From assembly GCA_949285145.1 (NCBI GenBank), contig CASDXQ010000020.1, positions 1 to 43,067 on the forward strand: 43,067 bases of DNA, in the 5' to 3' direction. Below are positions 1 to 43,067 of the stretch, in pieces. How positions within the stretch are numbered: the stretch's first letter is position 1; each line of letters starts with the position of its first letter. The notes under the pieces are model-generated. The model was not told the DNA's origin, did not search any database, and was given only the letters and a program-made list of their open reading frames with translations. The DNA is from an uncultured Spirochaetales bacterium. GTDB taxonomy: Bacteria; Spirochaetota; Spirochaetia; Sphaerochaetales; Sphaerochaetaceae. Made by a program: the position numbers and the translations under genes.

Positions 1-425
1 TGTCCGTCCTTTAGTTTTTGTGTGGTATCTGAACTTTAGAACGCACATGCTCTTCTTTTCAATCTAGCTCTTCATCCCATATCTTTCCGTGAAGAACCTA
101 TTTTTCTATGAAAATATTATATGGTTAATAAAGCAGAAAAGTATAATACCAAATCATAATAAAAAATTTTTATATTATAAATATATGATATAAATTAGAT
201 ATAATTGTAATTAATATAATAATTATATTAAATTAATTTTATAAAGTATCATAATTATAGACTTAAGCAATGAATATTTATCTATAAATTTTCAATTATC
301 CAATCAGTATTTACATCATCATTATTTTACTTTACTGTATGTCCTGTTCTGGAGACCGTCATTAAGGATAAGTCACTGATGATGTTTTAGCTGTCATCCG
401 CATTCTGTAAATCCTGGAGTTTTTC
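1..425. other. AT-rich non-coding stretch before the PTS gene
   Basis: No credible gene is visible here. Roughly positions 110-330 are almost entirely A and T and include a perfect inverted repeat, TAATATAA-TAA-TTATATTA, at 212-230. The first 39 bases could be the open tail of a gene ending in TAG at 37-39, but there is too little to support that. The last 60 bases regain normal composition and lead to the GGAG ribosome binding site of the next gene. I could not pick one promoter, because such AT-rich DNA offers many -10-like hexamers. Confidence 0.5.
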
Positions 426-1442
426 ATGGAAAACACTAAAGAAAAAGCAAGGATAGGGGATGCAGTTGTCAGAATCCTCAACGGTATGGCACAAGGCCTG
501 TTTGCATCCCTCATAATCGGTCTGATAATCAAGCAGATAGGAACATATGCAGGACTTGATGTGCTGGTTTCAATCGGACAGATCGCACAGTACTTCACAG
601 GCCCGGCCATAGGTGTGGGAGTTGCATCTGCAGTGGGCGCTCCGCCTCTTGCTGTTTTCGCCAGTACGATAGCCGGTTCCATCGGTGCCGGTACTTTCGA
701 TATTGCAACATATGCACTCTCCAGCGGGGAGCCGCTTGGTGCGACGGTTGCAGCACTTGCAGGTGCACTGTGCGGCAAATTGATTTCTGGCAAGACCAAG
801 GTTGATATAATCCTTGTTCCATTTACAACAATCCTGGCCGGGGCAGTTATAGGACTTTTCCTGTCGCCTGTGGTATCTGCGCTGATGAATGCGATAGGGG
901 CATTCATAAACAGTCTCACACAGCTTTATCCTCTTCCAATGGGTATTCTTGTTTCGACTGTTGTGGGCATGGTCCTCACACTTCCCATATCATCAGCAGC
1001 CATATGCATCTCACTTGGTCTTGACGGACTTGCTGCAGGGGCAGCGTGCTGCGGCTGCTGCTGTCAGATGATAGGATTCGCAGTCTCGTCATTCAGGGAA
1101 AACGGGATCGGAGGTCTTATCAGTCAGGGAATCGGCACAAGCATGCTTCAGATTCCCAATATATGGAAAAACTGGAAGATCTGGATTCCGCCGACACTCT
1201 GTTCTGCAATACTGGGACCTGTTTCGACCTGCATGCTCAAGATGACGAACAATGCATCAGGAGCAGGAATGGGAACATCCGGACTTGTAGGTCAGTTCAA
1301 TGCTGTTGCCGTGATGGGATTTCAGAGCCTGCCTGCCATTATGCTTCTGCATTTCATTCTGCCAGCACTCATAAGTCTGGCAATAAGCGAGTTCATGAGG
1401 AAAAAAGGCTGGATAAAACCGGATGACATGCTCCTCACTTAG
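426..1442 (+). CDS. PTS-type sugar transporter subunit IIC-like membrane protein
   Basis: A 338-residue hydrophobic protein resembling the stand-alone EIIC family of the phosphotransferase system (PTS_EIIC_2 type). After a short polar N-terminus it has alternating Gly/Ala/Ile-rich membrane segments and glycine-rich loops such as GPAIGVGVASAVGAPPLAVF near residues 60-80. A Cys-rich patch (ACCGCCCQ) lies near residue 205. It has no IIA, IIB or HPr gene beside it, so the substrate and even PTS-dependent transport are unknown. The start is supported by GGAG at 416-419, six bases before ATG. The 3' end overlaps the convergent helicase gene by 8 bases. Confidence 0.8.
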   Translation: MENTKEKARIGDAVVRILNGMAQGLFASLIIGLIIKQIGTYAGLDVLVSIGQIAQYFTGPAIGVGVASAVGAPPLAVFASTIAGSIGAGTFDIATYALSSGEPLGATVAALAGALCGKLISGKTKVDIILVPFTTILAGAVIGLFLSPVVSALMNAIGAFINSLTQLYPLPMGILVSTVVGMVLTLPISSAAICISLGLDGLAAGAACCGCCCQMIGFAVSSFRENGIGGLISQGIGTSMLQIPNIWKNWKIWIPPTLCSAILGPVSTCMLKMTNNASGAGMGTSGLVGQFNAVAVMGFQSLPAIMLLHFILPALISLAISEFMRKKGWIKPDDMLLT

Positions 1443-3432
1443 AGTGTGAGAATTTCTTCAGAAGGTCATTGAGCATGCTTATTTTATCATCTATTGTCTC
1501 AATTTCATTTTCACTCTGCGTGATGAGAGAAGATGGTATCTCTTCAAGAAAACGGGATGGAAGGACAAGATGGGATTCTCCCATTCTGTCCTTTCTTTTT
1601 TCACAGTAGCTTATATTGAGTTCCTTGCGTGCTCTCGTGATGGCAACATAGAAGAGACGTCTCTCCTCGTCAATATTTCTGGGATCTTCTTCCAGCGCGC
1701 GGGAAGAGGGAATGATATTGTCTTCAATACCTGCAAGATATACAGTATCGAATTCAAGACCCTTTGATGCATGCATTGTCATCAGGTTCACTTTTCCCTC
1801 ATCCTTATCCTCAGTATCCTTGCTGTCAAGGCTCATCATGTTCAGATAGTCACGCAGCGTGGCATCAGGATTGTTCTTCTCGAAACGGGAGAGTCTTCCG
1901 ATAAGAAATTCAAGTGATCTCATTTTTGCATCAATCAGCTTCGGTTTATCCGGATACTCTTCATAAAGCATTTCCTTATAACCAATTGTGTCGATTATAT
2001 CAGAAAGGAGTTTAGCCTTTTTGTTATTTCTGTTCTCCTCCTGCCAGGAAAGTACCTGGGATGAGAATGTCTTCAGGTTTTCCTGGCTTTTCCCTTTGAC
2101 AGGGCTGTCGGCTGCATATGCGAATTCCGTCATGGCGTCAAAAAGCGAGATGTTCTTCTTATCAGCATATGCTCTCAGCTTTTCCACGGATGTGCGTCCG
2201 ATACTCCTGCGCGGTGTGTTTATTATTCTCAGAAGCGAGACATCGTCATCAGTATTTACGATTATCTTCAGATAGCAGACAAGATCTCTCACTTCTTTTC
2301 TGTCGAAAAAGCTTGATGCGCCTGAAACCTGAGCCTGTATGCCATTTTCCATCAGTGCATTCTCAAGAGTGTTTATAAGAGAATTTGTCCTGACAAGTAT
2401 TCCGAATTCGCTATAAGGTATTCCGTTTTCTGCATGACGCTTCTTTATTCCATCTGCAATCATGAATGCTTCCTCATCTTCGTCTTCGCTTGAGATGAGG
2501 TAGATCCTGCTTCCTTCCTCTCCGTCTGTCCACAGCTTTTTGCTCTTTCTTTCCCTGTTGTGGACTATGAGGTTGTTTGCGGCTTCAAGAATTGTACCGG
2601 TCGACCGGTAATTCCTTTCCAGCTTGAATTCCATTCGCTCTGGAAAATCTTCCTCAAAAGACTGTATGTTCCTGTAATTGGCACCGCGCCATGAGTATAT
2701 GCTCTGGTCATCATCGCCTACCACGCAGATATTCCTGTATTTCTTTGCAATCATGGAAATGAACTTATATTGAAGCAGAGAAGTGTCCTGGAATTCGTCA
2801 ACCATTATGTATCTGAATCTCTCCTGAACTTTCTCAAGCACGTCAGGACGTTTCATAAAAAGCCGGATCGGCAGCAGAATGAGATCGTCAAAGTCGACAA
2901 CATTGTATGCCTTCTGGGAAAGCAGCCACTCCTGATAGATCTGATTCACGGCACTGTCCTTATTCTGAAAACCCTTTATGCGTCCTGTCTTGACATCAGA
3001 GAAAGTGGAGAGAAGGGAATATAGGTTGTAATTGCTCAGCTCCAGATCAAGACTTACTATGACTTGCTTCAGCAGTGCCATATTGTCATTTGTATCGTAG
3101 ATTGTGAAATTGTTCTTATATCCCAGATACTGAATGTACTGCTTGAGCAGTCCCAGCCCGAAAGAGTGGAAGGTGGATGCGGTGAGTCCTTTCAGCTTAA
3201 AGCCGGTAAGCGATTTTATTCTCTCGCTCATTTCCTTTGCAGCTTTGTTCGTGAAAGTAAGGGCAAGTATTTCACTTTCCTTTATGCCCTGCTCAAGCAT
3301 GTATGCTATGCGGCAGGTGATCATGCGGGTCTTGCCGCTTCCTGCACCTGCAATGATCAGACTGGGGCCATGAATGTTTCCTGCGGCTTTTGCCTGTTCT
3401 CTGTTCAGTTCCTGATTAAGATCCATACTCAC
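1435..3432 (-). CDS. UvrD/Rep/PcrA-family ATP-dependent DNA helicase
   Basis: Superfamily 1A 3'-5' DNA helicase of 665 residues, close to the length of Rep and a little shorter than PcrA/UvrD. Visible motifs are the Walker A AGAGSGKT (about residues 28-35), motif Ia LTFTNKAAKEM, the DEFQDTS box, motif III GDDDQSIYSWRGA, motif IV with NYRST, motif V MTMHASKGLEFDTV and motif VI VAITRARKEL. The family acts in repair, replication restart and protein displacement; I cannot tell Rep from PcrA here. The frame begins at GTG 3432, with ATG two codons later (3426). Neither has a Shine-Dalgarno, but a promoter-like TTGACG-N18-TAGTTT sits 8 bases before the GTG. It follows the glycosyltransferase stop by 18 bases. 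Confidence 0.92.
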   Translation of the reverse strand: MSMDLNQELNREQAKAAGNIHGPSLIIAGAGSGKTRMITCRIAYMLEQGIKESEILALTFTNKAAKEMSERIKSLTGFKLKGLTASTFHSFGLGLLKQYIQYLGYKNNFTIYDTNDNMALLKQVIVSLDLELSNYNLYSLLSTFSDVKTGRIKGFQNKDSAVNQIYQEWLLSQKAYNVVDFDDLILLPIRLFMKRPDVLEKVQERFRYIMVDEFQDTSLLQYKFISMIAKKYRNICVVGDDDQSIYSWRGANYRNIQSFEEDFPERMEFKLERNYRSTGTILEAANNLIVHNRERKSKKLWTDGEEGSRIYLISSEDEDEEAFMIADGIKKRHAENGIPYSEFGILVRTNSLINTLENALMENGIQAQVSGASSFFDRKEVRDLVCYLKIIVNTDDDVSLLRIINTPRRSIGRTSVEKLRAYADKKNISLFDAMTEFAYAADSPVKGKSQENLKTFSSQVLSWQEENRNNKKAKLLSDIIDTIGYKEMLYEEYPDKPKLIDAKMRSLEFLIGRLSRFEKNNPDATLRDYLNMMSLDSKDTEDKDEGKVNLMTMHASKGLEFDTVYLAGIEDNIIPSSRALEEDPRNIDEERRLFYVAITRARKELNISYCEKRKDRMGESHLVLPSRFLEEIPSSLITQSENEIETIDDKISMLNDLLKKFSHSK

Positions 3433-3440
3433 GGGAAGAC

Positions 3441-3470
3441 AAACTAAACTTTAATCCATCTGTGCGTCAA
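3441..3470 (-). promoter_or_regulatory. Possible promoter of the helicase gene, start-proximal
   Basis: Read on the minus strand: TTGACG (3465-3470), 18-base spacer, TAGTTT (3441-3446), then 8 bases to the GTG start. This predicts a leader of about 2 bases. It lies within the end of the upstream glycosyltransferase gene, so co-transcription is also possible. Confidence 0.3.
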
Positions 3471-4287
3471 GCCACTGACGGCATTCTTTTACAGCAGTTT
3501 CAAAGAAAACTCCGAGCTTTCCGCCATAGTATTTCTTCCACGGTTTGTAACGTCCGCAGTAGTGGATTATGCAGGTGTTTCTCCCGACATCCCTGAGCGT
3601 GAGTCTCTTATGTCCTACGCTCATGTTGTTGATTTTGAACATTCTGTCGGAAAGATTGTATTTCAGTGTGTCGACAAGTCTGATTCTGTCACCGTAGATA
3701 CCCATTATTATATCCTGATCGGGGAGGATGAAGCTGTTTCCCTTCTTTTCAATGAAAGAGAATATCTTGCTGCTGTCAAAATTTTTCCTCAGCTGTGTAA
3801 GATTCATCAGGAGAACTCCGGTGTTTATATACGGACATGTGCCGGAAGTATCAAGTCCAAGTCTTAAAGCATTGAATTTTGTCAGTATCTTTCTTGTATG
3901 ACTGCAGGCCGCATAATATACAGAAGAAATATCAATGTTATATAGTTCAATAAGAGAATTTATACATATTAGGTCAACATCCAGATAGAGGATTCTGTCA
4001 ATATCATCAGGAAGCAGCACAGGGGCGAATAAACGGTAATATATTTCCTTCGTGTATCTGCCTGTTGTTGGGGATGAAGAGAGAAGTGAATCATCAAAGC
4101 GGATGAAATTTATTTCAAGCCTGCTGTTTTCAAGTTTCTTTATTTCCTCAACCTCGCTGGCTTTCAGACTGCTGTGTATTATGTTCACGCTTATGCTGTC
4201 AAAGCCGCTGTGCCTTACAACGGAAGAAAGGCAGATTTTGAATAAGTTCATGTATTTTGAATTTATGCAGAAAAGAAGATTGTACAT
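3451..4287 (-). CDS. Glycosyltransferase family 8 protein
   Basis: Retaining GT8-type glycosyltransferase (LPS glycosyltransferase/glycogenin family) of 278 residues from the chosen start. Diagnostic features are the metal-binding LYLDVDLICI (DxD), YINTGVLLMNL, the LPDQDII segment and the C-terminal HYCGRYKPWKK that closes the nucleotide-sugar site. The sugar donor and acceptor cannot be told. The open frame extends 19 codons upstream, but the ATG at 4287 is preferred. It has AGGGAG about five bases upstream and overlaps the stop of the DUF362 gene as TGATG, suggesting translational coupling. No signal peptide is seen, so it is probably cytoplasmic, working on a cell-surface glycan precursor. 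Confidence 0.85.
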   Translation of the reverse strand: MYNLLFCINSKYMNLFKICLSSVVRHSGFDSISVNIIHSSLKASEVEEIKKLENSRLEINFIRFDDSLLSSSPTTGRYTKEIYYRLFAPVLLPDDIDRILYLDVDLICINSLIELYNIDISSVYYAACSHTRKILTKFNALRLGLDTSGTCPYINTGVLLMNLTQLRKNFDSSKIFSFIEKKGNSFILPDQDIIMGIYGDRIRLVDTLKYNLSDRMFKINNMSVGHKRLTLRDVGRNTCIIHYCGRYKPWKKYYGGKLGVFFETAVKECRQWLDAQMD

Positions 4288-5372
4288 CAGTGCTCCCTGA
4301 CTTTTATCGCATCCGCCGGACACATTTCGGCACAGCAGTAGCATCGGATACAGACGTCTGTATCTATGCTGATGTTCTCATCATGCTTCAGTGCTTTTGC
4401 CGGGCATATCTGTACACAGCGCAGACAGTGAACGCATTTTTCACTGTCAAACTCAGGTGCAGGGCGTTTCTTTGTCTCTTTCCTGTCATGAGAACGTGTG
4501 AGAAATGGAAGAATCAGGGATGAGAAAAGTCCTTTCGGCTTTTCGACTGCTATCTTCCTGAAATCCTTTATGACAAGATCTTCTGCATCAAGAATTGAGT
4601 ACTGTGGTTTCAGCGTAATTCCGGCACTCTGAAGAATAGGGATATCTTTGGGGTCATAACCCATGATCACGGCTTCAGCTGTATCAGCAAGATAGGCATT
4701 TGCCCCGCCTATAAGGTATCCGATATAGCGCAGTGTTCCGTTCGCAGGGCCGGGGCCTTCCATTCCGATGACAGAATCAATGAGAGCATACTTTACTTTT
4801 GCAGCCTTGAAAAGCTTGCTGATGAAAGATGCGAATGCCTGGCGGGAAGGATAACGGAGATGCGTGGGGCTCTTGGTCAGCCCTGGCATCAGGCCGAACA
4901 TGTTTTTCACTGCTCCCGTCGTATACATCAACTGATGTGTTTTGAATTTTGCAGCTGAAATCGTGAAATCGACTTCATCCAGCACCGCAGGCAGCTGGAC
5001 TTTGATTTTCCTGTCCAGCCGGACTGTTTTGACATTCTGTGTGAAATCAACCCAGAGAGCACCAGTTCTTTCGCACACGCCGGCAATTCCGCAGTTGCGG
5101 CCTTTGAATACAGGAGTGTGAAGGCCGGGAGAATCACCGGCATACACTTTTGCGGCACCGCGTTTGAAACACTCTCTGATGAGAGCTTCCACAATCGCAG
5201 GATGCGTTGTGATCCCGGCTTCAGGCCGACTGTCTGACAATATGTTTGGTTTGACCAGAATGGTTTTCCCCCTGCAATCGGGGAATGCAGAAGCATCAAG
5301 CACTTCTTTCAATGCGGAAGAAACACTGGCTTCTTCATAATTCTCACATCTTGCTATCGCAACTCTGTTCAT
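4287..5372 (-). CDS. DUF362 domain protein with C-terminal 2x[4Fe-4S] ferredoxin domain
   Basis: 361 residues. The N-terminal 270 or so match the DUF362 pattern: VLVKPNI-type strand (TILVKPNILS), THPAIVEALI, AKVYAGDSPG, and FKTHQLMYTTGAVKNMFG. The C-terminus carries two ferredoxin clusters, CVHCLRCVQICPAKAL and CIRCYCCAEMCPADAI, each with the CxxCxxCxxxCP spacing, so it should bind two [4Fe-4S] clusters. DUF362 proteins are uncharacterised; a redox role is inferred from the clusters alone. It overlaps the methyltransferase gene upstream by 29 bases and is coupled to the glycosyltransferase downstream. GAGGAA and AAGGAA precede the ATG. Confidence 0.88.
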   Translation of the reverse strand: MNRVAIARCENYEEASVSSALKEVLDASAFPDCRGKTILVKPNILSDSRPEAGITTHPAIVEALIRECFKRGAAKVYAGDSPGLHTPVFKGRNCGIAGVCERTGALWVDFTQNVKTVRLDRKIKVQLPAVLDEVDFTISAAKFKTHQLMYTTGAVKNMFGLMPGLTKSPTHLRYPSRQAFASFISKLFKAAKVKYALIDSVIGMEGPGPANGTLRYIGYLIGGANAYLADTAEAVIMGYDPKDIPILQSAGITLKPQYSILDAEDLVIKDFRKIAVEKPKGLFSSLILPFLTRSHDRKETKKRPAPEFDSEKCVHCLRCVQICPAKALKHDENISIDTDVCIRCYCCAEMCPADAIKVREH

Positions 5373-6174
5373 TTCCTTTTTTCCTCAAAAGACAGAAATA
5401 CATAGGGCCTTTGCCCTCTGAAGCATCCGGAAGGATGATTGATCCGTGTGTCCGTTTTTCCGCAAAGGTAATCTGCACATCAATTTCCTCAACAAGACCG
5501 GCTTTCTTTCTGAAGAGCTTTTCAATCACTTCCTCATCTTCACCTCTGTTGATTGAACAGGTGGAGTAGAGGATGTATCCGTCATTTTTCACTGCCATGA
5601 AGGCGGATGCAAGCAGGCTGTACTGTTCTATGGCAAGTCTCTTCGGTCTGTTTGCCGACCACATTGCCATGTGCTCACGGCTTTCCATCACATGACGTTC
5701 GCTCGAACAGGGTGCATCAAGAAGGACTGAGTCATACATTTCTTTTTCATAAAGTCCCCAGCGGGATGCGTCATGGCATGTTGTCCTGACACATGAGCGG
5801 AGCTTTTCATCAAGATGCTCGTCAAGCACATTGTCAAGGCGTGCTTTCCTCTGCCTTGATCTGTCGTTAGCCGTTATCGCGCCTCTGCCATCAAGCCTCG
5901 AGGCGATGACAAGTGTCTTGCCTCCGGGAGCTGCACACATATCCAGCACATTGTAATTCTCTTCAAGCGGGAGAAGGGATGCTGTCAGAACGGAAGCTTC
6001 ATCAAGAAAGTAAGGCTTGAGAAGGTTATGTGAGTAGGCGATGTTCTCTTTTTCCTTCAGCATTGCCTTTTTGAGATCCTTCCATCTGTCTGCGTAAATA
6101 TTGTGATAGAATTCATCAAATGCCGCAGCGCGAGTGGTGAATTCATCTTCTTTTCTGTTTTTAGCCCGGCTCAT
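5344..6174 (-). CDS. RsmB/NOL1/NOP2/sun-family RNA m5C methyltransferase
   Basis: 276-residue SAM-dependent RNA cytosine-C5 methyltransferase. The SAM-binding motif VLDMCAAPGGKT is at residues 77-87, followed by ITANDRS. Motif IV has DAPCSS with C156 and motif VI has YSTCS with C206, the two cysteines used in catalysis and product release. It lacks the N-terminal NusB-like domain of full-length RsmB and the C-terminal PUA-like part of RsmF, so the target (rRNA or tRNA) is open. No Shine-Dalgarno precedes ATG 6174; a TAATAT hexamer lies 7 bases before it. It begins a four-gene minus-strand run ending at the helicase. Confidence 0.87.
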   Translation of the reverse strand: MSRAKNRKEDEFTTRAAAFDEFYHNIYADRWKDLKKAMLKEKENIAYSHNLLKPYFLDEASVLTASLLPLEENYNVLDMCAAPGGKTLVIASRLDGRGAITANDRSRQRKARLDNVLDEHLDEKLRSCVRTTCHDASRWGLYEKEMYDSVLLDAPCSSERHVMESREHMAMWSANRPKRLAIEQYSLLASAFMAVKNDGYILYSTCSINRGEDEEVIEKLFRKKAGLVEEIDVQITFAEKRTHGSIILPDASEGKGPMYFCLLRKKGNEQSCDSKM

Positions 6175-6181
6175 GGAAACA

Positions 6182-6210
6182 ATATTAGCCGATCTCAGAT
6201 AAGTTGACTA
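6182..6210 (-). promoter_or_regulatory. Possible start-proximal promoter of the m5C methyltransferase
   Basis: On the minus strand: TAGTCA (6205-6210), 17-base spacer, TAATAT (6182-6187), then 7 bases to ATG. The predicted transcript would start at or next to the start codon, and there is no ribosome binding site. Confidence 0.35.
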
Positions 6211-6851
6211 TATATTCCGATATAGAACCAGATGGAACCAAGAAGCACGAATACATGCCATACTGCATGGTAATGAGGAATTTTCTTCATTGCATAGAAT
6301 ATGACACCGATGGAGTAGGTGACGCCTCCCGCGATGAGGAAATAAAGCAGAGAGACGGGAAGATACGGTATTGTATCGTTCCAGAAGAAAACTATGACCC
6401 ATCCCATCATAAGATAAAGAATCGGGTGAAGAGGTTTCAGTTTTCCCCAGAAGACAAGGGTGAAACAGACACCTGCCAATGCTATGCACCACATGAAAAC
6501 TGTCAGATAGAATGATTCTCTGGTGCCGATATAAAGAAGGATCGGCGTGTAAGTCCCGGCTATGAGAAAATAGATATTGCTGTGATCCAGTATCCTGCAT
6601 ATGCGTTTTGCGTTGCCCGGCCTCAGATAGTGATACAGGCCGCTTGCAGTATAAAGCAGTATGTTGGAAAGGGCGAAAATGACAAGTCCGGCCTTCAGAG
6701 CCGTACTGCTGATCTCGTCAAGCCGGATCAGGATCATGATAAAACCGATGATGGAAAGAACCGCACCTGCGAAATGTGTCACGGCGTTCTCCATTTCGGC
6801 TTTCCTGTCATCGTAATTCTGAAGTGTTATGTGTTTTTCAAGCCAGTTCAT
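6195..6851 (-). CDS. Hemolysin III family (PAQR-type) membrane protein
   Basis: 218-residue seven-helix membrane protein of the HlyIII/YqfA (PAQR) family. Family hallmarks are the N-terminal ENAVTHFAGAVLS, the SGLYHYL segment after helix 2, LDHSNIYFLIAGTYTP, and the C-terminal PHYHAVWHVFVLLGS. These hold the conserved Asp/His residues thought to bind a metal in PAQR proteins. The hemolysin name is historical; a membrane-homeostasis or lipid-hydrolase role is more likely but unproven in bacteria. There is no Shine-Dalgarno; TTGACT-N16-TATGAA at 6866-6893 is a plausible promoter giving a leader of about 8 bases. Confidence 0.87.
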   Translation of the reverse strand: MNWLEKHITLQNYDDRKAEMENAVTHFAGAVLSIIGFIMILIRLDEISSTALKAGLVIFALSNILLYTASGLYHYLRPGNAKRICRILDHSNIYFLIAGTYTPILLYIGTRESFYLTVFMWCIALAGVCFTLVFWGKLKPLHPILYLMMGWVIVFFWNDTIPYLPVSLLYFLIAGGVTYSIGVIFYAMKKIPHYHAVWHVFVLLGSIWFYIGIYSQLI

Positions 6852-6865
6852 GGATTAAAAATGAC

Positions 6866-6893
6866 TTCATAGCCTTTAAAAGTAAATAGTCAA
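6866..6893 (-). promoter_or_regulatory. Possible promoter of the hemolysin III gene
   Basis: Minus strand TTGACT (6888-6893), 16-base spacer, TATGAA (6866-6871), 14 bases before ATG 6851. A very short leader without a ribosome binding site is predicted. Confidence 0.35.
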
Positions 6894-6927
6894 TATTGGC
6901 TATTGCGTCTTTTACCGTGGTGAATGC

Positions 6928-7401
6928 TCACCAGGGAGAGACGAACCATGTCACTGTCACACCAACCAGTATGCCGAGAAGAAGTCCGACGAAAACCTGT
7001 GAGAATGAGTGTCCCAGCATTGTTTTCAGATGCTCCTGCTTGAACGGTTTGTCTTTGTGAAGGTCGGAAAGAATCTTTGACCATTCGTTGATGACATCTG
7101 CCTGCTTTCCTGCTTCAAGACGTATGTTCATGGCATCATGTATGACGATTATGGAGAAGATAAGACATATGGCGAAAGGAATGCTGCCAATGCCGAGCTT
7201 GATGCCTACCGACGTGGTCAGCGCAATCACCGTCGCACTGTGACTGCTGGGCATTCCTCCTGTGGAGAAGAACATGTGGGAATTGAAACCGTCACCCATC
7301 ATCTTGCTGATGAACGGTTTTATGAACTGAGCCAGAAGCCAGGCGCTGAATGCTGATATCAGAGGTGCGTTCGAAAGGATGTCATTATTCACATCGGACA
7401 T
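6928..7401 (-). CDS. Divergent PAP2 family membrane protein (DUF212 type)
   Basis: 157 residues with three or four membrane segments. It matches the divergent-PAP2/DUF212 family (YuiD-like): SAWLLAQFIKPFIS, then GGMPSSHSATVIALT, which resembles the phosphatase signature of PAP2 enzymes, IHDAMNIRLEAGKQA, and a late GHSFSQVFVGLLLGILVG. Members are thought to be acid-phosphatase-related, but no substrate is established. No Shine-Dalgarno is seen at ATG 7401, and no better in-frame start exists. It is transcribed away from the aconitase gene, with only 76 bases between starts. Confidence 0.85.
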   Translation of the reverse strand: MSDVNNDILSNAPLISAFSAWLLAQFIKPFISKMMGDGFNSHMFFSTGGMPSSHSATVIALTTSVGIKLGIGSIPFAICLIFSIIVIHDAMNIRLEAGKQADVINEWSKILSDLHKDKPFKQEHLKTMLGHSFSQVFVGLLLGILVGVTVTWFVSPW

Positions 7402-7422
7402 TGTAGTTTATGGCTTGAATAA

Positions 7423-7451
7423 TTGCAATAAAGCCTTCCATCTGCTATCTT
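7423..7451 (+). promoter_or_regulatory. Possible promoter of the acn-icd operon
   Basis: TTGCAA (7423-7428), 17-base spacer, TATCTT (7446-7451), followed about 15 bases later by AGGAG (7466-7470). The -35 hexamer is the same as at aroDE. Confidence 0.35.
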
Positions 7452-7477
7452 TTCTGAAAGAAATCAGGAGAATGGAC

Positions 7478-9442
7478 ATGGGACTTAACATTACCGGAAA
7501 AATCCTTTCCTCGCATCTGGTGAAAGGTTCCCTTGAGGCTGGCAAAGCCATTGAAATCAGGATAGATCAGACACTCACTCAGGATGCCACGGGAACTATG
7601 GCGTATCTTCAGTTCGAAGCAACAGGACTGGAGAGAGTCAGAAATGAACTTGCCGTGAGCTATGTGGATCACAATACAGTACAGGTAGGATTTGAGAATG
7701 CAGATGACCACAGGTATCTGCAGACAGTTGCCGCGGCAAAGGGTGTTGTGTTCTCCAGAGCCGGTAACGGCATCTGTCATCAGGTACATCTGGAGCGTTT
7801 CTCCGTTCCGGGAAAGACACTCCTTGGTTCAGACAGTCATACTCCCACATGCGGAGGCATCGGAATGGCCGCAATAGGTGCGGGAGGCCTTGATGTCGCC
7901 CTTGCCATGGCAGGGGTTCCTTTTTCTCTTGTATGCCCACGCGTCATAAACATAAAGCTCTCCGGCCGGCTCAGGCCTTTCGTAACTGCAAAAGACATCA
8001 TCCTGAAAGTTCTTGGGCACTTCGGTGTCAAAGGTAATGTGAATACTGTTTTTGAATACTCTGGAGACGGTGTCGGCACGCTTTCCGTGCCGGAAAGAGC
8101 AACGATCTGCAATATGGGAGCTGAATGCGGTGTCACATTCTCCGTTTTCCCCAGTGACGCGATCACGCACGAATTTCTCATCAAGCAGGGAAGGGGTGAA
8201 TCGTACTCACCTCTCTCTGCTGACAGCGATGCACATTATGATGGTGAATATACAATAGACCTCGGCGCGCTTGAGCCGCTCGCCGCATGTCCTCATTCTC
8301 CAGGCAATGTGAAGAGCATAAGGGAACTTGCGGGAATGAAGGTGGATCAGGTTCTCATCGGATCGTGCACTAACTCATCCTATGCGGACATGGCCAAGGT
8401 CGCTTCGATTCTGGAAGGCAGACGTGTGAATGATAATGTCTCTCTCGGCATTGCTCCCGGAAGTCGCCAGGTGCTGATGATGATCAGCCGTGACGGAAGT
8501 CTTGAGAAAATGGTGAGATCAGGGGCAAGAATTCTTGAAAGTGCATGCGGCTTCTGCATCGGCAATCATCAGAGTCCGGGCACAAATGCCGTATCGCTGA
8601 GGACTAACAACAGAAACTTTGAAGGGCGCAGCGGCACAGCATCCGCACAGGTGTATCTTGTAAGCCCTGAAATCGCAGCCCTCAGTGCGCTTACCGGATA
8701 CATAGCCGATCCGTTTGCCCGGAACTCTGCCAAAGCGCCTGATATGCCGGTGATCAATGACTTCATCTGTGATGACGGCATGCTTGTCTTCCCGCCATCT
8801 GACGGCAGCAGCGTTGAAATAAAAAGAGGTCCGAATATCGGGGAACCTCCGAAGTGCAGACCGCTTGAGGACATTCTTGACGGTGAGGTTTCGATCAAGG
8901 TCGGCGACAAGATCACGACAGATCATATCATGCCGGCAGGACAGCGTCTCAAATACCGCTCGAACATTCCTCTTTATTCGACATTCGTATTTGAGAATGT
9001 TGATCCTTCATTCCATACGCGTTCTGCAGCTCTCAGAGATGAGGGAAAGGCTTCATTCATAGTTGCAGGTGCAAGCTACGGACAGGGCTCCAGCCGCGAA
9101 CATGCTGCAATCTGTCCGATGTATCTTGGAGTGAAGGCGGTGCTTGCTATTTCAATAGAGAGAATTCATCAGGCAAATCTCTGCAACTTCGGCATTCTGC
9201 CACTCATCTTTGAAAATGAGGATGATTACCGCAGCCTGAATCAGGGTGACAGGCTTGTAATCGAGGATGCCCGCTCACAGGTTGAGAAAGCAGCAGTGAC
9301 AAAGCAGGTCATAGTGAGGAATCTCACCCGGAACAGTGATTATGTCATGAAGCTTGATGTGACACCGTTGCAGACTGATATGCTGCTGAAAGGAGGAAGA
9401 CTCAATCAGATCAGGGAGGCTCTGGATGAAAAGCAGATATAA
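7478..9442 (+). CDS. acn: Aconitate hydratase (single-chain, short type)
   Basis: Interconverts citrate and isocitrate. At 654 residues it is the short aconitase class, much smaller than AcnA (about 890) and resembling a LeuC-like plus LeuD-like fusion. Motifs: [20 protein letters not shown], then the three [4Fe-4S] cysteines in GSCTNSS (C297) and ACGFCIG (C357, C360). The swivel domain has [24 protein letters not shown] and [14 protein letters not shown]. The frame opens at 7379, but AGGAG at 7466-7470 fits the ATG at 7478 (7-base gap) better than the ATG at 7472 (1-base gap). The next gene overlaps it by 17 bases, so acn and icd are one operon. Confidence 0.93.
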
Positions 9443-10607
9443 GATTCTCTATATTGAGGGAGACGGGGTGGGATGCGAGATCACTCCCGTCATGATCAGC
9501 ACTCTGAAAGCTGCAGTCAGAAAGGCCTATGACAATCCTCCTGAGCTTGTCTTTGAAGAAGTGCTTGCAGGAGGGAAGGCTGAGAAGCTTACCGGTGAAA
9601 GCCTGCCTGCCCTCACGCTTGAGAAGATAAAGGAAAGCGGGATTGCCATCAAAGGTCCTCTGATGACTCCTGTAGGGAAGGGAAAGCGAAGTCTCAATGT
9701 CGCACTGCGTCAGGAACTGGATCTGTATGTATGCCAGCGTCCCGTACGTTATTTCAACGGAGTTCCTTCCCCTGTGAAGCATCCTGAGAATGTCGATATG
9801 GTTGTCTTCCGTGAGAACACCGAAGACATTTATGCAGGAATCGAGTGGCCATCTCAAAGCGATGAGGCTGAAAAGGTTATCAGATTCCTTCATGATGAGA
9901 TGGGTGTGAACAAAATCCGTTTTCCGAAGACCAGTGCAATAGGCATAAAGCCGGTGAGCAGGGAGGGGAGCAGGAGGCTTATCAAATCTGCAGTCGAGTA
10001 TGCAATTGAGAACGGAAGAAAGACTGTTACCATCGTGCATAAAGGAAATATAATGAAATTCACTGAAGGCGGTTTCCGCTCCTGGGGCTATGAGCTGGTG
10101 AAGGATGAATACGGTGCCGTTGAGAGAGACGGGAAGGTGTATATCCCGCGCCCTGACGGTGACATTCTCGTCAATGACTGCATTTGTGATGCCTTCCTTC
10201 AGAATATCCTTCTCAAGCCTGAAGCATACAGTGTGGTTGCCACACTCAATCTCAACGGTGACTATGTTTCAGACGCGCTAGCCGCTCAGGTCGGTGGAAT
10301 CGGCATCTCACCCGGTGCGAATATAAACTACGAAACTGGAAGGGCTGTTTTCGAGGCCACTCACGGCGTTGCTCCTGATATCGCAGGAAAGGATATCGTG
10401 AATCCTCTTTCCCTTGTGCTCTCAGGAGAGATGCTGCTTCGCTATATAGGACTCAGGGAAGCTGCGGATCTTGTGATCAGTGCAGTTGAGAAGACGATTG
10501 CCGCAAAGACAGTCACACGTGACCTTTACAATCTTCTGGATGACAAAAGCGGTGCCAGGTGCCTCGGTACAAAGGCATTCGGTGAAGAACTTGTGAGGAA
10601 TCTGTGA
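9426..10607 (+). CDS. icd: Isocitrate dehydrogenase, predicted NAD-dependent
   Basis: Oxidative decarboxylation of isocitrate to 2-oxoglutarate; 393 residues, E. coli Icd-like fold. Substrate and metal motifs are present: [45 protein letters not shown] and [12 protein letters not shown]. The cofactor loop reads HGVAPDIAG, with D318 and I319 where E. coli NADP-enzyme has K344 and Y345. R365 and N369 replace Y391 and R395. These are NAD-type choices, so NAD use is predicted. AGGGAGG at 9413-9419, six bases before ATG, supports the start inside the end of acn. The next gene begins within its stop (GTGA). Confidence 0.93.
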
Positions 10608-10891
10608 AAACTTTTGCATTTCTCATAAAAAGTCCTGAGTTCCGCAGCTTGGAAGATATTGCTTACATTCATGACAGGCAGGCTGCCATCATCGGTGTCA
10701 GGGACATCGATGACGCGGTTTGTGCTGCTGTGAAACTGAAAGATGAAGGCATCTCCTGCACTGAAGTGTGCGGTGCTTTCACTGAAGATGAAGTCAGAAA
10801 ACTGATAAAAGCCACAGACGGGCAGATACCGGTAGGATACGTCACACATCTGAAAGAGCAGGATGATCTTTTCAGGAAAACATTCGGCTGA
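10604..10891 (+). CDS. Small conserved protein, DUF6506-like
   Basis: 95 residues, no catalytic motif recognised. The sequence [51 protein letters not shown] and [11 protein letters not shown] looks like the small alpha/beta DUF6506 family; this assignment is from memory of the pattern and moderate in confidence. It starts with GTG overlapping the icd stop as GTGA, with GAGGAA three bases before. It is therefore translated from the acn-icd mRNA, and its place suggests a metabolite- or cofactor-linked role. That is an inference only. Confidence 0.7.
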
Positions 10892-10915
10892 GCGGAATGG
10901 ATTCTGGTACATGTG

Positions 10916-10954
10916 AAAAGCGGAAAGGCCGGGTTGTCAGCCTCTCCGCTTTTT
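10916..10954. terminator. Bidirectional rho-independent terminator
   Basis: A 14-base stem, AAAAGCGGAAAGGC pairing with GCCTCTCCGCTTTT (one mismatch), closes a 10-base loop. It ends in T runs on both strands, so it serves both the acn-icd operon (+) and the gltA operon (-). Confidence 0.85.
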
Positions 10955-10962
10955 CATTTCAT

Positions 10963-11325
10963 TCACAGCAGTCCTCTTGCCTGAAGTCCCTTGAGGGCAC
11001 AGCCTTCGACGTATGGAATATGCTTTTCATCAAGCAGTGCCTTTATCTCATCTGAGCCGGCTCCCGGCTGGATGAGGACAGCATCAATCTGTTTCCTGCA
11101 TTCACTGATAAGTTTCAGCCCCTTGTGCGGATTGATGCAGAGGTCAAGCACTTCAATCTTTTCTTCAGGAACGTCATCAAGACTTGCAAGTTCCTTACCG
11201 GCACAGTGCACCTTATAGCCTGCAGCAAGCAGTGCTCCCTTTATCTTGTATGCATACTTGTCTTCATTCAGCGTATCGCCTGCAACAGTGAAGACTTTTC
11301 TGTCCATCAGGTTGTCAACAGTCAT
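10963..11325 (-). CDS. CoA-binding domain protein (CoA_binding_2/YccU-like)
   Basis: 120-residue Rossmann-type protein. FTVAGDTLNEDKYAYKIKGALLAAGYKVHCAG, VLDLCINPHKGLKLI and AVLIQPGAGSDEIKALL match the single-domain CoA-binding family, in which the fold of the succinyl-CoA synthetase N-terminus stands alone. The biochemical role of the family is unknown. GAGGAGG sits six bases before ATG, and the gene follows gltA by 9 bases, so it is the last gene of the citrate synthase operon. Location beside citrate synthase makes acyl-CoA sensing an attractive but untested idea. Confidence 0.85.
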   Translation of the reverse strand: MTVDNLMDRKVFTVAGDTLNEDKYAYKIKGALLAAGYKVHCAGKELASLDDVPEEKIEVLDLCINPHKGLKLISECRKQIDAVLIQPGAGSDEIKALLDEKHIPYVEGCALKGLQARGLL

Positions 11326-11334
11326 GAATCCTCC

Positions 11335-12633
11335 TCAGCGTTCGTTTATCGGGATGACCTTCTTGAGTTCCGGTCCGGAATAGACCTGACGCGGACGTCC
11401 AATCTTCTGATACGGGTCGTGTCTCCATTCAAGGTAGTGTGCTATCCATCCTGGCAGACGGCCCATGGCGAACAATACGGTGAACATTGACTGCGGAATA
11501 CCCATCAGGTGGAAGATTATCCCGGTGTAGAAGTCTATGTTCGGATAAAGGTTTCTCTCAATGAAATAATCATCATTCAGTGCAACTTCCTCAAGTTTGA
11601 GCGCAACTTCAAGCAGCCTGTCCTGGGCATGTCCCGCCTCGAGAACCTCCTTGCACATCTTTTTCGCGATCCTGGCTCTTGGATCGAATGTCTTGTAGAC
11701 CCTGTGTCCGAAGCCGGAGAGGCGGAAGGATGAATTCTTGTCCTTTGCTTTCTCCACAACAGACTCGACACTTTCCCCATCGCTTATGATCTTGTTCAGC
11801 ATTGCCATCACAGCCTGGTTTGCACCGCCGTGTTTCGGCCCCCAGAGCGCACAGCAGCCGGCGGCGACTGATGCATAGAGATTTGCCTCGGATGATCCTA
11901 CGAGCCTTACGGCGGAAGTGGAGCAGTTCTGCTCATGATCCGCATGCAGGATGAGAAGCTGGTTCAGGGCCTTCACATGCACAGGATCCGGATGATAGTC
12001 AATGACAGGCGAACTGAAGAGCATGTTCAGGAAATTCTCGCAGTATGAATAGTCATAGCGGGGTTCTACGAAGTCGTAGCCTTTGTCCTGACGGTAGGTG
12101 AATGCCGCAATGGTTCTCATTTTGGAAAGCAGTCTAGTCACCGTGATGTCTATGTTGTCCTCCGGATCCCTTTCCTCCATTTCAGGATAGAACGCGGACA
12201 GAGAGGCAACCATGCTGGCAAGGATTGCCATTGGGTGTGCACCGTGGGGGTAGGAGCGGAAGAAATTCCTCATGTCCACATGCAGAAGTGAATGCTTATT
12301 GAGAAGCTGGGTGTATTCCTGCCTTTCCTTTGTGTTCGGCAGCACTCCCTTGATCAGCAGATAGGCGACTTCGATGAAGTCACAGTTCTGTACGAGATCC
12401 TCAATGTCATAACCGCGGTAGCGCAGAATCCCTTTCTCACCGTTTATATAGCAGATGGATGACATGCAGCTTCCCGTGTTCATGAACCCCGGATCATAGG
12501 TGATGTAACCTGTATCCTTTCTCAGGGAGGCAATGTCGATGCTGTGGTTTCCCATGTTGTCTGTAATGACATCAAGCTGAATGTCTCTGCCGTCAGGCAG
12601 GACAAGATGCGCTTTCTTCTCTTCCTTAAGCAT
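11335..12633 (-). CDS. gltA: Citrate synthase
   Basis: Condenses acetyl-CoA and oxaloacetate to citrate. 432 residues, the length of the hexameric Gram-negative type (E. coli GltA 427). Catalytic residues are in place: H268 in GPKHGGAN, H310 in GFGHRVYK and D367 in NIDFYTG; HADHEQN is at 230-236. The N-terminal 50 residues include the small beta domain typical of the NADH-inhibited enzymes, but inhibition is not proven by sequence. Its start overlaps the upstream dehydrogenase gene by 8 bases, so both lie in one operon. It converges on acn-icd, giving a contiguous citrate-to-2-oxoglutarate set. Confidence 0.96.
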   Translation of the reverse strand: MLKEEKKAHLVLPDGRDIQLDVITDNMGNHSIDIASLRKDTGYITYDPGFMNTGSCMSSICYINGEKGILRYRGYDIEDLVQNCDFIEVAYLLIKGVLPNTKERQEYTQLLNKHSLLHVDMRNFFRSYPHGAHPMAILASMVASLSAFYPEMEERDPEDNIDITVTRLLSKMRTIAAFTYRQDKGYDFVEPRYDYSYCENFLNMLFSSPVIDYHPDPVHVKALNQLLILHADHEQNCSTSAVRLVGSSEANLYASVAAGCCALWGPKHGGANQAVMAMLNKIISDGESVESVVEKAKDKNSSFRLSGFGHRVYKTFDPRARIAKKMCKEVLEAGHAQDRLLEVALKLEEVALNDDYFIERNLYPNIDFYTGIIFHLMGIPQSMFTVLFAMGRLPGWIAHYLEWRHDPYQKIGRPRQVYSGPELKKVIPINER

Positions 12634-13534
12634 TTCCCTCTACCTTATCCAGTATTTTCTTTCCGCTTACAGCTTCAAGAGCTTTCACAAGAGCCTGGGT
12701 TCCCTTTCTTCCCATTCCCTGAGCCTGGAGTGCAATGTATAGCTGCTTCACAAGGGCAAGGCCCGGAAGACATAGTCCCATCTTCTCGCTTTCCTCAAGT
12801 GCAAGACCCATGTCTTTCACAAAGTGGTCAACCATGAAACCCGGCTCATAATCGCCTCTTATGACGCGGGGTGCGAGATTGCCGAGTGTCCAGCAGCCTG
12901 CAGCTCCGCCGCTGATGGTTGCGATCATATCGTTAAGGGACAAGCCCGCCTCAGCCCCGTAAACAAGAGCTTCGCTGACGCCTATCATTGTTCCGGCGAT
13001 CACGATCTGGTTGCACATCTTTGTCTGCTGTCCGCTGGAGACAGGACCGCAGTGGTTGATGCTTTTGCCCATTACTTCAAGAACAGGCTTTATGCGGCTG
13101 AAAACCTCGTCACTGCATCCTGCCATGAAAGTAAGGGTTGCTTCCCTTGCTCCTCTGTCTCCTCCGGAGACCGGAGCATCAGCAAAGGATGCGCCTTTTG
13201 CGCGGCAGGCCTTTTCAATTTCAAGCATGAGGGAAGGACGGGTTGTCGTCATGTCGACAGCGCATTTTCCTTCACTCAGGGCACTTACGATACCATTCTC
13301 CCCGAGATAGACTTCCTCAACATCCTTCGGAAAGCCCACTATCGTGAAGATAATGTCGCACTGCCGTGCCGTCCCGGCAGGACTGTCACACCAGACGGCT
13401 CCTTTTTCAATAAGCCCGTCCGCCTTGCTTTTTGTGCGGTTGTACACGTACAGGGGGTAGCCTGCATCAAGAATATGAGAGGCCATGCTGTGGCCCATCA
13501 CACCGAGTCCGATAAATCCTATTTTTTCTTTCAT
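12626..13534 (-). CDS. 3-hydroxyisobutyrate dehydrogenase-family oxidoreductase
   Basis: 302-residue beta-hydroxyacid dehydrogenase (tartronate semialdehyde reductase / 3-hydroxyisobutyrate dehydrogenase family). The N-terminal nucleotide fold has GFIGLGVMGHSMASHIL, the substrate loop reads FADAPVSGGDRGA, and the catalytic Lys is in GQQTKMCNQI. The residue after the second strand (YVYNRTKSK) has Arg-Thr, often seen with NADP, but I would not call cofactor on that alone. Substrate unknown. It has no ribosome binding site; TATTGT lies 7 bases before ATG. First gene of the gltA operon. Confidence 0.87.
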   Translation of the reverse strand: MKEKIGFIGLGVMGHSMASHILDAGYPLYVYNRTKSKADGLIEKGAVWCDSPAGTARQCDIIFTIVGFPKDVEEVYLGENGIVSALSEGKCAVDMTTTRPSLMLEIEKACRAKGASFADAPVSGGDRGAREATLTFMAGCSDEVFSRIKPVLEVMGKSINHCGPVSSGQQTKMCNQIVIAGTMIGVSEALVYGAEAGLSLNDMIATISGGAAGCWTLGNLAPRVIRGDYEPGFMVDHFVKDMGLALEESEKMGLCLPGLALVKQLYIALQAQGMGRKGTQALVKALEAVSGKKILDKVEGNA

Positions 13535-13541
13535 GACTCAC

Positions 13542-13570
13542 ACAATACACCAAATATTCAGGTTTGTCTA
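13542..13570 (-). promoter_or_regulatory. Possible leaderless promoter of the gltA operon
   Basis: Minus strand TAGACA (13565-13570), 17-base spacer, TATTGT (13542-13547), then 7 bases to ATG 13534. Confidence 0.4.
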
Positions 13571-13621
13571 AAAAAATAAAGGCTGTTAACAAAGCTGCGC
13601 ATTAGGAGTATGTTTCCTAGT

Positions 13622-14314
13622 ATGACAAAGAATGATGCTGCAAAACTGCTTGAAGAATATGATGCACTCTCCTGTGTCGATATGATCGACATGCTCAGGA
13701 AGGAAGAGAGCCGTCTCCTGTATGCTGGAGAGGAGGGCGTGTCGGTTGAATACCGGGGACTTGTGACACTTGCATCTTTTATTGATGATTTCACTCATAT
13801 CCTGGACAGGACAGGATATGAGCCGGATCTTATGTGCGTTCATGATGAGGAGATGAGAAACCACCTCATAGAAAAATACGGATATGAGAATGAGGAAGGA
13901 TGCTACAGTTATTCATATTACGGCACTCCTTTCGATCTGGAAGAATATGATTTCAGGACGCTTGACATTTCCTACAAGGACAGGATAAGGGAAGTCTATA
14001 CGCTTGCAAGTGAGGAAAGCCTTCTTGATGATTTTTCCCGCGGCGAGGTCTTCGGTCTTTTCATTGACGGCCGCCTGACTGGCTTCATCGGTTTTCACAG
14101 TGAGGGCAGCATGGGCATGCTGCATGTCTTTGAGGAAGGGCGGAAGAAAGGATATGGCAGCCTGCTTGAAAAATATGATATCAACAGGGCACTTGAGCTG
14201 GGCAGGATTCCTTACTGCCATGTATTTGAAAGCAATGCTGCAAGTCAGGCGCTTCAGGCGAAACTCGCTCTGAAAAAGGGAAAGAGGAAATGCTGGTGGC
14301 TGTGGAAGGACTAG
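13622..14314 (+). CDS. GNAT-family N-acetyltransferase
   Basis: About 230 residues. The C-terminal half has the GNAT pattern: LFIDGRLTGFIGFHSEGSMGMLHVFEEGRKKGYGSLLE (strands 4-5 and a variant acetyl-CoA loop RKKGYG), then CHVFESNAASQALQAKLALKKG, the common N-x-x-S...GF-like end. The N-terminal half (about 110 residues) is acidic and resembles no motif I know. Substrate unknown. Two starts compete: ATG 13610 is one base after TAGGAG (13603-13608) and ATG 13622 is 13 bases after it; neither is ideal. I prefer 13622. It is divergent from the gltA operon. Confidence 0.8.
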   Translation: MTKNDAAKLLEEYDALSCVDMIDMLRKEESRLLYAGEEGVSVEYRGLVTLASFIDDFTHILDRTGYEPDLMCVHDEEMRNHLIEKYGYENEEGCYSYSYYGTPFDLEEYDFRTLDISYKDRIREVYTLASEESLLDDFSRGEVFGLFIDGRLTGFIGFHSEGSMGMLHVFEEGRKKGYGSLLEKYDINRALELGRIPYCHVFESNAASQALQAKLALKKGKRKCWWLWKD

Positions 14315-14340
14315 CCTCGCATTTCTTTCTCAATTATATT

Positions 14341-14360
14341 TGTCATGAAGGTACATAACA
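14341..14360 (+). promoter_or_regulatory. Possible operator of the ArsR-family gene
   Basis: Imperfect inverted repeat TGTCATG-N6-CATAACA (one mismatch), directly after a TATATT -10-like hexamer (14335-14340) and ending two bases before the ATG. A bound repressor here would block both transcription and the weak AAGG ribosome site. Confidence 0.35.
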
Positions 14361-14361
14361 G

Positions 14362-14646
14362 ATGAGAGATGAGGAAATAACGGATCTTGCGGAGTTTTTC
14401 AAGGTTTTCGGAGATCCTACAAGACTTAAGATACTTTTCATTCTCGAGGAAGGTGAGTCCAGCGTCAGCGAGATAGCATCCGTCACCGGCATGAGCCAGT
14501 CCGCGATCTCACAGCAGCTGAAGATACTCAAGACATCGCGTCTCGTACGCCCCCGCAAGGAAGGCAAGTCCATCTTCTACCGCCTGTGCGATGAGCATAT
14601 AAGCAGGATACTCAGCATGGGCAAGGAGCATTACGAAGAGCTTTAG
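14362..14646 (+). CDS. ArsR/SmtB-family metal-responsive repressor
   Basis: 94-residue winged-helix repressor. FFKVFGDPTRLKILFIL and VSEIASVTGMSQSAISQQLKILKTSRLVRPRKEGKSIFYRL give the HTH and wing. The arsenic-type CxC motif in the recognition-side helix is absent (EIASVTG instead). The last helix holds D77, H79, H90 and E93, exactly the D-x-H-x10-H-x2-E spacing of the alpha-5 zinc/cobalt site of SmtB (and CzrA, with His last). A Zn(II)- or Co(II)-sensing dimer is therefore predicted. No transporter lies beside it, so its target is probably elsewhere or itself. Its 3' end overlaps the convergent maf gene by 35 bases. Confidence 0.88.
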   Translation: MRDEEITDLAEFFKVFGDPTRLKILFILEEGESSVSEIASVTGMSQSAISQQLKILKTSRLVRPRKEGKSIFYRLCDEHISRILSMGKEHYEEL

Positions 14647-15247
14647 TGATGTCTTCAAGAGGGAGGCCGATGACATTTGACCAGCTTCCCTCTATTCTTT
14701 CTATCAGTGTGTAGCCGGTTTTCTGGATTCTGTATCCTCCTGCTGCGCCGGCCCATTCACCGCTGTCAAGATAAGATTCAATCTGTGCATCAGTAAGATG
14801 TGAGAAGAACACACGGCTTGTGCTGCAGCCGGAGATAATGCCTTCATCCGGTACGAAAAGTGCCCATCCGGTGACGACTTCCTGCATCTTGCCGGAGAAT
14901 TCGTCCAGCATGCGCCGGGCATCATTCCTGTCCTTTGGTTTGCCAAGTATTTCGTCATTGAATGAGACCATTGTGTCAAGTGCGAGAGAAAGCGTGAGTG
15001 GATCGAAATCACGGCTGTTCATGAAGCTGACAAGCTTTATGAGCGCGATATGCGAGACGATTGATGAAGGCTGAGTGTGACCGTCCCATGTCTCTTCTGC
15101 AGCTTGAGGCCAGGCAGATACCTTTATTCCGCAGTCCTTTTCAAGAAGTTCGAGGCGGTTGGGGGAGGATGATGCAAGATTGAGCGGACTGAGATAAAAG
15201 CGTGCTTCTTTTACAAGCTTTTCATCAAGTACTGGTTTTTCCTTCAC
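14612..15247 (-). CDS. maf: Maf family nucleotide pyrophosphatase
   Basis: Maf/HAM1-superfamily protein of 211 residues, predicted to hydrolyse non-canonical or UTP/TTP-type nucleotides to monophosphates. Motifs: LASSSPNRLELLEKDCGI (usual SxRR is SPNR here), LALDTMVSFNDEILGKP, ARRMLDEFSGKMQEVVTG (usual His before VVTG is Gln) and EWAGAAGGYRIQ...GSWSNVIGLPLE. The open frame reaches 15286, but the GTG at 15247 overlaps the ABC-F stop as GTGA. It has GGAGGAG eight bases upstream, so this start is chosen. The divergent motif residues could alter substrate choice. Confidence 0.87.
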   Translation of the reverse strand: MKEKPVLDEKLVKEARFYLSPLNLASSSPNRLELLEKDCGIKVSAWPQAAEETWDGHTQPSSIVSHIALIKLVSFMNSRDFDPLTLSLALDTMVSFNDEILGKPKDRNDARRMLDEFSGKMQEVVTGWALFVPDEGIISGCSTSRVFFSHLTDAQIESYLDSGEWAGAAGGYRIQKTGYTLIERIEGSWSNVIGLPLEDITKALRNAPCPC

Positions 15248-17175
15248 TTCTGCAGCTCCTCCAGCTCCTGAGAGAGGGAGAACCATTCCTCGTTCAGTTT
15301 CTCGACTTCGGCTTCCATTGTTTCCTTTTCTTTCACCACTGCGCTTATTTTCGCAGGCATGCTGTATATTTCCGGCTGTCCCATTTTCTCTTCAAGAGCC
15401 TTTATCGAGGTGCTGAGGCTGTCGATCCTCTCCATGAGTGCATCCAGCTGTTTTTCCAGTTTCTGTATCTGATTGCGTCTCTCTTTCTGGCTTCTGTGAT
15501 CATCTGATGAGGAAATAGTCTTTTTCTCCTGTGATTTCACGGCTTTCACCGTCTTTTCCTTTTCAAGGAACCGGTTTTCCTTTTCCTCCAGCTTGTATGA
15601 GAAGTAGTCGTAGTCACCTTCAAAGAAAACCGGAGCCTCATCAGACAGATAGAGAATCCTTGTCGCAAGATTCTTGATGAAATGTGTGTCGTGGCTTACG
15701 AAAACGACAGTTCCCTCGTATGCCTTGATCGCCTCGAGAAGCATCTCCTTCGTGTTGATGTCAAGATGATTCGTAGGCTCGTCAAGAATCAGCAGGTTTG
15801 CCGGATGCAGAAGAATCTTGAGAAGGGCAAGGCGGCTTTTTTCTCCGCCGGAGAGCACGCTTACGCTTTTGAACACATCGTCATCGTGAAAGAGAAATGA
15901 ACCCAGCATGTTCCTCAGACGCGGAAGATCTCCGGTGTCGGCAACTTCCTCAAGTTCCCCGAGCACGGTGTTGGCATTGTTCAGCGTTTTCTCGCTTTCC
16001 TGTGCATAATAGCCGATCCTGAGGCCGGCACCGTCCCTGAGTGTTCCGCTGAATGAGTCATCCTGATGGGCAAGTATTCTCAGCAGCGTCGACTTTCCTG
16101 TACCGTTGCGTCCTGCGATTGCGAGCCTTTCCTTCTTCCTGACAATGAATGACAGGTCATCGAAGATCACATGATCTCCGTATGCTTTGTGAAGATGCTC
16201 AGCGATTTCCACATCATTGCCGCTGTGCGGGGCAGGGGGAAAGGAGAAGCTGAGTTTCTTCAGATGATCCGGAATCTCGACGATTTCCATTTTCTCAAGG
16301 GCTGTTATGCGGGACTGCACCTGACGGCTCTTTGTGGCTTTGTAGCGGAAACGCTCTATGAAACGTTCCGTTTTCTCTATCTCGCTCTGCTGTTCTGCAT
16401 AGCGGTGCATTATTTCCTTAATTTCCTCTTCCCTCTGTTTCAGGTATGAGGAATAGTTGCCGCTGTAGCGTGTGAGCTTTCCCTTGAAAAGTTCGTATAC
16501 TACATTGACGGTCTCATCAAGGAAGTCGATATCGTGCGATACCAGCATGAGGCCGCCCGGAAAATTCTTCAAATAGTTCCTGAGCCATGTGATTGCCTCG
16601 ATGTCAAGATAGTTCGTAGGCTCATCCAGAAGCAGTATGTCAGGTGATTCCACCAGAATGCGGGCAAGGGCGATCCTCATCTGGTAGCCGCCGGAAAATT
16701 CACTGGTCACGCGGGAGAAATCACTTCGCCTGAAGCCAAGCCCCTGGAGAATCTGCTCGATACGTGCCTGCCTTCTTTCGTATGAAGCGTCTTCCAGCCG
16801 GCCTTCAAGCTCATCTATGAGCGAAAGCTTTGCTTCATAGTTCTCTTCTGTGATCTCGCTTCTCAGCCTTTCTATCTCATCTGCCGTTTCCCTGAAGCGG
16901 GCGTAGCCTTCCTCGGCCGTCTCATAGACGGTCTTATGAGGCAGCACTATATCCGACTGGGGAAGATATGATATATGCATGCCGCGGGTTTTCGATATGT
17001 TCATGCCGTCCGACGCAAGCTGTCCGGTGATGACTTTCAGCAGTGTCGACTTGCCGCAGCCGTTCGCTCCTGCAAGCGCCGCCCGCGATTTACCGTCAAG
17101 AGTGAATGAAACATCTTTCAGTATGTCTCTGTCGCCGAAGGCGAGATTTAGGTTCTGAATCTGTAAAGTGACCAT
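15244..17175 (-). CDS. ABC-F family ATPase
   Basis: Soluble ABC-F protein of 643 residues with two ATPase domains and no membrane segments; the family acts on the ribosome in translation. Domain 1: Walker A GANGCGKST (36-44), signature SGGYQMR, Walker B LLLDEPTNYLD. Domain 2: GRNGTGKST, LSGGEKSRLAL, LLILDEPTNHLD. Between them is the charged linker (LKQREEEIKEIMHRYAEQQ), and the C-terminus from about residue 535 is a coiled coil. This resembles YkpA/YdiF/Uup-type members; the exact subfamily is not settled. The frame is open 322 codons further upstream, antisense to aroDE, which is rejected. ATG 17175 has no ribosome binding site but a -10 hexamer 7 bases before it. Confidence 0.93.
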   Translation of the reverse strand: MVTLQIQNLNLAFGDRDILKDVSFTLDGKSRAALAGANGCGKSTLLKVITGQLASDGMNISKTRGMHISYLPQSDIVLPHKTVYETAEEGYARFRETADEIERLRSEITEENYEAKLSLIDELEGRLEDASYERRQARIEQILQGLGFRRSDFSRVTSEFSGGYQMRIALARILVESPDILLLDEPTNYLDIEAITWLRNYLKNFPGGLMLVSHDIDFLDETVNVVYELFKGKLTRYSGNYSSYLKQREEEIKEIMHRYAEQQSEIEKTERFIERFRYKATKSRQVQSRITALEKMEIVEIPDHLKKLSFSFPPAPHSGNDVEIAEHLHKAYGDHVIFDDLSFIVRKKERLAIAGRNGTGKSTLLRILAHQDDSFSGTLRDGAGLRIGYYAQESEKTLNNANTVLGELEEVADTGDLPRLRNMLGSFLFHDDDVFKSVSVLSGGEKSRLALLKILLHPANLLILDEPTNHLDINTKEMLLEAIKAYEGTVVFVSHDTHFIKNLATRILYLSDEAPVFFEGDYDYFSYKLEEKENRFLEKEKTVKAVKSQEKKTISSSDDHRSQKERRNQIQKLEKQLDALMERIDSLSTSIKALEEKMGQPEIYSMPAKISAVVKEKETMEAEVEKLNEEWFSLSQELEELQK

Positions 17176-17182
17176 GAAATCT

Positions 17183-17212
17183 AAAATAGCAGAGTTGTGC
17201 ACAGCGGTGCAA
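17183..17212 (-). promoter_or_regulatory. Possible leaderless promoter of the ABC-F gene
   Basis: Minus strand TTGCAC (17207-17212), 18-base spacer ending in TGC, TATTTT (17183-17188), then 7 bases to ATG 17175. The TGC before the hexamer makes an extended -10. Confidence 0.5.
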
Positions 17213-17245
17213 TAAGCAATTAGCCTGCATACATATTCAATTTGC

Positions 17246-17274
17246 TTGCAATATTCTGCATAAATCATTATAGT
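17246..17274 (+). promoter_or_regulatory. Promoter of aroDE
   Basis: TTGCAA (17246-17251), 17-base spacer, TATAGT (17269-17274). Transcription should begin near 17281, leaving a leader of about 18 bases that contains AAGGAGAGG. Confidence 0.55.
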
Positions 17275-17298
17275 GGTCAGGGAAGAAGGAGAGGCACT

Positions 17299-18738
17299 TT
17301 GATTTGTCTTACTATCGCTGAAAGTACAATTGCCGATGCCGTTGAGAAAGTCAGGGCACAGAGGCAGTATATAGATATGGCAGAACTCAGACTCGATTAT
17401 CTTACCAAGGACGAGTGTGAGAAAGCCTGCACATTCCCCGCCCTTGTCGATGTTCCGTGCATTGTCACGAACAGAAGGGTTCAGGACGGTGGAAAATGCA
17501 GTCTCAGTGAAAAGCATAGAAGGAATCAGCTTCTGAAGGCGCTGGATGGCGATTTCAGATATGTCGATATCGAGGAAGATCTCAAAAGAGGGGAACTTGA
17601 TGAGAAAGCAGAGGAACGCGGGGTGAAGATCATCCGCTCCCTGCATGACTTCGAGAAAGTTCCGGATGATATTTTCGCACGCATACAGCAGCTGAGAAAG
17701 AGAGCAGATGTCGCAAAAGTCGCGGTCACGCCGCGCGGTATAGCGGATGTAATAACACTTTTCAATGCACAGAAGGAACTTGAAGGCACAGACAAGATAA
17801 TCATCGGAATGGGTCCTTACGGGATTCCGACCAGGATCCTCTACAAGAGGATGGGCTCCATGCTCACCTTCTGTTCTGACAATCAGACTGCACCGGGGCA
17901 GCTTTCCAGCAGAATTCTCAAAGAGCTTTATCATGCGGATGAAGTCAATGACAGAACTGCCATCTATGGAATAATCGGGAATAATGTCACGCAAAGCCTG
18001 TCCCCGATGATCCATAACCCCGGCTTCAGAGGAATAAAGTACAATGCCATATACGTGCCTTTTCTTGTTGATGCGGTGAGAAGTTTCTTCGCTCTTGCCG
18101 AGAATCTTCAGATGAGGGGCTTCTCGGTCACAGTTCCTCATAAGGTGGAGGTTCTTTCCTATTGCGGCAACATCACAAGGGAGGTCAAGCAGATCGGAGC
18201 CTGCAACACTGTCGTCAGGATGCCGGGTCTCTGGAAGGCAATAAACACGGATTATTACGGTTTCCTCGCCCCGATTGAAAAAGATATTGAAAGCGGAAGG
18301 ATAAAAAGCGCGCTTGTCATAGGTGCAGGCGGTGCATCAAATGCCATTGTCTGGGCTCTCAGAAACAGAAATGTGAAGGTGACAATTCTCAACAGAACGC
18401 TTTCCCGTGCCGAGAAAATAGCGCAGGTGAACATCTGTCAGTTTGACAGACTGGATAATGCCAGAGCTTATGAAGGACAGGTTGATCTGATCGTGCAGAC
18501 GACGACTGTCGGACAGGACGGATGGGAGAATCCGGTGGAAGGTTTCCGCTTTACAGGCCGTGAGATCTGTTATGACATTGTTTACCAGCCGAGGATCACG
18601 AAATTCCTTTCCGACGCACAGGCGGCAGGCTGCAGTATCCATACAGGTCTTGAAATGCTGATCGGTCAGGGCAAGCTCCAGTTCGAGGCTTTCACTGGCT
18701 ACCATTATCCGCGCGGCGTCAGGATCGATATCAGCTGA
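17299..18738 (+). CDS. aroDE: Bifunctional 3-dehydroquinate dehydratase / shikimate dehydrogenase
   Basis: Fusion of shikimate steps 3 and 4, 479 residues. Residues 1-220 are type I dehydroquinase: MAELRLDYL, CIVTNRR, the catalytic H116 (SLHDF) and Schiff-base K140 (AKVAVTP), then TFCSDNQTAPGQLSS. Residues 222-479 are AroE: IIGNNVTQSLSPMIHN, FSVTVPHK with K282, ACNTVV, NTDYYGF with D318, the GAGGASNAI nucleotide loop followed by NRT (an NADP-type motif), and GLEMLIGQG. Fusion order matches that known from plants, chlamydiae and some spirochaetes. The start is taken as TTG 17299 because AAGGAG ends 7 bases before it and the product then begins MICLTIAES. It converges on the XPB operon with an 8-base overlap. 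Confidence 0.93.
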   Translation: MICLTIAESTIADAVEKVRAQRQYIDMAELRLDYLTKDECEKACTFPALVDVPCIVTNRRVQDGGKCSLSEKHRRNQLLKALDGDFRYVDIEEDLKRGELDEKAEERGVKIIRSLHDFEKVPDDIFARIQQLRKRADVAKVAVTPRGIADVITLFNAQKELEGTDKIIIGMGPYGIPTRILYKRMGSMLTFCSDNQTAPGQLSSRILKELYHADEVNDRTAIYGIIGNNVTQSLSPMIHNPGFRGIKYNAIYVPFLVDAVRSFFALAENLQMRGFSVTVPHKVEVLSYCGNITREVKQIGACNTVVRMPGLWKAINTDYYGFLAPIEKDIESGRIKSALVIGAGGASNAIVWALRNRNVKVTILNRTLSRAEKIAQVNICQFDRLDNARAYEGQVDLIVQTTTVGQDGWENPVEGFRFTGREICYDIVYQPRITKFLSDAQAAGCSIHTGLEMLIGQGKLQFEAFTGYHYPRGVRIDIS

Positions 18739-20470
18739 TCATCTCTTTTATCTTGAAAATCCTGCTGACGGGAATCTCATGATTTCCTCCATCCTCGTCC
18801 AGAACAGACAGGATGCTTTCCGCCCCGTCTCCTTCGAGTTTTTCAAATGAACAGACAAGCTTTTCATCAACGGTTGTTATTTCAAAAAGGGCATCGTTTC
18901 TGGCGATGTTCTTTTTTATGAATGACAGCTTCGACTGGAAATTGAAACCGGAAATGCTTCTTGAAAAAGGGATGACCTTGTCTTTTACTATCTGGCTTTC
19001 AGAAAGAATGTAGCCGGCTGAAAGCAGTTCAAGATATGCATCCCTGTTATCATCAGAGGCTTTTTTCCTTATTTCAATGGCAAGGAGGTTCTTATAATAA
19101 TCAGGTTTTTCCTCACGCATGAGAGGAATGTCCTTTATATTGAAAGGCTTTGCCGGGGGAGGACATATTATTGCATCATCTTTCTCGTCTCCGCTCTCTT
19201 CCCTGACGGTTTTTCCGAGCATGTCGAAACCTGAGTAGGTGAGGATGACCCGCCACTGCTTTTCCGTTGATTTCCTCATGAGGAATCCTGTGCTGCCGAC
19301 CCTTTTGATTATGTGTATTTTCATCAGCGGCAGACGGCTTATTATTCCGGCTCTATCCTCACTTGTCTCAAGGTATATGCAGTCATACATCCTGAGTGAG
19401 TTGTAGTCATCCCACCATGAACGTATGCGGTTTTCAACTCCGGCGCTCACTTTGCATCCAGAGAAGGATGATATGATATCATCAGCAGTAAGAGAGCAGT
19501 CAAAACCGTTTCTGATGCTGTCCCTGTTTATTTCAAGAGTGACCATTGTGTCCACGAGAGAAGGGAATGTGTACAGATGGAAAATGCTGTTTCTGCTGCA
19601 GCTGTGATAGCGGATGGTGAAATCCGCACAGACATAGACCGTGGATTCTTCATCATTTCTGTCTTCATCACCCAGTATGAAGTCGAGGCCTCCTGTGCCT
19701 GCTGCACATTCTTCCCTGAAAACGGATGACATGCATTTCCTCACACCTTCTGCATTCAGGAATGAAGAAAGGGATACAGCCATCCGTGCTGCGTTTACGG
19801 ACATTCCTGAAGCGGCCGAGAGCAGCTGGGCTTTGATCGCATCCAGCTCCTGAGCAAAGAATGAGGCAAGTTTCCCTATGTCATCGAAAAGATCAAGCTG
19901 CTCTCCAAGTGTGAGAAATGCATCATAAAGACAGTCCACTTCACCGGAATCAAGACGCGGAAAGATGTATTTCCATGTCTTTGAAATATCTCTCCGACTT
20001 GTAATTGTCCTTATTGCATAGAAGGCTCTCAGCGTATCGCGCAGGAATATCGTGCGTTTTTCACTCACAAGCCAGGATGAGAAAACGGAGAGACTTACAA
20101 GCGGAGTGTAGTCGTACATCGAATTGAGATCCAGTTTTCCCTCTTCATCACAAAGCAGGAGGGTACGTCTGATCAGTGAGCTGATCATCCTGCTGACATA
20201 GCGCATATCATAGTCTGAAAAGAAATTCCTGACACAAGAAGGCTCAATTGGGCCGAATATGCTGATGAGGGATAGTATCCTGCTTTCATCATCGCAGACG
20301 CCTGAAATGAGATTCTCCTTCACGGCGGTGGAAGAGAAAAAATGCATCAGAGACTCAGTTATTCCGGCCCTGCTGAATGGCATGGGAATCCTGCCCAGAT
20401 AAAGGGAGGCAAGATCAAGCAGGCTGTTCTCATCAAGTTGTGACAGATAGGAGGCAAAATCCATGCTCAT
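18731..20470 (-). CDS. Helicase-associated protein, XPB partner (Helicase_C_3-like)
   Basis: 579 residues, no enzyme motif seen. The N-terminus (FASYLSQLDENSLLDLASLYLGRIP) and the block VYVCADFTIRYHS...LEINRDSIRNGF...TADDIISSFSG look like the XPB/Ssl2-like helicase-associated proteins best known from Actinobacteria (Helicase_C_3 region). This is a by-eye match and not certain. The start codon overlaps the XPB helicase stop as TGATG, with GGAG upstream, so the two should be made in step. It probably binds or regulates the helicase; whether it has nuclease activity like archaeal Bax1 cannot be said, as no nuclease motif is evident. Confidence 0.72.
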   Translation of the reverse strand: MSMDFASYLSQLDENSLLDLASLYLGRIPMPFSRAGITESLMHFFSSTAVKENLISGVCDDESRILSLISIFGPIEPSCVRNFFSDYDMRYVSRMISSLIRRTLLLCDEEGKLDLNSMYDYTPLVSLSVFSSWLVSEKRTIFLRDTLRAFYAIRTITSRRDISKTWKYIFPRLDSGEVDCLYDAFLTLGEQLDLFDDIGKLASFFAQELDAIKAQLLSAASGMSVNAARMAVSLSSFLNAEGVRKCMSSVFREECAAGTGGLDFILGDEDRNDEESTVYVCADFTIRYHSCSRNSIFHLYTFPSLVDTMVTLEINRDSIRNGFDCSLTADDIISSFSGCKVSAGVENRIRSWWDDYNSLRMYDCIYLETSEDRAGIISRLPLMKIHIIKRVGSTGFLMRKSTEKQWRVILTYSGFDMLGKTVREESGDEKDDAIICPPPAKPFNIKDIPLMREEKPDYYKNLLAIEIRKKASDDNRDAYLELLSAGYILSESQIVKDKVIPFSRSISGFNFQSKLSFIKKNIARNDALFEITTVDEKLVCSFEKLEGDGAESILSVLDEDGGNHEIPVSRIFKIKEMIS

Positions 20471-22125
20471 CAGGCATTCTCCACGATATAGCTGTAACCC
20501 TGCTCACAAAGGAATTTCTGACGGTTGAGCGAGAAGTCCTCTTCTTTTGAGTATCTGGTCACAAGGGTATAGAAATGACTGTCGATATTCTTAGGACGGA
20601 GAATCCGTCCCAGTCTCTGTGCTTCCTCCTGTCTTGAGCCGAAGGTTCCAGAAACCTGTATTGCGACACTTGCATCGGGAAGGTCGATTGCGTAATTCGC
20701 AACCTTGGAGACGATGAGCACATGTATCTTTCCATCCCTGAATTCCTGATACAGCTCATCGCGTCTGAGATTGTTCATGGCCCCTGTGATCATGGGAAAT
20801 GAAAATGTCTTCTGAATTTCCCTTAGCTGATCAAGATACTGGCCGATTATGAGGATCTGGCGGCCTTCATGTTCTTCCAGCAGCCTCCTGACCACATCTG
20901 TCTTTGCCGGATTCTTTGCCGCGATCTTTATCTTTTCACTCCCCGGTGCTGCCGCATACTCAAGTTCCATGTCAGGTGGAAGGGGAACCCTGATTTCATG
21001 ACAGTATGCCGTTGCAATGAAGCCTTTCTTCTCAAGTTCCGACCACGGGACATCGTAGCGTTTCGGGCCGACAAGTGAGAAAACATCTCTTTCCTTCCCG
21101 TCTTCCCTTATTAGAGTTGCGGTCAGGCCGAGTCTGTAGACAGCCTGAAGGGATGCGGAAAGCTGGAATACAGGAGCAGGAAGGACGTGTACTTCATCAT
21201 AGATCACGAGACCCCAGCTGTGTGATGCGATATTCCTGAAATTCCTCATCTCCTGCTCTTCGTTGCCGTGGTTGATCAGCATTGAATATGTGCATACTGT
21301 CACAGGCTTTATTTCCTTGACTGCGGAACCGTATTCACCGACATCATCCTGGCTGAGTGTTGTCTTGTCGAGGATTTCCCTTATCCATTGATGGACAGCT
21401 GAGACATTGGGTGCGAGGATGAGAGTGCTTGTCTTCAGCGCGGCCATTGCGGCAAGTCCGACTATGGTTTTCCCGCTTCCGCATGGAAGTACGATTGTTC
21501 CGTATCCAGCACCTTTTGCTCCATCTGCATAGAATGCTTTGAGGCTGTCTTTCTGGTAATTTCTCAGTCCGAATTTCCTTCCGCTAAGTGTCTCTTCTCT
21601 CAGAGAGATGTCAAGTGGCAGTCCTTTTTTCAGCGGAATGAGATCATTGACGGGAAAATTGCCGTATATCAGCTTCAGCTTCAGCTCTCCGCGCTTAGAC
21701 ATCGGAATGATGAAATCATCATCAAGCCTCTCCTCAAGATACGGAAGCAGGGATTTCATCGAAAGCAGCTGAGTCCTGTAGATGTCTTTTGAACATGTCA
21801 GGAGGAATCTGTCATCATCGTACTCCTCGAAGCATAGTGCGCCGAAACGGGAGTAGTTGTCCTCAATGTAGTACTTTACGACTTCAGGGATTTCAAATCT
21901 GGAATATTTCTCAAGAGTTCCCGTTATGAAGTCAAGGCTTACGCCTGCACTGCAGGCATTCCATATTGTGATATTTGTTATCGCAAAGGTATGCAGATGC
22001 TCAGGAGATTTCACAAGCTCGCTGAAACTTGCAATTGCATCCCTGCATTCATCCGCTGCGGGACTGTGAACATCAAGAAGCATTGTCCTGTCAGACTGTA
22101 CTATAAGAGGTCTGTCATCATTCAT
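20470..22125 (-). CDS. XPB/Rad25-type DNA repair helicase
   Basis: Superfamily 2 helicase of 551 residues. Helicase motifs: Q-motif-like FGLRNYQKDSLKAF, Walker A PCGSGKT (214-220), the DEVH box (310-313), GLTATLIREDGK with the XPB-diagnostic RED motif (340-342), and QRLGRILRP (motif VI). The N-terminal 180 residues form the XPB damage-recognition-like region. In eukaryotes XPB opens DNA in TFIIH; bacterial homologues occur in spirochaetes, actinobacteria and others, with unclear function. It overlaps aroC by 8 bases upstream and its partner gene by 1 base downstream. Confidence 0.9.
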   Translation of the reverse strand: MNDDRPLIVQSDRTMLLDVHSPAADECRDAIASFSELVKSPEHLHTFAITNITIWNACSAGVSLDFITGTLEKYSRFEIPEVVKYYIEDNYSRFGALCFEEYDDDRFLLTCSKDIYRTQLLSMKSLLPYLEERLDDDFIIPMSKRGELKLKLIYGNFPVNDLIPLKKGLPLDISLREETLSGRKFGLRNYQKDSLKAFYADGAKGAGYGTIVLPCGSGKTIVGLAAMAALKTSTLILAPNVSAVHQWIREILDKTTLSQDDVGEYGSAVKEIKPVTVCTYSMLINHGNEEQEMRNFRNIASHSWGLVIYDEVHVLPAPVFQLSASLQAVYRLGLTATLIREDGKERDVFSLVGPKRYDVPWSELEKKGFIATAYCHEIRVPLPPDMELEYAAAPGSEKIKIAAKNPAKTDVVRRLLEEHEGRQILIIGQYLDQLREIQKTFSFPMITGAMNNLRRDELYQEFRDGKIHVLIVSKVANYAIDLPDASVAIQVSGTFGSRQEEAQRLGRILRPKNIDSHFYTLVTRYSKEEDFSLNRQKFLCEQGYSYIVENA

Positions 22126-23182
22126 AGGCTTTCTCTCTGAGGTAAAAATCCGCGATTGTCAGTGCGGCCATGGCTTCAACGACGACGAGGGCGCGCGGCA
22201 CGATGCATGGATCATGCCGTCCGTGTATCTCGATTTTCCTTTCATTCATCTGTCTGTCCACCGTGTTCTGAATCCTGCTGATGGAGGGTGTAGGCTTGAA
22301 TGCCGCGCTGAAGATGATGGCCTCTCCACTGCTTATGCCGCCGAGGATACCGCCTGAATGGTTTGTCCTGAAAGCAGCCCTGCCGTCCTGCACATGCATT
22401 TCATCATTGAAACTGCTGCCTCTCATTTGTGCGGTTCTGAATCCGTCCCCGATTTCAAATCCCTTGCAGGCACCGATTGACATCACGGCTCTGGCAAGGG
22501 CTGCATTCAGCTTGTCGAAACATGGATCTCCCAGTCCTGCGGGAACACCGAAAATGCGGCATTCCACAATACCCCCGACACTGTCGTTCGCGGCCCTTGC
22601 ATCGTCTATCTGCTTTTCAAAAAGCGGAACCATGTCAGAATTCACGGCGCCGAAATCATTGCCGAAGGGGTAGGAGAACTCAGTGGAAGGATCTTTCACC
22701 ATTCCGATAGAACGTATTCCCGCATGTATCTCGATCCCTTTTTCCCTGAGGAAGAGTTTTGCAAGTGCGCCTGCGGCGACACGGCATGCGGTTTCGCGTC
22801 CCGAGCTTCTGCCGCCACCGCGGTAATCCACATTGCCGTATTTGACAAAATAAGTGTAATCGGCATGGCTTGGACGGAAAACATCCTTTATGTCATTGTA
22901 ATCATTGCTTTTCTGTTCTTTGTTTCCAATGACGAAACAGATCGGAGCTCCTGTCGTTTTTCCTTCAAAGACACCCGAGAGGATTTCAGGTCTGTCTTCT
23001 TCGCAGCGGCTTGTTGAAAAGCGGTTCTTTCCTCCGCGTCTTCTTTCCATCTCGCTTATTATGAAATCCTCATCAATTGCTATTCCTGAGGGAAAGCCAT
23101 CGAGTATGCCGCCTATGGCTCTGCCATGGGATTCCCCGAATGTAGTGAGCGTAAGTAATGTTCCGAAACTATTTCCCGCCAT
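22118..23182 (-). CDS. aroC: Chorismate synthase
   Basis: Last shikimate-pathway enzyme (EPSP to chorismate, needs reduced FMN); 354 residues. Signatures: FGESHG near the N-terminus, GKNRFSTSRCEEDRPEILSG, RPSHADYTYFVKYG, DYRGGGRSSGRETACRVAAG and FRTNHSGGILGGIS. The frame is open 22 codons further, but the ATG at 23182 has AAGGAGG six bases before it and gives the usual MAGNSFG start. It overlaps aroK by 14 bases. Downstream it overlaps the XPB helicase gene, so an amino-acid gene pair and a repair helicase share one mRNA. Confidence 0.96.
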   Translation of the reverse strand: MAGNSFGTLLTLTTFGESHGRAIGGILDGFPSGIAIDEDFIISEMERRRGGKNRFSTSRCEEDRPEILSGVFEGKTTGAPICFVIGNKEQKSNDYNDIKDVFRPSHADYTYFVKYGNVDYRGGGRSSGRETACRVAAGALAKLFLREKGIEIHAGIRSIGMVKDPSTEFSYPFGNDFGAVNSDMVPLFEKQIDDARAANDSVGGIVECRIFGVPAGLGDPCFDKLNAALARAVMSIGACKGFEIGDGFRTAQMRGSSFNDEMHVQDGRAAFRTNHSGGILGGISSGEAIIFSAAFKPTPSISRIQNTVDRQMNERKIEIHGRHDPCIVPRALVVVEAMAALTIADFYLREKAYE

Positions 23183-23699
23183 CAAGAACCTCCTTAATCT
23201 CTCTTTCGATTCTTTCTTTCGTTCTGCCGATGTCTTCATATACCTCAAGGTTGATGATTATATCGGCATATTCCTCGTATATCCGGCTACGCCTTTCATA
23301 TATGATATGGAACGAACCCTGCGGATCAGACGGATCCAGAAAAGGAGGAATACCGTTTCCCAGTATTTTTTCAAGAAGCAGGTTTTCATTCCGCTTGAGG
23401 TATACGATCTTTCCTTTTTCCTTTATGAGTTTCATCAGCGCAATGTTGTCAGCCGCACCGCCGCCGAGTGAGAGTACGCCATCTGAATGCTCATCAAGGT
23501 ATTTTCTCACAGTTTCCAGCTCACGCATCATGAATGCTTCCTGCCCATGTGCACTGTAAAAAGAACGCACGGATGTTATATCCGGCATCATGAGAAGCAG
23601 ATCATCGCTGTCGGCACATGTCATGCCTGCATCCTCTGCGATCAGCGGTGCGAACGTGCTTTTCCCGCAATGCTTCATTCCAACGAAAAAAAGATGCAT
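23169..23699 (-). CDS. aroK: Shikimate kinase
   Basis: ATP-dependent 3-phosphorylation of shikimate; 176 residues, the usual size. Walker A GMKHCGKST, the substrate-binding ADSDDLL, HGQEAFMMRELE after the shikimate-binding Arg, and SLGGGAA (the GGG loop) are present. The lid region around IPPFLDPSDPQGSF is somewhat longer than average. AAGGAG lies five bases before the ATG. First gene of the aroK-aroC-XPB-partner operon. Confidence 0.92.
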   Translation of the reverse strand: MHLFFVGMKHCGKSTFAPLIAEDAGMTCADSDDLLLMMPDITSVRSFYSAHGQEAFMMRELETVRKYLDEHSDGVLSLGGGAADNIALMKLIKEKGKIVYLKRNENLLLEKILGNGIPPFLDPSDPQGSFHIIYERRSRIYEEYADIIINLEVYEDIGRTKERIEREIKEVLDGGK

Positions 23700-23722
23700 T
23701 TTATCTCCTTGTTTAAAGGGAA

Positions 23723-23728
23723 ATTATA
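23723..23728 (-). promoter_or_regulatory. Possible -10 element of the aroK operon
   Basis: Perfect TATAAT on the minus strand, 23 bases before the aroK ATG. No convincing -35 hexamer lies at the right distance (best TAGACT at 18 bases). Confidence 0.4.
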
Positions 23729-23744
23729 ATATTTTTGCATCTTT

Positions 23745-24197
23745 TCAGTCTAGATAATCAAGATCGGTGCTGTGAAGCTCTGCCAGCTCTGGCTTATATG
23801 CACCGTTGAGTGCCTCATCCTTTCTTCTGCGTGTGAATCGGAAGAAGGCCCTTTTCTCGTTCTTCTCAAGAAATCTCGCTTCGTTATAGTTTTTCTTCAT
23901 GTCTGAATAGAACTTGTTTTTCTCCACTCTTTTTTTCAGCGCATAGTGGAAAGTGACGACCATCATGTACCAGAAAAAGGAGAGAAACAGCGGGAAAAGC
24001 GTGAAAAGCCCGGTGTATGCCATGATGCTGGCAGAGGGAATGAAGAGTATGAGGAAATTGTTCACGCTCAGCAGAAGCGATACGATAAATGGAATGATCC
24101 AGAAAAATCCCTGCCGTGAGAAAAGAAAGCGGAGACAGGCCAGTGAGGAAAGGACTGTCAGAAGAAGAGATGCGAGAGGGACAATGTATTCAGCCAT
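23745..24197 (-). CDS. Hypothetical membrane protein
   Basis: 150 residues, family not recognised. Three strongly hydrophobic segments (about residues 4-26, 31-53 and 58-84) are followed by a basic, Glu/Lys/Arg-rich cytoplasmic tail with ALKKRVEKNKFYSDMKKNYNEARFLEKNEKR. There is no signal peptide cleavage site. It is divergent from the dGTPase gene with starts only 64 bases apart. No Shine-Dalgarno; TATCAT lies 7 bases before the ATG. It is not clearly linked to aroK downstream, which has its own -10 element. Confidence 0.7.
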   Translation of the reverse strand: MAEYIVPLASLLLTVLSSLACLRFLFSRQGFFWIIPFIVSLLLSVNNFLILFIPSASIMAYTGLFTLFPLFLSFFWYMMVVTFHYALKKRVEKNKFYSDMKKNYNEARFLEKNEKRAFFRFTRRRKDEALNGAYKPELAELHSTDLDYLD

Positions 24198-24204
24198 ATA
24201 ATGT

Positions 24205-24232
24205 ATGATAGTTTAATTTTGCTTTCTTGCAC
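24205..24232 (-). promoter_or_regulatory. Possible leaderless promoter of the hypothetical membrane protein
   Basis: Minus strand TATCAT (24205-24210) 7 bases before ATG 24197. The -35 is weak: GTGCAA (24227-24232) at 16 bases, the reverse of the dGTPase -35 hexamer. Confidence 0.3.
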
Positions 24233-24255
24233 AGCACAAAGTGTTGTTGTACGAT
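24227..24255 (+). promoter_or_regulatory. Possible leaderless promoter of the dGTPase-like gene
   Basis: TTGCAC (24227-24232), 17-base spacer, TACGAT (24250-24255), then 6 bases to ATG 24262. Confidence 0.45.
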
Positions 24256-24261
24256 ATTTCC

Positions 24262-25416
24262 ATGCAGCATATACGAAATCTCATTGACAATGATCTTCTT
24301 GTGAAAAGAGATGCAAAACGTGATGAGGATGTCAGAGGGGCGTTTTACCGTGATATGACGGCAATCATACATTCCTCTCCGTTTTCTCGTCTTAAGCACA
24401 AGACACAGGTCTTCTTCGCTCCTGCCAATGATCATATCTGTACACGTATGGAACATGTGCTTCATGTCGCTTCGATCGCATCAACCATATGCCGCCCGTT
24501 CGGTCTTGACAGCGAGCTTGCATGGGCTATAGGCATGGGGCATGATCTGGGACACACTCCGTTCGGGCATGTGGGCGAGAGGATAATAAGCAAACTCTCT
24601 GAGGAAAGAGGATTCGGCAGTTTCGAGCATGAGGTGAATTCTCTTCGTGTTGTCCGCATGCTGTGCAATCACGGAAAAGGGCTGAACCTCACCTATGCTG
24701 TACAGGACGGTATCGTATCGCACTGCGGAGAATATTTCCTCAAGCGCATAATGCCGACCTTCACACTCAAGGATCTTGATTCGGTCACCACGCGCAAAGG
24801 ACTCATTCCCTCTACATTCGAAGCTGTTGCGGTCCGTTTTTCAGATTCAATCGCTTATCTTGGCCGTGATTACGAAGATGCGCGCAGACTTGGGATTCTT
24901 GATGGGGCACCTTCACTGCCTCTGGCTGTGCGCAATGTTCTCGGTGACAGGAACAGCTCCATCATAAATACTCTGGTAAATGATATCATCGCATCGACAA
25001 GTCAGGATGATGGCATGGGTTTTTCACAGGAAATCTACGAAGCTGTGCTTGAGATGAAGGATTATAACTACAGGAACATATACAGAAGCGAGTTGCTTGC
25101 CGGGTATACCGGATATTTCACGAGACTGCTGCAACTCATCGTGAATTATCTCGACGGGCTCATGTCATCATACGGATATGACAAGAAAGGGTACGATGAA
25201 GAGAAGAACATGCTTGCCGCAGGTTTCTATTCCCATCTCATGGAGTTAAAGGACAAATACATTGAGAAGGAAGGGAGCTGTGCACGTCTGGTTCTGGATT
25301 ATGTTGCCGGAATGAGTGACAATTTCGCGCTTGACTGCGCCAACGAAATACTCAAGCCGGAGCATCTCAATGACAGAATAGAGCAGAGCCAGAGAGGCAA
25401 ATGGTTTGATGTCTAG
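24262..25416 (+). CDS. dGTPase-like HD-domain triphosphohydrolase
   Basis: 384 residues, of the deoxyguanosinetriphosphate triphosphohydrolase-like family, which cleaves dNTPs to the deoxynucleoside and triphosphate. PFSRLKHKTQVF, RMEHVLHV (metal His), MGHDLGHTPFGHVGE (HD motif) and FEAVAVRFSDSIAYLGRDYEDA with the fourth metal Asp are all present. The frame opens at GTG 24241, but ATG 24262 is preferred as it stands 6 bases after a -10 hexamer; neither start has a ribosome binding site. It converges on nrdR with a 4-base overlap, putting two dNTP-supply genes together. Confidence 0.87.
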   Translation: MQHIRNLIDNDLLVKRDAKRDEDVRGAFYRDMTAIIHSSPFSRLKHKTQVFFAPANDHICTRMEHVLHVASIASTICRPFGLDSELAWAIGMGHDLGHTPFGHVGERIISKLSEERGFGSFEHEVNSLRVVRMLCNHGKGLNLTYAVQDGIVSHCGEYFLKRIMPTFTLKDLDSVTTRKGLIPSTFEAVAVRFSDSIAYLGRDYEDARRLGILDGAPSLPLAVRNVLGDRNSSIINTLVNDIIASTSQDDGMGFSQEIYEAVLEMKDYNYRNIYRSELLAGYTGYFTRLLQLIVNYLDGLMSSYGYDKKGYDEEKNMLAAGFYSHLMELKDKYIEKEGSCARLVLDYVAGMSDNFALDCANEILKPEHLNDRIEQSQRGKWFDV

Positions 25417-25898
25417 TTTTGTTCTTCACTCTCGTCGCCGACGGTTCTGGCGATGTTTTCTATTTCGCTGATGAATTTATTCACATCATCGAATTCCCTG
25501 TAGACGGAGGCGAAACGCACATAGGCCACCTTTGATACCTTGTAAAGTTCCTTGAGCGTTGTCTCTCCGATATCAAGCGATGTGATCTTGCGGGTGTGTT
25601 CGGTTTTTCTGTTTATCTCATCTTCTATGCTGTTGAGAAGTTTTTCGATTGTTCCCTGACTGAGCCTGAGTTTTTCCGTACAGGTTCTCACTCCGCGTTC
25701 GATCTTGCTTATATCAAAAGGCTGTTCGCTTCCGTCTTTCTTTATGACAATAAGGGGCTTTTCCTCTATGCGTTCATAGCTTGTGAAACGGAACCCGCAG
25801 GAGAGGCATTGTCTTCTTCTCCTTATCGCAGAGCCGTCTCTGATCTGCCTTGATTCAAGAACCTTGTCTTCTATTGAGGAACATCGCGGACATTTCAT
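25413..25898 (-). CDS. nrdR: Transcriptional repressor NrdR
   Basis: Zinc-ribbon plus ATP-cone repressor of ribonucleotide reductase genes; 161 residues, the usual size. MKCPRCSSIEDKVLESRQ and RRRRQCLSCGFRFTSYER form the zinc ribbon with four cysteines. IVIKKDGSEQPFDISKIERGV begins the ATP-cone that reads ATP/dATP levels. No ribonucleotide reductase gene is in the window. ATG 25898 lacks a Shine-Dalgarno and is 6 bases after TAGAAT, so a leaderless mRNA is likely. It is divergent from the ACT-domain gene. Confidence 0.95.
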   Translation of the reverse strand: MKCPRCSSIEDKVLESRQIRDGSAIRRRRQCLSCGFRFTSYERIEEKPLIVIKKDGSEQPFDISKIERGVRTCTEKLRLSQGTIEKLLNSIEDEINRKTEHTRKITSLDIGETTLKELYKVSKVAYVRFASVYREFDDVNKFISEIENIARTVGDESEEQN

Positions 25899-25904
25899 AT
25901 ATCC

Positions 25905-25933
25905 ATTCTACAAAAGTCATGCAAGACTCTCAA
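25905..25933 (-). promoter_or_regulatory. Possible leaderless promoter of nrdR
   Basis: Minus strand TTGAGA (25928-25933), 17-base spacer, TAGAAT (25905-25910), then 6 bases to ATG 25898. Confidence 0.5.
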
Positions 25934-25991
25934 TTGTTATTTTTAACATATTGCTTGAAAAAAATAACAAAGTGTATTAAAAATAACAATT
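25932..25991. repeat. 15-bp perfect inverted repeat with a third core copy (operator candidate)
   Basis: AATTGTTATTTTTAA at 25932-25946 is the exact reverse complement of 25977-25991. A third copy of the core AAAAATAACAA lies at 25960-25970, a direct repeat 19 bases before the copy at 25979-25989. The left arm touches the nrdR -35 hexamer. The right arm covers the -10 hexamer of the ACT-domain gene and runs up to its ATG. The sequence does not resemble an NrdR box. Confidence 0.6.
25955..25983 (+). promoter_or_regulatory. Possible promoter of the ACT-domain gene
   Basis: TTGAAA (25955-25960), 17-base spacer, TAAAAA (25978-25983), 8 bases before ATG 25992. A leader of about 2 bases is predicted. 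Confidence 0.4.
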
Positions 25992-26654
25992 ATGAGCGAA
26001 TCAATTTCCACCTGTGTCAAACAGGTCATAAACAATAGTCCTTTCATAAATGAAATGCTGATTCAGCAGGTGATCAGCTATTCGAATCTTTCACGTTTCA
26101 TCCAGCCCAAAGTTGAGCAGATGTACGGCAGTGCGGTGAAACATTCCGCAATTGTGATGGCTGTCAGACGCTACAGCGAAGATCTGATCGTAAATCAGAA
26201 GAGGACGAAAAGGGAAAAGATAAACTACGAGATAAACATGAAGACGAACATCTACGATGTGAATTTTGTAAGAAGCGATGTTTTTGTCTCAAGACTTTCT
26301 TCCCTGTATGACGAGGTGAAAATGCAGAAGGGGGATTTTCTGAATGTTTCGATCGGCTCTCATGAGATATCCCTGTCGGTTTCAGACAAGTTCAAGGATG
26401 CTGTCGAGGAGATAATAAAAGGGGAGGAGATCCTTCACAGAAAAGATAATATGGTGGCTCTCACGATTTCTTTTACCGGTGATTTCCTGCAGACACCCGG
26501 CATTCTCTATATGGCGACACGCAAGCTTGCATGGGAAAACATCAATCTGACGGAAATCGTGTCCACGATGAATGAGCTGACTTTCGTCATTGAGAAGGAA
26601 GACAGCATGAAAGCATATGATGCGCTGCAGTCATTCTTCGATGAGGAGATTTAA
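25992..26654 (+). CDS. ACT-domain protein, possible regulator
   Basis: 220 residues. The last 70 form an ACT domain of the aspartokinase type: ALTISFTGDFLQTPGILYMATRKLAWENINLTEIVSTMNELTFVIEKEDSMKAYDALQSFF, with the expected P-GIL, ENINLTEIVST and ELTFVI strands, so small-ligand (amino acid) binding is likely. The N-terminal 60 residues are helical (INEMLIQQVISYSNLSRFIQPKVEQ...AIVMAVRRYSE) and could be a DNA-binding domain; that is a guess. There is no kinase domain. No ribosome binding site; a promoter-like pair ends 8 bases upstream. The gene overlaps the next by 14 bases. Confidence 0.75.
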   Translation: MSESISTCVKQVINNSPFINEMLIQQVISYSNLSRFIQPKVEQMYGSAVKHSAIVMAVRRYSEDLIVNQKRTKREKINYEINMKTNIYDVNFVRSDVFVSRLSSLYDEVKMQKGDFLNVSIGSHEISLSVSDKFKDAVEEIIKGEEILHRKDNMVALTISFTGDFLQTPGILYMATRKLAWENINLTEIVSTMNELTFVIEKEDSMKAYDALQSFFDEEI

Positions 26655-27066
26655 GTTCATAACAGCACCTCATGACGGAGGAAAGACACGTTGGATTCTT
26701 GAGCACTGCATGGGGTGCAGAGGTTTTGCTTCTGTAAGCGTAGATGCGGGAAAGAAGGAAATTTTTCTCATGAATCTTGAGAGCGGAGATAAAAGACCTC
26801 TGATGAGGAGAAATGATGAAGGGCTCTACATTGTGAATGAAGATGCTTTCTTATATGCAAATGCCTGTATCATGAGTGCGGCGGCAGGCACGGTCGTTCT
26901 TGATGAATGCGGCTGGATGGAGTGCTCAGGCAAAGGTTTTTATCCTTCCCTTGAGCATCTGAGGGATACACCATCACTGTCAGCACTGCTTTCTGTCCGG
27001 CTTGACAGGCTTGAGTGGTATCTTGATTTCTTCGGAAGCGGAAATGTCCGGATCATCAGGCTCTGA
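26641..27066 (+). CDS. Small P-loop NTPase, unassigned
   Basis: 141 residues from the chosen ATG. The N-terminus reads FITAPHDGGKTRWI, where APHDGGKT (9-16) fits the P-loop [AG]-x4-G-K-[ST]. VVLDE (85-89) is a plausible Walker B. The short size and layout recall the THEP1-like nucleoside triphosphatases, but I cannot confirm the family. The frame opens at 26617; ATG 26641 is preferred because it puts the P-loop at the usual distance from the N-terminus. It overlaps the ACT-domain gene by 14 bases with no evident ribosome site, so translation probably depends on the upstream gene. Confidence 0.6.
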   Translation: MRRFKFITAPHDGGKTRWILEHCMGCRGFASVSVDAGKKEIFLMNLESGDKRPLMRRNDEGLYIVNEDAFLYANACIMSAAAGTVVLDECGWMECSGKGFYPSLEHLRDTPSLSALLSVRLDRLEWYLDFFGSGNVRIIRL

Positions 27067-27074
27067 CTTTTGAA

Positions 27075-27569
27075 TCAGATGGCATTCTCAAGCTTGAGAA
27101 GAAATCCTTTTTTTTCCAGCCCTCCGGCATAGCCGGTCAGCGATCCGTCACAAGCAATGACTCTGTGACAGGGCACGATTATCGATACCGGATTACGTCC
27201 TATTGCGCCTCCTGCTGCCTGTGCTGACATTTTTTCCCTGCCTGTCTTCAGTGCGGCAATGCGTGCGATTCCTCCGTATGTCATTGTTTTCCCATAAGGT
27301 ATGCTGCAAAGAATCGACCATACAGTCATCTGAAAGTCTGTGCCCATGAGACTGACAGGAGGCGTGAAATCAGGCTTCTTTCCATTGAAATAGATATCAA
27401 GCCAGACTTCTGTTTCCTTATTCACCGGTGTCAGCCTTTCTTCATATTCTGCACCGGGGTCTGCAGCAAAGTGTTTCTGCCCCTCAAACCAGAGCCCGGT
27501 GAGAGCGTTCTGATTACTCGAAATCACTATTCTTCCGATGGGTGATTCATAATGGCTGATGTATTGCAT
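27075..27569 (-). CDS. ogt: Methylated-DNA--[protein]-cysteine S-methyltransferase
   Basis: O6-alkylguanine-DNA repair protein that takes the alkyl group onto its own cysteine; 164 residues, Ogt-sized, without an AdaA domain. The active-site motif is IVPCHRV, preceded by GGAIGRNPVSI (recognition helix and Asn hinge) and followed by DGSLTGYAGGLEKKGFLLKLE. AGGAGG lies eight bases before the ATG. It is 62 bases downstream of the phosphatase gene on the same strand and converges on the NTPase gene. Confidence 0.93.
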   Translation of the reverse strand: MQYISHYESPIGRIVISSNQNALTGLWFEGQKHFAADPGAEYEERLTPVNKETEVWLDIYFNGKKPDFTPPVSLMGTDFQMTVWSILCSIPYGKTMTYGGIARIAALKTGREKMSAQAAGGAIGRNPVSIIVPCHRVIACDGSLTGYAGGLEKKGFLLKLENAI

Positions 27570-27631
27570 TTACTCTGCCTCCTGAACGGAATTTCTTTGC
27601 AATGTTCTCTGCACAAAACTGAAGAAGATAT

Positions 27632-28438
27632 TCAGGATCTGGGCGGCAGCAGTCTTCTGAGGTTTTCGATTCCCTTCCAGGTTCCGCAATAGATATCTTC
27701 GCTGTATTTCTTTTTTTCAAAAAGGAATTCATCTGTATATTCGAATTTCCTTCCGCTGAAATACGATATATCCATACCCTGACTGATCAGGACAGCATGT
27801 GAAGCCGCAATGTCCCAGACATAGCTCGGCTGGTTTATACAGCCCTGAATCGACGGAAATATCACAGGAGAGACAATGTGAAGTATGCTGCTTCCGAAAA
27901 TTCTTACCTTGCCGTCAAAACGGGAGAAGTCAAGTCTGTCCAGTTCCTTTGACCCTATTGTGACCTGTTCGATCTCATCTTTGTCATGACATGCACTGAA
28001 GTCCTCTCCGTTCATGCGAAGCTTTCCGCCGGGGATCAGTGAAAGGAAAAGATCTTCTCTTCCCACACCGAAGCGAGGTGCCGCGATCAGTGCTCCGACC
28101 GGCTTTCTCTCGCAATCGAGGATACCGAGCGCAATGGCAAATGACGGCAGTCCCTGAGAGTAGACATCCGTCCCGTCAATCGGATCCAGGACAAAGATAT
28201 ACTCTTCACCGCTTTTGCGGATAACCGGACTTTCTTCGCATATGAACGTGGAGGAAGGAAACAGCCTCTGCACGGCTTCTTCCACTATCTGTGATATTCT
28301 CAGATCTGTCTGTGTCAGCACCGATCCGTCTTCTTTATAAAACCGTCGGATATCCTTCTGTGCCTGTGCAGCGAGATATGCACAGTCTTTTATTGTTTTT
28401 TCCAGCTCTTCAAAAGCTTTATAGTTGAAATCATGCAT
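27632..28438 (-). CDS. Inositol monophosphatase / CysQ-family phosphatase
   Basis: 268-residue Mg-dependent, lithium-sensitive-type phosphatase. Metal-site motifs are present: SVLTQTDLRISQIVEE, the FICEES glutamates, LDPIDGTDVYSQG and the late VWDIAASHAVLISQG. The family covers inositol-1-phosphatase, fructose-bisphosphatase and 3'-phosphoadenosine 5'-phosphate phosphatase (CysQ); the substrate cannot be read from sequence. Two in-frame ATGs exist (28444 and 28438); 28438 is preferred since GGGA stands nine bases before it. It is divergent from mfd with overlapping promoters. Confidence 0.85.
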   Translation of the reverse strand: MHDFNYKAFEELEKTIKDCAYLAAQAQKDIRRFYKEDGSVLTQTDLRISQIVEEAVQRLFPSSTFICEESPVIRKSGEEYIFVLDPIDGTDVYSQGLPSFAIALGILDCERKPVGALIAAPRFGVGREDLFLSLIPGGKLRMNGEDFSACHDKDEIEQVTIGSKELDRLDFSRFDGKVRIFGSSILHIVSPVIFPSIQGCINQPSYVWDIAASHAVLISQGMDISYFSGRKFEYTDEFLFEKKKYSEDIYCGTWKGIENLRRLLPPRS

Positions 28439-28466
28439 TGTCATTTTTCCCGTTTTGCATTATGTT
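28438..28466 (+). promoter_or_regulatory. Possible start-proximal promoter of mfd
   Basis: TTGTCA (28438-28443), 17-base spacer, TATGTT (28461-28466), then 8 bases to GTG 28475. Its -10 overlaps the -10 of the divergent phosphatase promoter. Confidence 0.4.
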
Positions 28467-28487
28467 TCACACTCGTGGCCGAGTCAA
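28459..28487 (-). promoter_or_regulatory. Promoter of the inositol-monophosphatase-family gene
   Basis: Minus strand TTGACT (28482-28487), 17-base spacer, CATAAT (28459-28464). The -35 hexamer lies within the first codons of mfd. Confidence 0.5.
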
Positions 28488-31400
28488 TTGCAAATAAGGT
28501 TAAATCTGCCTACAGAAATCTGAGCGGCAATGAAATAATAAAGGTGAACAATCTTGACGGTTATCCTCTCAGCAGGGCAGTGGAGCTCTGGCAGAGGAAA
28601 CTTTCATGCCGTCTTCTCGTGATTGTTCCCAGCGAGGAGAATGCCAGAAACCTCATTGACGATCTTTCCGATCTACGTGATATCCCGGTTATCTATTTCC
28701 CCTCTTCGGGCAAGCAACTTTATTCTTCCTACAGTGCGAGTGTGCAGGAGGCAGGACAGCTTAAAGCCATAGAGAGGCTTGAATCGATGAAGGACGGCAT
28801 AATCGTGACTCATGTGAGGGCCTTCTCCTGTCCCGTCATTTCAAGGCAGAGCATAAGGAATTTCTCAATACGTCTGAAGACAGGCGATCATTTTGATTCC
28901 ACAGGCCTTGCATCCCGGCTTGCCGCTGCAGGATACTACAAGGCATCAAGCTGCTATGAAGTGGGAACCTTCGCACTGCGCGGTGAGGTCATGGAAATAT
29001 TTCCCTATCAGAGCGAGAACCCGATCCGCCTTTATGCGGACTGGGATGAGATCGGGAGGATCGCCTATTATGATCCGTCTTCACAGCAGGTCATAAGGAA
29101 TATAAGCAGCTATAGCCTTTCACTGATCAATGAGAACACAAAGGTTGAAACGGATTCATTCAGCAGCTGTCTGAATGGAAATGAATATGTGTTCTTCGTG
29201 GGCAGCGAGCGCTGCAGAACCGTATATGCCGGACTGATGAATGAGGCAAAGCAACTTTTCAAGGCAGCATATGCATCTGATGCCAATGCTCCTGTGCCGG
29301 AAAAGATAATCACAAGTCCTTTTGACTATCTTGAGGGAAAGAAGAGTGCGACAGTCGTATATGACATAAGAAATGATGAGGAAAGCTTTCACTTTGATAT
29401 CAATGCCGGAAGAAGCTTTTTCGGCAATGTGAAGCTTTTCAAGGAAGAAGCGGGCGCCATGCTTGCCAATTCCTGGGATGTGCGTGTCATCGTACCGACG
29501 CAGATACAGGAAGAGAGAATGGCTAACATCCTCTCCGATCTTCCAGATGTCAGGATTGAGATCGGGAACATAAGCAGAGGCTTCTCGATTGATCCTCTGG
29601 AACTTTTCGTGATTGCCGATCAGGAGATATTCAACCGAAGAACTGCCCGCCGTCAGGCACTTGTAAATGTGCAGTCAGAGGCGATTGACAGTTTTGTTGA
29701 TCTCAAGGAAGGCGATTACGTCGTCCATGTCAATTACGGGATAGGGCAGTTTGTCAAGATCGAAAGGGCGAAAACAAGCCGTGCAGAAAGGGATTACATA
29801 AAAATACGGTATGCCGGTGAGGAATATCTTTATGTGCCGATTGAGCAGGCGAACCTCGTGCAGAGGTATATCGGAAACGACGGAAGACCCCCGAAGCTTG
29901 ACAAGATGGGCACCTCAAGCTGGTCGAGAAAGAAGGAGAAGGCTGTAAAGAAGGCACAGGAGCTTGCTTCTCAGCTCATAAGCCTGTATGCAAAGCGGCA
30001 GAACTCTTTCGGATATCCTTTCAAGAAGGATACTGACTGGCAGCTGCAGTTCGAAGCTTCGTTTCCTTTCACTGAAACTCCTGATCAGCTCAAATGCATC
30101 GAGGACATAAAGAAGGATATGGAGAGCGACAGGGTCATGGACCGGCTTGTCTGCGGTGATGTTGGATACGGCAAGACTGAGATCGCGTTCCGCGCGGCAT
30201 TCAAGGCTGTAATGAGCGGCAGGCAGGTTGCCTTCCTCGCTCCCACCACCATCCTTGCCGAACAGCATTACAGAAAATTCTGCGAGCGTCTCGAGGAATT
30301 TCCCGTGCAGGCAGAGCAGCTTTCAAGAATCGTTCCTGCAGCCCGGCAGAGGAAAGTTCTCGCCCTTCTGAAGGAAGGCAAGGTTGACATCCTTTTTGGG
30401 ACACATAAAATACTTCAGAAAAATGTTGTGTTCAAGAATCTCGGTCTTCTCATCATTGATGAGGAACAGCGTTTCGGCGTGACGGCAAAGGAGAAGATAA
30501 AGCAGCTCAAAGTCAATGTGGACTGTCTGACTCTTTCCGCAACTCCCATTCCAAGGACGCTGTACATGTCGCTGCTGAAGGTCAGGGACATGTCGTTGCT
30601 GACGACGGCTCCGCGTGAAAGGCTTCCAATAAAGACCATTATCGATGATTATGATATAAACAAAGTGGTTTCTGCCATACAGAAGGAACTCGAGAGGGGT
30701 GGTCAGGTCTTTTACCTGCATAACCGTATATCTGATCTGAATGATATTGCGTATCAGCTTCATTCTCTGATCCCGAGCGCAACTGTTGAATATGCGCACG
30801 GACAGATGGAGAGTGACGAGCTTGAGGATATAATGCACCGCTTCGTCTACGGCGGCGTGCAGGTGCTTGTCTCCACTACCATAATCGAAAACGGCATTGA
30901 TATACCGAATGTCAATACGATTATCATAGACAATGCCCATATGTTCGGTCTGTCTCAGCTTTATCAGCTCCGCGGCCGAGTGGGACGCAGTGACAGACAG
31001 GCATACTGCTATCTGATGTATCCTGATGAATCCATGCTGAATGATGATGCGATAAAACGCCTCAGGGTTTTAAGCGAGCACACGGCTCTCGGTTCGGGCT
31101 TCAAGGTTGCTTTGAAGGATATGGAGATAAGAGGTGCGGGAAATCTTCTTGGACAGGAACAGTCCGGACAGCTTGAAGCGGTAGGCCTGGACATGTATAT
31201 GAAGATACTCGATGAAGAGATCAACAGGCTCACGCACGGTGAGAAAGCTCACAGTGAGAGGGAAGTGTACCTTGAGCTTGACTACTCGGGCTTCATTCCC
31301 GACAGTTACATCAGCGATCCTTCCAGCAAGTTCGATCTTTACAAGAAAATCGCATCCGTAAAGACCGATTACGAGTTTGATGCGCTCAAGGGCGAAGTCG

Positions 31401-31699
31401 AGGAAAGGTTCGGACCCGTGCCTGAGGAAGTGGAGAATCTTTTCTGCATTGCACAGATCAGAATCGTCTGCAGGCGGCTTGAGATATATCATCTGTCGGA
31501 AAGCAGGGGAATTGTCCAGATTGAGTTCAGTCATTTCTCCGCCATCAATCCCGACAAGATAATAAACCTTCTCAAGCTTTCAAACGGAAGGGTGAAGATG
31601 GACTCGGCTAGGCCGAATTACATGAAGATGAAGACGGATGCCATAAGTCTTAAGGACAAGGCTTATTTCATACTTGAACAGCTTAGGAGACTGGAATAA
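28475..31699 (+). CDS. mfd: Transcription-repair coupling factor Mfd
   Basis: About 1074 residues. Removes RNA polymerase stalled at DNA lesions and recruits UvrA. Order of domains: UvrB-like N-terminus (VIVPSEENARNLIDDL, VIYFPSSGKQLYSSY), the polymerase-interacting domain (DLKEGDYVVHVNYGIGQFV, then YLYVPIEQANLVQRYIG), and the RecG-like motor with Walker A GDVGYGKTEIAF, IIDEEQRFGV, LSATPIPRTLYMSL and LYQLRGRVGRSDRQAYCYL. The C-terminal TRCF domain starts near SREVYLELDYSGFIP. The frame opens at ATG 28433, but that lies inside the divergent gene and has no ribosome site. GTG 28475, 8 bases after a -10 hexamer, is preferred with moderate confidence. Confidence 0.94.
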   Translation: MAESIANKVKSAYRNLSGNEIIKVNNLDGYPLSRAVELWQRKLSCRLLVIVPSEENARNLIDDLSDLRDIPVIYFPSSGKQLYSSYSASVQEAGQLKAIERLESMKDGIIVTHVRAFSCPVISRQSIRNFSIRLKTGDHFDSTGLASRLAAAGYYKASSCYEVGTFALRGEVMEIFPYQSENPIRLYADWDEIGRIAYYDPSSQQVIRNISSYSLSLINENTKVETDSFSSCLNGNEYVFFVGSERCRTVYAGLMNEAKQLFKAAYASDANAPVPEKIITSPFDYLEGKKSATVVYDIRNDEESFHFDINAGRSFFGNVKLFKEEAGAMLANSWDVRVIVPTQIQEERMANILSDLPDVRIEIGNISRGFSIDPLELFVIADQEIFNRRTARRQALVNVQSEAIDSFVDLKEGDYVVHVNYGIGQFVKIERAKTSRAERDYIKIRYAGEEYLYVPIEQANLVQRYIGNDGRPPKLDKMGTSSWSRKKEKAVKKAQELASQLISLYAKRQNSFGYPFKKDTDWQLQFEASFPFTETPDQLKCIEDIKKDMESDRVMDRLVCGDVGYGKTEIAFRAAFKAVMSGRQVAFLAPTTILAEQHYRKFCERLEEFPVQAEQLSRIVPAARQRKVLALLKEGKVDILFGTHKILQKNVVFKNLGLLIIDEEQRFGVTAKEKIKQLKVNVDCLTLSATPIPRTLYMSLLKVRDMSLLTTAPRERLPIKTIIDDYDINKVVSAIQKELERGGQVFYLHNRISDLNDIAYQLHSLIPSATVEYAHGQMESDELEDIMHRFVYGGVQVLVSTTIIENGIDIPNVNTIIIDNAHMFGLSQLYQLRGRVGRSDRQAYCYLMYPDESMLNDDAIKRLRVLSEHTALGSGFKVALKDMEIRGAGNLLGQEQSGQLEAVGLDMYMKILDEEINRLTHGEKAHSEREVYLELDYSGFIPDSYISDPSSKFDLYKKIASVKTDYEFDALKGEVEERFGPVPEEVENLFCIAQIRIVCRRLEIYHLSESRGIVQIEFSHFSAINPDKIINLLKLSNGRVKMDSARPNYMKMKTDAISLKDKAYFILEQLRRLE

Positions 31700-31702
31700 C
31701 AG

Positions 31703-32425
31703 ATGACTGAAAGCGAGATAACAGCAGCAATAAACAGAGTTGAGGTCAGGGAAGGCATACACAGGACAATAAAGTCCTATGCACTGAGGAACAATGTCCT
31801 TGATGACGAACAGAAGAAGATCGTTCTGGGCAACTTTGAGAAATACTGTCTTGAATTCAATGACGGCTTTGTTTATCCGTCTTCTCTTTTTCAGGATGAG
31901 ACGAAACCCGTAGTGATAGAGATCGGTTTCGGCATGGGTACTTCAACACAGATCATTGCAAAGGAGAGGAGTGAGTACAATTATCTTGGTCTTGAAGTCT
32001 ACCTTCAGGGCTTTGTGAAACTTCTCAGGGATGTGTCACGTCTTGGACTGGACAATATAAAACTCATGAGGTTCAACGCTGTCGATGTCCTTGAACGCAT
32101 GATACCTGATAATTCAATTGCCGGCTTTCATATATTCTTTCCTGATCCATGGCCGAAGAAAAGGCATCATAAAAGGCGTCTGATCCAGAGTGATTTTGTC
32201 CATCTGCTTTCCACAAAGCTCATCAGGGGCGGCTATCTCTACCTTGTCACGGACTGGGAGGAATATGCCAGGTGGATGATGGACATACTTTCGTCAGAGC
32301 CCCTGATCAGGAACAGGTATGAAGGATTTGCACCTCCGGCAGAGTGGAGACCTGAAACCAAGTTTGAGAGAAAAGGTCTGGACAAGGACTACAGGATCAG
32401 CGAACTCTGGTTTGAGAGAGTGTGA
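31703..32425 (+). CDS. trmB: tRNA (guanine-N7-)-methyltransferase
   Basis: SAM-dependent m7G46 methyltransferase of tRNA, 240 residues. EIGFGMGTSTQIIAKE is the SAM loop, followed by YLGLEVYLQGF, FFPDPWPKKRHHKRRLIQ (the family signature) and a C-terminal TKFERKGLDKDYRISELWFE substrate region. The gene begins three bases after the mfd stop with GGAG inside the mfd end, so it is the second gene of an mfd-trmB operon. Confidence 0.95.
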   Translation: MTESEITAAINRVEVREGIHRTIKSYALRNNVLDDEQKKIVLGNFEKYCLEFNDGFVYPSSLFQDETKPVVIEIGFGMGTSTQIIAKERSEYNYLGLEVYLQGFVKLLRDVSRLGLDNIKLMRFNAVDVLERMIPDNSIAGFHIFFPDPWPKKRHHKRRLIQSDFVHLLSTKLIRGGYLYLVTDWEEYARWMMDILSSEPLIRNRYEGFAPPAEWRPETKFERKGLDKDYRISELWFERV

Positions 32426-32432
32426 AAGAAGA

Positions 32433-32456
32433 GGAGCCGCCTTTTCAGACGGCTCC
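32433..32456. terminator. Hairpin terminator between trmB and the EF-G-like gene
   Basis: GGAGCCG pairs with CGGCTCC around a 10-base loop. On the minus strand the stem is followed by TCTTCTTT, a better tail than on the plus strand, so it mainly ends the EF-G-like gene but may serve both. Confidence 0.6.
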
Positions 32457-32478
32457 GTGGATGGGGATTGAAATATGG

Positions 32479-34563
32479 CTATTTAGCCTCTGCTTCCTTT
32501 CTTGCCTTGGCTTCTGCGATCACATCATCGGCAAGCTTTCCCGTGAGCATCTCATAATGGTCAAACTCGAGCTCAAATGAGCCGGTGCCTGAAGTCATTG
32601 ACTTGAGGTCGATCGCATAGGTTCTCAGCTCTGCCATCGGGACTTCCGCCTGTACCGCGGTGAGGTGTCCTTTTTCCTCCTGACCAAGCACTCTGCCTCT
32701 CTTTGAGGACAGATCTGAGAGAATTGCTCCCAGATACTCATTTTCTATGAAGACTTCAAGTTTCATGATCGGCTCAAGCAGCACGCATCCTGCCTTAGCC
32801 AGTGCAATTTCCATCGCACCTTTAGCAGCAAGCTTGAACGCCATTTCGGATGAGTCTACAGGGTGCTCCTTTCCGTCAACCAGCGTGATGCCGATATCGA
32901 CAAGAGGGTAGCCCGCAAGATAGCCTTCATTCATTGATTCCTGAATACCTTTTTCGATTCCAGGGATATAACCCTTGGAGATGGCTCCTCCCTTGATTGC
33001 GTTTGTGAAGCTGTAATACTGCCCTCTTTCAATAGGCTCGATTTCCATCACGACGCGTCCGAACTGTCCGTGACCGCCTGACTGTTTCTTGTGCGAATAT
33101 TCAGCAAGGCCGGATTTCTTTGTGATCGTCTCTCTGTATGCAATGCTAGGAACAGAGGTATGGATCTTGATCTTCTGTTTTTCCTGAACCTTGTCAAGGA
33201 TCATTCCTATGTGAAGTTCTCCCATGCCTCCGATGACAGTCTGTTTTGTTTCCACATTCTGAGTGATCTGGAATGTGAGATCTTCTTCGGCGATGCGGTG
33301 GAGGGCTTCATTCATCTTGTCTTCGCTTTTCTTGTCATCCGCCCTGATCGCAAGCTGATAGACAGGCTGTGGAAGTCTCATCGGACGGAATGTGAACTTC
33401 ATGTCGGCATTTGCGAGCAATGAGCAGTTTGTTGATGCGATGTTGCTCTTTGTCATGATGCCGATATCACCGGCTTCAAGCGCATCTGTCTCTATGAGCT
33501 TTTTGCCAAGCGCTCTGTAAACCTTGCCCGGGCGTTCCTTTTTCTTGATTTCCGGATTGTAAAGATCAGTTTCCGGTGTGACTTTGCCCTGAACAACCTT
33601 GATGAAGCTGAGTTTTCCTGAGAACTGATCGATTGTTGTCTTGAAACAGTATGCGGCAACAGGAGCTTCCGGATTGATGGAAATTGTCTTGTTCTCACCG
33701 CTCTCATCAACAATGAAATCGAAACCGTCAAGCGGGTTGGGGAAGTTGTTCTTGATGAAATTGAGAAGGGATGTGATACCTGCACCTTTATCTGTCGCAC
33801 CGCAGAAGACAGGCACGACTTTATTATCCTTGAGCCCTTCCCTGAGTCCTCTTCTTATATCATCAGAATCAAGAGTTCCTTCGGCGAAGTACTTTTCGAT
33901 AAGGTCGTCAGCGCCTTCAGCCGCATTTTCAATAAGACGGTTTCTGAAATCCTCAACAACTACTGAATATTTTTCCGGAATAGGAATGGCTTCTTCCTTT
34001 CCGCCTTCTTTCAACTGATATGCCTGATTCTCAATCAGGTTGATGACTCCACGGAATTCCTCCGCCTCTCCAAGAGCCATTACAACCGGAACAAAGTGCG
34101 AATTGAATTCGCTTTCCAGGGAATCGATTACATGACGGTAGCTTGCTCTTTCCTTGTCCATCTTGTTGATGAACACCGCTCTGGGCTTGTTTCTCTCATC
34201 AAGTCTTCTCCAGAGCTTGATAGTCTCGATCTGGGCTCCTTCTCTTCCGTCAACAACAACGAGTGCTGCTTCGCAGCTGCGGAATGCTGAAATTGTCTCT
34301 CCGATGAAATCCGCTGTTCCCGGAGTATCCAGAATATTGATCTGTCTGTCATCCCATTTGAAAGATGCCAGGGAAGCGTGAACGGAAATCTTTCTTGCGA
34401 TTTCCTCTTCTGTGAAATCTGATGTTGTCTTGCCGCTGTCTACTGTTTCCGGCTTGTCAAGCACCCCCGAATAGTAAAGCATCTGCTCCACCAGGTTGGT
34501 CTTGCCCGTACCATTGTGGCCGACAAGTGCCACATTTCTGAGGTTTTTTGTCTCTACGCTCAT
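32479..34563 (-). CDS. EF-G-like translational GTPase (divergent paralogue)
   Basis: 694 residues with the five-domain EF-G plan. The P-loop is GHNGTGKT (15-22) in place of [12 protein letters not shown] is present, and switch II reads DTPGTADF. T83 thus stands where EF-G and EF-Tu have the catalytic histidine. Domain IV has SGGHGQFGRVVMEIEP and domain V has GTGSFELEFDHYEM. It belongs to the poorly understood EF-G-like group (EFG-II type), not the main translocase; reduced or altered GTP hydrolysis is inferred. AGGAGG sits five bases before ATG, and a TTGACT-N17-TACCAT promoter lies upstream. Confidence 0.9.
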   Translation of the reverse strand: MSVETKNLRNVALVGHNGTGKTNLVEQMLYYSGVLDKPETVDSGKTTSDFTEEEIARKISVHASLASFKWDDRQINILDTPGTADFIGETISAFRSCEAALVVVDGREGAQIETIKLWRRLDERNKPRAVFINKMDKERASYRHVIDSLESEFNSHFVPVVMALGEAEEFRGVINLIENQAYQLKEGGKEEAIPIPEKYSVVVEDFRNRLIENAAEGADDLIEKYFAEGTLDSDDIRRGLREGLKDNKVVPVFCGATDKGAGITSLLNFIKNNFPNPLDGFDFIVDESGENKTISINPEAPVAAYCFKTTIDQFSGKLSFIKVVQGKVTPETDLYNPEIKKKERPGKVYRALGKKLIETDALEAGDIGIMTKSNIASTNCSLLANADMKFTFRPMRLPQPVYQLAIRADDKKSEDKMNEALHRIAEEDLTFQITQNVETKQTVIGGMGELHIGMILDKVQEKQKIKIHTSVPSIAYRETITKKSGLAEYSHKKQSGGHGQFGRVVMEIEPIERGQYYSFTNAIKGGAISKGYIPGIEKGIQESMNEGYLAGYPLVDIGITLVDGKEHPVDSSEMAFKLAAKGAMEIALAKAGCVLLEPIMKLEVFIENEYLGAILSDLSSKRGRVLGQEEKGHLTAVQAEVPMAELRTYAIDLKSMTSGTGSFELEFDHYEMLTGKLADDVIAEAKARKEAEAK

Positions 34564-34599
34564 TACTTCCTCCTTTTGTCACAAACGTAATATAAGGAA

Positions 34600-34628
34600 A
34601 TGGTAAGACCAATGGGGTGATAAGTCAA
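34600..34628 (-). promoter_or_regulatory. Promoter of the EF-G-like gene
   Basis: Minus strand TTGACT (34623-34628), 17-base spacer, TACCAT (34600-34605). This leaves a leader of about 30 bases that holds the ribosome binding site. Confidence 0.45.
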
Positions 34629-34691
34629 AAAAAAAGTGAAAAAATGTAAAATGCACGGCAATGCTGTGTACATCACAGTGCTGAAGAAGCA

Positions 34692-34725
34692 TAAAAATGA
34701 AGAAGGCCGCCATTGCAGCCTCCTT
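34692..34725 (-). terminator. Rho-independent terminator after the XRE regulator
   Basis: Minus strand AAGGAGGCTGC pairs with GCGGCCTTCTT (11 pairs, two of them G-U) around an AATG loop. It is followed by ATTTTT and lies just after the regulator's stop codon. Confidence 0.6.
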
Positions 34726-34728
34726 CTC

Positions 34729-35058
34729 TCATATTTCTTCTATCGTCTTGTCAACCGCAACACATATGTTCTGTTTCAGCCGGTAGCGGAGGATTTCTAT
34801 ATTCGTGGCATCCTCTTCCATTATTTCGTATCCGCCTTCACAGAAATAAGACCAGACCGGAGCATTCGTTTCCTCTGCAATTTTCTCAATGGTGGAGAAG
34901 GAGGGCGCTTTTCTGCCTTTCTCAATCTCTGTTACAAAGGATGTCGAAACTCCGATTCTCTGCGCCAGCTCACCCTGCGTGATACCCATCCTCTTCCGTC
35001 TTTCCTTCAAGTTACGGCCAAAGACTTCCTGTAACATGCCATCATAATTCTTTTCCAC
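34729..35058 (-). CDS. XRE-family HTH transcriptional regulator
   Basis: 109 residues with a lambda-repressor-type HTH at about 17-71: LKERRKRMGITQGELAQRIGVSTSFVTEIEKGRKAPSFSTIEKIAEE. The C-terminal 40 residues (CEGGYEIMEEDATNIEILRYRLKQNICVAV) are short and lack any enzyme domain, so it may sense little beyond oligomeric state. It starts at GTG with GAGGAG nine bases upstream. A perfect TGTTGT-ctt-ACAACA palindrome lies just downstream of its -10 element, suggesting autorepression. It sits between two EF-G-family genes. Confidence 0.85.
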   Translation of the reverse strand: MEKNYDGMLQEVFGRNLKERRKRMGITQGELAQRIGVSTSFVTEIEKGRKAPSFSTIEKIAEETNAPVWSYFCEGGYEIMEEDATNIEILRYRLKQNICVAVDKTIEEI

Positions 35059-35077
35059 TCGTCAGTACTCCTCAAAT

Positions 35078-35092
35078 TGTTGTCTTACAACA
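35078..35092. promoter_or_regulatory. Operator palindrome of the XRE regulator
   Basis: TGTTGT-ctt-ACAACA, a perfect 6-bp inverted repeat with a 3-base centre. It is 2 bases downstream of the TATAAT, where the transcript would start. Confidence 0.6.
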
Positions 35093-35094
35093 GA

Positions 35095-35124
35095 ATTATA
35101 TAATGGTTTTCCTTGTTTCCGCAA
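35095..35124 (-). promoter_or_regulatory. Promoter of the XRE regulator gene
   Basis: Minus strand TTGCGG, 18-base spacer, perfect TATAAT (35095-35100). The operator palindrome follows directly. Confidence 0.5.
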
Positions 35125-35136
35125 GAAAGAGTTTTC

Positions 35137-37164
35137 TCAGGCCCTGACCTGGTAGTGACTGAACTCCATGGAGAATGTCCCTCTTCCCTGTGTGGCAGAA
35201 CGCAGCACCGTAGTATAACCGAACATTTTCGCAAGCGGACACTCACAGGTGATGACATCATTGGCAGGCCTTGATTCCATGGCCTGCACGATTCCGCCCC
35301 TGCTTGTCACGGTTGAGATCACGTCACCGATATACTGGCTCGGTGCGGCAATCTTGACGCTCATTACCGGTTCCATGAGAACAGGTGATGCTTTCTGGCA
35401 CACTTCATCAAAGGCCAGAGCCGCACAGCTGTGAGCCGCAACAGGAGTGGTTGTAAGCTCATTGTAGTCTATTGCCTTCACATCCACTGCGATATCCGTG
35501 CATTCATAGCCGAGTTTTATCCCGCCTGCAAAAGCTCCCTCAATACCGTTTCTGACTGCATCCACGATTTCCGCTGGAATATCTTCCGTACTGCATGAAA
35601 TGACAAGCGAGTTGCCGCCTTTTTCGACTGCCGGTTTTACGCAAAGTGTTATGCCGGCATAGTTTTCTTTTCCGGCAATTGTCCTTTCGTATACGTATCT
35701 CTCCTGTGCCTCTCCTGTGATTCCCTCTCTGTATGAGACCTGAGGTGAGCCGACATGTGCTTTGACTTTCATTTCACTGATTATTCTTGTGGTGAGAACA
35801 TCCAGATGCAGCTCGCCCATGCCTGAGATCACAAGCTGACCGGTTTCGCTGTCATCCTTGTATGTGAATGTCGGATCTTCCTGTGAGAGTATTTCAAGAG
35901 CTTTTTTCAGTTTGTCCTGCTCGCTTGCGTTTTCCGCTTCAATTGCAACGGAGATGACAGGATTCGGGAAGTGCATCTTCTCAAGCAGGTAAGGAGCAGC
36001 TTCGCTTCCGATGGTATCGCCTGTCTGTGCAAACTTGAAACCTATTATCACACCGATATCGCCGGCTTTAAGCTCTGAAAGCTCTTCGGAGCGATCCGCA
36101 TGCATTCTCAGCAGTCTGTTGACTCTGTCTTTTTTCTTTTTGGTGATGTTGTAAAGCGAAATGCCTTTTTTCAGCACACCTGAATATACACGAACGAAAC
36201 ACATGGGGCCTGCCTGTGCGTCAACCTGTATCTTGAAGATAAGAGCGAGAAGAGGGCCTTTTTCATCATGTGTCACTTCAACTTCTTTCTCTTTCTTTTC
36301 CCACCATGCCTTCATCGGCGGAACTTCAGAGGGGGAGGGAAGAAGATCCACAACACCGTCAAGGACAGTCTGCACTCCGATGTTCTTGAGTGAAGATCCT
36401 ACGAATACTGGAAGCAGTTCTCTTTTTATCGTGCATTCTCTCAGAGTCCTGATGAGCATCTGTTTGGGAATATCCTGCCCGTCAAAATAGAGTTCTGTTA
36501 TCTCATCGGAGTATGAAGCGCATTCATCAATGAGCCTTTCTCTCCATTCAGCTGCTTTTTCTGCCATATCAGCGGGAATCTCGCTTTCGCTGATCGTTGA
36601 GCCTTTGTCTTCCTGGCTGAATGTCAGCATTTTCATGTCAAGCAGGCTTATCACACCGCTGAAACTGTTTTCGCTTCCCACCGGGATGAAGAGCGGCACG
36701 GGCTTTTCTCCAAGCTTCTTCTTCATCTCTTCAAGAACACGGTAGAAATCAGCTCCGAGCCGGTCCATCTTGTTTACGAAGGCTATTCGCGGAACACGGT
36801 ATGTATTTGCCTGCGCCCAGACTGTTTCCGTCTGCGGTTCCACACCGCCCACGGCACAGAAGACACCGACCGCCCCGTCAAGGACACGGAGGCTTCTCTC
36901 AACCTCTGCGGTGAAATCCACATGACCCGGAGTGTCGATGATGTTTATCTGGTGATCTCTCCAGTAGCAGGTGGTCGCAGCTGATGTGATGGTTATTCCT
37001 CTGTCCTGCTCCTGCTGCATCCAGTCCATTGTGGCTTCGCCGTTGTCGACCTCTCCGATCTTGTGGTTTTCGCCTGTATAGTAAAGAATTCTTTCAGTGG
37101 TTGTTGTCTTACCGGCATCGATGTGGGCCATGATGCCTATGTTTCTTATTTCTTTTTCACTCAT
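35137..37164 (-). CDS. fusA: Elongation factor G, canonical motifs (EF-G2/recycling-type candidate)
   Basis: 675 residues, translational GTPase. P-loop AHIDAGKT (13-20), [13 protein letters not shown] (switch I), DTPGHVDF with the catalytic H81, and [11 protein letters not shown] are canonical. Domain V ends [24 protein letters not shown]. The length and the run [26 protein letters not shown] resemble the spirochaetal EF-G2 that, in Borrelia, works in ribosome recycling with RRF; assignment to that branch is an inference. The frame is open 18 codons further, but ATG 37164 gives the usual [11 protein letters not shown] start. It has no Shine-Dalgarno; TATTTT lies 7 bases upstream. Confidence 0.93.
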
Positions 37165-37171
37165 GATGAAG

Positions 37172-37200
37172 AAAATACCAGATAATGGATGTTTTGGAAA
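37172..37200 (-). promoter_or_regulatory. Possible leaderless promoter of the EF-G gene
   Basis: Minus strand TTTCCA (37195-37200), 17-base spacer ending in TGG, TATTTT (37172-37177), then 7 bases to ATG 37164. It has an extended -10 (TGG), as at the ABC-F gene (TGC). Confidence 0.45.
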
Positions 37201-37267
37201 CAGCAGATTTTGCTGCATGCGGCATATAATGCGCTGAGCATGCCTGCCTCCGTTTCTTTACATGGCT

Positions 37268-38542
37268 TCAGCGGTATGGGAGTTTCTGATGACTGTATAT
37301 CCCGCTCTGACCTGATACGATGAATGAAATCGTACACATGAGGAAGAGCAGTGTGAGTTCGCTGTAATGAAGAAGCTCGAAACCGAGAATGAAACATACG
37401 AGAGGAAGGTTTGTTCCTCCGCTCAGGAGTCCGATTGCTCCCAGTGCAGCAAAGGCGCCGCATTCAGCACCTGCGGCAGAGGCAAAGCACCAGCCCGCAA
37501 GAGCACCTGTCACCATGAGGGGAACAACTTCTCCGCCTATGAATCCAGAGGCATAAGTCAGTGCGATGAAAAAGAATTTAATGATGAAATCTTTTATTTC
37601 CGCATCACCGTTTATTGCGGTGTTTATCAGATCTGTGCCCAGTCCGTTGTACGGAATGGTGCCGAAGGCGATTAAGGAGATGAGAGATAGCAGGAGCAGC
37701 AGAATGGAAGGAAGGAATACTCTGAGCATGCTGTCGCTGATTTTCTCATCAAGCTTGTGTTTGAACTTGTGCAGAAGAAAGCAGAATGCCCGGCTGGCAA
37801 GTCCTGTAAGCACAGCGAAAAGCGTGACGAGAATGAGATTGCGAAGATTGATTTCAAGCGGCGTGAAAGAGTCTATATGCATCACATGACTTTCAGTGGA
37901 CTGTGCGGTGATCACAGCAGTGAAACTTGAGCAGATGCAGGTCAGGTATGCATCCAGTCTGGTGGCTTTCGGACTTGCCAGCTGAGTGCCAAAGAGTACT
38001 CCTGCGATAGGTGCATTGAAAAGTGCACCGAAAGCTGCCGCGGCACCGCTCATCAGATAGTAATCGCTTCTGTCATCATATGCATTGTCTATCTTCCTTG
38101 CGAAATACCGTTCCGTTTTCTCTATGACAGACGAGCATGACAGTCCGATCTGCACGCCTGCTCCTTCCTTTCCGCCTGCCGCTCCGCTGATGTGTGTGAC
38201 TGATGCCCCGATAAACGCGACAAGCCCCATGGTAGGTGTTATTTCATCTGGAATCTGGCTTTCTGCCCAGTTGCGGTCTTCTCTTTTATGGTTATTTATT
38301 TCATCGATCGCACTGACAGTAGAACCTCTGTAGCGCTCACCGAATATACTGTAAAGATAGTGGGTGAGAATCGCCGCATAGGGAAGGAGGAAAACAAGAA
38401 ATGGAAAAGTCTGGTTGAGTTCAGTGAATATGAAGATGGCCTTGGAATAAAGACTTATCACAAGGCCGGTGAGAACACCTGTAAGGGTTCCTCTTATTAT
38501 CTGTGCAGGCCAGTAGATGTGACCGATTTCCAGCTCTTTCAT
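37268..38542 (-). CDS. CLC-family transporter, fluoride/proton-antiporter-like
   Basis: 424 residues, about 10 membrane helices with the internally repeated CLC plan. The gating-glutamate loop is GGKEGAGVQIG (123-133, E126), and the ion-pathway loop is FIGGEVVPLMVTGALAG (GGEVVP at 336-341). The canonical GSGIPE motif is missing; GSTVSAIDEIN (73-83) stands in its place. These features match the CLC-F fluoride exporters better than chloride CLCs. That is a motif-based inference, with no fluoride riboswitch seen upstream. No Shine-Dalgarno before ATG. The canonical EF-G gene follows 103 bases downstream. Confidence 0.82.
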   Translation of the reverse strand: MKELEIGHIYWPAQIIRGTLTGVLTGLVISLYSKAIFIFTELNQTFPFLVFLLPYAAILTHYLYSIFGERYRGSTVSAIDEINNHKREDRNWAESQIPDEITPTMGLVAFIGASVTHISGAAGGKEGAGVQIGLSCSSVIEKTERYFARKIDNAYDDRSDYYLMSGAAAAFGALFNAPIAGVLFGTQLASPKATRLDAYLTCICSSFTAVITAQSTESHVMHIDSFTPLEINLRNLILVTLFAVLTGLASRAFCFLLHKFKHKLDEKISDSMLRVFLPSILLLLLSLISLIAFGTIPYNGLGTDLINTAINGDAEIKDFIIKFFFIALTYASGFIGGEVVPLMVTGALAGWCFASAAGAECGAFAALGAIGLLSGGTNLPLVCFILGFELLHYSELTLLFLMCTISFIVSGQSGIYSHQKLPYR

Positions 38543-38565
38543 ACCAGTGAAACATTTTTGCTTAT

Positions 38566-38599
38566 TATGGAAAAAAATTAAAGAGGTCCGAAGACCTCT
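38566..38599 (-). terminator. Rho-independent terminator with TTCG loop
   Basis: Minus strand AGAGGTC-TTCG-GACCTCT (perfect 7-bp stem, stable UUCG tetraloop), then TTTAATTTTTTT. It ends the aldehyde dehydrogenase/exported protein transcript. Confidence 0.85.
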
Positions 38600-38612
38600 C
38601 TGACAAGATTGA

Positions 38613-39512
38613 TCATGTTATTTCGTTGTAGAACTCAACGATTTCGTTATATTTCTCCGTATCGGATGGAAGAGGGTTGCTTCTGCTGCTGTATACAGCC
38701 ATCGCATACTGGCATAGCATTGCCGCTTCCTGTCTGTCGCTCATCTGGCTGATTGTCACTGTGGAGTAGAATGGTTTTGTGTCACGCCCGTCCCGTCCTT
38801 CATAGTATTTCATTTTTTCAGTCGGGACAGTTTGCCTGATGTAGTTCTTGAGCATCTTGTCTGCTTCCTTGGCTCTCTTGTCTGCTTTCCAGTTCCTGTC
38901 ATAGAGCTGCTGTGCAAGTTCGAGATAGTTGGTTAGATTCATTCTGTTGACGTTATCCTGTGTATCAAGACAGCGCCTCATGTAGCTGATCGCGTAATCA
39001 TCATTACCGAAGCTGAGAGGAGCGCCTGGAAGCTGGTTGTACAGAAGACCGAGAACATACCATGAATCCGACATGTCCGCATTGAAATCATTCTGTACTT
39101 TCTCAATATAACCTCTCATTGGCTTGGCCTTTGAAAGACTGTTGAGCGGGCCGTTGACCTGTCCGATCCTGCCGATGGCGGAGCTGAGCCAGTGATAGCC
39201 GTCAGCCGTCTCATGAAGTGCGATGGATTCCTCTGCAAGACGCTGGGCTTCTCCATAACCTTCAAGACGGGTATCTTTGTCATCTTCGTCAACAGAGTCC
39301 GTCATGGTGAGCACTGTTCTTGACTGTCTCCAGAGAATCGCTGCTTTTTCCTCGTTTCCGGAGGCAGATGAGAGACACTCATCAAGATATTCCATATCAG
39401 CTTCATAATCCTGAAGATTGTAGAACTGGTAGTCGCTGTATTCAGGATTGAATGCAGCCCAGAGTCCGGATGCAATAGCCAGACATAAAAGAAGTGTAGC
39501 AAGTTTTTTCAT
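38613..39512 (-). CDS. Exported helical (TPR-like) protein
   Basis: 299 residues with a signal peptide (MKKLATLLLCLAIASGLWA, then AF), so periplasmic or outer-membrane facing. There is no lipobox Cys, so it is not a typical lipoprotein. The mature part is a set of paired helices: EEKAAILWRQSRTVLTMTD, EAQRLAEESIALHETADGYHWLSSAIGRIGQ, and DSWYVLGLLYNQLPGAPLSFGN. This fits degenerate tetratricopeptide repeats with a conserved GxxYNQLPG-type loop. Function unknown. GGAG lies five bases before ATG, and the gene follows the aldehyde dehydrogenase stop by 10 bases, so both are co-transcribed. Confidence 0.8.
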   Translation of the reverse strand: MKKLATLLLCLAIASGLWAAFNPEYSDYQFYNLQDYEADMEYLDECLSSASGNEEKAAILWRQSRTVLTMTDSVDEDDKDTRLEGYGEAQRLAEESIALHETADGYHWLSSAIGRIGQVNGPLNSLSKAKPMRGYIEKVQNDFNADMSDSWYVLGLLYNQLPGAPLSFGNDDYAISYMRRCLDTQDNVNRMNLTNYLELAQQLYDRNWKADKRAKEADKMLKNYIRQTVPTEKMKYYEGRDGRDTKPFYSTVTISQMSDRQEAAMLCQYAMAVYSSRSNPLPSDTEKYNEIVEFYNEIT

Positions 39513-39522
39513 ATAATCTCCA

Positions 39523-40896
39523 TTATCGTAATAGTAGCTTCAACAGCTTTATCAGTCTATCATTATAAGGGGCATAACGCACGGGGATATCAGGCCAGAG
39601 TGCTTTTTTCAATGTGCTTTTCTCGTGCGTGAACGTGTCAAAGCCCCGTTTTGCATGATAGCTTCCCATACCTGAATGTCCGACGCCTCCAAATGGCATG
39701 TTCGGATTGGAGAGGTGTACAACAGTGTCATTGACACAGCCTCCGCCGTAAGTAAGTGAAGACTGGACTGTCCATATGTGAGATTTGTCTTTTGAGAAAA
39801 TATACAGAGCCAGAGGCTTTTCCCTTCTTCTGATGAATTCAATCGCATCTTCAAATCTGTCATATGCGATCACAGGAAGGACAGGTCCGAATATTTCTTC
39901 ATTCATTACCGGACTGTCGGGAGAAACATCATCAAGAACCGTAGGAGCGATCTTGAGTGTTTTTTCGTCTTTTTCACCGCCATAGACAATTTTCTGCCCG
40001 TCCATGAGACCGCAAAGGCGGTCAAAATGCTTTCTGTTTATTATCTTTCCCAGATCCTTGTTCCGGCATCCTCCCGGATACAGTCTGTCAGCAGCTTTTC
40101 TGAATTCTTCAATGAATGCGTCCTTGCATTTCCTGTCGACAAGAAGGTAATCAGGTGCGACACATGTCTGACCCGCATTGAGGAATTTCCCCCATGCCAG
40201 ACGCACTGCCGCGGTTTTCAGACTGGCAGTACCGTCAACTATGCATGGACTTTTGCCTCCGAGTTCAAGAGTGACCGGAGTAAGATTCTCGCTGGCAGCC
40301 TTCATGACGGCTTTTCCGACATTGGGACTTCCCGTGAAGAAAATATGATCCCATCTTAGCTCAAGAAGCTGGGTATTGGCTTCATGTCCGCCTTCAAAAA
40401 CCTTTACAATACGTTCATCGAATTCGCTGTCGAACATTTCCCTGAGAACTCTGCTTGTGTTCTCGCTGTACCGGGAAGGCTTGAGCGCAACACAGCATCC
40501 GGCACTCAATGCAGCAACAAGAGGGGTGAGCGAGAGAAGGAGAGGATAATTCCACGGACTCATTATGAGGACAACACCTTTAGGTTGCTTGATGATGCGT
40601 GATGAAGAAGGAAAGTGAGCCAGCGGTGTCATTACTTTTTCTGGTTTCATCCATTTCTTCAGATGTTTCAATGTATGCGAGATTTCGCTGAAAGTCAGCC
40701 CGAGTTCTGTTTCATAATTCTCAAATGCGGATTTATTGAGATCCATGAGAACTGCATAATTGAGTTTTTCTTCCCATTTTTTCAGTACTGCCCTGAGCTT
40801 GAGGAGTGTTTTTTTTCTTGATGTGTATGACAGTGTTGCCCCACTGTCAAAATAAGACTGCATTTTTTCGCGTATAGACTGGTATTCCTGATTCAT
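39523..40896 (-). CDS. Aldehyde dehydrogenase (class 3-like)
   Basis: 457 residues, the short class of the family without the N-terminal arm of class 1/2 enzymes. Catalytic C245 is in NAGQTCVAPDY and the general base E211 in LELGGKSP. PWNYPLLL, FFTGSPNVGK and EIFGPVLPVI are standard for NAD(P) binding. Best matches by pattern are the fatty/aromatic aldehyde dehydrogenases of the ALDH3 type; the substrate is not determinable. TTGACA-N16-TAAAAA ends 9 bases before ATG and no Shine-Dalgarno is present. First gene of a two-gene operon. Confidence 0.92.
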   Translation of the reverse strand: MNQEYQSIREKMQSYFDSGATLSYTSRKKTLLKLRAVLKKWEEKLNYAVLMDLNKSAFENYETELGLTFSEISHTLKHLKKWMKPEKVMTPLAHFPSSSRIIKQPKGVVLIMSPWNYPLLLSLTPLVAALSAGCCVALKPSRYSENTSRVLREMFDSEFDERIVKVFEGGHEANTQLLELRWDHIFFTGSPNVGKAVMKAASENLTPVTLELGGKSPCIVDGTASLKTAAVRLAWGKFLNAGQTCVAPDYLLVDRKCKDAFIEEFRKAADRLYPGGCRNKDLGKIINRKHFDRLCGLMDGQKIVYGGEKDEKTLKIAPTVLDDVSPDSPVMNEEIFGPVLPVIAYDRFEDAIEFIRRREKPLALYIFSKDKSHIWTVQSSLTYGGGCVNDTVVHLSNPNMPFGGVGHSGMGSYHAKRGFDTFTHEKSTLKKALWPDIPVRYAPYNDRLIKLLKLLLR

Positions 40897-40905
40897 AGTC
40901 TGTAT

Positions 40906-40933
40906 TTTTTACACAAAGACAGTTTTGTGTCAA
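40906..40933 (-). promoter_or_regulatory. Promoter of the aldehyde dehydrogenase gene
   Basis: Minus strand consensus TTGACA (40928-40933), 16-base spacer, TAAAAA (40906-40911), 9 bases before ATG. The predicted leader is about 3 bases. Confidence 0.5.
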
Positions 40934-40966
40934 GAAAAAAATCTGTTAAAATTTCACCCGACTCGG

Positions 40967-40996
40967 TTGACACTAAAAGGAGTTATCTGCTAGATT
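40967..40996 (+). promoter_or_regulatory. Promoter of the tRNA operon
   Basis: Consensus TTGACA (40967-40972), 18-base spacer ending TGC, TAGATT (40991-40996). The extended -10 (TGC) fits a strong stable-RNA promoter. Confidence 0.6.
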
Positions 40997-41051
40997 AAAG
41001 CCCGTTGCATGGAACTTGGATACAGGTTGTTCTATTCTTGGATCCTGCACC

Positions 41052-41124
41052 GGGCCACTAGCTCAGTCGGTAGAGCAACGCCCTTTTAAGGCGTGGGTCA
41101 CTGGTTCGAATCCAGTGTGGCTCA
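41052..41124 (+). tRNA. tRNA-Lys (anticodon TTT)
   Basis: 73 bases. The acceptor GGGCCAC pairs with GTGGCTC (one G-U). The anticodon stem ACGCC/GGCGT holds loop CTTTTAA with anticodon TTT at 41085-41087. The T arm is ACTGG-TTCGAAT-CCAGT. CCA is not encoded: after discriminator A the sequence continues CGA. Confidence 0.93.
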
Positions 41125-41148
41125 CGAAAATATTTTATATTGACATTT

Positions 41149-41220
41149 GTCTCCGTCGTATAGTGGTTAGTACATCGGGTTTTCATCCCGGTAACAGGGG
41201 TTCAATTCCCCTCGGAGATG
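41149..41220 (+). tRNA. tRNA-Glu (anticodon TTC), copy 1
   Basis: 72 bases. The acceptor GTCTCCG pairs with CGGAGAT, with G1 opposite T72. The anticodon stem closes loop TTTTCAT, giving anticodon TTC. The T arm AGGGG-TTCAATT-CCCCT is intact, and the discriminator is G. CCA is not encoded. Confidence 0.92.
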
Positions 41221-41226
41221 TACCAT

Positions 41227-41298
41227 GTCTCCGTCGTATAGTGGTTAGTACATCGGGTTTTCATCCCGGTAACAGGGGTTCAATTCCCCTCGGAGATG
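41227..41298 (+). tRNA. tRNA-Glu (anticodon TTC), copy 2
   Basis: Identical in all 72 bases to the copy at 41149-41220 and separated from it by only six bases. A tandem duplication of a 78-base unit. Confidence 0.92.
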
Positions 41299-41307
41299 AC
41301 ACTGCAG

Positions 41308-41334
41308 AGCTTCCGTTTTCCGGAAGCTTTTTTT
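41308..41334 (+). terminator. Terminator of the tRNA operon
   Basis: AGCTTCCG-TTTTC-CGGAAGCT, a perfect 8-bp stem, then six Ts and TATTTTT-like tail. Confidence 0.85.
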
Positions 41335-41353
41335 ATTTTTGCCAGCTTTTCCA

Positions 41354-42730
41354 TCAGGACTTTACCATTTCTCCGGTAAAGACAGCTGGATTGAGTTTTT
41401 TTCTTATGCCATGCATCTGGACAGCATAGCAGACCGGAAGTATGATGGCAGCACATACCCATGCAACGGGACTTGCATAGCAGATGCCGAGATAGCCGAA
41501 TACTGAAGGCAGTGTGAATGCCGCGATTGTTCTTGCACCAAGTTCCGTTACAGAACTGATCATGGGTATTGATCCAGATCCCAGTCCCTGACATCCTGTC
41601 CTGAAGAGGAAGATCATTCCAAGCGGTATGAAGAACACTATTACCGTATTGACATATACTATTGCATTGTCAATCACATCCTGACCTGATGTCCTGCTGT
41701 CAAGGAAAAGGTAGGCAAGCGGTTCTGTAATGAAAAAGGACAGGAAATAGGAAATGATTGACCATATCACAATCAGGGTAAAGCAGATTGCAAAACCTTT
41801 TTTTATCCTGTCATATTGACCTGCACCAAGATTTTGCCCGGCATAAGTGCTTATTGCCATGCCCAGTGCGGTGAACATCTGGCTCATTATTGTTTCGATT
41901 TTCGTGCCGATCGAATAGGCAGCTATGATATTGCTTCCGAAATCATTTATCGCAATCTGAACGATTATCACACCAAGGGCGCAGACTGAGAACTGCACTG
42001 CACCCGGTATTCCGATTTTCAGAAGCATTCTGATTATATGCATGTCAAGTTTGAAATCATTTTTCCTGAACTTGAAGATCGGAAACTTTTTAACAATATA
42101 TATATATGAAATAACAGCAGAGATCGCCTGAGAGAGAATTGTCGCAATTGCAACACCCGCACATGCAAGAGGAATGACAAGAACAAGGAAAAGATCCAGA
42201 ACCACATTCAGTACAGAAGAGATTACAAGAAAAAGGAGAGGGCTTCTGCTGTCTCCCACCGCCCTCAGTATTGACGAGAACAAGTTGTAGAAAATGGAAG
42301 CCATCAGTCCTATGTATATTATTGAGATATAGTCGTTTGCCATGCCGATTATGTTTTCCGGTGTTCTTACCAGACGGAGCAACGGCATGGAAAAAACAAA
42401 AAACAATACGGATATTATCATTCCCACTGCTGTTGACGCGACAATGCTCATGGCATAACACTTTCTCATTCTGTCATGGTCGTTTGCCCCGTAGCACTGG
42501 CTGACGAGAACGGCAAACCCGCAACCAAGTCCCTGGGCGAAGCCGACCACCATGAAGCTGAAACCTCCTATCGCGCCGAGTGCGGCAAGAGCGTCAACAC
42601 CGACAAAACGTCCGACAATCACTGTATCGACCATTGAGTAAACCTGCTGGAACAGATTCCCGAGAAACAGTGGAAGAGAGAAACTCACAAGCAGCTTCAG
42701 GGCAGAACCCTGTGTCATATTCTTATCCAT
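41354..42730 (-). CDS. MATE family efflux transporter
   Basis: 458 residues, twelve membrane helices in two related halves; cation-coupled drug/metabolite exporter family. The N-terminus ALKLLVSFSLPLFLGNLFQQVYSMVDTVIVGRFVGVDALAALGAIG is typical, as are FAQGLGCGFAVLVSQCYGAND and the second-half LKIGIPGAVQFSVCALGVIIVQ and AYSIGTKIETIMSQMFTALGMAISTYAGQNLGAG. It belongs to the DinF/NorM-like broad group; the substrate is unknown. No ribosome binding site; a TTGACA-N17-TAAAAA promoter ends 11 bases before ATG. Confidence 0.93.
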   Translation of the reverse strand: MDKNMTQGSALKLLVSFSLPLFLGNLFQQVYSMVDTVIVGRFVGVDALAALGAIGGFSFMVVGFAQGLGCGFAVLVSQCYGANDHDRMRKCYAMSIVASTAVGMIISVLFFVFSMPLLRLVRTPENIIGMANDYISIIYIGLMASIFYNLFSSILRAVGDSRSPLLFLVISSVLNVVLDLFLVLVIPLACAGVAIATILSQAISAVISYIYIVKKFPIFKFRKNDFKLDMHIIRMLLKIGIPGAVQFSVCALGVIIVQIAINDFGSNIIAAYSIGTKIETIMSQMFTALGMAISTYAGQNLGAGQYDRIKKGFAICFTLIVIWSIISYFLSFFITEPLAYLFLDSRTSGQDVIDNAIVYVNTVIVFFIPLGMIFLFRTGCQGLGSGSIPMISSVTELGARTIAAFTLPSVFGYLGICYASPVAWVCAAIILPVCYAVQMHGIRKKLNPAVFTGEMVKS

Positions 42731-42741
42731 AACGTGATGCG

Positions 42742-42770
42742 TTTTTAATCCAAAGCAAAGCTCTTGTCAA
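42742..42770 (-). promoter_or_regulatory. Promoter of the MATE gene
   Basis: Minus strand consensus TTGACA (42765-42770), 17-base spacer, TAAAAA (42742-42747), 11 bases before ATG 42730. The predicted leader is about 5 bases. Confidence 0.5.
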
Positions 42771-43067
42771 TTACAAAAACCGTGAATGAAAATTTTTTTA
42801 CAAATTTTTCTGAATCCTACTTTACATTCATGTGAAGAAGGTGTATTGTCTCGTTCTGTTGGCTCTGGACAGCCTGCCTGTAACCTACAGACATTCTGCA
42901 GAACTTCAAAAAAGAGAAGCGGAAGTAGCTTGACAGGAAGCAGAGGAATCTGCTAAGTTGACAAGGCACTCGCAAGAGAGCGGTAGATTTTTGAAAGACT
43001 GATGAGCGAAGGAAAAGAGAGAAAGTAAAAGAAGCTTGAGGCTTCTGTCAATACTGAAATACGAACT
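42771..43067. other. No convincing gene; possible short ORF or gene remnant
   Basis: The last 297 bases hold no recognisable protein or RNA. On the plus strand a GTG at 42832 opens a 33-codon frame to TGA at 42931. Its start (MKKVYCLVLLAL) looks like a signal peptide, with TACTTT eight bases before the GTG. The same frame then continues to the window edge broken only by TGA codons. A small hairpin, AGAAGC-TTGAG-GCTTCT, lies near 43030-43047. A decayed exported-protein gene is possible; so is chance. Confidence 0.3.

Follow-up and report, generated by a model that had tools for sequence, protein, structure and literature searches.

A tandem box array beside a spirochaete ACT-domain gene points to a candidate lysine-responsive autoregulator

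The short gap between nrdR and a divergent ACT-domain gene in an uncultured Spirochaetales bacterium carries a repeated DNA element, and we consider it likely that this element consists of operators of the adjacent protein itself. The protein would be an autoregulated transcription factor in which a DUF7523-like DNA-binding domain is fused with an aspartokinase-type pair of ACT domains as sensor, with lysine as its most likely effector. In this spirochaete group it seems to control its own gene together with genes for lysine synthesis and amino-acid uptake, a role that the lysine riboswitch fills in some relatives.

The gap measures 93 bp and is 77% AT. We found AATTGTTATTTTTAA at 25932-25946 of the window (the whole stretch of 43,067 nucleotides that was analysed) and its exact reverse complement at 25977-25991, with 15 of 15 arm positions matching, while copies of AAAAATAACAA lie at 25960-25970 and 25979-25989. 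The perfect 15-bp inverted repeat and the extra core copy of the original prediction are thus both real. No repeat of 15 bp arose in 300 dinucleotide shuffles of the gap, and because the longest one in these shuffles was 12 bp, the arms are beyond chance. What is the unit of this element? Its parts fall into three 16-bp boxes of consensus TGTTATTATAATAACA (starts 25935, 25954 and 25973; Table 1) that keep an exact 19-bp register, a feature absent from the original prediction. When the 43-kb window was scanned with a matrix of 64 sites, among them the window's own box pair, which is common to two close relatives, this triple scored best of all positions and boxes 1 and 2 formed the best pair. 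The repeat is better read as three in-register boxes, the apparent inverted repeat being a good left half of box 0 set against a good right half of box 2.

Table 1. Coordinates of the boxes, candidate promoters, genes and protein domains in the window
Feature	Position	Strand	Description
Box 0, TGTTATTTTTAACATA	25935-25950	.	Outermost box, corresponding to the left arm; weakly conserved (G000, G001, G012, partly G014); assigned by score and register
Box 1, CTTGAAAAAAATAACA	25954-25969	+	Conserved candidate operator; overlaps the ACT-gene -35
Box 2, TGTATTAAAAATAACA	25973-25988	+	Conserved candidate operator over the -10 region; highest-scoring individual box of the window
Candidate promoter of the ACT gene	25955-25984	+	TTGAAA (25955-25960), 18-nt spacer, weak AAAAAT (25979-25984); consensus match only
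Candidate promoter of nrdR	25905-25933	-	TTGAGA-17-TAGAAT, with TTGAGA at 25933-25928; consensus match only
Helical domain plus tandem-ACT protein	25992-26654	+	220 aa, ATG at 25992; candidate lysine-responsive regulator
N-terminal four-helix domain	25992-26213	+	DUF7523-like; presumed DNA-binding
Two ACT domains	26214-26651	+	Aspartokinase-regulatory-domain fold; presumed lysine sensor
nrdR	25413-25898	-	Divergently transcribed neighbour; neighbourhood retained; unlikely to be a conserved target

As originally proposed, the left arm touches the candidate nrdR -35 hexamer and the right arm covers the -10 and start region of the ACT gene, both promoters being consensus matches; box 0 starts 1 bp upstream of that -35 hexamer. 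The candidate ACT-gene promoter would leave a leader of nearly zero length ahead of the ATG. Across the window's genus, the end of box 2 lies 3 bp ahead of this ATG and no Shine-Dalgarno sequence was seen; the ACT-gene mRNA is possibly leaderless there. Some more distant relatives have GGAGG ahead of the ACT-gene start. The end of the ACT gene is overlapped by a small P-loop NTPase-like ORF (26617-27066; PF03266 at 19.5 bits, below the cut-off of 23.9), which among the fetched loci was seen only in this genus and is fast-evolving (32-76% identity).

The nrdR/ACT-gene neighbourhood is retained in most of the loci compared, and two direct repeats right upstream of the ACT gene, which are boxes 1 and 2 in the window, are widely retained. 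Within the window's genus the two elements mostly read (T/C)TTGAnnnnnnTAACA-N3-TGTnnnnnnnnTAACA. Of 30 regions upstream of the ACT gene, 4 have the box-0 core TGTTATTT within 100 bp, and these four belong to the same genus. Conservation of the repeat among relatives therefore holds for the two boxes by the ACT gene but not for the left arm near nrdR, and we rejected the inverted repeat as the functional unit on this ground. With a held-out matrix, that is, one trained without the tested gene and compared with the 99% point of dinucleotide shuffles, the ACT-gene site passed this point in 20 of 30 genomes and exceeded the largest shuffle in 16; the ACT-gene upstream regions of G009, G036 and G019 scored below zero over 300 bp. 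Five ACT-positive genomes lie outside these 30: G060 has a strong ACT-gene site (30.0), G024 a weaker one (10.7), and the matrix scan gave no clear site at the gene in G022, G028 and G027. In G057 and G060, genomes of two other families, the ACT gene lies divergently to dapB-dapA and to dapA, respectively, and both gaps hold boxes. An aminotransferase gene, probably dapL when read by eye, follows dapB-dapA in G057 (C34:57500-61500, L264).

We searched 41 genomes for the two-box pattern and found that it recurs ahead of asd as well as of dapB, dapA or both; at the dap genes a topoisomerase gene, recognised by eye, often lies in divergent orientation. Upstream regions were gathered for asd and dapB and, at a later stage, for an amino-acid ABC transporter, from ACT-negative genomes as well; iterated matrices built on 64 sites yielded the consensus TGTTATTATAATAACA-N3-TGTTATTATAATAACA. 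Scans covered 38 of the 44 genomes with a dapB match, 39 of the 52 with an asd match and 29 of the 30 fetched transporter loci (G046 was left out). Using held-out matrices whose seed was a consensus made after dapB had been seen, and which are not blind in that respect, we found dapB boxes above the 99% shuffle point in 20 of 22 ACT-positive genomes (18 above the largest shuffle) versus 1 of 16 ACT-negative ones, and asd boxes in 15 of 28 (14 above the largest shuffle) versus 1 of 11. The sole ACT-negative match at both genes was G020. The matrix scan gave no boxes at dapB of G004 and G007, where this gene follows immediately on what reads as the coding region of an amino-acid ABC transporter ATPase; G007 has boxes at dapA instead, and none were found in G004. 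A matrix built from 19-bp-aligned sites gave 37 pairs of adjacent boxes no more than 60 bp apart, 32 of them with the 19-bp spacing, versus zero pairs in shuffles.

In the window's own genome boxes stand before dapB-dapA, and asd is without boxes in the matrix scan both here and in seven close relatives. A tRNA-Ala gene (L098 1287-1363) precedes this asd (G000 C39, upstream of 22183), and several close relatives look alike. An own-genome search with a two-box profile, which was built from 35 training rows with both top sites included and scored 150 of 486 first-look candidates, ranked the dapB site first (E 5e-5) and the ACT-gene site second (E 0.007). One of these rows (a G017 asd site) matches no locus letter for letter, and the profile was used for this search only. 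Weak profile matches at unrelated genes (L205, L206, L214-L219, L222, L223, L227, L229) were read as chance. The transporter site reached an E of only 0.82, presumably because its two boxes are 4 bp apart. A perfect box lies before this substrate-binding gene, whose product has TIGR01096 (lysine/arginine/ornithine binding) as its best family at 96 bits, below the cut-off of 256; to name a transported substrate from this match would be a guess. All 15 transporter orthologues of at least 63% identity show paired boxes 3 or 4 bp apart, each in an ACT-positive genome, and none of the transporter sites was used in matrix training. Among 14 more distant homologues none exceeded the largest of 290 shuffles (11.3), and that of G021 (10.0) was just over the 99% point (9.8). 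NhaC-type candidates of G007 (15.3) and G017 (16.3) scored above the shuffle maximum of the transporter regions and that of G039 (6.4) did not; the G007 protein gave 39 bits with TIGR00931 (cut-off 370) and 181 with a Tet(35)-type antiporter model (cut-off 750).

The motif first put forward, TTGTTATTTTTAA, is too narrow because its own-genome sites at one mismatch or fewer (4) are no more numerous than those of a reversed control. At two mismatches or fewer, TGTTATNATNATAACA gave 15 sites per strand versus 17 for its reversed control, and therefore the sites with zero or one mismatch alone may carry meaning: these are at the transporter (C17:3987), a LOG-family gene (C17:34443) and dapB (C28:11934). 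The single perfect box TGTTATTATGATAACA at the LOG-family gene (TIGR00730) occupies C17:34443-34458 of G000 (L172 1501-1516), 8 bp upstream of the gene, and is possibly a further target or a chance match. A Rex- or CRP-like box (TTGTGA-N6-TCACAA), prompted by the form TGTGATAATAATAACA in some relatives, was set aside in view of the cross-gene consensus TGTTATTATAATAACA and of the targets, which are lysine genes. Candidate operators thus lie at several lysine biosynthesis and transport genes (dapB-dapA, asd in relatives, the transporter), which would make up a lysine regulon in the functional sense. On the originally suggested check for sites upstream of amino-acid or nucleotide genes, the targets are in lysine biosynthesis and amino-acid transport, not among nucleotide genes.

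What kind of protein lies beside these boxes? The N-terminus of the window protein matches DUF7523 (PF24367), a family of unknown function, at 24.7 bits against a gathering cut-off of 27, and all 21 aligned members match this family at E <= 0.01 (best 9.5e-10). The Pfam ACT models gave 20 bits (ACT_7) and 16.4 bits (ACT_9), short of the gathering score of 27, and the best NCBIfam matches are aspartokinases (E 1e-5), with the best rows covering the regulatory part only. With 220 aa and a best family score of 24.6 against a cut-off of 379, the protein is not itself an aspartokinase: it has no kinase domain and bears a helical N-terminal domain instead. In the predicted structure (pLDDT 81.8), four helices (residues 5-69) precede two ACT domains (79-217), and the ACT pair aligns with the aspartokinase regulatory domain (Z 14.4 to 2hmf over 137 residues at 2.6 A; Foldseek E 6e-8). 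The ACT part is weak by sequence and clear by fold, the modelled elements at 79-217 showing the ACT fold twice. The N-terminal domain alone was modelled at a pLDDT of 90.6 and had no convincing fold match among solved structures; its best Z was 4.5, and several of the top rows were HTH-type DNA-binding domains with Z values up to 4.5. A sequence search of solved structures returned a single match, an aspartokinase (E 0.79). We infer DNA binding from the small helical fold, the likeness to DUF7523 and the genomics. The protein was found in 13 of 296 sampled genomes of the phylum and occurs in the window's family and in five other families of the class.

Which ligand would such a sensor read? 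The lysine riboswitch (L box, RF00168) is present in 11 of the 61 genomes, in 1 of 35 ACT-positive versus 10 of 26 ACT-negative ones (Fisher 5e-4, not corrected for phylogeny), a pattern that may reflect few evolutionary events; 16 of the 26 ACT-negative genomes are without it. Its targets in the relatives searched are of like types: it lies upstream of asd in G037, G044, G045 and G048, and, with ORFs read by eye, upstream of NhaC-type transporters in G021, G022, G023, G025, G026 and G033 and of an aspartokinase-like (lysC-like) gene in G058. G022 is the sole genome of the 61 with both this riboswitch and an ACT homologue (distant, 38% identical), possibly a transitional state. Lysine-riboswitch targets named in the accessible part of PMC5584792 include asd, dapA, dapB, lysW (NhaC superfamily) and amino-acid ABC transporters. 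The targets of the boxes, the aspartokinase-type sensor and the complementarity with the riboswitch all point to lysine as the effector. The riboswitch is an RNA leader that senses lysine directly; its counterpart here would be a protein with DNA operators.

How might the protein act on its targets? It would bind arrays of the 16-bp pseudo-palindrome TGTTATTATAATAACA in 19-bp steps, probably as an oligomer on neighbouring boxes. We compared the arrays with promoters guessed from consensus, at sites above a score limit only. At the ACT gene 16 of 30 sites pass the limit, and in 15 of these the array reaches from -35 roughly to the start point; because the boxes run over this region, their occupation would exclude RNA polymerase from the protein's own promoter and result in autorepression. 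In 16 of 20 dapB sites the array end coincides with the -35 hexamer (offset -5 or -6), and repression is the more probable sign there. The array ends 2 bp before -35 at the transporter in 11 of 15 sites and 16-18 bp before it at asd in 8 of 14. Since the geometry at the ACT gene and dapB suits exclusion and that at asd and the transporter suits either sign, we propose autorepression plus lysine-dependent control. The lysine level would switch dapB-dapA, asd and the amino-acid ABC transporter, the simplest mode being repression under abundant lysine; for asd and the transporter, whose array often lies at a fixed distance just upstream of -35, activation is as possible as repression. One variant of this reading, whose odds are part of it and not additional, has the protein act mainly as an activator for asd and the transporter when lysine is scarce, its own gene being the only one repressed. 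The constant distances at these two genes favour it, but the dapB geometry favours exclusion, fixed spacing can be inherited and the promoters are consensus guesses; we regard it as possible, though doubtful.

Could the boxes belong to another regulator? Were they operators of an unlinked lysine-responsive factor, the ACT protein would merely be one member of its regulon. Such a factor would suit an N-terminal domain that is not a proven DNA-binding fold, and it would suit two genomes with boxes, G020 (86% complete; at asd and dapB) and G013 (62% complete; at dapA), in which we found no ACT gene even at E 10 with the profile that detects the gene in other genomes. However, both assemblies are incomplete, and because nrdR, the usual neighbour of the ACT gene, was likewise not found in either, the ACT locus may be absent from them. 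As four genomes of 95-99% completeness (G021, G044, G049, G054) gave no nrdR match either, this missing-locus reading is an argument, not a proof. Elsewhere the boxes track the ACT gene across genomes, the gene itself is boxed in many of these and adjoins dapB or dapA in two other families, and its product combines a helical domain with an amino-acid sensor, all of which makes an unlinked regulator unlikely.

The original prediction took the three copies for operators of one regulator on two divergent promoters. One regulator is supported, and the second promoter is not. A single operator set through which the ACT protein or NrdR controls both nrdR and the ACT gene would fit the closeness of box 0 to the nrdR -35 candidate in this genome; against it, that box is rarely conserved (core in 4 of 30 regions) and nrdR is present in 55 of the 61 genomes, including box-less and riboswitch-bearing ones, and we dropped nrdR as a conserved target on these grounds. 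NrdR was also dropped as the binder: at three mismatches or fewer from the NrdR-box consensus, the window has no match where 1.1 would be expected by chance, in line with the earlier statement that the motif differs from this box. We therefore judge a shared operator set very improbable. Still less credible is the reading that needs no dedicated regulator and takes the repeats for chance or for a common AT-rich promoter. The gap is indeed rich in AT and the boxes overlap -35 and -10 candidates, but shuffling never reproduced the 15-bp arms, and the position of the array relative to -35 varies by gene whereas the palindrome and its 19-bp step are kept. The ACT protein, originally named as the obvious candidate, is the best one and probably an autoregulator, given boxes that lie over its own promoter and at lysine genes and that track the presence of its gene.

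ArgR and TyrR are amino-acid-sensing regulators that act on paired or tandem boxes, TyrR with an ACT domain; they differ from the ACT protein in their DNA-binding domains and boxes. Our literature search found no description of a lysine regulator of the kind proposed here and no mention of DUF7523. We take this family to be linked to archaeal COG2150, and TrpY presumably shares the DUF7523/COG2150-ACT architecture. COG2150 appears in the literature searched as a protein of Euryarchaeota. The closest working analogue is TrpY of Methanothermobacter thermautotrophicus, which the accessible part of PMC6737238 describes as an autoregulated repressor of an amino-acid operon that acts from the shared gap of divergent genes. 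The likeness would lie in autoregulation from such a gap; TrpY is archaeal, responds to tryptophan and uses TRP boxes. For lysine genes, the lysine riboswitch is the sole regulation named in the accessible part of PMC9026213.

We lean, with a little better than even confidence, towards a broader proposal, in which an undescribed lysine-responsive family with a DUF7523 DNA-binding domain and an aspartokinase-type tandem ACT sensor replaced, or was replaced by, the lysine riboswitch over like targets within one spirochaete family. Its members would repress their own gene over the span between -35 and +1, and they may activate asd and the transporter through arrays whose distance to -35 is constant. 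This would provide a protein family of unknown function with a testable function, ligand and DNA site, and it may be a case in which a metabolite-sensing RNA and a protein regulator swap control of one pathway between related bacteria.
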